From Bacillus sp. ISL-37 (GTDB lineage Bacteria; Bacillota; Bacilli; Bacillales; Cytobacillaceae): a stretch of DNA of 40,196 nt. Shown piece after piece: positions 1-40,196 of this stretch. Numbering within the stretch: the first letter of the stretch is position 1; each line of letters starts with the position of its first letter. Under the pieces are notes generated by a model. The model saw only the letters and a list, made by a program, of their open reading frames with translations, did no database searches and was not told where the DNA came from. Location: the NCBI RefSeq assembly GCF_018613315.1, contig NZ_JAGGQL010000007.1, positions 1-40,196 on the forward strand, given 5' to 3'. Made by a program: the position numbers and the translations under genes.

Positions 1-358
1 CGCTTGTCTGAGTTGAGCAGTCGCCTCCGCATTTCGAATTGTCTAGTTTCGCCTCCTAGAAACTCCGAAACTTCAACTCCGCCGGCAGAAGCAAAAAACG
101 CTTCTTTGTCGGAGTCTCCAGTTTCTGCGTTTCTGGGCAGTCGGCTATACTTTTCGATTTCGGTCCGCCCAATGAAGTCAAAGAACGACTTCACTGGTCG
201 GCCCTCCGAGGCACACGATGTGCTAGACCCGCCAGCCACAGGATAAGGAAATCTTCGAAGCGATTCATCGCACGACCGAAAGCGGTAGCTTTTGGGAGGA
301 CGTGGCGTTATTAGGCGGGCAGCGCTTGTCGGGGCTGACCAAGGCGCTTGCGCTTTTC
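1..358. repeat. Dispersed gene-end repeat, copy 1 (mosaic)
   Basis: Non-coding, GC-richer than its surroundings. Bases about 1-125 match the last 125 bases of the window (40072-40196) with few differences. The part around 160-212 (Ggtccgcccaatgaagtcaa to the gacttcactgg motif) matches 40023-40070. The right end, about 320-358, matches the right end of the copy at 23437-23477, sharing GCGCTTGTCGGGGCTGA and CGCTTGCGCTTTT. It ends directly at the stop codon of the minus-strand corA gene. A short stem GAAGTC / GACTTC is visible at about 175-193. Open frames through it have no ribosome site and read as low-complexity translation, so I do not call a gene. Confidence 0.85.
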
Positions 359-1309
359 TTATTTAAACCATCCCTTTTTCCTGAACCAGAAGAACATGGT
401 CATCCCTATGACGAACATGGCGAACAAAGCTCCAAAATATCCAAATCTCCAGGAGAGTTCAGGCATATTCTCAAAATTCATCCCGTAAATTCCTGCTATG
501 AAGGTGAGTGGCATGAAAATGGTTGTGATTACAGTAAGTACTTTCATTACGCGATTCGTTTCATGTGAATTGATCGACAAATAGCTGTCACGCATATCTG
601 TTGTCAGTTCACGGCTCGCATCCACCTTTTCAGCTAACCGTAATAAATGGTCATGGATGTCCGCAAAATATTCTTTTTGTTCAAGCACTCCAGAAAGGCG
701 ATGGGAATTAATCATCCTGTATACCAAATCCCTCATTGGAGTGATGGTATGCCTTAACGAGAGCAATTCATGCCTTGTATCGAATAAATCTTCGAGTAGT
801 TCCTCCATTGAGCGGTCGGTTGAATTCTCATCAATTTCATTCAATATGTCCTCGATTCGATATACATGAGGGAAATAATTATCGACTATTTTATCTAGAA
901 CATGATAGAGGACAATCGATGGGTTCCATTCCCCGGGAGCCTTCGCAAGCTCTAATCTCTGCCACACATCATCAATTTCACGCATGCTGACGCTATGATA
1001 GGTAACGATATAGTTATGTCCAAGGAATAGGTCAACCTCCTCCTTCTGCATGGACTCTCCATTCAAAGCCTGGAAAACAAAAAAATGATAATCATCATAA
1101 TAATCGAGTTTGGGTCTTTGAAGGGTATGGATACAATCCTCAATAGATAAAGGGTGGAATCGCAAGGGTTCTTTTAATAATTCGATCTCTTCATCTGTCG
1201 GCTCATTGAAATCAATCCAATGCCAATGACTACTGTCTGACACCAATGAGTCTATACCTCGACCAGTTTGGATATCCCCATAAGGACTAACAGAAATTGT
1301 ACGTATCAT
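359..1309 (-). CDS. corA: CorA family magnesium/divalent cation transporter
   Basis: 316-residue CorA-type channel for uptake of Mg2+ (or Co2+/Ni2+) across the cell membrane. A long acidic, helical cytoplasmic N-terminal domain is followed by two C-terminal membrane helices. The family signature YGMN, with GMN at about residues 276-278, ends the first helix and is followed by the usual MPEL loop; the C-terminus is basic (RKKGWFK). The ATG at 1309 is chosen because GGGAGA lies five bases before it. A TTG four codons upstream lies in front of that ribosome site. It stands alone, its stop codon touching dispersed repeat copy 1. No riboswitch (M-box) was recognised upstream. Length and motifs are those of a complete CorA. 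Confidence 0.93.
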   Translation of the reverse strand: MIRTISVSPYGDIQTGRGIDSLVSDSSHWHWIDFNEPTDEEIELLKEPLRFHPLSIEDCIHTLQRPKLDYYDDYHFFVFQALNGESMQKEEVDLFLGHNYIVTYHSVSMREIDDVWQRLELAKAPGEWNPSIVLYHVLDKIVDNYFPHVYRIEDILNEIDENSTDRSMEELLEDLFDTRHELLSLRHTITPMRDLVYRMINSHRLSGVLEQKEYFADIHDHLLRLAEKVDASRELTTDMRDSYLSINSHETNRVMKVLTVITTIFMPLTFIAGIYGMNFENMPELSWRFGYFGALFAMFVIGMTMFFWFRKKGWFK

Positions 1310-1622
1310 AAATTCTCCCAAAAAACGTTTTCTAGGCTATTTTAATTAAATCGATTGGTGTGTTCTAAGTAAACAATCAGCCAATGACTTAAATAACCTA
1401 TTGTTATTATATTAGCAAAGATGGACAGGAATCAAAGCAGAACCCATGAGAATGAGATATCAGGAGTAGGAAGCTGCTTCAAATCAACAAATGATGGGTG
1501 ATGGAAATAAAGCTGTATTGCTATAATAAGAATTAAAAGCAATTTCTGCAAAATTTCATCCTAGTGTTGCCAATAGTTATGCTCAAAATACAAATTCAGG
1601 ATTGTTCAGGAGATGAGAAATA
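1310..1622. other. Divergent intergenic region between corA and the VOC gene
   Basis: 313 bases without a gene. It must hold the corA promoter (minus) and the VOC gene promoter (plus). A TATAAT lies at 1522-1527 on the plus strand, but no convincing -35 box was found at the right distance. AAAACGTTTT at 1321-1330 is a small palindrome. I see no structured RNA. Confidence 0.4.
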
Positions 1623-2009
1623 ATGCTGCATCATGTTGAAATCAATGTAACCGATTTAAATAAAGCAATAGAATTTTGGGGCTGGTTTTTAAGCGAATTA
1701 AAATATGAAGTATATCAAAAATGGGACAGCGGCATCAGTTGGAAATTTAAAAAGACTTATATAGTCTTCGTCCAAACCGAAGAAAGGTTCATTCAAGCAG
1801 GATATCACCGCTCGCAAGTTGGTTTGAATCATCTTGCTTTTTATGCAGATTCACGGCAACATGTGGATCAAATGACAGAAAAACTAAGAGAAAGACGTAT
1901 CCCTATCCTCTATACAGACAGACACCCTTTTGCAGGAGGGGCAGATCACTATGCGGTGTTCTTCGAAGGTCCAGATCGTATGAAAGTTGAATTGGTTGCA
2001 CCTGATTGA
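1623..2009 (+). CDS. VOC (glyoxalase/bleomycin-resistance fold) family protein
   Basis: 128-residue protein of the vicinal-oxygen-chelate superfamily. It opens with MLHHVEINVTDLNKAIEFW, the typical first beta strand with a metal-ligand His followed by helix one. It continues with a second half containing GLNHLAFYADS and ends with FFEGPDRMKVELVAP, which supplies the usual metal-ligand Glu. These are the landmarks of glyoxalase-like dioxygenases, lyases and antibiotic-binding proteins. The substrate cannot be told from sequence. The ATG has AGGAGATGA upstream. It appears monocistronic, followed by a separate ZIP gene with its own ribosome site. Confident on fold, not on reaction. Confidence 0.85.
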   Translation: MLHHVEINVTDLNKAIEFWGWFLSELKYEVYQKWDSGISWKFKKTYIVFVQTEERFIQAGYHRSQVGLNHLAFYADSRQHVDQMTEKLRERRIPILYTDRHPFAGGADHYAVFFEGPDRMKVELVAPD

Positions 2010-2096
2010 CAGCGGAGAATTTTTTCCAAGTGTAACTTCCTGATTTAAGGGGAAAAGTATTTTACTTTTGTAAATTAGGAGGCACTGGAAAAAGTT

Positions 2097-2828
2097 ATGG
2101 CAGATGCTTTTTTAGGAATTGTCATCTCTGCGATGGCAACAGGTTTGGGAGCAATTCCAGTTTTATTTCTAAATAATGTCTCACCCCGTTTGAAATCTTT
2201 ACTTCTTGGTTATGCTTCAGGGATCATGATGGCGGCTACAACCTTCAGTTTGATACCAGAGTCTTTGAAGTCATCAAATATTTGGGTACTATCCATCGGA
2301 ATGTTATTAGGGACGTTTGCCTTAAATTTCATACATTCAAAGACTGAAGACCTCGACACAAGTGACTTTAAAATTTTTTCCGGTGTTGATCGAAAAACGT
2401 TAGTCATCATTACAGCTATTACTCTCCATAATTTACCCGAGGGCCTCTCAGTCGGGGTGAGTTATGGATCGAGTGATGAAAACCTTGGAGCTATTATTGC
2501 CTTTGCAATTGGCCTGCAAAATGCGCCAGAAGGATTCCTCGTTGGGCTTTATTTAATCCATCAGAAAATGTCTAAAGTGAAGGCTCTTATGATTGCTACC
2601 TTTACAGGGGCTGTAGAAATAGTAACGGCTGCAATTGGATATTTTCTAGCTGCAGAAGTGGCAGGGATTGTACCATATGGATTGAGTTTTGCGGCAGGTG
2701 CAATGCTTTTTGTCATCTATAAGGAACTTATTCCAGAAAGCCAGGAAGATCATCAAGTAAAATTCCCAACGTACTCTTTTATCCTTGGCTTGATTTCAAT
2801 GCTCTATCTCACAATACATTTCGGTTAG
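2097..2828 (+). CDS. ZIP family metal ion transporter
   Basis: 243-residue polytopic membrane protein of the ZIP (Zrt/Irt-like) family, expected to carry Zn2+ or similar divalent metals. About eight hydrophobic segments are visible. The first metal-site motif is intact as HNLPEG at residues 111-116 in a membrane helix. The second, normally HNxPEG, reads QNAPEG at 141-146, so one His ligand is replaced by Gln; this also occurs in some bacterial GufA-type ZIPs. TAGGAGG lies upstream at a rather long distance from the ATG. A GC-rich hairpin follows the stop codon. Confidence 0.88.
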   Translation: MADAFLGIVISAMATGLGAIPVLFLNNVSPRLKSLLLGYASGIMMAATTFSLIPESLKSSNIWVLSIGMLLGTFALNFIHSKTEDLDTSDFKIFSGVDRKTLVIITAITLHNLPEGLSVGVSYGSSDENLGAIIAFAIGLQNAPEGFLVGLYLIHQKMSKVKALMIATFTGAVEIVTAAIGYFLAAEVAGIVPYGLSFAAGAMLFVIYKELIPESQEDHQVKFPTYSFILGLISMLYLTIHFG

Positions 2829-2832
2829 ACAT

Positions 2833-2856
2833 AAAGGCCATAAACGCTTGGCCTTT
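2833..2856 (+). terminator. Hairpin after the ZIP gene, terminator-like
   Basis: Inverted repeat AAAGGCCA / TGGCCTTT with an 8-base loop, starting a few bases after the ZIP stop codon. The right arm ends in TTT but no longer T-run follows, so it may be a weak terminator or an mRNA-protecting stem. Confidence 0.55.
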
Positions 2857-2965
2857 ACCCTCTTCCAAAATTCAGGCTTCTTTTGTTGGGAATAATTCTA
2901 AAAGTGCTGGGTAAAGACAAAGAGAGTCTGGTATTCTAATGGTATACATATTAGGAGGGATCAGT

Positions 2966-3199
2966 ATGGGAGAATGCAATATCGACCACAGCAAAAAAGA
3001 TGTCCAGGAGAAATACCAATCACAAAAGGAATTCCTTCCGCAGGACATTCCCCCATTATTCAACCGTTTTTTTGAGGAAGAACATACTCAGGACATTTTG
3101 AATGAAGTATTTCACTTGCTAAAGAAGTATGACCTTGCTGCAGAAGAAGAAAGAAGCGAACGTGACAATAAATTGAAACTAGTTTTAAAGAACGTGTAA
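2966..3199 (+). CDS. Small conserved-looking hypothetical protein (77 aa)
   Basis: 77-residue soluble, highly charged protein beginning MGECNIDHSKKDVQEKY. The ATG at 2966 is preceded by TTAGGAGGGA at the ideal distance, so the upstream in-frame ATG at 2939 is not used. The protein has two Cys/His near the N-terminus, a LPQDIPPLFNRFFEEE segment, and a helical charged tail (LLKKYDLAAEEERSERD). No membrane segment or known catalytic motif is seen. I believe similar group-specific proteins occur in other Bacillaceae, but I know no function. It has its own terminator. Confidence 0.75.
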   Translation: MGECNIDHSKKDVQEKYQSQKEFLPQDIPPLFNRFFEEEHTQDILNEVFHLLKKYDLAAEEERSERDNKLKLVLKNV

Positions 3200-3207
3200 A
3201 TAATCGT

Positions 3208-3232
3208 AAGGGGCCATGTGCTCCTTTTTTTA
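3208..3232 (+). terminator. Intrinsic terminator of the 77-aa gene
   Basis: Stem AAGGGGC / GCTCCTT (one G-U pair), loop CATGT, followed by seven or more T. Confidence 0.85.
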
Positions 3233-3364
3233 TTGGAGCAGAGAAAGCCATTCTAATAAAGCTAACCAATTAAGATTCTTTTAAAAATCCCCTTTTTAAA
3301 AAGGTTTATTTCCAGAAAATTCTTTGTTTATTTTGTAGAAAAAATTTTATTGCCAGCAAAAACC

Positions 3365-3411
3365 AGAAGGAGTAAAATTAGGTGGATATTTCGATATCCA
3401 AAATAATTTGA
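3365..3411 (+). promoter_or_regulatory. Possible leader peptide overlapping a UUCG stem-loop ahead of the MFS gene
   Basis: AGAAGGAG at 3365-3372 is a strong ribosome site nine bases before GTG at 3382. It opens a nine-codon frame (M-D-I-S-I-S-K-I-I) that stops at TGA 3409-3411, about 23 bases before the MFS start. Inside it lies a perfect 7-bp stem TGGATAT / ATATCCA (3383-3400) capped by TTCG, a stable tetraloop, with no T-run after it. The arrangement recalls translational-attenuation leaders of resistance genes, but this is inference from layout only. Confidence 0.35.
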
Positions 3412-3434
3412 ATGATTCGAAAGAAGAGGAATGT

Positions 3435-4685
3435 ATGGAAAGTCCTTCACAAATAATAAAGAGGAATGAAAAGAATAGCATAATAAATGGTGTCGCTTCT
3501 ACGATTGTTATGAGTATGAGCAATAACTACTTTGCCTTATTTGCAATTGGTGTTCTCGGTGCTACGAATTATCAAGTTGGATTAATTAGTTCTCTGCCTC
3601 AAATAATAGGTATGTTCGCAATGATTCTTGGTACCGTGATCATGAGCAGGCTGCAGGAAAAAAAGAGGTTCACTGGTCTCTCGATTTTGTTCACTCGTTT
3701 ATTTTTACTGGGGATGTTTTTGGTCATTTATCTGCCTGAAGAATACAGGGCCTGGACATTTGTAATACTGATCGGTCTAATGAATCTTCCTGGATCATTC
3801 GCAATGCTTAGCTGGCAGTCATTTATCGGGGACCTTATTTCAGACAGGCGTAGAAGTAGTTTCTTTAGTGAAAGGAACAGGATACTGACCATAGCTGGGA
3901 TGATTACGACATTGCTGATTGGAATAGGGCTTCAATGGTTTGACAAATCCAATCCTCTGCCATATCAGATTCTCTTTGTTTTAGCGTTTCTTTTTGGCAT
4001 TGCAGAAGTTTTCTATTTAAATAGACATATAGAACCAAAGAAAGAAATCGTACCAGGCAAGAAACGGTTAAATCTTGGCTGGGACGCTTATAAACATAAA
4101 CCGTTCATTTATTTCTTGATATGCGGTTTGTTTTTCAACTTTGCCTGGCAGCTAGCCTGGCCTCTGTTCAATATTTACAATATCAAAGTCGCTCATATGA
4201 CTGGTTTTTGGATCAGCATTATAACTGTGGCGAATCAGGTAGGTCAGATCATAAGCTTCAAGTGGTGGGGAAGGATGGCTGATAAGCACAGCAATGGAAA
4301 GATGCTGGCAGTTACTGCGTTCGGGATGGCATCAGCGCCATTCCTAACAATTCTTTCAAAAAATATGTATTACCTAACCTTCGTCAACTTTACTTCCGGC
4401 CTTTTTGTTTCTGGGACCGTTCTTTTGTTATTTAATCAGCTTCTTGAAGTGACGAAGGAGGAGAACCGGGGAAGTTTTATCGCACAATATAACATACTTT
4501 TAGCGATTATAGGCTTTATCGCACCACAGGTTGGTGTGTATTTGCTTCAGTTAAGTTCAATTGAAACAGCTATGAATCTTGCAGCTGTTTTACGATTGTT
4601 CTCAGGAGCTGTATTTTTACTATTCTATTTTTATATGAAAAAACAGTACTTCAGCGGGAACAAGGTCGCAATCCAAAGATCATAA
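3435..4685 (+). CDS. MFS family transporter (probable exporter)
   Basis: 416-residue major facilitator with about twelve hydrophobic helices. The loop between helices 2 and 3 (MSRLQEKKRFTG) and the stretch WQSFIGDLISDRRRSSFFSERNR are typical cytoplasmic elements of MFS_1 proteins. The ATG at 3435 has AAGAGGAA just upstream; the in-frame TTG at 3408 has no ribosome site and would lie inside the leader region. Substrate unknown. It is transcribed alone, with an unusual leader (3365-3411) in front. No transport substrate genes are adjacent. Confidence 0.85.
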   Translation: MESPSQIIKRNEKNSIINGVASTIVMSMSNNYFALFAIGVLGATNYQVGLISSLPQIIGMFAMILGTVIMSRLQEKKRFTGLSILFTRLFLLGMFLVIYLPEEYRAWTFVILIGLMNLPGSFAMLSWQSFIGDLISDRRRSSFFSERNRILTIAGMITTLLIGIGLQWFDKSNPLPYQILFVLAFLFGIAEVFYLNRHIEPKKEIVPGKKRLNLGWDAYKHKPFIYFLICGLFFNFAWQLAWPLFNIYNIKVAHMTGFWISIITVANQVGQIISFKWWGRMADKHSNGKMLAVTAFGMASAPFLTILSKNMYYLTFVNFTSGLFVSGTVLLLFNQLLEVTKEENRGSFIAQYNILLAIIGFIAPQVGVYLLQLSSIETAMNLAAVLRLFSGAVFLLFYFYMKKQYFSGNKVAIQRS

Positions 4686-4797
4686 CTGGTAAATGCAGGA
4701 AGTATATGTCAACTGACCTATGGGGATTTTTATAAAGGAATTTATCTGCCTTATATCGAATAAACTCTATTAATATTGTTAGACAGGTTGTGTTGCC

Positions 4798-5367
4798 ATG
4801 ACTATCTTTAGCTATTTTTTAATTTCATATTTTCTAGGCACCTTGATGGCTGGATATTTCGTTGTAAAGTTCCTCGGGAAAAAGGATATAAGAGTTGAAG
4901 GAAGCGGTAATGTGGGGGCGCGGAATGCCGGCCGGATACATGGAAGAGTATCATTCGTTTTGACTTTTCTTGGTGATGCGCTAAAAGGGGCCGTTGTGAT
5001 ACTTATTGGTGAATATTTTAAACTGTCACCTGAATTCATATTGGGTGGATTGGGATTTGCAATTATTGGCCATGTAAAGCCGATTACCTTAAAATTTAAA
5101 GGTGGAATGGGAATCTCGACGTTTATCGGAGGGATGCTCGCCTTTGAACCGTTAACAGCTTTAGTTATCATTTTTGGTTTTCTTATACTTTATCCCTTCT
5201 TAAAAAGTTTTACATTTGCTGGTCTAGGGTCCTTTGTTTTGATTCCTATAAGTTTTTATTATTTTGATATCCAGCCTCTTGTCCTTCTTATTACTGGATT
5301 ACTTGTAATGATTATAATATTCATTCACCGTGAAGATATTTTAGATAGATTAGATAAAAGAAGATAA
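4798..5367 (+). CDS. PlsY-family glycerol-3-phosphate acyltransferase paralogue, divergent
   Basis: 189-residue membrane protein of the PlsY family, which transfers acyl from acyl-phosphate to glycerol-3-phosphate to make lysophosphatidate. Conserved blocks are visible: GSGNVGARN at 35-43, GDALKG at 59-64 and GHVKPITLKFKGGMG at 91-105, with about five membrane helices. Compared with B. subtilis PlsY/YneS as I recall it (GSGNLGGTN, GHVFPLFAKFKGGKAVAT), the Thr of the first motif is Arg, the Phe before Pro is Lys, and the Lys of GGK is Met. It is therefore likely a second copy with altered activity, not the housekeeping enzyme. The ribosome site is weak. The holin gene follows 84 bases downstream. 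Confidence 0.8.
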   Translation: MTIFSYFLISYFLGTLMAGYFVVKFLGKKDIRVEGSGNVGARNAGRIHGRVSFVLTFLGDALKGAVVILIGEYFKLSPEFILGGLGFAIIGHVKPITLKFKGGMGISTFIGGMLAFEPLTALVIIFGFLILYPFLKSFTFAGLGSFVLIPISFYYFDIQPLVLLITGLLVMIIIFIHREDILDRLDKRR

Positions 5368-5451
5368 AATAAGAAGGCCGGGACAAAAGCAGACAACCAA
5401 TTCCTTCAGCTGAATATATTATGAATAGAAGCAGTGGAAGGAATGATGCAT

Positions 5452-5718
5452 TTGTTTAACTGGGGTATTAGGTTCAAAAATAAAGCCTGGGTTATTGCTT
5501 TCATATCACAACTTATGATTGTAGCCCAAATAGTCCTGGAAGGATTGAATATTTTAGGGTGGACAACTTTCAGGTTAACAGATGAACTACAAAATGAAAT
5601 TTTGATGTTGGTGAACGGTATATTCATGATTCTTGCCATGCTCGGGATCATACAAGATCCAACTACTAAAGGATACAGAGACAGTAAAAGGGCAATGGAA
5701 TACAAGGAACCAAACTAA
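5452..5718 (+). CDS. Orphan phage holin, phiLC3 family
   Basis: Small membrane protein of the Phage_holin_1 (phiLC3) family, which normally forms membrane pores that release an endolysin. Signature features are FNWGIRFKNK at the N-terminus, two hydrophobic helices (about residues 12-30 and 45-65), and the tail GIIQDPTTKGYRDSKRAMEY, which matches the family's DPTT-G-DS-RA-Y motif. Start choice: GGAAGGA at 5436-5442 sits nine bases before TTG 5452, and translation from there gives the family-like N-terminus M-F-N-W. Upstream starts (GTG 5434, ATG 5443, ATG 5446) lack spacing to a ribosome site. No phage gene or endolysin is nearby, so it is a lone, perhaps domesticated, holin. Confidence 0.85.
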   Translation: MFNWGIRFKNKAWVIAFISQLMIVAQIVLEGLNILGWTTFRLTDELQNEILMLVNGIFMILAMLGIIQDPTTKGYRDSKRAMEYKEPN

Positions 5719-5799
5719 AAAGAGTTTATGTTTAGCATTCACACATTTTGAGGTAAAGAAATGAATAGGATAATATATCCATTCGAAAGGAGCCTGAAT

Positions 5800-5985
5800 A
5801 TGTGGAACTGGATTTGGCTCTTGCTGCTGCCAATCATTGTTTTGCTGTTGATAGAAGAAGGAAGTCAATTTGTATGGCGTAGATATTTAAAGAACCCACA
5901 AGAAGGAAATGATACAATTTTAGTACGTACTCTTAACAGCATAAAAAAGATTCAGCAGAAATACCGTAAGGATCCTTCACATTAA
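5800..5985 (+). CDS. Small membrane protein (61 aa), unknown
   Basis: 61 residues: MWNWIWLLLLPIIVLLL forms one N-terminal membrane helix, followed by a basic cytoplasmic tail (SIKKIQQKYRKD). The ATG at 5800 has GAAAGGAG eight bases upstream, a better start than the ATG at 5761. It follows the holin gene with 81 bases between and ends in an intrinsic terminator, so the two may be cotranscribed. I do not recognise the family. Confidence 0.7.
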   Translation: MWNWIWLLLLPIIVLLLIEEGSQFVWRRYLKNPQEGNDTILVRTLNSIKKIQQKYRKDPSH

Positions 5986-6004
5986 GGTGGGGGATTCTTT
6001 TTTT
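5971..6004 (+). terminator. Intrinsic terminator overlapping the 61-aa gene end
   Basis: Ten-base stem GATCCTTCAC / GTGGGGGATT with G-U pairs, loop ATTAAG, then a run of seven T. The left arm lies inside the last codons of the upstream gene. Confidence 0.8.
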
Positions 6005-6099
6005 AAAATAATAAAATCTTCATCAAGATTGAAAAATCTGATGAGTTAAACTATGATATAGATATTCAGAAAATTTAGAAATGTAGAAGGGATGATACG

Positions 6100-7098
6100 A
6101 TGAGTAAAGTGGTTCCAGAAAGCTGGTGGGATCAGCTATCTGTTCCTGCAATAGCAGCCCCAATGTTCCTAGTCTCAGGTCCTGATTTGGTAAGTTCTTG
6201 CTCTAAAAATGGACTGATTGGATCATTTCCGGCTCCAAACGCCCGACCAATAGAAGTTCTAGATGAATGGATGGGCAGGTTGAATGACGAATTAGCAGAA
6301 GCAAAAAAACAAGAGCCAGAACGGAAAATAGCACCCTGGGCTATGAATATGGTGGTACATAGTACTTACAGTAGGCTTGAGGAAGAGCTTGCCTTAATAA
6401 AAAAGCATAAACCTCAGCTTGTGATCACTTCACTCGGGAGTCCTAAGAAAGTGGTAGACATTGTCCATGAATATGGGGGCCTTGTTTTCTCTGATGTCAG
6501 TGATGTAAAATTTGCCAAGAAAGCTGCAGAGACAGGAGTAGACGGGCTTATCTTAGTCGCTAACGGAGCAGGAGGCCATGCTGGGGATCTGAATGGCTTT
6601 GCTTTCGTTGATTCTGTACGGACCTTTTGGGATGGGATCATTGTTCTGGCAGGATCAATCACCACCGGAAAGGCCGTACTTGCTGCACAGGCTGCAGGAG
6701 CAGACCTTGCTTACATGGGGACAAGATTCATTGTGGCAAAGGAAAGTATGGCCAATGATGAGTACAGGCAAATGGTAGTGGATGCAACTCAAGAAGACCT
6801 AATTCTCACCGATGCTTTTTCTGGTGTCAAAGCGAATATGCTAAAGCCAAGCATCGTCAGGGCAGGACTAGACCCTGAAACCCTCCAGAAAAAAGATCAT
6901 GTTAATTTTGATTCGATGCAAAGAGAGACGAATGCCAAGGCTTGGAAAGACATTTGGTCAGCAGGGCAGGGAGTTGGAGCTATTAATAATATACAATCTG
7001 CATCGGAGATTATTAGCCAGTTAGAATCTGAATACCGTGAGGCTTTAAGTAATGTAAACGCAAAAGCAGGCAAACTCAAAAATTTTATTTTGGAATAA
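6100..7098 (+). CDS. NAD(P)H-dependent flavin oxidoreductase / nitronate monooxygenase family
   Basis: 332-residue TIM-barrel flavoprotein of the 2-nitropropane dioxygenase / nitronate monooxygenase family, expected to bind FMN and oxidise nitronates or reduce enoyl-type substrates. Landmarks: PMFLVSGPDLV near 21-31 (flavin-binding first loop), AGGHAG at 157-162 containing the conserved catalytic-type His160, and LAGSITTGKAVLAAQAAGADLAYMGTRF at about 183-210 (phosphate-binding loop and MGTRF). Length is normal. The ATG has GAAGGGATG upstream. It is a single gene between two terminators. The family includes several activities that cannot be separated by eye. Confidence 0.88.
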   Translation: MSKVVPESWWDQLSVPAIAAPMFLVSGPDLVSSCSKNGLIGSFPAPNARPIEVLDEWMGRLNDELAEAKKQEPERKIAPWAMNMVVHSTYSRLEEELALIKKHKPQLVITSLGSPKKVVDIVHEYGGLVFSDVSDVKFAKKAAETGVDGLILVANGAGGHAGDLNGFAFVDSVRTFWDGIIVLAGSITTGKAVLAAQAAGADLAYMGTRFIVAKESMANDEYRQMVVDATQEDLILTDAFSGVKANMLKPSIVRAGLDPETLQKKDHVNFDSMQRETNAKAWKDIWSAGQGVGAINNIQSASEIISQLESEYREALSNVNAKAGKLKNFILE

Positions 7099-7102
7099 TA
7101 CG

Positions 7103-7137
7103 AAACTCACCGACAGGCAATTGCTCTGTGAGTTTTT
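7103..7137 (+). terminator. Intrinsic terminator of the flavin oxidoreductase gene
   Basis: Stem AAACTCAC / GTGAGTTT with a 17-base loop that itself contains GCAATTGC; ends in TTTTT. Confidence 0.75.
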
Positions 7138-7386
7138 AAGAGTAATTCCTGTTAAAAGAAATTGGATGAGGTTTGAGAAATAAAATGAATATATTAAATA
7201 TATTAAAAAACCTTCTTGGGAAAATATAGGGATATTAAAACCCTAATCTGTATATATATTCTGACCTGATTGAATCATAAACAAGTTCAATCGATTAATG
7301 GATAGAAGTATGTTAATATAAAGGGTATATTTTGAATATGTGAATTCATTGTTTGTTTCCCTTGAATTCCAGAGGAGACTGATACA

Positions 7387-7956
7387 ATGCGCAAAAGAAT
7401 CCAGGATCTGATCTCTACTGTTAAAGAAAATGGTGCCCATATTTTTTATTCATTCGAAAACGAAGAGAAATATGTTGATAACCTTTTAGTCTATGTTACA
7501 GCGGCAATTGGGCTCGGCAATCACGTGATGATCATAGAAAATGACCGGATTTTGCCTGAACTCCAGAAGAGAATCAAAGCTGAGTTTAATGAGGAACAAC
7601 AGGAAATGATTCACACAATCAATAATTATGAATTTTACTGCTATCGTGGCAACTTTAATAAGGATACTATTCTTAGTTATTTAGATAACATGCTTTCACC
7701 TTTTTTGGAAAATAATATTCCTATTCAGACTTGGGCTCATGTTGAATGGAGGGACCAAGAGGAAATTATCCAGAATCTTGGGGATTACGAAAAAGAAGCG
7801 AACGTATTTCTCCAGGCCACAAAATTAATCAACATTTGTAGTTACGATGCCAATAGGGTCCCTGAGTCATTGAAAGACATTTTGATGGATTCCCACGAAT
7901 ATTACATGACTGACGATACCATTGAATTGATAGATCGAAAAAGCAGAATAAAATAA
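7387..7956 (+). CDS. MEDS-domain protein
   Basis: 189-residue soluble protein that is essentially one MEDS (methanogen/methylotroph DcmR sensory) domain, a RecA-like fold thought to sense small molecules. Visible features are NGAHIFYSFENEEKYVDNLL, with the family's H-I-x-x-x-Y/F-E-N start. Then come a HVMIIENDRILPELQKRI strand-helix and a C-terminal segment TWAHVEWRDQEEI. No output domain (HTH or kinase) is fused, so it is a stand-alone sensor or binding protein. The ATG has AGAGGAGA upstream. The partner is unknown. A strong terminator follows. Confidence 0.8.
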   Translation: MRKRIQDLISTVKENGAHIFYSFENEEKYVDNLLVYVTAAIGLGNHVMIIENDRILPELQKRIKAEFNEEQQEMIHTINNYEFYCYRGNFNKDTILSYLDNMLSPFLENNIPIQTWAHVEWRDQEEIIQNLGDYEKEANVFLQATKLINICSYDANRVPESLKDILMDSHEYYMTDDTIELIDRKSRIK

Positions 7957-7962
7957 CAAGTG

Positions 7963-7988
7963 ACCTGCCGATAATTGGCAGGTTTTTT
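7963..7988 (+). terminator. Intrinsic terminator of the MEDS gene
   Basis: Perfect stem ACCTGCC / GGCAGGT, loop GATAATT, followed by six T. Dispersed repeat copy 2 begins immediately after. Confidence 0.93.
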
Positions 7989-7989
7989 G

Positions 7990-8087
7990 GTTATCCAGCA
8001 AATTATAAAATTATCCCAATGTGAATAACTATTTGTTTTTCCAGCTACAGCGCCTAGCCCCTCGAGTCGCTTGCGCTTTTTGTTCTT
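7990..8087. repeat. Dispersed gene-end repeat, copy 2 (short)
   Basis: Contains GCGCCTAGCCCCTCGAGTCG and CGCTTGCGCTTTTT, shared with the copies at 23335 and 39905. The AT-rich lead-in (attataaaatta...aatgtgaataac) also resembles the lead-in of those copies. It sits between the MEDS terminator and the stop codon of the minus-strand lacI-type gene. It is the shortest copy, lacking the middle modules. Confidence 0.8.
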
Positions 8088-9062
8088 CTATACAGATTCT
8101 CGCTCAATCAATTTAAATGGAAGAGCGATCTTCTCTGCATATGTACTATCGCCAGACCGCTTAATAAATGAGTTAAAGGCATATGAACCTAATTGTTTAG
8201 TGGGTATGTCAATTGTTGTTATTCCCATAATTTCAGATATCTGATGGTTATCAAAGCTCAAAATGGCTACATCTTCAGGCACAGCAAGTCCTTGTTTTAC
8301 ACTTTCGTTAAAAATACCGGCTGCAACTTGATCATTACCCACTAGAAAAGCTGTGGGTTTTTCTTTCATTTGTAAAAAACGATTCACGACTCTTTTCCCA
8401 TCCTGAATCATTAAACACTTGCCAAGAATCCATTCCACTTGTACCTTCTGACCAATCATCTTCATCTTTTCCTCGTAAGCCTTCTGGCGTTTTTGGCTAT
8501 TTGTCCCTTCAAGTCTCCCAAGACAAATGGCAATCCGCTTATGACCTTTTGATATTAAATATTCCAACCCCAGGTTGAATGCTGCAACATGGTTAATTGA
8601 TATAGATGGAAAATCATCTTGATCAGAGTCCTCGCATAACACCATCGGCCCCGCACTTTTATACTTCAAAAGTGAATCAAACGGAATTGCACGTGAAGCA
8701 AAAATAACCCCATCAATAAGATGGCCTCGAAGTTGTTCTAACGCTTCGAATTCCTTTTCTTGGTGATAACCTGTCTGGAAGAGAACCAGCTGGATATTAT
8801 GCTTCATTGCTTCTTCAGCAATTCCTTCCAGGAGTTCTGAAAAATAAGGGTGATTGATCGTTGGCAGTACGATTCCGACCATATTGGTCTTTCCCCGGGA
8901 TAAATGAACAGCATTAATATTAGGGCTGTAATCCAGTTCTCTTATTGTTTTCAGAACTGCTTCCCGTTTATCTGGGCTTACATATGGATGGTGGTTCAAC
9001 ACCCGTGACACAGTGGAAACCGACACTCCTGCCAATCGGGCAATTTCTCGGATATTAGCCAT
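8088..9062 (-). CDS. LacI family transcriptional regulator
   Basis: 324-residue DNA-binding regulator. The N-terminal LacI helix-turn-helix is ANIREIARLAGVSVSTVSRV followed by the hinge region (YSPNINAVHLSRGKTNMVGIV). The rest is a periplasmic-binding-protein-like sensor domain with typical segments (SFDNHQISEIMGITTIDIP near the C-terminus). The start at 9062 has GAGG eight bases upstream; a longer in-frame version to 9149 adds 29 residues without LacI character. Ligand unknown: no sugar genes flank it. A LacI-type operator (9094-9107) lies just upstream, so autoregulation and control of the divergent 41-aa gene are likely. Confidence 0.92.
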   Translation of the reverse strand: MANIREIARLAGVSVSTVSRVLNHHPYVSPDKREAVLKTIRELDYSPNINAVHLSRGKTNMVGIVLPTINHPYFSELLEGIAEEAMKHNIQLVLFQTGYHQEKEFEALEQLRGHLIDGVIFASRAIPFDSLLKYKSAGPMVLCEDSDQDDFPSISINHVAAFNLGLEYLISKGHKRIAICLGRLEGTNSQKRQKAYEEKMKMIGQKVQVEWILGKCLMIQDGKRVVNRFLQMKEKPTAFLVGNDQVAAGIFNESVKQGLAVPEDVAILSFDNHQISEIMGITTIDIPTKQLGSYAFNSFIKRSGDSTYAEKIALPFKLIERESV

Positions 9063-9087
9063 ATAAAAAACCTCGCAAAGAATATTC

Positions 9088-9118
9088 TTGACCTGAAACG
9101 CGTTCCATAAATTATTGT
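9088..9118 (+). promoter_or_regulatory. Candidate promoter with LacI-type operator between lacI and the 41-aa gene
   Basis: TGAAACGCGTTCCA at 9094-9107 fits the TGnAAn(CG)nTTnCA arms of LacI/CcpA-family operators, with the central pair read as GC. It begins immediately after a plus-strand TTGACC (9088-9093), a good -35 box; a weak -10 (TATTGT, 9113-9118) follows at 19 bases. A repressor bound here would cover the promoter of the 41-aa gene and the lacI upstream region. Confidence 0.5.
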
Positions 9119-9150
9119 ATATGCAAACATATTTTAAGGGAGCTGTCATT

Positions 9151-9276
9151 ATGGTTGCAGGAATTGTTATGTTAGCAGGTTTATGCTTATTTGAAATTAT
9201 TTTAGCAAAAATTGCATTAGGAAACGCGGAAATAGAGGAATTTAATTTCGAGGAATTTTTTTATGGGAAAGATTGA
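9151..9276 (+). CDS. 41-aa membrane microprotein divergent from lacI
   Basis: Frame ATG 9151 to TGA 9276, 41 residues: MVAGIVMLAGLCLFEIILAK is a single membrane helix, followed by an acidic tail (NAEIEEFNFEEFFYGKD). AAGGGAG lies eight bases before the ATG, a strong ribosome site. It is divergent from the LacI-type regulator with a LacI-like operator upstream. No homologue is known to me. The miniature transposon copy begins 46 bases after the stop. Good ribosome site, helix and operator make it more likely real than chance. Confidence 0.55.
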   Translation: MVAGIVMLAGLCLFEIILAKIALGNAEIEEFNFEEFFYGKD

Positions 9277-9322
9277 ATGTTAATAGGAAAAAACGAACTC
9301 TCGTCATTCACTCTTTAATAAT

Positions 9323-9505
9323 AGCTCTTTTCTCAAACTTTGTTGCTATTGTATACAAAATTGGAGTGAATTACCTAAATTCCTCGTAGAGTTGACGCTT
9401 CTTATGAGAAAAGAGCATGCAAACTTAATACCGACCTGCAAAAGGGGGATATATCACGTTAAAATCGGGTTTAGGATCTTAACAACAAGCTTTACCAAAA
9501 CAGCC
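9323..9505 (-). mobile_element. Miniature transposon (MITE) copy A, 183 bp
   Basis: Non-coding element related to copies at 12259, 13488 and 14815. Left end aGCTCTTTTCTCAAAC, right end (reverse complement) GGCTGTTTTGGTAAAG. It is flanked by TTAATAAT (9315-9322) and TTAATAGT (9506-9513), an 8-bp target duplication with one change. It holds the internal stem of GTTAAAATC / GATTTTAAC type. Inverted relative to copies B and C. No coding capacity, so it needs a transposase supplied elsewhere. Confidence 0.85.
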
Positions 9506-9573
9506 TTAATAGTAAAGTGCAGGAAGGAATTACTAAACTGATTGTAGAATTCAGCATCACTGCGAAACGAAAG

Positions 9574-9582
9574 TGTTACAAT
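9574..9582 (+). promoter_or_regulatory. Extended -10 promoter of the DUF350/ATP-grasp operon
   Basis: TGTTACAAT is a TGn extended -10 element, about 97 bases before the lipoprotein start. No clear -35 box is seen, which is usual for extended -10 promoters. The leader contains a perfect 14-bp palindrome CGTAAATATTTACG at 9642-9655, 23 bases before the ATG, a possible operator. Confidence 0.4.
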
Positions 9583-9678
9583 AAAAGGAAGGTTGTAATC
9601 TGGAAAGTAAGAAGGAATATGAAACTTTTTACCAGGTCTTCCGTAAATATTTACGTCAATTAGAAAGAGGTGAAATAA

Positions 9679-10122
9679 ATGGGCAAAACAAAAAAGGTTA
9701 TCGCGAGTATTTCTGCTACGGCTTTGATGATGGGGCTCGCTGGTTGCAATAACAACCCACAGGCCATTCAGGACCGGGATTGGGAACCGGATGTATCTGG
9801 CGATGAAGGGCAGGATTGGAATTCTGAGCAGGGCCAGGATATCCCTCCAGTACCAGAAGGGACCGATTGTTCAGACTGGGAATGGGACAATGAAGATGGT
9901 GTCTGGGAATGTGATGATAACAACTCTCCATATTTTGGACATTACTTTTTCGCTGGTATGTTCTTTGCGAATCGATCATTACTCTATAAGAGCAATGACT
10001 ATACGAAGTACAAGAACAGTTCATCATTCAAAGGGGCAAGATTGGACAGCAATTATAAAAACACTTCGCCAAAGGGCAGTTCAGGATTCGGCAGCGGGTC
10101 AAGAAGCACTACTGGCGGTTAA
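9679..10122 (+). CDS. Lipoprotein, DUF1190 (YgiB/YjfM)-like
   Basis: 147-residue lipoprotein, first gene of the operon. Signal peptide residues 1-22 end in the lipobox LAGC, so the mature protein starts at Cys23 on the outer face of the membrane. The mature part is rich in Asp, Trp and Glu (DWEPD, DCSDWEWDNEDGVWECDD), then aromatic (YFGHYFFAGMFF). It ends in a Ser/Gly tail KGSSGFGSGSRSTTGG that resembles the GGFGS-type tails of E. coli YgiB/YjfM. Position next to DUF350 and a GspS-like ligase supports that link. The ribosome site AGAGGTG is good. Function unknown; family assignment is by motif and context. Confidence 0.7.
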   Translation: MGKTKKVIASISATALMMGLAGCNNNPQAIQDRDWEPDVSGDEGQDWNSEQGQDIPPVPEGTDCSDWEWDNEDGVWECDDNNSPYFGHYFFAGMFFANRSLLYKSNDYTKYKNSSSFKGARLDSNYKNTSPKGSSGFGSGSRSTTGG

Positions 10123-10137
10123 GGGAGAGGAAAATTA

Positions 10138-10536
10138 ATGAATTTATATTTGAATTTTGCCGCTTATTTAGGACTTGGATTGCTTTTGCTGACGGCAGGT
10201 GTCGGCTTATTCGTGTTGGCTACACCAAAGATTAAGGAGTTTGAACTGATTGGCAAAAGAAATATAACAGCAGCTCTTTCGCTTGGAGGGAAAATGCTGG
10301 GACTAGCAATCGTGCTGGGAGCAGCAGCAGAATATTCGGTATCCCTTCTGGATATGGCTATCTGGGGATCCATTGGGATTTTCACGCAAATTATAGTATT
10401 CTTTGTCGCTGAGGTTATTACGGTCAGATATAGCCTCCAAAAAGCGATTGAAGAAGACAACCGTTCAGTTGGTGTCATTCTCTTCTCACTTTCTCTTGCC
10501 GTAGGCTGGATTGTTGCAAAAAGCCTTTCTTATTAG
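10138..10536 (+). CDS. DUF350 family membrane protein (YjfL-like)
   Basis: 132 residues with four hydrophobic helices (about 8-27, 50-68, 75-95, 110-130), the usual DUF350 length and topology. Conserved-looking polar sites include FELIGKRNITAALSLGGKMLG between helices one and two and RYSLQKAIEEDNRSVGV before the last helix. Ribosome site GGGAGAGG. Lies 15 bases after the lipoprotein gene. In proteobacteria DUF350 (YjfL) is found next to DUF1190 lipoproteins and GspS-like ligases, as here. Role not established. Confidence 0.88.
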   Translation: MNLYLNFAAYLGLGLLLLTAGVGLFVLATPKIKEFELIGKRNITAALSLGGKMLGLAIVLGAAAEYSVSLLDMAIWGSIGIFTQIIVFFVAEVITVRYSLQKAIEEDNRSVGVILFSLSLAVGWIVAKSLSY

Positions 10537-10551
10537 GAGGAGAAAACATCC

Positions 10552-11013
10552 ATGAAAAAACTAACTTATTTTGTTCATGATGGAAAAGACAACTATGAAC
10601 CATTATACGAATATACGATCCCGAATGTCGGAATAGATGAGTTTTATGCCCGCCAGCTTTGCACTTATTTCATTATTAAAGGAAGCCAGTATGAACTGAT
10701 ATCCAATGAGATGGTTGCGGATGAAGAAATACTCGTTCTTGAAGACAGGGGCAGGAACAATTATGTCCTTGGTGAGAAAAGTTATCGGGGAATGGGGATC
10801 CACGTGGAGTTCCGGCGATTCAAGGAAAGTGAGAATTATAAGTTGCTAACTGCTGTTCCTTGTCGGACACACCTTGATGTAATCCGCTATCTCTTAAAGG
10901 ATATTATTGATGTTCCTGGTTTCGGGCAAATGGCTGTTACCTCCACTGAAGTGGATGAAGATCGGGGAGTTTACGTCCTGTATCTTAAAGCCATTGGTGA
11001 AAACATGGAATAG
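10552..11013 (+). CDS. Unknown soluble protein in the ATP-grasp operon (153 aa)
   Basis: 153-residue protein without signal peptide or membrane helix. It begins MKKLTYFVHDGKDNYEPLYEY and has predicted beta-rich segments (IKGSQYELISNEM, GIHVEFRRFKES) and a C-terminal VYVLYLKAIGE. I do not recognise a domain. Ribosome site GGAGGAG. Its stop codon TAG is part of the TAGGAGG ribosome site of the next gene, so translation is tightly linked to the ATP-grasp enzyme, suggesting a partner or regulator of it. Confidence 0.85.
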   Translation: MKKLTYFVHDGKDNYEPLYEYTIPNVGIDEFYARQLCTYFIIKGSQYELISNEMVADEEILVLEDRGRNNYVLGEKSYRGMGIHVEFRRFKESENYKLLTAVPCRTHLDVIRYLLKDIIDVPGFGQMAVTSTEVDEDRGVYVLYLKAIGENME

Positions 11014-11023
11014 GAGGCATTCC

Positions 11024-12253
11024 ATGAAAAACTACAAAGCAAATAGAGAAGGATTTTATAGTGGAATAAAGAACTTCTGGCCCGATTTGTATGGGGAGGA
11101 ATATGCCTTATTTGATATTTCTACCATTGATGAGGGGGAAGTTGAAGCCATCAGGCTTTGTACAAATAGAATCGGCAGAATATTTTTTAAAGTTAGTGAG
11201 CTCTTGAGAAATGTTCAACTGGATACCTTGAGTGAACTGGGGTATCCGGTTGAAACCCTAGATTTTATCAGGCTCAAGACATTAAATGTTGAAAGTGTTA
11301 TCGCAAGACTGGACCTGATTAAAACAGAAAATACATATAAGTGCATTGAGATCAATTCTGATACTCCAACCTTCGTTAAGGAATTATTTAGCGTAAATGG
11401 ATCTGTAGCGACTCAATTTGGCTTCAGAAATCCAAATGAAGGAATGGAGGATCAACTGGCCAGAGCTGTCCGGATTGCTGTCGCTGCATCTGCAAAATGG
11501 CTGGAAGAAGTTGAACCATATGTTGTTTTCACTGCGCATGAAGACAATATAGAAGATCGAAATACAGTTTTATATTTGCAGGATTTATATGGTTTACCTT
11601 CCAGGTTCATTGCACTAGATAAACTAAGGATCATACCTGGGACTGGCCTATATGATCAAACTGGCCGTAAGATTGACATCCTCTACCGGCAAACATTTCC
11701 GATAGAAAGCCTCATAATGGATGAAGACGAATCAGGAAATAAAATCGGTATGTGGCTGCTTGAACTTGTAAAAACAAAGAAATTGGCAATGATCAATCCT
11801 CCGTCTGCTTTCTTATTGCAGAATAAGGCTGTGCAGGCTGTAATATGGGGATTACATGAAGATAATGATCCATTTTTCACACCCGAAGAGCATGACTGGA
11901 TTAACGAATATTTCCTGCCTACTTATTTGGAAGCGGAGCCGTTTTTAACGAAACAGGTTCCTTTTGTCAAAAAGCCTATCTTCGGGAGAGAAGGAGACAC
12001 AGTCGAGATATACAGTTCCGCTGGTAAACTGATAATGGAAGAAAAACATAAAAACTACAACGATGTCCCATCCATTTTTCAGCAGTATATTGAACTGCCC
12101 ACTGTTACATACAATTCAGAAAAAGGTAAGCAAAAAGGACATGTTTTAACAGGGAGTTTTCTTATTAACGGAAAATCATCCGCGCTCGGTTACCGTGTCG
12201 GAGGAGAAATTACAAACAACCTTTCTTGCTTTTTACCAGTGGGGTTGTCTTAA
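11024..12253 (+). CDS. Glutathionylspermidine-synthase-like ATP-grasp ligase (YgiC/YjfC-like)
   Basis: 409-residue ATP-grasp enzyme homologous to the synthetase half of Gsp synthetase, like E. coli YgiC/YjfC, which are thought to join an amine to a carboxyl group using ATP; the true substrates of these homologues are not established. Motifs: YKCIEINSDTPTF (about 106-118), GLHEDNDPFFTPEEHDWIN, VKKPIFGREGDTVEIY (ATP-grasp Lys and GREG loop), FQQYIELP, and the C-terminal GSFLINGKSSALGYRVGGEI ... NNLSCFLPVGL, the normal end of the family. ATG 11024 is set by TAGGAGG at 11011. Its stop TAA is also the first three bases of the target duplication of the miniature transposon that follows. Confidence 0.88.
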   Translation: MKNYKANREGFYSGIKNFWPDLYGEEYALFDISTIDEGEVEAIRLCTNRIGRIFFKVSELLRNVQLDTLSELGYPVETLDFIRLKTLNVESVIARLDLIKTENTYKCIEINSDTPTFVKELFSVNGSVATQFGFRNPNEGMEDQLARAVRIAVAASAKWLEEVEPYVVFTAHEDNIEDRNTVLYLQDLYGLPSRFIALDKLRIIPGTGLYDQTGRKIDILYRQTFPIESLIMDEDESGNKIGMWLLELVKTKKLAMINPPSAFLLQNKAVQAVIWGLHEDNDPFFTPEEHDWINEYFLPTYLEAEPFLTKQVPFVKKPIFGREGDTVEIYSSAGKLIMEEKHKNYNDVPSIFQQYIELPTVTYNSEKGKQKGHVLTGSFLINGKSSALGYRVGGEITNNLSCFLPVGLS

Positions 12254-12258
12254 GAGAA

Positions 12259-12425
12259 GGCTGTTTTCGTAAAGATGGTTGTTAAAATCCTAAAGCCGAT
12301 TTTAACGTAATATAAAGCCATTTTGCAGGTCAGTATTAAGTTTGCATGCTCTTTTCTCAAAAAAAGAGTCAACCTTGCGAAGAAACATAGGTCAATCAAT
12401 CCTATTTTGTAGTGAGAAAAGAGCC
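12259..12425 (+). mobile_element. MITE copy B, 167 bp, inside the operon
   Basis: Starts GGCTGTTTTCGTAAAG and ends GAGAAAAGAGCC. Flanked by identical 8-bp TAAGAGAA at 12251-12258 and 12426-12433. It has the internal stem GTTAAAATC / GATTTTAAC (12281-12306). It lacks about 17 bases present near the right end of the 183-bp copies. The left duplication supplies the stop codon of the ATP-grasp gene; the right one precedes AGGAGG of the channel gene. No T-run follows the stem, so it may not stop transcription. Confidence 0.93.
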
Positions 12426-12446
12426 TAAGAGAAAGGAGGTCCACTC

Positions 12447-13475
12447 ATGTGGATTTTACAGAGGTTGTTTACAAAACTGCTGAAAGTCAGTCTTTTGAAA
12501 ATCACCTTGATCGTTCTTGGAGTGATTCTGTTAAGCAGCTTGATTATCAAGACACTTGAACCAGAAACTTTTCCAAGATACCTTGATGCAGTCTGGTGGA
12601 CAATGACCACGGTCGTGACGGTTGGTTACGGTGATTACTCCCCCAGCAGTGATTTAGGCCGAATTTTTACGATGGTGCTGCTATATACAGTCGGGATTGG
12701 GGCAATGGGTATTATCATCGGCAAGATTTTTGATAGTTTGACTTTGTATAAAAAAATGAAGGAGGAAGGGAAGTTGGCATATAAAGGAAAGGACCACTAT
12801 ATACTGATCGGCTCCTCCAAAGATAAACTTAGTAATGTTGTTGAGGAAATCCTGAATTCCAATAAAAAGTGCGATATAGTCATTGTCGATCATAGCAATG
12901 AGTCGCCAGTGCAGCATGACCGAGTACATTTTGTCAGCGGAAACCCTGCTGAAGAAGAAATTTTAATGCAGGCTAATATCCTCGAGTCCAAATCAGTGGC
13001 TGTCTTTACGGATGATCGTATTGAGTTTCCTGAATACGCTGATGGGAAAACTTTGCTTATAGCATCAAGGGTAGAACATATCTCGAAACAGTCAAAAAGA
13101 AATATATATACGATTGCCGAGATCATGAAAGAAAAGCATATTGCGTTGTTCGAACATGCGAACATCGATGAATTTATTTTATCCAATGAATCAGTATCTA
13201 AACTCATGGCTCAGGCAGCGATCTTTCCTGGTTCGAGCAAGCTGTTTAAACAACTGCTCAGCAATATGGAAGGAGAGAACCTCTATAAAATCGAGAAGAA
13301 GCCGCATTGGACTACTTATAAGCAAGCAGCCATGGAGCTCTTTGACCTCGGAGCAACACTCATTTCAGATGGACACGCGCTTGATATTGCAAGAAAACAT
13401 AATGAAGAAATTCCTGAGGGTACGGAGATGTTTGTCATTTGCGATGAGGCAACCTATAAAAAGTTATGCAGCTAA
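12447..13475 (+). CDS. Two-helix potassium channel with RCK (TrkA-N) domain
   Basis: 342-residue K+ channel. Residues 12-35 and 72-93 are membrane helices enclosing a pore loop with the selectivity filter TVGYGD at 58-63. From about 115 an RCK domain follows: HYILIGSSKDKL is the Rossmann start without the classical GxGxxG but like MthK-type domains, VSGNPAEEEIL is the usual G-x-x-x-x-x-x-L helix cap. The C-terminal part (about 260-342) is a second RCK-like lobe. Ribosome site AAAGGAGG seven bases before the ATG. Before the MITE entered, it lay only about 18 bases after the ATP-grasp stop, so it belongs to the same operon. Similar in design to B. subtilis YugO; orthology not shown. Confidence 0.92.
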   Translation: MWILQRLFTKLLKVSLLKITLIVLGVILLSSLIIKTLEPETFPRYLDAVWWTMTTVVTVGYGDYSPSSDLGRIFTMVLLYTVGIGAMGIIIGKIFDSLTLYKKMKEEGKLAYKGKDHYILIGSSKDKLSNVVEEILNSNKKCDIVIVDHSNESPVQHDRVHFVSGNPAEEEILMQANILESKSVAVFTDDRIEFPEYADGKTLLIASRVEHISKQSKRNIYTIAEIMKEKHIALFEHANIDEFILSNESVSKLMAQAAIFPGSSKLFKQLLSNMEGENLYKIEKKPHWTTYKQAAMELFDLGATLISDGHALDIARKHNEEIPEGTEMFVICDEATYKKLCS

Positions 13476-13487
13476 ATTTTCGTCAAA

Positions 13488-13670
13488 TGCTCTTTTCGTA
13501 AAGATTGTTGTTAAAATCCTAAAGCCGATTTTAACGTAATATATACCCATTTTGCAGGTCGGTAGTAAGTTTGCATTCTCTTTTCTCACAAAAGGGTCAA
13601 CATTACGAAGGAATATAGGTAATTCAATCCTATTTTGTAGTCAAATAGCAACAAAGTTGAGAAAAGAGCC
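13488..13670 (+). mobile_element. MITE copy C, 183 bp
   Basis: Starts tGCTCTTTTCGTAAAG and ends TTGAGAAAAGAGCC; flanked by identical TCGTCAAA at 13480-13487 and 13671-13678. Same orientation as copy B. It separates the end of the channel gene from the promoter of the cold-shock gene. Confidence 0.93.
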
Positions 13671-13693
13671 TCGTCAAAAAAAATTCTTCTATT

Positions 13694-13724
13694 TTGGTTT
13701 AAAATATTTTTAGAAGGATATAAT
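13694..13724 (+). promoter_or_regulatory. Candidate promoter of the cold-shock gene
   Basis: TATAAT at 13719-13724 with TTGGTT at 13694-13699 (19-base spacer, long). It leaves a leader of about 45 bases before the start codon. It begins 15 bases after the MITE C target duplication, so the insertion may have displaced upstream elements. Confidence 0.4.
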
Positions 13725-13775
13725 AATCACGCAAGGTTAAATTGCAATTTTTTTAATCGCTAGGAGGCAACAATT

Positions 13776-13976
13776 GTGGAACGTGGTAAAGTAAAATGGT
13801 TTAACAGCGAAAAAGGCTTTGGATTCATCGAACGTGAAGGCGGGGAAGATGTATTTGTACACTTCTCAGCAATCCAGGGCGAAGGTTACAAATCTTTAGA
13901 TGAAGGACAAGAAGTTACATTTGAAGTTGAACAAGGCCAGCGTGGCCCACAAGCGACAAACGTACAGAAAGCCTAA
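13776..13976 (+). CDS. Cold-shock protein (CspA/CspB family)
   Basis: 66-residue single cold-shock domain, an OB-fold RNA chaperone binding single-stranded nucleic acid. It reads [20 protein letters not shown], with RNP1 (KGFGFI) and RNP2 (DVFVHF) intact, and ends [10 protein letters not shown]. Starts with GTG, eight bases after TAGGAGG at 13761-13767. Monocistronic with its own promoter and terminator. Confidence 0.96.
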
Positions 13977-13992
13977 CTAAGGATACCTAAAA

Positions 13993-14022
13993 CAGACTCA
14001 GATTTTATGGGTCTGTTTTTTT
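13993..14022 (+). terminator. Intrinsic terminator of the cold-shock gene
   Basis: Stem CAGACTC / GGGTCTG (one G-U pair), 9-base loop, then eight T. Confidence 0.92.
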
Positions 14023-14070
14023 GATTTGGCTTTTTCGTAAATATTGTTGATTTTGAGGAAAAATTTTACA

Positions 14071-14096
14071 AAAAAAAGAACACATCCTTGATGTGC
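14071..14096 (-). terminator. Intrinsic terminator of racA
   Basis: Read on the minus strand: CACATC / GATGTG with a 3-base loop, then TTC and a run of T. It lies just after the racA stop codon and converges on the cold-shock terminator. Confidence 0.8.
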
Positions 14097-14100
14097 CAAA

Positions 14101-14622
14101 TTAAAATCCAAAAAAGGAACTGATTATATTTCGTTTTTTGAATTTTCTTAAGGAAGAAATAGGTGCTAAAGATAATTGGTTTTCCTCCTTAGCTACTTGT
14201 TCCTGCTGTGCTGCAGCTTCCTCCATGCTTGTAATCACTTCTTTCATTCTGGCTACCTCATTTTGCAGTTCCTCAATTTCCCTGCGATGCTGAAGGATTT
14301 GATATGATACAACTTCATCAGCCTTTCGGTTAAGCCTGTTTTCGAAATCCTCCATTCGCTTCATTAGCTTATCCATTGCCATATCTGGTTTAACAGCTGG
14401 GATTGTCGCTTTTCTTTGCTTTCTTCCTTTAATTTTTAAATCCTGTAATAAAACTCCTTTATTAAGCTGTTCTTTGATGTCTTTTAAGATCTCGATACTT
14501 TCTCCGGAAAATTGATAATGTCCTAACTCCGTACGCTCCATTTGAAGGTTTGCCTGCTTCACCCAGCGTTGTATTGTGCTCGGTGAAACGCCGAGCAGCT
14601 TTGCTACTGCGCTAGTATTCAT
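14101..14622 (-). CDS. racA: RacA, polar chromosome-anchoring protein
   Basis: 173-residue sporulation protein that binds DNA near the origin and anchors it at the cell pole through DivIVA as the axial filament forms. The N-terminal MerR-like helix-turn-helix reads NTSAVAKLLGVSPSTIQRWV and continues to the ELGHYQF wing. A charged linker follows, then a coiled coil (about 78-145, MEDFENRLNRKADEVVSY...MKEVITSMEEAAAQQEQ). The basic, aromatic C-terminus KKRNIISSFFGF fits membrane or pole attachment. Of two adjacent ATGs the second (14622) is better spaced from AAGGGGGG. In B. subtilis racA is under Spo0A/SigH control; no box was checked here. Confidence 0.9.
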   Translation of the reverse strand: MNTSAVAKLLGVSPSTIQRWVKQANLQMERTELGHYQFSGESIEILKDIKEQLNKGVLLQDLKIKGRKQRKATIPAVKPDMAMDKLMKRMEDFENRLNRKADEVVSYQILQHRREIEELQNEVARMKEVITSMEEAAAQQEQVAKEENQLSLAPISSLRKFKKRNIISSFFGF

Positions 14623-14814
14623 CATAATCCCCCCTTGTTATAGTAAAATTTCGCTTTTTAATTTGCTTTTCCTTTGTCGCTGACAAAACTAGTTGGCTTT
14701 CGGCAAAGAAAGTGAAAAAATACCACCTTACACTCTTTTAGGTAAAATTGTCGTGATTTTATTATAATAACCAGTCGAGTTATGTTATTTTTTATCAAGT
14801 TATCCATTTTATTA

Positions 14815-14998
14815 GGCTCTTTTCTCAAACTTTGTTGCTATTGACTACAAAATAGGATTGAATGACCTATGTTTCATCATAAAATTAAATCTTATTATGA
14901 GGAAAGAGCTTGCACACTTAATACGTACCTTCAAAATGACTTTCTATCACGTTAAAATCGGCTTTAGGATTTTAACAACAATTTTTACGAAAACAGCC
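14815..14998 (-). mobile_element. MITE copy D, 184 bp
   Basis: Starts GGCTCTTTTCTCAAAC and ends with the reverse complement of GGCTGTTTTCGTAAAA. Flanked by identical TTTTATTA at 14807-14814 and 14999-15006. Inverted relative to B and C. It lies in the divergent region between racA and the YdcF-type gene. The two ends can be aligned as imperfect terminal inverted repeats over about 26 bases. Confidence 0.93.
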
Positions 14999-15073
14999 TT
15001 TTATTAAGAAATCTACAAACTTTTATGGTAAACGATGGTAATATTAGAGTAGCGATTTGGAGGGTTAATAATC

Positions 15074-15664
15074 ATGATAAAGAAACCAATAATCAAAAAA
15101 ATTGTGATAGCAGGACTTCTCATTTCCTTGTTTTATGTAGGTTACCTTCATTACAAAATAATCCAGCACGCTAACATGGATGTGCCGAAGAATGCTGATT
15201 ATATGATAATTCTAGGAGCGCGGGTCAAAGGAAAAGTTCCTTCGCTGGCACTAAAATACCGTATTGACCACGCAGCAAATTATCTAAAGGAAAATCCTGA
15301 TACTATTGCGATCGCCTCCGGTGGCAAAGGCCCGGGGGAAGACATATCTGAAGCCGAATGTATTAAAAGGGAACTAATGCAACATGGAATCGAAGAATCA
15401 AGGATTATCCTCGAAGACAAGTCCACTGACACGTATGAGAATATTGGGTTTTCTAAAAAATTCATACCTGAAGATTCTGAAATTGGCTTAGTGGTGACGA
15501 ATGATTTTCATATCTTCCGTGCCAAGATGATAGCAGACAATGAAGAACTGAAGATAAATGGATTGGCTGCAAAGACGCCAATTCAGGCAGTGTTGAAATC
15601 ATATTTAAGAGAATACCTGGCTCTGACAAAGTATTTCATGATCAATGTTTTCAGGCAGGAATAA
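15074..15664 (+). CDS. YdcF/SanA-like DUF218 membrane-anchored protein
   Basis: 196 residues. One N-terminal membrane helix (about 9-26) is followed by a DUF218/YdcF domain. Family marks include ADYMIILGARVKGKVPSLAL, IAIASGGKGPGEDISEAECI, ILEDKSTDTYENI and VTNDFHIFRA. The D-S-TENxxFS-like segment and the DFHxxRA motif are conserved in this family, which is linked to envelope integrity (SanA) in E. coli; the biochemical role is not settled. Ribosome site TTGGAGGG. First gene of a probable three-gene set with the two unknown genes that follow. Confidence 0.85.
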   Translation: MIKKPIIKKIVIAGLLISLFYVGYLHYKIIQHANMDVPKNADYMIILGARVKGKVPSLALKYRIDHAANYLKENPDTIAIASGGKGPGEDISEAECIKRELMQHGIEESRIILEDKSTDTYENIGFSKKFIPEDSEIGLVVTNDFHIFRAKMIADNEELKINGLAAKTPIQAVLKSYLREYLALTKYFMINVFRQE

Positions 15665-15689
15665 ACAGTAACTAAAATGAGGTGAATAT

Positions 15690-16394
15690 ATGAACGCTCC
15701 TGGGATTGTTTTGAATCTAGTGGCATGGGGTGCTATTTTCAATCTGGCAAGACGTATATATAGTAAACAGGATATAAAACCAATCATATGGAAACTGGCA
15801 ATTGTCATTTTTGTTGGATTATTCTCTTTTTCTATTAACCTGCCATATATGGATCAGCAGATAAAACTAGCCATTCTTCCTCTTGGTGTATGGATTTTAT
15901 ATGGAATCTATTCACGAAAAGAAGAGGGCATAAGCTGGGATAAGTATAGGAAATATGCCTGGTTAGGTTTCTTCGCCAATTTTATCTTTTTAGCAGTTGC
16001 ACTCATCAATCCACTAATCCATTCGGCTATATTCCCTGCCAATGAGATATCAACCTATCTTTCGGATATCAACAAAGGAAAGATCATTCAAACGCATCCC
16101 TCTGCTGGAAATAGGATATTGGACAGGGATTCTCTTCTTTTTCAATTGGACAATATCAAAGAAGAACCTGTATATAGTGAAAAATGGTACTACGAAGCCT
16201 TTGAGTCTGGGGTTGAACTATCAAAAGCGGAAGAAAGATTCCCATATCAGCTTGCAGGAACTGAAGCAAAATGGGGAAGCGGTATCGATCCAATGATTTT
16301 TGTTGAACAAGATGGAAAAGGGATCTTGATCTCAACAGGCCAAAAGCAAGTATACTTTCGTGCCGAAAAAACTTTGCTAAAGAAGGGGGAGTAA
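15690..16394 (+). CDS. Unknown membrane protein (234 aa)
   Basis: Four hydrophobic segments in the first 120 residues (about 8-20, 33-50, 57-70, 90-112), then a soluble extracytoplasmic-looking C-terminal domain of about 115 residues (RILDRDSLLFQLDNIKEEPVYS ... PMIFVEQDGKGILISTGQ). No family recognised. Ribosome site GAGGTG. Starts 25 bases after the YdcF-type gene and ends four bases before the next start, so the three are probably cotranscribed. Confidence 0.8.
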   Translation: MNAPGIVLNLVAWGAIFNLARRIYSKQDIKPIIWKLAIVIFVGLFSFSINLPYMDQQIKLAILPLGVWILYGIYSRKEEGISWDKYRKYAWLGFFANFIFLAVALINPLIHSAIFPANEISTYLSDINKGKIIQTHPSAGNRILDRDSLLFQLDNIKEEPVYSEKWYYEAFESGVELSKAEERFPYQLAGTEAKWGSGIDPMIFVEQDGKGILISTGQKQVYFRAEKTLLKKGE

Positions 16395-16398
16395 CTTC

Positions 16399-17139
16399 AT
16401 GCGCAAAAAGGTGCTCGTGCCTCTTTTACTTATTACGATTCTTATGGCTGGAGGAATTTTTTATTGGTATTATCTAGCTCCCCCCGCAACCTTTCCAGAC
16501 CAGGAGGAAATAAAGGCAATCTTGAGTGATCCATATAACAGAGTTGGAATAGCGGAAATACAGGACACGATTTTTCTTGATGATAAGCATGTATACATTC
16601 CTTTCATTACAAAAGAGGAAGGCCATGGTATAAGCTTTTGGGAGTGGAAGAAGCATGAGTGGCAATTATCAAGCTTTTCTACCGGAAGCATGCCGCAAAT
16701 ATGGAAGACTGATTCTGATGACCCGTCTTCACATTATATTATGTGGAATTTTCATCCGGAGAATGATCTGGATTATTTGACGTTTTTTTTGATTAAAGAA
16801 CGTGGGTTTTCCGTCACTGAGGGAAAGCAACAGTATGATCCCGGTATTCAAATGGATTACAGGGCAGAGGTTGGAGAGAAGTCATATGGATATACTCCAA
16901 TTCCTCCAGACTGGCAAAAGTATATGGAAGCAGAAAATAAACTGATGGCAGCAATGAAACCCAATCCTTTATTTTCTGACTTTTTTCCACCTGCTCAATA
17001 TTACTTTGGCTGGCAGTCAACATCGGTTGATGGGTCCAGGGAGTATCCTTCCTACCCAAACAATAATGGTTTTGGCAGTGGTGGTTCGTCAACAGAGCAT
17101 CTTAGATTTTTAAATGAAAATGAAATTTATATAAGGTAA
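16399..17139 (+). CDS. Unknown secreted/membrane-anchored protein (246 aa)
   Basis: N-terminal signal anchor MRKKVLVPLLLITILMAGG followed by an aromatic-rich outer domain. It has many Trp/Tyr (FWEWKKHEWQLSSF, YIMWNFHPENDLDYLTFF) and an Asn/Gly/Ser-rich C-terminus (YPNNNGFGSGGSS). No lipobox Cys. I do not recognise the domain. The start codon lies four bases after the previous stop, with AAGGGGGA as ribosome site. Likely works with the previous membrane protein at the cell surface. Confidence 0.78.
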   Translation: MRKKVLVPLLLITILMAGGIFYWYYLAPPATFPDQEEIKAILSDPYNRVGIAEIQDTIFLDDKHVYIPFITKEEGHGISFWEWKKHEWQLSSFSTGSMPQIWKTDSDDPSSHYIMWNFHPENDLDYLTFFLIKERGFSVTEGKQQYDPGIQMDYRAEVGEKSYGYTPIPPDWQKYMEAENKLMAAMKPNPLFSDFFPPAQYYFGWQSTSVDGSREYPSYPNNNGFGSGGSSTEHLRFLNENEIYIR

Positions 17140-17338
17140 TATGCTTGTGAGGAAAATTAATGGAAAGTAATTCCTGATCCCTTTTCAGGAGCTTGTCAAT
17201 GAAACTTTTTGGCGGAAATATTCGTATTAATAAGGGAACCTGTGAAAAGAGCCCAACTGATGGGAAATCATTCTTCAGGTTCTAACTGATGTAAGAAGGG
17301 TAAGTAGGTAAAATAATGTGAAAAAGGAGAAACAATTG

Positions 17339-18256
17339 ATGAAAGTTACGCACTTGATGAAAATCTCAGTTTTATTTAGCCTGTTTGTTTTCGCTTTGGG
17401 TATTTATACTGTTCCAGCATTTGCTTCCAATGACAATGAGGATGTCATAAATGAGAAATACGGACCACCAATTGTAGTTTATGGTGAAGCACTTTCAGAA
17501 AAGCAGAAAGATGAAGTCAGGAATCTGCTGGGAATCAAAGATCCTTCCAAAGTTAAGGAAATTGTTGTAACAGGAAAAGATCTAGTAACCTATATCGATG
17601 GCGATGAACATTCCAATATGTATTCATCTGCCAAGATTACCAGGAAGGATACCGGAGAAGGGCTTGTGATTAACCAGGTCACACCAGAAAATATTACGGA
17701 AGTAACGGATGAAATGTACGCCAACGCACTGTTGACAGCAGGAATCGAGGATGCCATTGTAGATGTCGTTTCACCTGTCAAGGTGACCGGACACTCAGCT
17801 CTAGTGGGAATCTACAAGGCATATGATGAAGGTGAAGGAACAGCCCTTGATAAGGATCGTACTGAAGTTGCCAATCAAGAATTGAATTTGGCAACAAAAC
17901 TAGCTAAAAAAGAGGGGCTCGATCAGGATAAAGTTAGTGAACTCCTGACAGAAATCAAGAAAGAAATTGCAGCTCAAAACCCAGCAACAAAAGAAGAGAT
18001 CGAGAAGATTATCGATGAAAAGCTAAAATCTCTCGAAATTCAGCTTAGCCCGGAAGACAAACAGCTTCTCGTTGATTTGTTCAATAAAATGCGAGATTTG
18101 AACATCAATTTTGACAATGTTAAAACTCAGTTAGAAAACATTTCTACAGATATCCAGAAGAGAATCGAGGAGACAGTAGGGGACAAAGGCTTCCTGGAAT
18201 CAGTCTCAAACTTTTTTAAAGAACTAATTGAAAGCATAAAGAGCATTTTTTCCTAA
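17339..18256 (+). CDS. ypuA: YpuA-like DUF1002 secreted protein
   Basis: 305-residue exported protein of the DUF1002 family (B. subtilis YpuA). Signal peptide to about residue 30 (FSLFVFALGIYTVPAFAS, AxA-type cleavage). The DUF1002 domain follows: ALSEKQKDEVRNLLGI, VTGKDLVTYI, SSAKITRKDTGEGLVI and the ITEVTDEMYANALLTAGI ... VKVTGHSALVGIYKAYDE block. Then a long helical region to the end. The ATG at 17339 is nine bases after AAAGGAG; the upstream GTG at 17318 is part of that ribosome site region. Role unknown. Confidence 0.9.
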   Translation: MKVTHLMKISVLFSLFVFALGIYTVPAFASNDNEDVINEKYGPPIVVYGEALSEKQKDEVRNLLGIKDPSKVKEIVVTGKDLVTYIDGDEHSNMYSSAKITRKDTGEGLVINQVTPENITEVTDEMYANALLTAGIEDAIVDVVSPVKVTGHSALVGIYKAYDEGEGTALDKDRTEVANQELNLATKLAKKEGLDQDKVSELLTEIKKEIAAQNPATKEEIEKIIDEKLKSLEIQLSPEDKQLLVDLFNKMRDLNINFDNVKTQLENISTDIQKRIEETVGDKGFLESVSNFFKELIESIKSIFS

Positions 18257-18282
18257 AACAGAGGATTTTCCCTCTGTTTTTT
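18255..18282 (+). terminator. Intrinsic terminator of ypuA
   Basis: Perfect stem AAAACAGAGG / CCTCTGTTTT with loop ATTTTC, then TT; the left arm overlaps the stop codon. Confidence 0.9.
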
Positions 18283-18313
18283 AAAATCGTATATGATATA
18301 GAGGTGACTTAAT

Positions 18314-18811
18314 ATGAATATCCGGCATGCCGAAGAACGAGATACAGATGATTTTGCACAACTCATACATGAAGTTGAAAGTACAACGAATTTCATGCTT
18401 TTTGGACCTGGTGAAAGGAAATTCAATCCTGAGGCTCAAAGGAAAATGATTCAGACTCTCAGGACTGAAGAAAACTCAAATATTTTCCTGGCAGAAGCTT
18501 ACAGTGGGCTGGCAGGCTATTTAATTGCAAAAGGAGGAAGTGCAAGCCGTACTAAGCATACAGCTTATCTTGTTATTGGCATAATGTCAGGTTTTCGTGG
18601 CTCCGGAATTGGCACAAGACTTTTTGAAGAGCTTTTTAGCTGGGGGAAAGAAGTTAGGATTCACAGATTGGAATTAACGGTGATGACAGAAAATAAGGCA
18701 GGTATCGCATTATACAGGAAGATGGGCTTTGAAATAGAAGGAACCAAGAAGGATTCGTTGCTTGTCGATGGTCAATATAAAGATGAATTCTATATGTCCA
18801 GAATACTTTAA
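18314..18811 (+). CDS. GNAT N-acetyltransferase
   Basis: 165-residue GNAT-fold acetyltransferase using acetyl-CoA. The acetyl-CoA loop motif A is present as GIMSGFRGSGIGTRLFEELF (R/Q-x-x-G-x-G pattern), followed by HRLELTVMTENKAGIALYRKMGFEIEG, the usual motif B. Substrate unknown. Ribosome site GAGGTGA. Ends in a strong shared terminator with the convergent GNAT gene. Confidence 0.9.
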   Translation: MNIRHAEERDTDDFAQLIHEVESTTNFMLFGPGERKFNPEAQRKMIQTLRTEENSNIFLAEAYSGLAGYLIAKGGSASRTKHTAYLVIGIMSGFRGSGIGTRLFEELFSWGKEVRIHRLELTVMTENKAGIALYRKMGFEIEGTKKDSLLVDGQYKDEFYMSRIL

Positions 18812-18845
18812 GCCAATAGTTGTGGCATTCTGTGATGACATGAAT

Positions 18846-18892
18846 AAAACAGGCTAGAAACGATGGAATCACAATCGATTTTAGCCTGTTTT
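18846..18892. terminator. Bidirectional terminator between two convergent GNAT genes
   Basis: Long stem AAAACAGGCTA / TAGCCTGTTTT extended inward by AAACGAT / ATCG-TTT, 9-base loop; A-run on the left and T-run on the right let it serve both strands. Confidence 0.9.
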
Positions 18893-18923
18893 AATATCTT
18901 AAAGTGCTTTCCCTAGATGCGAT

Positions 18924-19487
18924 TCAGGAATGTTGCTGAGCTTCCCATTCTTCCCTTAATAATCCCATTTTTATTGAATCATAGTATTTCCCGTTATAGA
19001 GTCGGCATTTTCTGATTCGAGCCTCTTCGACCATTCCCAGTTTTTTACCGACCGTAAGCATCCTGGAATTGCCGGACCAGGTTGTAAAGCCGATCCTTGG
19101 AATTGGGAAAGTTTCAAATAGGTGTGTAATCCAAACTTTCAATGCCTCAGTCCCATACCCACCATTCCAATATTCTGGCAAATAAATAACAATCCCAATT
19201 TCCAGCCATTGTGAAGATTCGTGTTCCCAGTAATATGCCACCATTCCGATAATTTCATCGTTTACTTTAATAAGGTACTTTCTGTCATATCCCTGATGGA
19301 TGAGGTTCGTCATTTGTTCTTTAAACTTATCAAGGCTTTCTCGCCTTAGAGGATAGTATGGTGCATCCCATTTTTTCCATTCAGGATGTTCGTCATTGTG
19401 AATCAGGCCCCACCATGTTTCCAAATCCTCTTCTTTAATTTTGCACAATATAACTTGTTCACCTGATAATATATCTGGTGTCTGCAT
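18924..19487 (-). CDS. GNAT acetyltransferase, RimJ/RimL type
   Basis: 187-residue GNAT protein of the RimJ/RimL-like group. It begins LSGEQVILCKIKEEDLETWW. The acetyl-CoA region is IVIYLPEYWNGGYGTEALKVWITHLFE, and the following helix is RIGFTTWSGNSRMLTVGKKLGM (usually N-x-x-S-x-x-x-x-E-K-x-G; here N-S-R-M-L). Ribosome site AAGGAGGT, eight bases upstream. Substrate unknown. Confidence 0.9.
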   Translation of the reverse strand: MQTPDILSGEQVILCKIKEEDLETWWGLIHNDEHPEWKKWDAPYYPLRRESLDKFKEQMTNLIHQGYDRKYLIKVNDEIIGMVAYYWEHESSQWLEIGIVIYLPEYWNGGYGTEALKVWITHLFETFPIPRIGFTTWSGNSRMLTVGKKLGMVEEARIRKCRLYNGKYYDSIKMGLLREEWEAQQHS

Positions 19488-19603
19488 GTTTCCGTACCTC
19501 CTTAATAGATATGAGGCTAGACGCTTATGCTTAACTAATTCTCTTCAGTTCTAGTATTTCCTGCACCTGAACAAAAATACAATAAATGTTCAAATCCACA
19601 GAA

Positions 19604-19631
19604 AAAGAGACGCTGCGGACAGCGTCTCTTT
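19604..19631. terminator. Terminator of the 35-aa peptide gene
   Basis: Stem AAAGAGACGCTG / CAGCGTCTCTTT, loop CGGA. On the minus strand it is followed by TTTTTC and overlaps the stop codon of the 35-aa frame. Confidence 0.88.
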
Positions 19632-19737
19632 AATTAGTTGCTTCGTCATCTATAAATGCATTTTCATTAACTGCGAAGAAATTTAAACCAGCGGCGATTG
19701 CGAAAGCTCCTCCAAGTAATGCGAATGTAGTAATCAT
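19630..19737 (-). CDS. 35-aa hydrophobic peptide
   Basis: 35 residues: MITTFALLGGAFAIAAGLNFFAV forms one Ala/Gly/Phe-rich membrane helix, then NENAFIDDEATN. The frame stays open 32 codons upstream, but the ATG at 19737 has AGGAG about ten bases before it and gives a compact membrane peptide. The stop codon is built into its own perfect terminator, which supports a real transcription unit. Unknown function. Confidence 0.55.
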   Translation of the reverse strand: MITTFALLGGAFAIAAGLNFFAVNENAFIDDEATN

Positions 19738-19946
19738 TATGTAATCGCTCCTGTCATTAATTGTTTTTGTTTTGTTACTAATTATATTCCCGCAGTTGAA
19801 ACTATTAAACCTATTATTACGAAAAAATGACAAAATAGTAAAAATGATTTTTTTTATTAAACTGCATTCAAAACTAATAGTTTTTTTGTATTGAATGTTA
19901 AATAACTATTAGATAATATTTCGATAAACAGGCAGGGGGGAGAGTC

Positions 19947-20420
19947 TTGAAGTTATATAGCAGGAAGATGACGAAGGTTATTGCAACGGATATTTTAAGT
20001 TGGAAGTATGATCCGCCGTATGATTTATATAATAATGACGTTACCGATGATGCAATAAGTGAATTAATGAATGAAGGATATATAGCCGTAAAGGACGAAA
20101 GTGGGGCATTAATTGGGTTTTATTGCAGTGGGCATTCAGCCCAGGTTCCAGCTGGAAGAGGGGCAGGTGCATATACTGAACCAGCAATTGATGTAGGAGT
20201 AGGAATGCATCCTGAGTTAACTGGAAAGGGGAATGGTTCTTTATTTTTTTCATTTGTATTAAACGAACTTAAAACTTTAAGTTCAGATTCAATTTTCAGG
20301 TTGACTGTCGCTAAATTTAATAAGAGGGCAATGAAGCTATATGAAAACCTGGGGTTTAAAAAGACGTATGAGTTTAAAAATGACACTAACGAATTCATTA
20401 TCATGCTAAAGTGGGGATAA
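19947..20420 (+). CDS. GNAT N-acetyltransferase
   Basis: 157-residue GNAT protein. Motif A reads VGVGMHPELTGKGNGSLFFSFVL (G-x-G-x-G loop for acetyl-CoA), motif B LTVAKFNKRAMKLYENLGFKKTYEF. Starts with TTG at 19947 after a purine-rich AGGGGGGAG site. Transcribed alone. Substrate unknown. Confidence 0.88.
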   Translation: MKLYSRKMTKVIATDILSWKYDPPYDLYNNDVTDDAISELMNEGYIAVKDESGALIGFYCSGHSAQVPAGRGAGAYTEPAIDVGVGMHPELTGKGNGSLFFSFVLNELKTLSSDSIFRLTVAKFNKRAMKLYENLGFKKTYEFKNDTNEFIIMLKWG

Positions 20421-20481
20421 AGTAATTCGTTATTGCTTTTGGGCAAGTGGGGACTTTTTAATAAAGTTGGCCATAAATAAT

Positions 20482-20510
20482 TTGTATTTGTTAAATAATC
20501 CCTTTATAAT
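20482..20510 (+). promoter_or_regulatory. SigA-type promoter of the lipoprotein gene
   Basis: TTGTAT (20482-20487), 17-base spacer, TATAAT (20505-20510). A leader stem GTGTGA / TCACAC follows in the untranslated region. Confidence 0.7.
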
Positions 20511-20574
20511 GAAAAAGCTGTGTGAAATTCAGGTCTCACACTTAGCGATATATAGTTTGAAGGGGAGAACAAAG

Positions 20575-21078
20575 ATGAAGAAGTTTTGGATTTTACTTTC
20601 AGCGATCACATTCGCAATCGGGTTGACTGCATGTTCAGCGGAAAAAGAAGAAGCACAACCTGAAAATAAAGAATCAGAGGAAGCTGCAAAACCTGCTGCA
20701 AACCCAAAGAGTGTTATGTATAAATTTTACATGAGCATTGTTAGCACGATTAACGAGGCTGATGCTGATCTAAATGCATATGAGGGAGCAGAGGAGCCGA
20801 CACCTGAAGAAAAGGCAGCGGCGAGTGAATCAGCAGCCGCTGTTGCGACTAAGGTTGAAGGCCTGGAAGTGCCTGCGGATTTAAAGGATCAAAAAGCGGA
20901 TCTGGAAACTGCTCTTAAAGAAATTGCTGAATCATATAAAATGAAATCAGAAGAGCTAAAGAAAGATGCTCCAGCTTTTGATGCTGCTGATGAAAAATTC
21001 GCCCAGGGTGAAGAAAAAATTGGCGCTGCATTTGAAAGCCTTGAAATGAATAAGCCTTCTCTTGCGAAAGAATTGTAA
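20575..21078 (+). CDS. Helical lipoprotein, unknown
   Basis: 167-residue lipoprotein. Signal peptide 1-19 ends at lipobox LTAC, giving mature Cys20 anchored outside the membrane. An acidic linker (EKEEAQPENKESEEAAKP) precedes a fully helical domain of about 115 residues. That domain has heptad-like Ala/Glu/Lys composition (VMYKFYMSIVSTINEADADLNAYE, AESYKMKSEELKKDAPAFDAADEKFAQGEEKIG). The ATG at 20575 is set by AAGGGGAG; an in-frame start at 20467 precedes the promoter and is rejected. No domain name recognised. Confidence 0.85.
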   Translation: MKKFWILLSAITFAIGLTACSAEKEEAQPENKESEEAAKPAANPKSVMYKFYMSIVSTINEADADLNAYEGAEEPTPEEKAAASESAAAVATKVEGLEVPADLKDQKADLETALKEIAESYKMKSEELKKDAPAFDAADEKFAQGEEKIGAAFESLEMNKPSLAKEL

Positions 21079-21090
21079 AAATAGTTAAGA

Positions 21091-21119
21091 AAAGCTGTGC
21101 CAATAGGCACAGCTTTTTT
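21091..21119. terminator. Terminator between the lipoprotein gene and pbpA
   Basis: Perfect stem AAAGCTGTGCC / GGCACAGCTTT, loop AATA, then T-run; the two genes converge on it. Confidence 0.92.
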
Positions 21120-23202
21120 ATTCAACAGTTTCATCAGTAGGTTCTTTTGTTCCGTTTTTTAGATTGAAGTAGGCATCCATAACAGCGCGGCCAATCTTCT
21201 TATTTGCACCGTGGTCAACATTTCCCTGGTAAGCCCATGGAACCATAACGGCCATTGCGATTTCAGGGTTATCTGATGGAGCATAACCAACCAGACTGAG
21301 GTTCATTGTTTGCATCAAAGGATCACCTTTTTTCCTAAGTGGCCCATCATAGAATGCTTCAGCTGTTCCAGTTTTTCCAGCAGGTGAATAGGTGGCATTG
21401 CTAAAGTAACGATAAGCAGTACCTCCGGATTCCTGCATCACTTTTTTGAAGCCAGTATGAACACGGTCCAGCCATTGCTTCTCCATACCAATTTCATTAA
21501 GTACCTTTGGAGGGAAGGACATGTATACTGGTCCAAGCTGTTCACCATTCATGGCAGGTTCTCGTATTTCTTTAACTATTCTAGGCAGCATACGATAACC
21601 TCCATTGGCAATGGTTGATATATATTGGGCCAGCTGCATTGTTGAATATGTATCATACTGGCCGATGACCAAATCCAGTACCTTACCCATCGGTTGGTTG
21701 GCACCTTTAGCTCCAGTTTGTTCGTTTGGTAAGTCTATTCCAGTGCGAATCCCCAGACCGAATGAAGCGAATGAATTACGAATTTTCTCCCATACTATTG
21801 GTTCTAGATTTAGTGTGTCATTATATCGGTAAACGCCATTTCCGATTTTAATCGCTGTATGGAACATATATACATTTGATGATAACTTTAAAGCTTCTAT
21901 GTCATTAGGCGTCCCTAAATAACTATACGACTTTTTCAGAGGTGTATCCTTGAATTGTAACCCTCGATCATCGAATTCTTTTCCTGGATAGATGGCACCA
22001 GTTTTATACCCGGTCAAAACAGTGGCCCCCTTGACAACAGACCCGACATTAAAAGTATTGAGGATGTTTCCCAGCGCATCATCTTCTAAATAAATTTCAT
22101 TCGTTTTCTTGTCCTTTACTATTCTTTTGCCTGCCATTGTCAAGACTTCTCCGGTGTTGGGATCCATTAACACGACATAAGCTCTGTCTAGCAAACCGGT
22201 ACCCGGTGAGCTTTTCGCTGCCCATAATTCCTTCTCGATGATTTCCTCAACGGCGATTTGCAAATCCATATCGATGCTGAGAATTAGGTCTTTACCACGC
22301 TGGCCTTCTGAAACCAGTTCTTTTTCAAGTAGTTCGCCCGATTTATCCGTCACATTTATAACTTTTTCTTTTTTTCCCTGGAGCACATCTTCATATTCCA
22401 ATTCTAAATAACTTTTGCCGACTCGGTCATTTCGAGTATAACCACGTGACATGAAGTAATCGATTCTTTCCGCTGGCAAGCCTTCGCTACTGGTGGTGAT
22501 TCGCCCTAAAACAGGTTTAAAAGTTTCTTCAAAATTGTATTCTCTATCCCAGTCTGTAGTTGCATTTACACCAGGCAGCATATCCAGATTCTCATTAATG
22601 ACTGCAAATTCTTCCCGACTGACGTTCTCATTTTTGATAATCTGAGGAGTGAATTTATATCCACTGTTCATAATCCTGAATATTGCCAGTTCTTCAATAT
22701 CTTGTGTTGATAATTCGGAAAGTTGTTTATTTGTAATTCTATCAAGCTGTAATTTATATAAATCTTTGTTCTTCAGCTTTTTTTCTTCGAAGAGAATCAT
22801 TTCATTTTCCGTAATCAGATTTTTTGCTTTCTCTGGATTTTTAATGATCCAGAAATCTTTCTTATCTCTTTCCCGAACTTTATCTGTCTTTTGGTCAATA
22901 ATTCTGGCTAACTTTGCAGCTACTTGTAGCATTTCCTTCTGGGAAGCACCTTCATTCGTATATGTAATAGCATTCAGTGGTTTGTTGTCGACGATTACTT
23001 TGTGGTTTCTGTCCAGCATCTTTCCTCGCGGGACAGGGTTATTGACTGTCACATCCTCCTTGCGATTAATTTCGCGTTTATAGTCTTCACCATGGACGAT
23101 TTGGACAATGCCGAGGCGAAGGACCAGCAATGAAAAGAGAATAAAGACTGAAAAGAATAGAATATTGACCCTTATTGGTGTTGTATTCTTTTTTTTAGGC
23201 AA
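21118..23202 (-). CDS. pbpA: Class B penicillin-binding protein (PbpA/PbpH type)
   Basis: 694-residue peptidoglycan transpeptidase of the elongation type (B. subtilis PbpA/PbpH-like). A membrane anchor at 12-35 is followed by the PBP dimerisation domain (NNPVPRGKMLDRN at 54-66). The transpeptidase domain has all catalytic motifs: S388-V-V-K391, S441-S-N443 and K610-T-G612. It acts outside the membrane with a SEDS partner such as RodA to build the side wall. The ATG is at 23202; the promoter was not resolved. Complete length; whether it is pbpA or pbpH cannot be decided here. Confidence 0.93.
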   Translation of the reverse strand: MPKKKNTTPIRVNILFFSVFILFSLLVLRLGIVQIVHGEDYKREINRKEDVTVNNPVPRGKMLDRNHKVIVDNKPLNAITYTNEGASQKEMLQVAAKLARIIDQKTDKVRERDKKDFWIIKNPEKAKNLITENEMILFEEKKLKNKDLYKLQLDRITNKQLSELSTQDIEELAIFRIMNSGYKFTPQIIKNENVSREEFAVINENLDMLPGVNATTDWDREYNFEETFKPVLGRITTSSEGLPAERIDYFMSRGYTRNDRVGKSYLELEYEDVLQGKKEKVINVTDKSGELLEKELVSEGQRGKDLILSIDMDLQIAVEEIIEKELWAAKSSPGTGLLDRAYVVLMDPNTGEVLTMAGKRIVKDKKTNEIYLEDDALGNILNTFNVGSVVKGATVLTGYKTGAIYPGKEFDDRGLQFKDTPLKKSYSYLGTPNDIEALKLSSNVYMFHTAIKIGNGVYRYNDTLNLEPIVWEKIRNSFASFGLGIRTGIDLPNEQTGAKGANQPMGKVLDLVIGQYDTYSTMQLAQYISTIANGGYRMLPRIVKEIREPAMNGEQLGPVYMSFPPKVLNEIGMEKQWLDRVHTGFKKVMQESGGTAYRYFSNATYSPAGKTGTAEAFYDGPLRKKGDPLMQTMNLSLVGYAPSDNPEIAMAVMVPWAYQGNVDHGANKKIGRAVMDAYFNLKNGTKEPTDETVE

Positions 23203-23293
23203 GCTTTCTCACATCCTATGAAAATATAAAAACCATCTATTACCATTAGTTTACGTAAAGATTTACTACTCTGTAAAGGTTTTCCTGTGAAAT

Positions 23294-23325
23294 AAAAGGA
23301 ATCCTTTCAATCAAGGATTCCTTTT
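23294..23325. terminator. Intrinsic terminator downstream of the VanW gene
   Basis: Perfect 13-bp stem AAAAGGAATCCTT / AAGGATTCCTTTT with loop TCAATC; T-rich on both sides. Read on the minus strand it ends the vanW-type transcript after the dispersed repeat. Confidence 0.88.
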
Positions 23326-23334
23326 TAGTTAAGG

Positions 23335-23479
23335 AATTTATAAAATTATTGAGTTGTGAATAGCCACATGAAGTTTTCTTAATCCAGCTCCAGCGTTTAG
23401 CCCCTCGAGTCAGAACGACTTCACCGGTCGGTCCTCCAGCGCTTGTCGGGGCTGAACGAGCCGCTTGCGCTTTTTTTTC
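23335..23479. repeat. Dispersed gene-end repeat, copy 3
   Basis: Has the lead-in tataaaattatt...ttgtgaatagcc, then TTTTCTTAATCCAGCTCCAG, tagcccctcgagtc, the gacttcaccggtcggtcctcc module, GCGCTTGTCGGGGCTGAAC and CGCTTGCGCTTTTTT. It lies between the stop of the VanW-type gene and its terminator, so on the minus strand it would be part of the 3' untranslated RNA. Confidence 0.85.
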
Positions 23480-24388
23480 TCATATGGCTTCTTCAGGTAT
23501 TATAATACTGCTGTCTGTACTGGGAACTTTACGTTTTTCTATGTTGATTTCATCAGAGGAATAAATCATGACAATCATTTTTCCAGGATAAGTTTTAGCC
23601 CGGATCAGAATGGGCTGGTTGTATTTGTTCTTGAATGTGAAATCAGGCCCGTACCAACTGACAGTTGCATCCCTGCCAGGTGGAACGTAGGGAACCTGCT
23701 TGCTGTGAGAATATCGCTCGAGTATCCTCATGCCAGAGCGATCAGCTGCATTAAAAAGTGTTGATGATACCTGGCATATACCTCCGCCAATTCCCTCTGA
23801 TAATTCTCCTCTAACAATTATGGGTGCAGGCTGATAACCGCGTGAGGCGGTACGTTTGCCGACAATTTTATTGAAGGAGAAGGTTTCCCCGGGAAAAACA
23901 ACATGATTATTGATTGCTTCCGCAGCAAGGTTAATGTTATGGGTCCGTTCCTTGTTCCTACTATTGAAATATGTTATGTAATGGCCAATTAGATTTGTTC
24001 GTATATTGGCGATGATTTCGCTGTCTACCTTCGGATATACAGGTAAGGTAGGAACTTGTAATCGTGAATGGTGTTTTTCAAAAAAACTTGCTGTGAATTT
24101 TTCCTTGAACTTTTTCTCATCAAGAATATACCCCACGTCTTCTGGTATGATGTTCCCGTAATCATCCAAACCTGCATTTGTGGGTTCCTTCTTAATCTGA
24201 AGAGACATTTGTTTATTTAATGTTTCCAGCATTGTATGGTTAAGAATTGGATATCCAAACCATGGAATCGAAAAGTCTGATCGCTGAACTTCTACAATTG
24301 ATTCACCATCCCAAACTAAATCTATTTCATCATGATTATCTGCTGTACTGCTAGATAGAATAAGTCCAATTGCCAATAACCATTTCAC
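23480..24388 (-). CDS. VanW-family exported protein
   Basis: 302-residue protein of the VanW family (B. subtilis YoaR-like). Despite the name, the family's role is not known. Signal peptide at the N-terminus (KWLLAIGLILSSSTA). The VanW domain covers about 155-280: NHVVFPGETFSFNKIVGKR, GYQPAPIIV, GIGGGICQVSSTLFNAADRS and the ERYSHSKQVPYVPPGRDATV block. Start: GGGAGG lies eight bases before GTG 24388, while the in-frame GTG at 24397 overlaps that site. It is codirectional with pbpA, separated by repeat and terminator, so it is an independent unit. Confidence 0.88.
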   Translation of the reverse strand: MKWLLAIGLILSSSTADNHDEIDLVWDGESIVEVQRSDFSIPWFGYPILNHTMLETLNKQMSLQIKKEPTNAGLDDYGNIIPEDVGYILDEKKFKEKFTASFFEKHHSRLQVPTLPVYPKVDSEIIANIRTNLIGHYITYFNSRNKERTHNINLAAEAINNHVVFPGETFSFNKIVGKRTASRGYQPAPIIVRGELSEGIGGGICQVSSTLFNAADRSGMRILERYSHSKQVPYVPPGRDATVSWYGPDFTFKNKYNQPILIRAKTYPGKMIVMIYSSDEINIEKRKVPSTDSSIIIPEEAI

Positions 24389-24589
24389 TTTCTTCACCTC
24401 CCGTTTTATTATGGATAAGCAGGTGATGTTTAATGTATTTTGGATTAGTTGGTGTTTGTTGGAAAGGTTATTGAGAAAACATCGCGAATAGTAAATATGC
24501 CTAGATATCAGGTCTAAAGTTCGATTAAATCATGATTGTTTGAGGTAATACATCTTCAAAGTAACTTCAAAATTGGAGGGTAAAAAAGC

Positions 24590-25072
24590 ATGAACCTGTA
24601 TTTATCGTTATTGTCACTGGATGATGCGGAGCAATTGTTCGCGTTCGAAAAAGAAAACAAGGAATTTTTCGAAAGCTTCGTGCCGCCCAGGCCAGATTCG
24701 TATTTTAGGTATGAAGATTTTTGTGAAACCTTGGAAGAGTTATTGGAGGAACAGGATGACAGAAGGTCTCTGTTTTATTTAATCAAAGGCGAAAATGGAC
24801 AAATCATCGGTCGAATGAATCTTATCGATATTGACTGGGTGACTAAATCAGGCAGTATCGGTTATCGGGTAGGACAAAAATTTTCTGGCAAGGGAGCTGC
24901 TGTAAAAGGGCTGCAATTGCTTATACTAGAAACTCAGAATATGGGCCTGAAAGAATTACGTGCGAAAACTACCAGAAATAATTTACCATCACAAAAGGTT
25001 TTAGATAGATGTCTTTTTCAAAAAGAATCAGAAGAAAAGGGCGACTTTATCTACTATAAATTAGCACTCTAG
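24590..25072 (+). CDS. GNAT acetyltransferase, RimJ/RimL type
   Basis: 160-residue RimJ/RimL-like acetyltransferase: SLDDAEQLFAFEKENKEFFESFVPPR at the N-terminus, IIGRMNLIDIDWVTKSGSIGYRVGQKFSGKGAAVKGLQLLI as acetyl-CoA motif, and LRAKTTRNNLPSQKVLDRCLFQKE as the last motif. Target unknown (the group modifies ribosomal protein N-termini or small amines). Ribosome site TTGGAGGG. Its terminator overlaps the last codons. Confidence 0.9.
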   Translation: MNLYLSLLSLDDAEQLFAFEKENKEFFESFVPPRPDSYFRYEDFCETLEELLEEQDDRRSLFYLIKGENGQIIGRMNLIDIDWVTKSGSIGYRVGQKFSGKGAAVKGLQLLILETQNMGLKELRAKTTRNNLPSQKVLDRCLFQKESEEKGDFIYYKLAL

Positions 25073-25093
25073 TTAACGCTAGGGTGTTTTTTT
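25065..25093 (+). terminator. Intrinsic terminator overlapping the GNAT gene end
   Basis: Stem CACTCTAG / CTAGGGTG (one G-U pair), loop TTAACG, then seven T. The left arm is inside the coding sequence. Confidence 0.9.
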
Positions 25094-25139
25094 GTCGAAT
25101 TATTTTTCTCTTTCTCCCTTGTGATTATATATAATAATT

Positions 25140-25153
25140 GTGTAAAATTACAC
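25140..25153. promoter_or_regulatory. Palindrome GTGTAA-AA-TTACAC upstream of the Ytr-like operon
   Basis: Perfect inverted repeat of six bases with a two-base centre. GTGTA / TACAC half sites recall the reported B. subtilis YtrA operator, though there the arms are further apart. Candidate regulator site; untested. Confidence 0.35.
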
Positions 25154-25210
25154 TAAATAGATAATTTGACAATTGCATATCGAGTTCACCTTCATGAGTT
25201 AGACATCGAT

Positions 25211-25241
25211 TTCTTAATTTTTCTTAAGAAATTATTAAGAA
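25211..25241. promoter_or_regulatory. 31-bp near-palindrome upstream of the GntR gene
   Basis: Centred on TTTCTTAAGAAA with outer arms TTCTTAAT and ATTAAGAA; arms differ by one inserted base. It is AT-rich and lacks a T-run, so a protein-binding site or cruciform is more likely than a terminator. Confidence 0.4.
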
Positions 25242-25273
25242 AATATCCCCTATCTTTTTGGAAGTGGTTGGCA

Positions 25274-25315
25274 TATAATTTAACTGTATTAATAATAATA
25301 GTACACTTAGTACAG
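25274..25315 (+). promoter_or_regulatory. Promoter/operator of the Ytr-like operon
   Basis: TATAAT at 25274-25279 with no good -35 box. Just downstream, CTGTATTAA (25284-25292) and TTAGTACAG (25307-25315) form an inverted repeat matching 8 of 9 bases, spaced 14 bases. It covers the start of the transcript, where a GntR repressor would act. AGGGGG ribosome site follows at 25317. Confidence 0.5.
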
Positions 25316-25328
25316 ATAGGGGGTCATT

Positions 25329-25736
25329 ATGTTTGAGCTTGACCTGAGGAGCCGAAAACCGATATACGAGCAGCTGGTAGATAAGATGAAAGAGCTGATC
25401 ATTAATGAAGTGCTCAAACCTGATGAACAATTGCCTTCGGTGCGTCAGATGGCACAGCAATTGACAATAAACCCAAATACAATTCAAAAGGCATATAGAG
25501 AGCTTGAGGTACAGGGATTCATTTATTCATTAAAAGGCAAGGGGAGTTTTGTAAATGCGATGGAACCTGGCAAGGATGCAGAGAAAATTCTGCAGGTGAA
25601 GCAGGATCTGGAAAAACTGCTACAGGAAGCATTGTACCTGGGCATTACTGCGGAAGAGTTGCGTGAGATGATTGAAAACATTGATGGCTTGAAAGGGGGA
25701 AGCAGGCAAGATGATTCAAATGATCGAGATCAATAA
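25329..25736 (+). CDS. GntR family regulator, YtrA subfamily
   Basis: 135-residue regulator with an N-terminal winged helix (ELDLRSRKPIYEQLVDKMKELI, PSVRQMAQQLTINPNTIQKAYREL, EVQGFIYSLKGKGSFV) and a short C-terminal dimerisation helix. The short tail is typical of the YtrA group that represses adjacent ABC transporter genes and is relieved by cell-wall antibiotics in B. subtilis. Ribosome site AGGGGG. Its end overlaps the start of the ABC gene by 26 bases. Inverted repeats upstream suggest autoregulation. Confidence 0.9.
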   Translation: MFELDLRSRKPIYEQLVDKMKELIINEVLKPDEQLPSVRQMAQQLTINPNTIQKAYRELEVQGFIYSLKGKGSFVNAMEPGKDAEKILQVKQDLEKLLQEALYLGITAEELREMIENIDGLKGGSRQDDSNDRDQ

Positions 25737-26610
25737 AACATTTGAAAAACACGAGGCTGTAAAAAACGTCAATATGACTATAAATAAAGGCTCAATATAC
25801 GGCTTGATTGGATCGAATGGTGCAGGTAAAACAACCATCATTAAATTGCTTGCTGGAATTTATAAACAGGATTCTGGTAAGGTGCTTTTGGAAGGTTCAG
25901 CGGTCTTTGAAAACCAAGCCTTAAAAGAGAAGATCTTTTATATATCCGACCAGCCATATTTCTTTCCTCAGTATACAGTCAAGCAGATGGCGAATTTCTA
26001 TAAAAGCGTTTATCCTTCATGGAATGAAGCTAGATTTATCAAACTAGCTGAAGTATTCGACTTCAGCATGAACAAAAAATTACATACCTTTTCAAAGGGA
26101 ATTCAAAGACAAGCTGCTTTCTGGCTCGCCTTATCGACGATGCCTGAAATATTGATTCTTGATGAGCCCATGGATGGATTGGATCCGGTGGCAAGGAAAA
26201 AGGTTAAAAACTTACTGATACAGGATGTCGCAGACAGGGAAATGACGATTTTGATATCCTCGCATAACTTGCGCGAAATTGAAGATATTTGCGACCATAT
26301 TGGAATTTTGCATCATGGGTCACTCCTTTTGGAAAAAGACCTTGATGACCTTAAATCTGATATACATAAGGTTCAGGTGGCTTATAAGGGAGAAACACCG
26401 GAGCACCTGGAAAATCAACTGACAATGCTCCACTGCGAAAGAAGGGGAAGTGTCATGGTATGTATTATCAGGGGGAAAGAGGATGAGATCGAGAAGGTTA
26501 TCAATCAGACTGAACCTGTTATTTTTGATATCCTCCCATTGACATTAGAGGAGATTTTTATATATGAAATGGGGGATATCGGCTATGCAATCAAAAACAT
26601 CATTGTTTAA
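25711..26610 (+). CDS. ABC transporter ATP-binding protein (YtrB-like)
   Basis: 299-residue ATPase. Walker A GSNGAGKTT at about 34-42, signature FSKGIQRQ (degenerate LSGGQ), Walker B LILDEPMDGLD, switch His in SSHNL. The C-terminal 80 residues are an extra domain (DLKSDIHKVQVAYKGETPEHLENQL) as in YtrB/EcsA-like ABC-2 ATPases. Translationally coupled with the GntR gene and overlapping the permease gene, forming one operon. Confidence 0.92.
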   Translation: MIQMIEINKTFEKHEAVKNVNMTINKGSIYGLIGSNGAGKTTIIKLLAGIYKQDSGKVLLEGSAVFENQALKEKIFYISDQPYFFPQYTVKQMANFYKSVYPSWNEARFIKLAEVFDFSMNKKLHTFSKGIQRQAAFWLALSTMPEILILDEPMDGLDPVARKKVKNLLIQDVADREMTILISSHNLREIEDICDHIGILHHGSLLLEKDLDDLKSDIHKVQVAYKGETPEHLENQLTMLHCERRGSVMVCIIRGKEDEIEKVINQTEPVIFDILPLTLEEIFIYEMGDIGYAIKNIIV

Positions 26611-28540
26611 CAAAGAAATGGTACTACAGGTTGGAAGAAACGTCGGCTGGATATCCGTCATTTACTTCCTGGCTTTATTTTTCGCAATTCCATTAAGAAT
26701 CATGATGCTGTATTCCGGTGAGAACTACCGTGATTTCATGCCGGTGGAAAGATTGTTTGATTTCAATTTTGCGATACAGTTCATCATGTTTATTACGGTA
26801 CCAGTTGTTATGGCAATCTTTCTTTATCGTTTCCTGCATGTGAAGCAGGCAGCAGATTTAATCCATAGTCTGCCATTGAAACGGCAGGATATTTTCCACT
26901 TTTATACACTGACAGGCTTTGTGTTTCTGATTATTCCAGTCATCTTGATTGCGCTGTTCACTGCCATTATTCACAGTGTGTATGACTTGAATTTATATTT
27001 CCAGCTGCAGGACATTTTCAGATGGGCTGGGATCATCATTTTATTTAATGCTGTATTTTACCTTTCTGGAGTTTTTATAGCAATGATCACAGGAATATCG
27101 GTGGTCCAGGGTGTTTTGACTTATATCATGCTCCTGTTTCCGGCTGGATTCACTCTGCTGATCATCTATAATCTTGGATTAATGTTGTATGGTTTTCCTA
27201 GTGATTATTATCAGATCAGGAATATAGAATATCTCTCACCTATTTCACATCTGACTATTTTAGAGGGTCAGTCAATAACTGTGAAGGCAGTTCTCTTATA
27301 TTCAGTCTTTGTATTGGTCTCATATGTCCTGTCCCTATTTATCTATAAAAAAAGGAAAATAGAAGCAGCATCGGAGGCAATTGCTTTTAATGGCTTAAAA
27401 GTAGTTTTTAAATACGGAGCTGCTTTCTGCATGATGCTTCTTGGTGGCATGTATTTCGATGCCATGCAAAATAAATTTGCCTGGCTGATATTTGGGTACA
27501 CAGCTGGGGGGATAATCGGATACTTCGCTGCCGAAATGGTTCTTCAACAAACATGGAGGGTCTTTGGAAAAGTAAAAGGCCTTGGATATTTTGCGGTTGC
27601 GATGGCGGTCTTGATCCTCATAACTCAAGCGTTCGCTCCATACGAGAAAAAGGTGCCTGCTCTAGAGGAGATTGAAAGTGTCACCTACGCGAATCACGTT
27701 TATATGGACGCGGATGATCGACTTGCTCCAAAACCACTATTCCAGCAAGAAAATATAGAAGCAGTCCGAAAGTTCCATCAGAGTATCATCAATAATGAAA
27801 AAATGAATGAGCAAGGATTGGAATCACGGGAATTTGCTCTCTTTATCTATGAATTGAAGAATGGAGATAAACTGGTTCGCCAGTACACGATCGATCGATT
27901 CGATTACGAGCCCCAAATGAGAGGGATTTTTGAATCACTTGAGTATAAGCATACTCACCAGCCTATTTTTAAAATGAATACCGATGAAATTACCTCTATC
28001 AGAATTAACAAACACATAACTGATAGCCCGTTGACGATTACCGATAAGGAGAAAATTAAACAGGCTATGGCAATTCTGAAAAAGGAAATTGAGCAAGAAC
28101 CATTTTCCATTGATTATTATCAAGTAGGGAACACATCATCGATTGAAGTTATGTCGGGCATAAACGATTATGACCATATTGAATTGAAGCATTCATATAA
28201 AAGCTTCATCGCATGGCTAGAGGAAAACGACATGCTGAAAGAAGCAATTGTGACACCTGATGATATAGACTATATTGTCGTAACTAATGATTCAATAGAA
28301 CAGGAACAATTCAAGGAATATCCTGAAGAAGAAATAATTAATCGTATTATGAACGATAAAAACGCCCTTAAACTGAGTGAACATGATCAATTGCTCTCAT
28401 CGATAGAGAACGCAGGTTATGGCTGGTTTAATGAAGCACCGTATACCGCTATTTTCGTTTACAAAACAGGGAATCACAAAGAAATTCGTACCTTTAGCGA
28501 TAAAGATGTACCAGCATTCATCAAGGAGTATTTTAGGTAA
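26585..28540 (+). CDS. Large ABC-2 type permease with extracytoplasmic domain
   Basis: 651-residue permease partner of the preceding ATPase. The first 360 residues hold about ten hydrophobic helices in the ABC-2 style (FALFFAIPLRIMMLYSGENY, LPLKRQDIFHFYTLTGFVF is a typical coupling segment). The last 290 residues after APYEKKVPALEEIESVTYANHVYMDADD are a soluble, probably outer domain (DUF6449-like from memory). ATG 26585 has GGGGGA eight bases before; it overlaps the ATPase gene by 26 bases. Together with the GntR gene this resembles B. subtilis ytrA-ytrB-ytrC/D with the permeases fused. Confidence 0.85.
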   Translation: MQSKTSLFNKEMVLQVGRNVGWISVIYFLALFFAIPLRIMMLYSGENYRDFMPVERLFDFNFAIQFIMFITVPVVMAIFLYRFLHVKQAADLIHSLPLKRQDIFHFYTLTGFVFLIIPVILIALFTAIIHSVYDLNLYFQLQDIFRWAGIIILFNAVFYLSGVFIAMITGISVVQGVLTYIMLLFPAGFTLLIIYNLGLMLYGFPSDYYQIRNIEYLSPISHLTILEGQSITVKAVLLYSVFVLVSYVLSLFIYKKRKIEAASEAIAFNGLKVVFKYGAAFCMMLLGGMYFDAMQNKFAWLIFGYTAGGIIGYFAAEMVLQQTWRVFGKVKGLGYFAVAMAVLILITQAFAPYEKKVPALEEIESVTYANHVYMDADDRLAPKPLFQQENIEAVRKFHQSIINNEKMNEQGLESREFALFIYELKNGDKLVRQYTIDRFDYEPQMRGIFESLEYKHTHQPIFKMNTDEITSIRINKHITDSPLTITDKEKIKQAMAILKKEIEQEPFSIDYYQVGNTSSIEVMSGINDYDHIELKHSYKSFIAWLEENDMLKEAIVTPDDIDYIVVTNDSIEQEQFKEYPEEEIINRIMNDKNALKLSEHDQLLSSIENAGYGWFNEAPYTAIFVYKTGNHKEIRTFSDKDVPAFIKEYFR

Positions 28541-28607
28541 AAAAACTAGACAAAGATTGTGAGCAATGCAGCTTACAAAAGTTAGTAGCAGGGCAAGGGG
28601 GATGGAT

Positions 28608-29129
28608 ATGGCTAAGATTGATTTTGATGAGCTTTATAGAATCCACGGGAAAAAGCTTTGTCAAATTGCTTTCAGCATCACTAAAGACAGACATCTAGCA
28701 GAAGATGTAGTCCAGGAGACTTTTATAAAGGCATATAAAAAGGCAGATACCATCATAGATACGCATAAAATCGGTTCATGGTTAGCAGCAATCGCGGCAA
28801 GGACTGCAATTGATTATTTGCGGGCAGAGAAAAGAAGAAAATGGCTTCCATCTGACCAGAGTATCATGGAGCAAATTTTCAGCGATTATGATAACAACCA
28901 ATCGCTTGAAAAGGAAGTCGAAATCATCCTGTTTAAAGAGGAAATTCAGCATATGCTGTACTTGCTGACGAGTGAGTACCAGCAAGTGTTAGTATTAAGG
29001 TTCCAATACGGGTTAAAAGAAGACGAAATCGCCTGCAAATTGAATATTAAATCAGGTACAGTGAAAACACGTCTCCACAGAGCTCGGAAACAATTGAAAA
29101 AAGTTATGTCAGAGAAGTACCCAGCCTAA
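28608..29129 (+). CDS. ECF-type RNA polymerase sigma factor
   Basis: 174-residue extracytoplasmic-function sigma factor. Region 2: QIAFSITKDRHLAEDVVQETFIKAYKKAD followed by SWLAAIAARTAIDYLRAEKRRK. Region 4: LLTSEYQQVLVLRFQYGLKEDEIACKL and IKSGTVKTRLHRARKQLKK. No region 3, as usual for ECF. ATG 28608 is spaced six bases from AAGGGGG; ATG 28602 touches it. It lies between two ABC modules; no anti-sigma gene (membrane protein with cytoplasmic ZAS) is visible nearby. Its target promoters are unknown. A terminator follows. Confidence 0.92.
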   Translation: MAKIDFDELYRIHGKKLCQIAFSITKDRHLAEDVVQETFIKAYKKADTIIDTHKIGSWLAAIAARTAIDYLRAEKRRKWLPSDQSIMEQIFSDYDNNQSLEKEVEIILFKEEIQHMLYLLTSEYQQVLVLRFQYGLKEDEIACKLNIKSGTVKTRLHRARKQLKKVMSEKYPA

Positions 29130-29141
29130 TAGTTCTATTTG

Positions 29142-29168
29142 GGCGATTAACCAATCGCCTATTTTTTT
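29142..29168 (+). terminator. Intrinsic terminator after the ECF sigma gene
   Basis: Perfect stem GGCGATT / AATCGCC, loop AACC, then TATTTTTTT. It splits the GntR-ABC-sigma unit from the second ABC module. Confidence 0.92.
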
Positions 29169-29228
29169 CTGCTTGATTACTGGGAAAAAATATAATTTAT
29201 TCTAATATTTTGTAGAAGAGGTGCGTCA

Positions 29229-29927
29229 ATGATTTCAATCAACAATTTGAGCCACGACTTTGAAATCGGCAAAAAAGGGAGAAAAACAATAATTCCTGTG
29301 TTGAAGGATGTTTCATTTAAAGTGAACAAAGGAGAAATTGTAACCATTGTTGGCAGGAGCGGTTCGGGAAAATCAACACTCCTTAACCTTGTCAGCGGAT
29401 TTATAAGGCCAAAAGAGGGAGAAATCAAGATCAATGGAATCAAAACATCCACTCTAAACGAAACAAAGTTTGCCGATTTCCGGATTCAGCATCTGGGATT
29501 CATTTTTCAAAGCTTTCAATTGATCCCTAGCATGACAGCCTATCAAAATGTAGAGCTGCCTCTAATTTTAAAAGGAGTCAAAGAGGAAGAGAGGACAATA
29601 CGAACAAATGAAATCCTGGATATGGTGGGATTATCTGACTATCAGGATCATTATCCTGGCGAACTTTCAGGAGGTCAGCAGCAAAGGGTAAGTATCGCCC
29701 GTGCACTTATTGTCAATCCGCCAATCATTCTTGCTGATGAACCGACCGGCAGTCTGGACTCGGAAACAGAAGAAGATTTACTCAAATTCATCATTAAATT
29801 AAACAGAGAGCTTGGCATTACTTTTTTAATCATTACTCATGATGACAAGGTTGCCCAAATTGGCCATCGTACCATTGAATTAAGGGATGGCAAAGTTGTT
29901 GAGGAGGTATTGGCAAATGAGGCTTAA
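29229..29927 (+). CDS. ABC transporter ATP-binding protein, MacB/LolD type (YtrE-like)
   Basis: 232-residue ATPase of the mechanotransmission group (LolD, MacB, YtrE). Walker A GRSGSGKST, Q-loop FIFQSFQLIPSM, signature LSGGQQQRVSIARAL, Walker B ILADEPTGSLD, His switch ITHD. Such ATPases drive FtsX-fold permeases that work on periplasmic or cell-wall substrates or confer peptide resistance. Ribosome site AGAGGTG. Its last codons overlap the permease start. Confidence 0.93.
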   Translation: MISINNLSHDFEIGKKGRKTIIPVLKDVSFKVNKGEIVTIVGRSGSGKSTLLNLVSGFIRPKEGEIKINGIKTSTLNETKFADFRIQHLGFIFQSFQLIPSMTAYQNVELPLILKGVKEEERTIRTNEILDMVGLSDYQDHYPGELSGGQQQRVSIARALIVNPPIILADEPTGSLDSETEEDLLKFIIKLNRELGITFLIITHDDKVAQIGHRTIELRDGKVVEEVLANEA

Positions 29928-31263
29928 AGATCAATTTCAATTCGTCAGGCAAAATATGAAAAAGAACCGGACTCGGATGTTCATGACCATACTAGCCACG
30001 GCTATGAGCGTAGCATTCCTGATTGTGCTTGCTTCAGTGGGGTTTGGTCTCCATAAATCGATCGTAAAAGAAACGCTGGAAAGAAGGATTGTGACAGAAA
30101 TTGAAGTCCCTGGAAAAGAGGAGCCGAATAATGGCTTCAGACAGCTGACGGATGAGGATATTTCCTACTTTGAAGAAATAGAGGATGTGAAGGCTGTGAC
30201 AAGAAGGAAAAACCTGCAGAATTATATGTTTGAAGTGGATGAACACCTGACAGATGCCCAGGCAGTAGTGGCGCACATGCCATCTGAAATAAAGGCTGGG
30301 CTAGAACTCTCGGAGGGCAGGCTTCCAAAAGCAGAGAATGAAGTGGTCGTTGGGTACCATTTTTTCCAAGATCTTCGCCCAAATAAAGAGATAACGGAAG
30401 AGCTGTACAATGAAAAGGGCCAGATAAAAGAAGAATTCCGTTACAAAGGCGAATTGGTCGGTAAGAAAATTACCATGAATGTTATCAAGTTCGAAGACGG
30501 CAAAGAGGTGGAAGAACCTTTAGAAGTTACGGTTGTCGGCATCCGCAAGAAACCAACGAAGGAATGGGTTTACGATAGTGTGGTATTTGTTTCTGAAGGA
30601 GTCCTTAAACAGGTTGAGGAATTCACAGGCACTCCACGTGGAATGCTGAAGGATCCTAACAATCCGGACATGGAACTGCCAACCATCCCTGCTGACCAGT
30701 ATGATCAAGTGAATATTTACGCAAAGGATATGGAAGCAGTTAAAGATATTACGGCAAACTTAGAAGAAAATAATTACCCATCCTATTCGGTCATAAATGA
30801 GCTCAAAGATGTCAATGTCATGTTCACCATCGTTAAAGCAGGATTGATTTTTATAGGTACGATTGCAATCATTATTGCTTCGATAGGAATCTATAACACA
30901 ATGACTATGGCTGTTACAGAAAGGGCACCTGATATCGGTATAATGAAGGCGATTGGGGCTAATCCAAAGACAATCAAGAGGATTTTCCTCCTTGAAAGTA
31001 GCTATATCGGACTAATCGGTGCAGCGATTGGAACGCTTGTTGCTTATGTCATTAGTTTCATTGTGAATTTCGGACTGCCGCTGATCATCAAGCAAGCGTT
31101 CGGTGAAGAACCGCCAGAAGGCCTGATTTTCAGCCATATTCCATATACCTTGCCAATCATCAGTTTTATCATCTGCTACCTTGTCACCATCCTGTCTGGG
31201 CTGCGTCCTGCCCAGCGAGCCACTAAAGTAGATGTCCTCCAGGCAATGAGACGGGAAGTATAA
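29917..31263 (+). CDS. FtsX/MacB-fold ABC permease (YtrF-like)
   Basis: 448-residue permease. An N-terminal helix (about 18-42, MFMTILATAMSVAFLIVLASVGFGL) is followed by a large extracellular MacB_PCD domain (about 45-290) and three C-terminal helices (about 305-440). Within these is the typical ERAPDIGIMKAIGANPKTI segment. It ends RPAQRATKVDVLQAMRREV, also typical. ATG 29917 has GAGGAGG upstream; overlaps the ATPase by 11 bases. Comparable in size to B. subtilis YtrF. Substrate unknown. Confidence 0.92.
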   Translation: MRLKDQFQFVRQNMKKNRTRMFMTILATAMSVAFLIVLASVGFGLHKSIVKETLERRIVTEIEVPGKEEPNNGFRQLTDEDISYFEEIEDVKAVTRRKNLQNYMFEVDEHLTDAQAVVAHMPSEIKAGLELSEGRLPKAENEVVVGYHFFQDLRPNKEITEELYNEKGQIKEEFRYKGELVGKKITMNVIKFEDGKEVEEPLEVTVVGIRKKPTKEWVYDSVVFVSEGVLKQVEEFTGTPRGMLKDPNNPDMELPTIPADQYDQVNIYAKDMEAVKDITANLEENNYPSYSVINELKDVNVMFTIVKAGLIFIGTIAIIIASIGIYNTMTMAVTERAPDIGIMKAIGANPKTIKRIFLLESSYIGLIGAAIGTLVAYVISFIVNFGLPLIIKQAFGEEPPEGLIFSHIPYTLPIISFIICYLVTILSGLRPAQRATKVDVLQAMRREV

Positions 31264-31282
31264 GAAGCGATAGAAAAGTAGT

Positions 31283-31565
31283 GATCATGGAAAATTTAGT
31301 CACCAAAAAAACCTGTTGGCGCCCTAAAAATCAAGATTATGGAAAGATAGGTCACCAATGAAGCCTATTGGCGCCCTAAAAATCATGATTATGGAAAAAT
31401 AGGCCATCAATGAAGCCTGTTGGTGCCCTGAAAATCAAGATTCTGGAAAAATAGGTCACCAATGAAGCCTGTTGGCACTCTGAAAATCAAGATTCTGTAA
31501 AATCTGGTCACCAATACAGCCACGCCTGAAAAATCAAAATTCTGCAAAACTGAGTCATCAATAGA
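31283..31565. repeat. Tandem array A, 52-bp units (5-6 copies)
   Basis: Non-coding array after the YtrF-like gene. The GATT(A/C)TGG phase points are at 31283, 31335, 31387, 31439 and 31491, exactly 52 bases apart; the next, at about 31538, is five bases short. Each unit carries a partly paired GGTCACCAA ... TTGGCGCC arrangement around a loop containing AAGCC. Units diverge by point changes, the last being the most degenerate. No open frame spans it. A terminator (31588-31619) follows. The rest of 31264-31778 shows no gene. Confidence 0.9.
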
Positions 31566-31587
31566 GCTAATTGTACAATATAAAATG

Positions 31588-31619
31588 AAGGACCAGTCGC
31601 GAATACTGGTCCTTTTTTA
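31588..31619 (+). terminator. Intrinsic terminator after tandem array A
   Basis: Perfect stem AAGGACCAGT / ACTGGTCCTT, loop CGCGAAT, then T-run. It implies the array is transcribed as the 3' end of the upstream operon. Confidence 0.93.
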
Positions 31620-31778
31620 TGATCTTCAATGGTGCAAGCGTTGGCAGATTAAGCTAGTGAACAACGACCAACACCATATGACGTTTCACCTGATAAAAAA
31701 TAATCTAAAACTTTATTGAACGTTTTTCAAATATTGTCCGTCTTATGAAAAAACGGTAAGCAAGCAGGGGGTAGCAGA

Positions 31779-32690
31779 ATGTCGCAAAATGTAATAGAAC
31801 TGGATAGAGTTTCAAAGCATTTCGGTGAACAGCTGGTACTTAGCAATGTATCTATGAGTGTAAAAGAAGGGGATATTGTAGGGCTTCTTGGCCCAAATGG
31901 TTCCGGAAAAACAACTATGATCCGCCTTATGAACGGTGTCATCAACCAAACAGACGGAAAGTTGTCAATTCTCGGCATGAACCCTGGAATCGAAGGAGAC
32001 TCAGTCAGGAAATCAACTGGAATTCTAACTGAAAATGCCGGTCTGTATCATGAAATGTCTGGGTTAGATAATCTAATCTTTTTTTCCAAGCTATATGGAA
32101 ACTTTGATTTAAAGCAAATCCACCTTTACTTAGAGGAATTTGAACTTGCTGAGCATATGGATAAAAAAGTAGGAGCATATAGTACAGGGATGAAACGTAG
32201 GTTGGGAATCATCAAAGCAATCCTCCATAAACCACGACTCCTTTTTCTTGATGAACCTACGAATGGGCTTGATCCAGAAGGAATAAAATTGGTGCTTAAA
32301 TTCCTCAAGGATTTAAACGAGCAGGAAGGAACGACCATATTTCTTTGTTCGCATATTTTGCACCAACTAGAGCATGTATGTAAAGAGTACTTTTTTCTAA
32401 ATGACGGAAAAATAACAGATTACGGCACTCTAAATGAACTGCAAAAAAGGTATGTCACACAAATCAAATTGAAGGTAATTACAAATTTATTGCCTGTTGA
32501 AGCCCATTGGGGTGGTTATCCTGTTTTAGTTAAAGATAAAAATACATTGCAATTTTTATTGCCTTCAAGTGACCATATAACTCTACTGCTTAAAAAAATC
32601 ATAAGTGATTTTTGGGTACACCATGTGGAGATTGAAAATAACGATTTGGAATCCTTATACTTTAAGATCAGGAGTGGGGTCAATGAATAA
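31779..32690 (+). CDS. ABC-2 transporter ATP-binding protein
   Basis: 303-residue ATPase of the NatA/drug-export group. Walker A GPNGSGKTT, signature YSTGMKRRLG, Walker B LLFLDEPTNGLDPEG, His switch CSHIL. The C-terminal extension (about 215-303) is typical of exporter ATPases. Ribosome site CAGGGGG. Its stop codon overlaps the permease start (ATGA-type overlap, 8 bases). Substrate not evident; could be Na+, peptide or drug. Confidence 0.92.
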   Translation: MSQNVIELDRVSKHFGEQLVLSNVSMSVKEGDIVGLLGPNGSGKTTMIRLMNGVINQTDGKLSILGMNPGIEGDSVRKSTGILTENAGLYHEMSGLDNLIFFSKLYGNFDLKQIHLYLEEFELAEHMDKKVGAYSTGMKRRLGIIKAILHKPRLLFLDEPTNGLDPEGIKLVLKFLKDLNEQEGTTIFLCSHILHQLEHVCKEYFFLNDGKITDYGTLNELQKRYVTQIKLKVITNLLPVEAHWGGYPVLVKDKNTLQFLLPSSDHITLLLKKIISDFWVHHVEIENNDLESLYFKIRSGVNE

Positions 32691-33513
32691 AAAATTAATA
32701 TGGCTTGTAGCTGCAAAAGATATAAGAGGTATCACCAGCTCGGCTCAGGTATGGTTGGGGTTAATTTTATTGCCGCTGATTTTTTCGGTGATTTTTCCAC
32801 TGGCATTTATTCTTTTGGTAAAGAATGTACCCATCACGTCTCCGGAATTGATTGGTTTAGTTAATAATATTGTATATGGGCTTAAAGATACTAAGAGCGG
32901 GGAAATGATAGTCAGCCTCCCAAGCATGAAACACCAAATAATTTTCGTTGTAGTGAATTACCTGCTTGGTTCGATCTTCTTACTTATTCCGACCATTAAT
33001 GCAATGATGATTGCTCTTCATAGCTTTGTTGGTGAAAAAGAAAAAAGGACCATGGAAACACTGTTGTTTTCACCTATTACGGTGAAGGAATTATTTATTG
33101 GCAAAGTACTTTCAGCATTCATTCCCTCTATTATTATTACATGGGTGAGCTTTTTCCTATTTGGGACCATTACTGTAAGCTTGACTTTTAATATGTTTGG
33201 TTATTTCATTTTTCCAAATGCAAACTGGCTAATCCTGATGCTTTGGGTTGTCCCAATGATTACATTCCTCACAATCCTGGTGAATGTGTTCGTTTCCGCC
33301 AGGGCAAAAGGTTTTCAGGAGGCACAGCAGCTTGGCGGTATTTTGATCCTTCCTATCATGGGTCTCTTCATAGGCCAGGCAACGGGCTTTCTTGTCGTCA
33401 AGCCCATTTTACTTGCTTTAATAGGTGTCATCATTTTAATGTTAAATTTTATCTTATTAAAAGTGATGACAAAATATAATGATCGTAATACTTTATTTGA
33501 AAAGCAAATATAA
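32683..33513 (+). CDS. ABC-2 type permease
   Basis: 276-residue permease with about six helices; the first follows WLVAAKDIRGITSSAQVWLGL. The segment SFVGEKEKRTMETLLFSPITVKELFIGKVL is the coupling region typical of NatB/YhaP-like ABC-2 permeases. ATG 32683 has AGGAG upstream; the longer frame from 32605 lies inside the ATPase gene and is rejected. It forms a two-gene exporter with the preceding ATPase. Confidence 0.9.
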   Translation: MNKKLIWLVAAKDIRGITSSAQVWLGLILLPLIFSVIFPLAFILLVKNVPITSPELIGLVNNIVYGLKDTKSGEMIVSLPSMKHQIIFVVVNYLLGSIFLLIPTINAMMIALHSFVGEKEKRTMETLLFSPITVKELFIGKVLSAFIPSIIITWVSFFLFGTITVSLTFNMFGYFIFPNANWLILMLWVVPMITFLTILVNVFVSARAKGFQEAQQLGGILILPIMGLFIGQATGFLVVKPILLALIGVIILMLNFILLKVMTKYNDRNTLFEKQI

Positions 33514-33666
33514 CATAAATTACAACAGGACCATCCCAATTTGGCAAAGTGGCCAGTGAATTGGTGAGGAAATTTGTTAACTGATAGCCCAGGAATGTAA
33601 ATGTATAGATTGTCTAACTTAGGAAAAATCTAATCCTATCGATTACATCACAGGGGGACCTAAGAT

Positions 33667-34014
33667 ATGTCAGTTATTGTTATTCAAACTTTTGAAATGA
33701 AACAGGATAAATTTCCGGATGGCATCAAAAACTTACGCTTAATCCAAAATTTCCGTAACGAACAATATGACCACAAGGTGGAGCTCTTATCGCCGATTTC
33801 TGGTGAAGACCATACTTATGCACTGATTTCCACATATGAAGGACTGGCAGAAATGGAGCTTCAAAATAAAAAGATGTTTGAGGACGAGGAATATAAAAAG
33901 CTCATAGGTGAATTTTTCCTGGAAAACATCGTGCAAGGAAGTATGTACACCCAGATGTATCGGACGATGACCGGACTAAGTAATGACGGTGAATCAGAAA
34001 AGAACAAGAAATAA
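33667..34014 (+). CDS. Small protein, probable dimeric alpha/beta (ABM-like) fold, unknown
   Basis: 115-residue soluble protein. It starts MSVIVIQTFEMKQDKFPD, then has helix-strand elements (GIKNLRLIQNFRNEQYDHKVELLSP, HTYALISTYEGLAEMELQNKKMFEDEEYKKL), the order seen in ferredoxin-like alpha/beta dimers such as antibiotic-biosynthesis-monooxygenase-like or NIPSNAP domains. No catalytic residues identified. Ribosome site CAGGGGG. Single gene with own terminator. Confidence 0.75.
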   Translation: MSVIVIQTFEMKQDKFPDGIKNLRLIQNFRNEQYDHKVELLSPISGEDHTYALISTYEGLAEMELQNKKMFEDEEYKKLIGEFFLENIVQGSMYTQMYRTMTGLSNDGESEKNKK

Positions 34015-34020
34015 AATGAA

Positions 34021-34051
34021 AAAAGTCGATTCCCCGGGATTCGACTTTTTT
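34021..34051 (+). terminator. Intrinsic terminator of the 115-aa gene
   Basis: Stem AAAAGTCGA / TCGACTTTT enclosing TTCCCCGGGAT, then T-run. Confidence 0.88.
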
Positions 34052-34126
34052 CATGCCTGATGGTTCAATACATAAAATGCAGGTGATTCTCGAATGATAA
34101 TACTTGTTGAGGAAGGGGGTAAAACA

Positions 34127-35494
34127 ATGGATTTTTTTCTGCCGTCATCAAAGGCGGGATGTGGAAATAGCTCCAATGAAGGAGATTTGAAATGGTGGCA
34201 ACTGTCACTGATTGGTGTTGGATGTACGATTGGTACCGGTTTTTTCCTCGGTTCTGCAATTGGTATTAAAATTACCGGACCATCTATCGTTTTTTCTTTC
34301 ATCCTTGCCGCAATCGGTACATACGTGGTTTATAATTTACTGGCAAAAATGACAGCAGAAGATCCCCAGGATGGCTCGTTTTGCTATTATGCTAAGAAGG
34401 CCTATGGTCAATGGGCCGGATTCAGCTGTGGCTGGAATTATTGGAGTTCCAATATCCTGATTATGGGAAGCCAGCTTACTGCTCTTTCAATTTTGTCACA
34501 ATTCTGGTTTCCTAGCATACCTTTGTGGCTTTTCGCTACTGGTTATGCTATCCTCTCGATCGGTGTTGTCCTTACTGGGAATAAGGGATTTGACAAGGTA
34601 GAAGATTTATTAGCCATCATTAAAACTGCCGCCATTATTATGTTCATTTTAATAGCTGCTGCCGCCATATTTGGCTGGTTTAATCTCGATACGAAGCAAG
34701 TAATTGTGCCAACTTCTCCACAAAAAATGTTTCCTGAGGGCTTTAAAGGATTCTGGTCATCGCTGATTTACGCTTTTTATGCATATGGAGGAATAGAAGT
34801 AATCGGCCTGATGGCAACAAGGCTGAAAAATAAAGAAGATGCTCCAAAAGCGGGAGTCATCATGCTGATTTTACTAGTGATCATTTATGTACTAGCTTTG
34901 GGACTTGCGGTCATCATGGCAGCTCATGGTGCTTTTCACCATAAAGAAAGCCCATTTGTAACAGCCCTGGACCCATATAACCTGGGTTTTTTCCCTCATG
35001 TGTTCAACGCAGCGATCATCGTCGCAGGCTTTTCTACCATGACTGCTTCGTTGTTTGGGGTGACTACTTTGCTCGTTACGCTAGCTAATGATGGAGATGC
35101 TCCGAAGGTCTTCGCCAAGAAAATCAAAAAGTTGAAAGAATTGCCCCTTCCATCGCTGGGACTTGCAGTGGTTGGCTTGATTGCATCAATCATAACGGCC
35201 TTGCTGCTTCCCGGCAAAATTTACGAGTATATTACTACAGCCGCAGGCATCCTGATTTTATTCAATTGGGCATTTATCATCCTCTCAGCTTTGAAAATAT
35301 TGGAATTAAAAGCATGGGGTAAGACCCTTTCATTTATCGGTATAGCCCTAATCCTTGCTGCTGTTAGCGGGACGATAATGGAAAAGACGATCCGTATGGG
35401 TTTCTTTATTAGCATAATCGTTGTCTTGCTGATTGGGATGATATCGTTAGTTTTACAGAAAAAGGTATGGAATAAAGCTAGTGGAGCAAAATAA
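34127..35494 (+). CDS. APC-family amino acid permease
   Basis: 455-residue amino-acid permease with twelve predicted helices. LSLIGVGCTIGTGFFLGSAIGI is the first helix with the GxGxGxG-like unwound substrate site, followed by GPSIVFSFILAAIG. The loop ... QDGSFCYYAKKAYG ... and helix 6 FWSSLIYAFYAYGGIEVIGLMATR are also typical of the GABA/amino-acid branch. ATG 34127 has AAGGGGGT eight bases upstream. The specific amino acid is not evident. No T-box leader recognised. The YndM-like gene follows 34 bases later and may be cotranscribed. Confidence 0.9.
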   Translation: MDFFLPSSKAGCGNSSNEGDLKWWQLSLIGVGCTIGTGFFLGSAIGIKITGPSIVFSFILAAIGTYVVYNLLAKMTAEDPQDGSFCYYAKKAYGQWAGFSCGWNYWSSNILIMGSQLTALSILSQFWFPSIPLWLFATGYAILSIGVVLTGNKGFDKVEDLLAIIKTAAIIMFILIAAAAIFGWFNLDTKQVIVPTSPQKMFPEGFKGFWSSLIYAFYAYGGIEVIGLMATRLKNKEDAPKAGVIMLILLVIIYVLALGLAVIMAAHGAFHHKESPFVTALDPYNLGFFPHVFNAAIIVAGFSTMTASLFGVTTLLVTLANDGDAPKVFAKKIKKLKELPLPSLGLAVVGLIASIITALLLPGKIYEYITTAAGILILFNWAFIILSALKILELKAWGKTLSFIGIALILAAVSGTIMEKTIRMGFFISIIVVLLIGMISLVLQKKVWNKASGAK

Positions 35495-35528
35495 CGCAAA
35501 ATACTAAAAGTTTATGGAGGAGATCGAC

Positions 35529-35981
35529 ATGAAACATCTTAGAGCATTAGCTGTAAAGTTTCTTGCCAGCCTGGTACTACTTTATGTAATTCTTGGCCTG
35601 ATGTACGATATGTCTTTTACAAATGTCTTCTTGATTTCCCTGGCTCTTGGTCTAGCTTCTTATGTAATTGGGGACCTGTTCTTATTGCCAAAAACGAATA
35701 ATACAATTGCAACATTAGCTGACTTTGGACTTGCATTTATGATCATTTGGATTTTGGGAGAAAGTTTAACTTATGGAGAGAGTTTACTGCTTGCATCTTT
35801 GATATCAGCCGCCGGTGTCGCTCTGTTTGAATATTTTTTCCATAAATATGTGGCAGGAAATATTCTTGAAGATGGGGAGAAACAATATCGGAATACGAAC
35901 TACCAGTACCAAACAGAAGCGTCTGAAGAATTTTATCCAGTCAAACCTGATGTGAGAAGTGAAGATGAATCAGAAAAATAA
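35529..35981 (+). CDS. YndM-like DUF2512 membrane protein
   Basis: 150-residue membrane protein of the DUF2512 family (B. subtilis YndM). Four helices in the first 105 residues (KFLASLVLLYVILGLMY, VFLISLALGLASYVIGDLFLL, LADFGLAFMIIWILGESL, LLLASLISAAGVALFEYFF), then an acidic, Tyr/Gln-rich cytoplasmic tail. The ATG at 35529 is five codons inside the longer frame, placed correctly after ATGGAGGAG. Function unknown. Confidence 0.85.
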   Translation: MKHLRALAVKFLASLVLLYVILGLMYDMSFTNVFLISLALGLASYVIGDLFLLPKTNNTIATLADFGLAFMIIWILGESLTYGESLLLASLISAAGVALFEYFFHKYVAGNILEDGEKQYRNTNYQYQTEASEEFYPVKPDVRSEDESEK

Positions 35982-36006
35982 CCATTCAAAAACTTCAAGG
36001 TACTAA

Positions 36007-36032
36007 AAAAGAGCTGCAGTCGCAGCTCTTTT
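36007..36032. terminator. Bidirectional terminator between yndM-like and PAP2 genes
   Basis: AAAA-GAGCTGC / GCAGCTC-TTTT, loop AGTC. Convergent genes share it. Confidence 0.9.
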
Positions 36033-36048
36033 CTATGAAGCGGATTTT

Positions 36049-36693
36049 TCAATCTTTTACATAAACTGTTTTGGATTTCTCGGTAACATTAATTTCAAAT
36101 AGCTCGAAGACAATTCCATATATAAACGAAGTTAAAAACATTGATGCGAACATATCAAGTATATAATGCTGTTTAACAAACAGCGTAGAGATAATAATCA
36201 ATGAGCCCATCACCGGTACGAAGACCGAATGGATGATATGCTTATTGCGTATGTTGATATTGCCAAGAATGATGGCAAACGTAGTTAATACATGAATGCT
36301 GGGGAAAGCGTTATATGGTTGATCGTGGCTGTAAATCATGCCGACAAGATCTATAAGCATCCCATCACCAACAAGGTTTGGGCGAGGAACGGTTGTTTGG
36401 AAGAAGAAGTAAATAACGAAACATACTAACTCGCCAATGACAATCATTGTCAATGTTTTAAAATAAACTCGAGTATCCTTATACCAAAAATAAACTAGAT
36501 AACCTAATAAGAACGCGTACCAAATGATATACGGTAAAATGAAGATTGGAAGGAAAGGGATTTTATCGTCAACATTGGTAGAAAGGATGACAGCCTCTCG
36601 TGGGTGGTTATTCAAGATTTTATAAATTAAACCTAGTACTGGCATAACCAGCAAAAATAATAAATAGGGTAACTCTTTTATTTTGGTTTTCAT
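36049..36693 (-). CDS. PAP2-superfamily membrane phosphatase
   Basis: 214-residue polytopic membrane protein of the PAP2 / inositolphosphotransferase-like group. About six helices; the motifs are RPNLVGDGM (first), NAFPSIHV (the PSGH block with Ile for Gly) and KQHYILDMF (the H-x-x-x-D block). These place catalytic residues on the outer face. It probably removes phosphate from lipid phosphates; substrate unknown. The ATG at 36693 follows AAAGGGGC; an 18-codon extension upstream has no site. Confidence 0.85.
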   Translation of the reverse strand: MKTKIKELPYLLFLLVMPVLGLIYKILNNHPREAVILSTNVDDKIPFLPIFILPYIIWYAFLLGYLVYFWYKDTRVYFKTLTMIVIGELVCFVIYFFFQTTVPRPNLVGDGMLIDLVGMIYSHDQPYNAFPSIHVLTTFAIILGNINIRNKHIIHSVFVPVMGSLIIISTLFVKQHYILDMFASMFLTSFIYGIVFELFEINVTEKSKTVYVKD

Positions 36694-37016
36694 GTTAATG
36701 CCCCTTTTGCTAAATTGCTTGTGGTGTATAAATACCACAAAACACAACTTTTAATCCCTAGTATTCATTAGAGTGAGATAGTAATAGTAACCAATAGTGC
36801 TATTACCTATATAGACGCATTTAGCATGGGATTAGTTCCAACTTCCTAGTAAATACTCTTGTTTAGGGCTTAACTTTTAATAAACAAGGAACATAGCAAG
36901 ATATAAAGGGTCATTTGCTGTTGACACCATCATAAAAGAAGCTCTCAAATAAAAAGAGTGAGAAATTAGAAGTTAGCCTAAGGAAGATACAATAGAATAT
37001 TAAGGAACCGCGAGCG
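36694..37016. other. Intergenic stretch between PAP2 gene and tandem array B
   Basis: 323 AT-rich bases without a supported gene. The PAP2 promoter must lie here on the minus strand but was not resolved. No repeat or structured element seen apart from the array that begins at about 37017. Confidence 0.4.
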
Positions 37017-37608
37017 TATAGCTGTAATCTGGGACAGCTTTGGGACCATCAGGCGAAAACTGTCAAGAAAAACTCGAAATCTTGGCATGTTCGAGGGCAT
37101 CAGTCGAAAAGCTGTCAAGAAAAAGGCGGAATCTTGACAGGTTTGAGGTCAACAGTAGAAAAGCTGTCAAGAAAAAGCCGGAATCTTGAAGGGGTCGAGG
37201 GCATGAGGCGAAAAGCTGTCAAGAAAAAGCCGGAATCTTGACAGGTTCGAGGTCAACAGGCGAAAAGCTGTCAAGAATAAACCGGAATCTTGACAGGTTC
37301 GAGGTCTTCAGGCGAAAAGCTGTCAAGAAAAACTCGAAATCTTGACAGGTTCGAGGGCATCAGTCGAAAAACTGTCAAGAAAAACTCGGAATCTTGACAG
37401 GTTTGAGGTCAACAGTAGAAAAGCTGTCAAGAAAAAGCCGGAATCTTGACAGGTTCGAGGGCATCAGTCGAAAAGCTGTCAAGAAAAACTCGGAATCTTG
37501 ACAGGTTTGAGGTCAACAGTAGAAAAGCTGTCAAGAAAAAGCCGGAATCTTGACAGGTCCGAGGTCATCAGGCGAAAAGCTGTCAAGAATAAACGGAATC
37601 TAGACAGG
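37017..37608. repeat. Tandem array B, eleven 52-bp stem-loop units
   Basis: GTCAAGA phase points at 37062, 37114, 37166, 37218, 37270, 37322, 37374, 37426, 37478, 37530 and 37582, all exactly 52 bases apart, preceded by one degenerate partial unit. Each unit contains an inverted repeat CTGTCAAGA / TCTTGACAG around an 11-base loop (mostly aaaagccggaa or aaaactcggaa), then a 23-base linker (gttcgaggtcaacagtagaaaag type). Linker types alternate in the last part, making 104-base dimers. The first and last units are worn. The open frame on the minus strand (37479-37697) is an artefact of the repeat. Confidence 0.97.
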
Positions 37609-37701
37609 ACACCAAGAGAATAAGGTACCACAGTCATACACGGGAACAAATACTGAATTACGGGGAATGTTCGTTCGGTTGGAGATATGTATATCAATAA
37701 A

Positions 37702-37728
37702 AAAACCTTGATTAAAAATCAAGGTTTT
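37702..37728 (-). terminator. Terminator of the tRNA-Arg gene
   Basis: Near-perfect stem AAAACCTTGATT / AATCAAGGTTTT with a 3-base loop; on the minus strand followed by TTTTTTATT. Confidence 0.88.
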
Positions 37729-37731
37729 AAG

Positions 37732-37805
37732 CGTCCCAGAAGAGATTCGAACTCCCGACCTACAGTTTAGGAAACTGTTGCTCTATCCTACTGAGCTACT
37801 GGGAC
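37732..37805 (-). tRNA. tRNA-Arg (anticodon CCT)
   Basis: Minus-strand cloverleaf: acceptor GTCCCAG / CTGGGAC, discriminator G, D arm GCTCAGTAGGATAGAGC, anticodon arm ACAGT-TTCCTAA-ACTGT with anticodon CCT (complement of 37769-37771), T arm with GTTCGAATC. CCA is not encoded. It reads AGG arginine codons. An intrinsic terminator follows directly and tandem array B lies beyond it. Confidence 0.97.
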
Positions 37806-37902
37806 ATGATAAGAAATATACTTTATTGGAGCGACTCAATTATTATAAGATGAAACTCTAAAAATTTCAAGATAAATTTTCCTCTAATTTCAGAAAGCAT
37901 CC

Positions 37903-37926
37903 AAGAAGCTGATTACTCAGCTTCTT
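37903..37926. terminator. Hairpin at the end of the YitT-like gene
   Basis: Perfect stem AAGAAGCTGA / TCAGCTTCTT, loop TTAC. It overlaps the last codons of the minus-strand gene. No T-run follows on that strand, so termination is uncertain. Confidence 0.6.
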
Positions 37927-38737
37927 AATGCTGTTTTCGATGAAAAAGGCCCATGACCTCCAGGGTTTCGGTTATATTCACAAATGCCTCAGGATCAATT
38001 TCCTCTATAAGTGTTTTAACTTCGGTGAGCTCATATCGGGAAATAACGGTGATGATGACATTACTTTTCTCGTTTGAGTATCCGCCAACAGAGTCTATTA
38101 CTGTTACCCCACGATATACATTTTTTAATAAATGCTGCTTTACTTCTTCACCTTTTCTGGTAATGATCATCAACGTTAGCTTAACATGATGTGTATGAAC
38201 TTTATCGATCACTTTCCCCAGAACAAAGATGGAAACAAGTGTATTCAGCGCAGCGTCCCAGCTAAACAAAAAGCCTGATAACAAAATAACGACTGAATTC
38301 ATCGCAAATAACAGTGTTCCCATAGGAAAGTCTTTGCGTCTTGCCAAAAGCATCCCAATTATATCGAAGCCCCCTGAAGAACCAGAGGAACGGAATATAA
38401 TCCCTATACCTAATCCAACAATCGCCCCGCCAAATATAGAGGAAAGTATCGCATCTTCAGCAAGTTTAAACACTGGAATAGCATAAAGAGTGATAGAAAT
38501 TGTAATGACGGAAAGTATTGTATATAAAATAAATTTACGTCCCAGTTTCAAATAGCCTAAGACTAAAAGGGGGAAGTTCAAAAGGAAATTGAAAATACCA
38601 GTATTAACGGATGTTAGCATTGACAATATGATGGAAAGACCGCTGATCCCGCTGCTCATGATTCCGTGGGGGATTAGGAAAAGATTAAATGCAAATGAAA
38701 CAATGATTGAACCAAAGATGATTCCTGCTGACTTCAA
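37925..38737 (-). CDS. YitT family (DUF161/DUF2179) membrane protein
   Basis: 270-residue protein of the YitT/YvjA/YqfU family: five or six membrane helices (IIFGSIIVSFAFNLFLIPHG, GISGLSIILSML, FNFLLNFPLLVLGYLKLG, IIFRSSGSSGGFDIIGMLL). A C-terminal DUF2179 domain follows (LTLMIITRKGEEVKQHLL, YRGVTVIDSVGGYS, VITVISRYELTEVKTLIEEIDP). Start: TGGAGG eight bases before TTG 38737; the frame extends five codons to another TTG that overlaps the ribosome site. The family's role is unclear. Confidence 0.9.
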   Translation of the reverse strand: MKSAGIIFGSIIVSFAFNLFLIPHGIMSSGISGLSIILSMLTSVNTGIFNFLLNFPLLVLGYLKLGRKFILYTILSVITISITLYAIPVFKLAEDAILSSIFGGAIVGLGIGIIFRSSGSSGGFDIIGMLLARRKDFPMGTLLFAMNSVVILLSGFLFSWDAALNTLVSIFVLGKVIDKVHTHHVKLTLMIITRKGEEVKQHLLKNVYRGVTVIDSVGGYSNEKSNVIITVISRYELTEVKTLIEEIDPEAFVNITETLEVMGLFHRKQH

Positions 38738-38921
38738 GAACGCCGCCTCCAAAAATAACAGTGTGTAAAAAATATTATATAGATGAAAATAAAGAAATGA
38801 ATTTAAAAGTTTATTTAAAATTCATTAAGAATTTTGATTTGATATCGTCATTTAACTGTTAGTTCATATTAAGTTTGAGGAAGGGAAAGATAAAGTGATC
38901 ATTTGTTGGAGGTGAGCAGCT

Positions 38922-39179
38922 TTGAAAAACGATTCAATCAGAGATCTGGTAACTGTTACAGACGATAGGGGCAAGGAGAGGCAATTCGAGGTAGAAGCAT
39001 TATTCGAAATGAATGGTGAATCCTTTGCGATGCTTAGGGATGAAGATGGAACAGTATTAATGAGAGTAGAAGAAGATGGCGGCAATCAATTCCTCGTAGG
39101 CCTCGAGAGTGACCTGGAAAAGTCAGATTTGCTTGATGCTTATCAAATTGCTGTTGATGCTGCACCTGCGGAAGACTGA
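38922..39179 (+). CDS. DUF1292 family protein
   Basis: 85-residue acidic protein of the DUF1292 family (YrzB-like): DLVTVTDDRGKERQFEVEALFEMNGESFAML, the usual beta-strand pattern, and an LRDEDGTVLMRVEEDGG turn. Starts with TTG after GGAGGTGAG. In B. subtilis yrzB is next to yrrK/yrzL, not seen here, so this is a separate copy. Function unknown. Confidence 0.88.
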   Translation: MKNDSIRDLVTVTDDRGKERQFEVEALFEMNGESFAMLRDEDGTVLMRVEEDGGNQFLVGLESDLEKSDLLDAYQIAVDAAPAED

Positions 39180-39181
39180 AG

Positions 39182-39207
39182 AAAGCCGCCCAAACTGGGT
39201 GGCTTTC
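39182..39207 (+). terminator. Intrinsic terminator of the DUF1292 gene
   Basis: Stem AAAGCCGCCCA / TGGGTGGCTTT (one G-U pair), loop AAC, ending in CTTT. Confidence 0.88.
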
Positions 39208-39272
39208 TTTAAAGGAGTTTTCTTGTCTAGTATAGAAATGATAAAGATCACTTTATTTAATTTGGGGGACAT

Positions 39273-39806
39273 ATGAAATTTCCTATTTTAGAAGCAGACC
39301 GGCTCATTCTCAGGGAAATTACTGAGGAGGATGCCGAAGATTTATTTATCAATTTTTCCAATGATGATGTTATGAAGCATTATGGTTCAGAACGACTAGA
39401 AAACATTGAAGAAGCACGAGGATTCGTTCATTCTTTTCACAATAGTTTTAATGAAGGTAAAGGAATGAGATGGGGCATCCAATTAAAAAACAACAACAGT
39501 CTCCTTGGTACTGTTGGCTTTCATGCAGTGTCATTAAAACATAGGAGAGCAGAAATAGGCTATGAGCTTAACCCAACCTATTGGGGGAAAGGCTTAGCAA
39601 AAGAAGCAATCGGCAAAGCTGTTGAATATGGGTTGAATGAGATGAATTTAGAACGGATTGGTGCAATTGTTTTTCTTGAAAATACAACTTCAAATGAACT
39701 GCTCCTCAAACTCGGATTTAAAAAAGAGGGAATATTGAGAAATTATATGGTACAAGCTGGGGTATCCTATGATACCAATGTATACTCTCTATTAGCGCGA
39801 AAATGA
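39273..39806 (+). CDS. GNAT acetyltransferase, RimJ/RimL type
   Basis: 177-residue RimJ/RimL-like acetyltransferase. It starts ILEADRLILREITEEDAEDLF. Motif A is RAEIGYELNPTYWGKGLAKEAIGKAV, motif B LERIGAIVFLENTTSNELLLKLGFKKEG. Complete. Ribosome site TTGGGGGAC. Target not known. Confidence 0.92.
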   Translation: MKFPILEADRLILREITEEDAEDLFINFSNDDVMKHYGSERLENIEEARGFVHSFHNSFNEGKGMRWGIQLKNNNSLLGTVGFHAVSLKHRRAEIGYELNPTYWGKGLAKEAIGKAVEYGLNEMNLERIGAIVFLENTTSNELLLKLGFKKEGILRNYMVQAGVSYDTNVYSLLARK

Positions 39807-39874
39807 AATGAATAAATGGGACTTTATAACTCCTTTTATACAGCTGCAGAAAGTAATTCATCTGAATCAAGACA

Positions 39875-39900
39875 AAAAGCTCAGATTTCTGAGCTTTTTT
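39875..39900 (+). terminator. Intrinsic terminator of the last GNAT gene
   Basis: Perfect stem AAAAGCTCAG / CTGAGCTTTT, loop ATTT, then T-run. Confidence 0.93.
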
Positions 39901-39904
39901 GTTT

Positions 39905-40196
39905 ACTAGGAAACTATAAAAAATTTCAATGTGGATGACTATACGGGTTTTCTTAATCCAGCTCCAGCGCCTAGCCCCTCGAGTCGCTTGTCTAGCTGCG
40001 GCTCCTAACTCCTCGAGACGTTTCGGTCCTGCCAATGAAGTCAAAGAGCGACTTCACTGTCAGGCCCTCCAACGCTTGTCGGAGTAGGGCAGTCGCCTCC
40101 GCTTTTCGAATTGTCTAGTTTCGCCTCCTAGAAACTCTGAAACTTCAACTCCGCCGGCAGAAGCAAAAAACGCCTCTTTGTCGGAGTCTCCAGTTT
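39905..40196. repeat. Dispersed gene-end repeat, copy 4 (runs off the window)
   Basis: Lead-in actataaaaaatttcaatgt, then GTTTTCTTAATCCAGCTCCAG, GCGCCTAGCCCCTCGAGTCG, the GAAGTC / GACTTC stem module (40036-40056) and a long part from 40072 that matches bases 1-125. Starts directly after the GNAT terminator. It is the longest copy together with copy 1 and is cut by the window end. Confidence 0.88.

Follow-up and report, generated by a model that had tools for sequence, protein, structure and literature searches.

What does the GspS-like ligase encoded in a five-gene operon of Bacillus sp. ISL-37 modify, and what are its neighbors for? The window analyzed here is the whole stretch of 40,196 nucleotides at positions 1 to 40,196 of contig NZ_JAGGQL010000007.1. 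From comparisons of sequences, we consider it probable that the natural substrate of this ligase is the lipoprotein encoded in the same operon, with its C-terminus receiving a polyamine and accessory proteins acting on the modified tail at the membrane.

Layout and conservation of the operon

Five open reading frames (ORFs), all on the + strand, were confirmed at the places expected from an earlier sequence-only reading:

9679..10122, + strand, lipoprotein gene (ORF, 147 aa), proposed ligase substrate
10084..10119, + strand, conserved C-terminal tail codons of the lipoprotein, GFGSGSRSTTGG; the free C-terminal carboxylate is the proposed attachment site
10138..10536, + strand, DUF350 (YjfL-like) membrane protein (132 aa; Pfam PF03994, 3.2e-34)
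10552..11013, + strand, p153, a 153-aa protein of an unclassified family
11024..12253, + strand, GspS-like ATP-grasp amide ligase (409 aa; PF03738, GSP_synth, 1e-51)
12251..12432, no strand assigned, inserted element that we label MITE-like, with TAAGAGA at each end
12447..13475, + strand, two-TM K+ channel with an RCK/TrkA_N domain (342 aa; Pfam), putative accessory

The gene positions, direction, and spacing given by that reading were borne out, with gaps of 15, 15, and 10 bases separating the lipoprotein, DUF350, p153, and ligase genes, as was the overlap of the p153 stop codon (TAG) with the AGGAGG-type site of the ligase. The inserted element of approximately 168 bp lies between the ligase and the channel, and is flanked by TAAGAGA at 12251-12257 and 12426-12432; the genome contains at least 40 copies similar to it. 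The 18-base gap proposed between ligase and channel before the insertion can be seen directly as an empty site in a relative of the same genus (L046).

The gene neighborhood was compared among 61 loci picked via p153 (60 fetched loci and the window). In this p153-chosen sample, the ligase and the lipoprotein are each present in 59 loci and DUF350 in 57, and the association of these genes is not due to chance. The channel was found near the cassette in 35 of the 61 loci, frequently on the opposite strand, and in 18 of the 42 outside the genus; no channel is annotated in three phage regions examined. Rare adjacency in related genomes, which the sequence-only reading had named as counting against it, does not apply to the four other genes and applies about half to the channel. 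That reading had also suggested an output on the envelope or K+ flux; the link to the membrane stands, but with the channel in 35 of 61 loci, the case for K+ flux as a general output is weakened. The gene order is shuffled; the order of the window was seen within its genus and at five other loci (L064-L068). Because of this shuffling and the optional channel, the five-gene operon was rejected as an ancestral unit. Among 44 loci, clustering revealed no other recurrent neighbor present in more than 5.

The channel protein matches Ion_trans_2 (3.6e-16), Slo-like_RCK (1.5e-7), and TrkA_N (2.7e-7) in Pfam, and the selectivity filter TVGYGD can be read in its sequence, as expected of an RCK K+ channel. 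Relatives of p153 were found in 20 of 21 genomes of the genus (own genome counted) and 72 of 249 genomes of the order. In a set of 199 order genomes, p153 occurs in 56, every one of which has the ligase, and this supports the earlier suggestion that p153 is a dedicated partner. Its invariant residues among 27 aligned members are R34, C37, E86, R88, E133, D135, D137, R138, and Y144. No Pfam or NCBIfam model scored above its cut-off for p153, and the family gave an hhalign probability of 0.1 against a three-row alignment of YjfK (DUF2491). Assignment to DUF2491, DUF4178, or any Pfam or PDB family was rejected for want of a convincing match, and a single-sequence AlphaFold2 model (pLDDT 37) was set aside.

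The lipoprotein tail and its pairing with the ligase

The product of the first gene is a predicted lipoprotein, with a signal peptide and a lipobox (LAGC, residues 20-23 by eye) whose Cys23 is shared by all 25 aligned members. None of the Pfam or NCBIfam models scored above its cut-off for this protein, and DUF1190 gave no Pfam match up to E = 1. Conservation is concentrated at the C-terminus: pairwise identity is 0.75 over the last 12 residues compared with 0.45 in the middle. This Gly/Ser-rich tail closes on GG in 58 of 61 Bacillales copies and on GS in the other three, whereas none of 341 background ORFs and none of 15 background lipobox-like ORFs end in GG.

Ligase and lipoprotein also occur together at the genome level. 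Among the 199 order genomes, 65 have both, three have the ligase only, and one has the lipoprotein only as judged by the family profile (nominal Fisher 1e-47, with loci of related genomes not being independent). Two of the three ligase-only genomes hold ligase remnants; in the third (G169), the ligase adjoins an 83-aa protein that ends in GG and was missed by the profile. In all 80 loci related to Escherichia coli YgiC, the upstream protein ends in GG and the stretch preceding this end is variable; the C-terminus of E. coli YjfM is HWGG.

The same pairing was found in viruses. With a tail motif that was formulated after inspection of the tails, a same-strand protein having an "RGGFG"-like box and a small-residue end accompanies the ligase in 54 of the 60 non-redundant viral loci, compared with two of 60 for the opposite-strand control; the strict motif gave 48 and 0, respectively. 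A lipobox is present in 51 of these 54 partners. Counted from the motif onward, the 798 residues of their tails include 7 Asp/Glu (none in 48 of 54), so the C-terminus is usually the sole carboxylate there. In Achromobacter phage Motura, genes for a homospermidine synthase, a tailed lipoprotein, and the ligase are consecutive. Of 16 regions from plasmids and phages, two (L242 and L247) showed no tailed partner among the ORFs examined. Scans of viral sequences gave no matches when the query was the FADO phage ligase alone or p153 alone. Two remote ligases that adjoin a glutamate-cysteine-ligase-like gene and lack a tailed partner (L155 and L156) are taken for another branch.

The end of the tail is not uniform. 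By a hand tally, nine of 17 partners from Bacillota of other orders have Ser as their last residue, and 26 of the 54 viral partners end in S, A, or E; in two clostridial partners, the lipobox Cys is missing. Since Ser or Ala is the last residue of clostridial, cyanobacterial, and many viral partners, a strict C-terminal Gly-Gly rule was replaced by an RGGFG-like box plus a small-residue end. Among 11 regions chosen for having two ligases (except G169), ten hold operons with two ligases, one lipoprotein, and one DUF350; one of these lipoproteins (L426) ends in NSE, perhaps due to a broken frame. Some ligase ORFs are 822-880 aa long and appear to contain two ligase domains (L147, L148, and L152).

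A different end was found in DUF350 loci without a ligase, where an exported protein with the motif RGGGPxxGK ends in GK in 24 of 25 cases, compared with 2 among the 341 background ORFs; one such protein, from Ensifer, ends in GGGPESGK. This sister operon type carries a spermidine-synthase fusion.

The ligase and its likely product

The ligase scores 176.7 bits against PF03738 (cut-off 29.3), which makes it a member of the GspS-like ATP-grasp family. A phmmer search of solved structures relates it to YjfC (7uk6, 2.7e-11) and YgiC (7uk8, 5.7e-11), and it is 28% identical to YgiC when aligned. The AlphaFold2 model has a pLDDT of 76 and a pTM of 0.79. In GspSA, the ATP-grasp enzyme attaches spermidine through an amide bond to the carboxylate of a C-terminal Gly. 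The window ligase is not a bifunctional GspSA, scoring 32.9 bits against an equivalog cut-off of 882, and its match is limited to the synthetase part (residues 40-362 on profile positions 260-577 of 619). With this low score, and because the host has SpeD and SpeE homologs but no PF04262 glutamate-cysteine ligase in its genome, we judged glutathionylspermidine to be an unlikely product. YgiC was reported not to make it (Sui 2012, as cited in PMC12506659). Both YgiC and YjfC are named peptide--spermidine ligases in RefSeq and are described as such in vitro (Pederick 2023, as cited in PMC12568646 and PMC12270671). The earlier statement that the real substrate is unsettled is thus partly outdated.

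In the mechanism that we propose, the core is a two-gene unit of the ligase and a lipoprotein whose flexible Gly/Ser tail would present a free small-residue carboxylate (that of Gly-Gly in the window). The cytosolic ligase would recognize the GFG/RGGFG box, activate the C-terminal carboxylate using ATP, and couple it to spermidine or another polyamine through a primary amine, so that the tail of the lipoprotein would carry a positively charged polyamine tip. No export signal was seen on the ligase by eye; since the lipoprotein would be exported, the model requires modification before translocation, and the product would be made before or during export. DUF350, p153, and, in about half of the loci, the K+ channel may have accessory roles in positioning, coupling, or reading out the modified tail at the membrane. 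The earlier idea of a membrane-linked amine-ligase system is supported, and where it spoke of an amine-ligase product or a modified protein, the C-terminal tail of the lipoprotein can now be specified.

The pairing evidence identifies the tail and not the amine. Instead of a polyamine, the ligase might attach to the tail an amino acid or peptide, an amine of the envelope, or the lysine of a different protein, as a tag or cross-link. Two-ligase operons and two-domain ligases could then attach two units or connect two tails, as happens in trypanothione synthesis. We regard this as unlikely, though less so than the alternatives below, given the in vitro use of spermidine cited above for YgiC and YjfC, the homospermidine synthase that adjoins the pair in phage Motura, and the spermidine-synthase fusion of the sister operons. 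The GspS family match would also suit a small soluble glutathionyl- or peptidyl-polyamine, with the lipoprotein a mere neighbor whose tail serves anchoring or sorting, and PMC9992855, in its treatment of Motura-like clusters, infers possible glutathionylhomospermidine. This is still less likely in view of the GspSA score, the missing PF04262 (which covers one glutathione route), and the near one-to-one co-occurrence of ligase and lipoprotein among genomes. It is improbable that the tails are nothing more than the low-complexity ends usual in small lipoproteins and are linked to the ligase by operon inertia, as their simple composition (68% G+S+A in the last 20 residues of viral partners) and varying last residue might suggest, given the absence of GG ends from the background ORFs, the recurrence of the pair in phages, and the Lys end in ligase-less DUF350 loci.

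Relation to known systems and biological meaning

Part of this operon type has already been published. Ravi et al. (2024; PMC11237479, section 19) described YjfIJKLMC-type and related operons that, like the window, bring together a GspS-like ATP-grasp ligase, DUF350, a lipoprotein, and a K+ channel, and stated their link to polyamine metabolism. Those operons have a DUF1190 ("metal-chelating") lipoprotein, a DUF2491 extra protein, and PspA/CesT or DUF4247/DUF2617, whereas the window lipoprotein and p153 have no Pfam match to DUF1190, DUF2491, DUF4247, or DUF2617. The window therefore shares DUF350 with the YjfL/M/C type but not DUF1190 or DUF2491 (YjfK). That section gives no substrate role to the lipoprotein tail. 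In E. coli YgiBC and YjfMC, as in the window, the ligase adjoins a GG-ending protein, but the partners are longer DUF1190 proteins; unlike the window, ygiBC adjoins tolC and has no DUF350 or channel in the stretch examined. The proposed polyaminated C-terminus has a counterpart in yeast, where, as described in PMC12270671, spermidine is likewise conjugated to the C-terminal Gly-Gly carboxylate of SUMO, by eukaryotic E1/E2 chemistry on a ubiquitin-like protein (UBL) instead of an ATP-grasp enzyme on a lipoprotein. The new element in our analysis is the probable target of the ligase, namely, the lipoprotein tail.

A wider proposal, which we regard as possible but less likely than not, is that membrane proteins with a polyamine tip acting at the membrane are produced in bacteria and phages along two parallel routes. 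In one, the GspS-like ligase would join a polyamine to the C-terminal carboxylate of the RGGFG...GG-tailed lipoprotein. In the other, found in DUF350 operons that lack the ligase, a membrane-fused spermidine synthase would transfer aminopropyl groups, supplied through AdoMet decarboxylase, to the C-terminal lysine of the RGGGPxxGK-tailed protein. In some species, the charged tip could be a tethered blocker or sensor of the neighboring K+ channel. If so, the "polyamine-independent" role of AdoMet decarboxylase would have a protein target.

To our knowledge, the natural peptide of this ligase family has not been named in print. The target proposed here is one protein and one residue, and is also present in E. 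coli K-12. The pairing in many bacteria and phages points to an unrecognized way of attaching small amines to membrane proteins. If true, this would be a bacterial system for C-terminal protein polyamination that is also phage-borne, and a covalent mark would connect polyamines with DUF350 and with operons for envelope stress.

The window operon and its inserted element

The sequence-only reading had described five genes with particular spacings and family assignments, and this description was borne out by ORF reading and a family profile search:

9679-10122, + strand, lipoprotein with a Gly/Ser-rich tail, the proposed ligase substrate
10138-10536, + strand, DUF350 protein
10552-11013, + strand, p153, a 153-aa protein of an unclassified family
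11024-12253, + strand, GspS-like ATP-grasp ligase (PF03738)
12447-13475, + strand, K+ channel

A MITE-like element of about 168 bp, flanked on both sides by TAAGAGA, lies between the ligase and channel genes and brings their present distance to 193 bases. The proposal that this distance had been 18 bases before the insertion agrees with the empty site of a relative (locus L046), which has an 18-base gap. At least 40 similar copies are present in the genome, and the window has four, in both orientations:

9324-9507, MITE-like element
12254-12425, MITE-like element
13486-13678, MITE-like element
14816-15000, MITE-like element

Tandem arrays with a 52-base period were also found in two places in the window (36952-37679 and 31274-31533), and its ends (1-124 and 40073-40196) are 95% identical over 124 bases.

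Ligase, p153, and the lipoprotein tail

We found the ligase in 68 of 199 genomes from the order, and the lipoprotein profile, which was built from 25 tailed members and therefore favors tailed proteins, matched 66. Both were present in 65 genomes (Fisher p = 1e-47, a nominal value given the non-independence of related genomes). The ligase occurred without a lipoprotein match in G041 and G092, where it consists of remnants, and in G169, where an adjoining 83-aa lipoprotein-like protein ending in GG was missed by the profile. The lipoprotein occurred without the ligase in G199 alone, where part of a 470-codon frame matched weakly. In G041, G092, G119, and G124, the ligase is present as remnants or split reading frames, which suggests that it has been lost repeatedly. 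The ligase was present in every one of the 56 genomes with p153, and 12 ligase genomes have no p153.

Of the 21 genomes of the genus, the window's own among them, 20 have a p153 relative, as do 72 of 249 genomes of the order. We examined 61 loci, namely 60 fetched around p153 relatives and the window, with family profiles. The ligase was found in 59, the lipoprotein in 59 (61 proteins), DUF350 in 57, and the channel in 35. Two loci, L084 (a short contig end) and L086, have p153 without the other cassette genes. The ligase was located elsewhere in all three genomes checked: in the same genome for L086 and its sister L372, and apart from the lipoprotein-DUF350 pair in G062. The layout is lipoprotein-DUF350-p153-ligase(-channel) in the window's genus and L064-L068, and p153-lipoprotein-ligase-DUF350 elsewhere. 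In four loci (L070, L071, L073, and L074), p153 is antisense within the operon, between DUF350 and the ligase.

In the alignment of Bacillales lipoproteins, a K-T-K start and a lipobox are followed by a variable middle, in which Cys and Asp are conserved, and by a tail resembling GFGSGSK-GGFGG at the extreme C-terminus. The last two residues are GG in 58 of 61 proteins and GS in three (39 and three of 42 outside the window's genus), and GG ends were found in 0/341 background ORFs of the same loci and 0/15 lipobox-like ones. Pairwise identity among 41 sequences is 0.75 for the last 12 residues, 0.45 for the middle, and 0.46 for the signal. In E. coli, YgiB and YjfM, the DUF1190 proteins paired with the ligases YgiC and YjfC, end in SRSMGG and RGHWGG, respectively. 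A genome scan with a YgiC-led ligase alignment, from which the best 80 of 548 relatives were kept (77-100% identical to YgiC; nearly all Enterobacterales by title), found a GG-ending protein upstream of the ligase in 80/80, although these close relatives are worth few independent cases.

Two-ligase operons, with the order lipoprotein, ligase, DUF350, second ligase, and then the channel in several, were found in 10 of 11 regions (L422-L430 and L432). Two different ligases accompany one tail in these operons, and the lipoprotein ends in GG in nine of the 10 (NSE in L426). We suggest that a second unit may be added or that a bridge may form between tails. Separately, L147, L148, and L152 have ligase ORFs of 822-880 aa, apparently with two GspS-like domains per chain.

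Tailed partners in other lineages, plasmids, and phages

Across the phylum, 31 of 348 genomes, the window's own among them, have a PF03738 score above the cut-off. Among the 20 loci fetched, 17 have a tailed partner, ending in G in eight and S in nine. The others are a fragment (L157) and two remote ligases beside a glutamate-cysteine-ligase-like gene (L155 and L156), where no tailed protein was found and which we read as another ligase branch.

For plasmids and phages, ORFs beside the ligase were read in 16 regions chosen for diversity from 100 listed matches, and 14 have a tailed protein, with G as the last residue in 10 and S in four. The partner adjoins the ligase upstream in Rhizobium, Azospirillum oryzae, Acinetobacter, Deinococcus, Nonomuraea, two cyanobacteria (376-389 aa), Lactococcus, Jeotgalibacillus, Bacillus phage FADO, and Achromobacter phage Motura. 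It is downstream in Sulfitobacter and Paraburkholderia and two genes away in Aeromonas phage AS4. No tailed partner was seen beside the ligase in Calothrix (L242) and Azospirillum brasilense (L247). A tailed protein, ending in SFGG, is also present on a Pseudomonas plasmid that was found via DUF350.

Viral contigs yielded 78 ligase loci, or 60 once near-copies were removed. A first ORF filter found partners in 45, with real partners lost to longer overlapping ORFs. Without this filter, 54 of 60 loci have a same-strand ORF whose last 35 residues contain [GSDK]G[FYI]G, and two have such an ORF on the opposite strand; for the stricter [RK][GS]G[FYI]G, the counts are 48 and 0. The motif was defined after the tails had been seen, so this strand comparison is the fairer control. 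Most of the 54 partners have a lipobox (51) and lie upstream of the ligase (47), and the C-terminal residue is G in 28, S in 15, A in seven, and E in four. Among the six loci without the motif, inspection by eye shows variant tails in L260, L286, and L301; L268 and L289 begin where the contig ends or close to it; and L291 is ambiguous. From the motif onward, these tails contain seven Asp/Glu in 798 residues (none in 48 of 54), so the C-terminus is usually the sole carboxylate of the tail.

In phage Motura (L239, 1228-4053), genes for homospermidine synthase, a tailed lipoprotein, and the ligase are consecutive. The middle gene is "hypothetical" in the sequence record, and its product matches DUF1190 weakly (20.9 bits vs. 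a cut-off of 22). In PMC9992855, possible glutathionylhomospermidine was inferred for this cluster, and the legend there labels further genes only "hypo" or DUF.

Ligase-less DUF350 operons and the putative modification

DUF350 occurs in 185 of 199 genomes, more often than the ligase. Of the 30 best-scoring DUF350 loci, 26 show no ligase within the 1.5 kb fetched on each side. Their usual order is a PspA-like protein, an exported protein (the single one tested is DUF4247), DUF350, and a spermidine-synthase fusion, which has a Pfam match in the one tested (L340); reading by eye found the same N-terminal signature in 23 of the 26 loci. A script picked a protein preceding DUF350 in 25 loci, and in 24 of them it ends in GK, typically RGGGPxxGK (GK in background ORFs, 2/341); in the 25th, L347, it ends in GG, and ligases are located elsewhere in that genome.

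L337, L339-L343, L345, L346, L348-L354, L356-L365: ligase-less DUF350 loci, exported protein mostly RGGGPxxGK-ended, most with an adjoining spermidine-synthase fusion

Five plasmid relatives of the fusion were opened and scanned for ORFs with such ends. Small upstream membrane proteins end in GGGPESGK in Ensifer, GPSHK in Novosphingobium, and NRVK in Tritonibacter; only a doubtful ORF came from Gemmatirosa, and none was found in Alteromonas. Thus, the kind of tail end follows the kind of enzyme in these operons. Putrescine is the usual acceptor of spermidine synthase, and since the aminobutyl side chain of lysine resembles it, aminopropylation of the C-terminal Lys would be a natural guess.

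GspS attaches spermidine to glutathione at its Gly carboxylate. The window ligase, for which AlphaFold2 predicted a fold of fair confidence, shares R-x-D, E-x-N, K-P, and R-E-G blocks with YgiC and YjfC in an alignment. RefSeq names the latter two peptide--spermidine ligases, and PMC12568646 and PMC12270671 cite reports that they ligate spermidine to peptides. The host genome has SpeD and SpeE homologues, and a profile search covering the PF04262 route alone found no match to that family. The ligase probably places a polyamine on the lipoprotein C-terminus.

The tail-substrate idea could already be contained in any of the works of Pederick in 2023, Sui in 2012, and Li in 2019, or in the 2009 amidoligase survey by Iyer and colleagues. 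The gene neighborhood itself was already published in PMC11237479, of which the passages available mention "aminopropylation of other substrates" and do not contain the word "glycine." Those passages and full-text literature searches revealed no mention of a conserved lipoprotein tail or of a lipoprotein as ligase substrate. One study of the E. coli inner-membrane proteome (PMC4858940) includes YgiC among its measured proteins.

This work establishes the pairing, the tail conservation, the co-occurrence, and the tail difference between operon types. A polyamine at the lipoprotein tip may bind the membrane, sense charge, or affect the adjacent channel.
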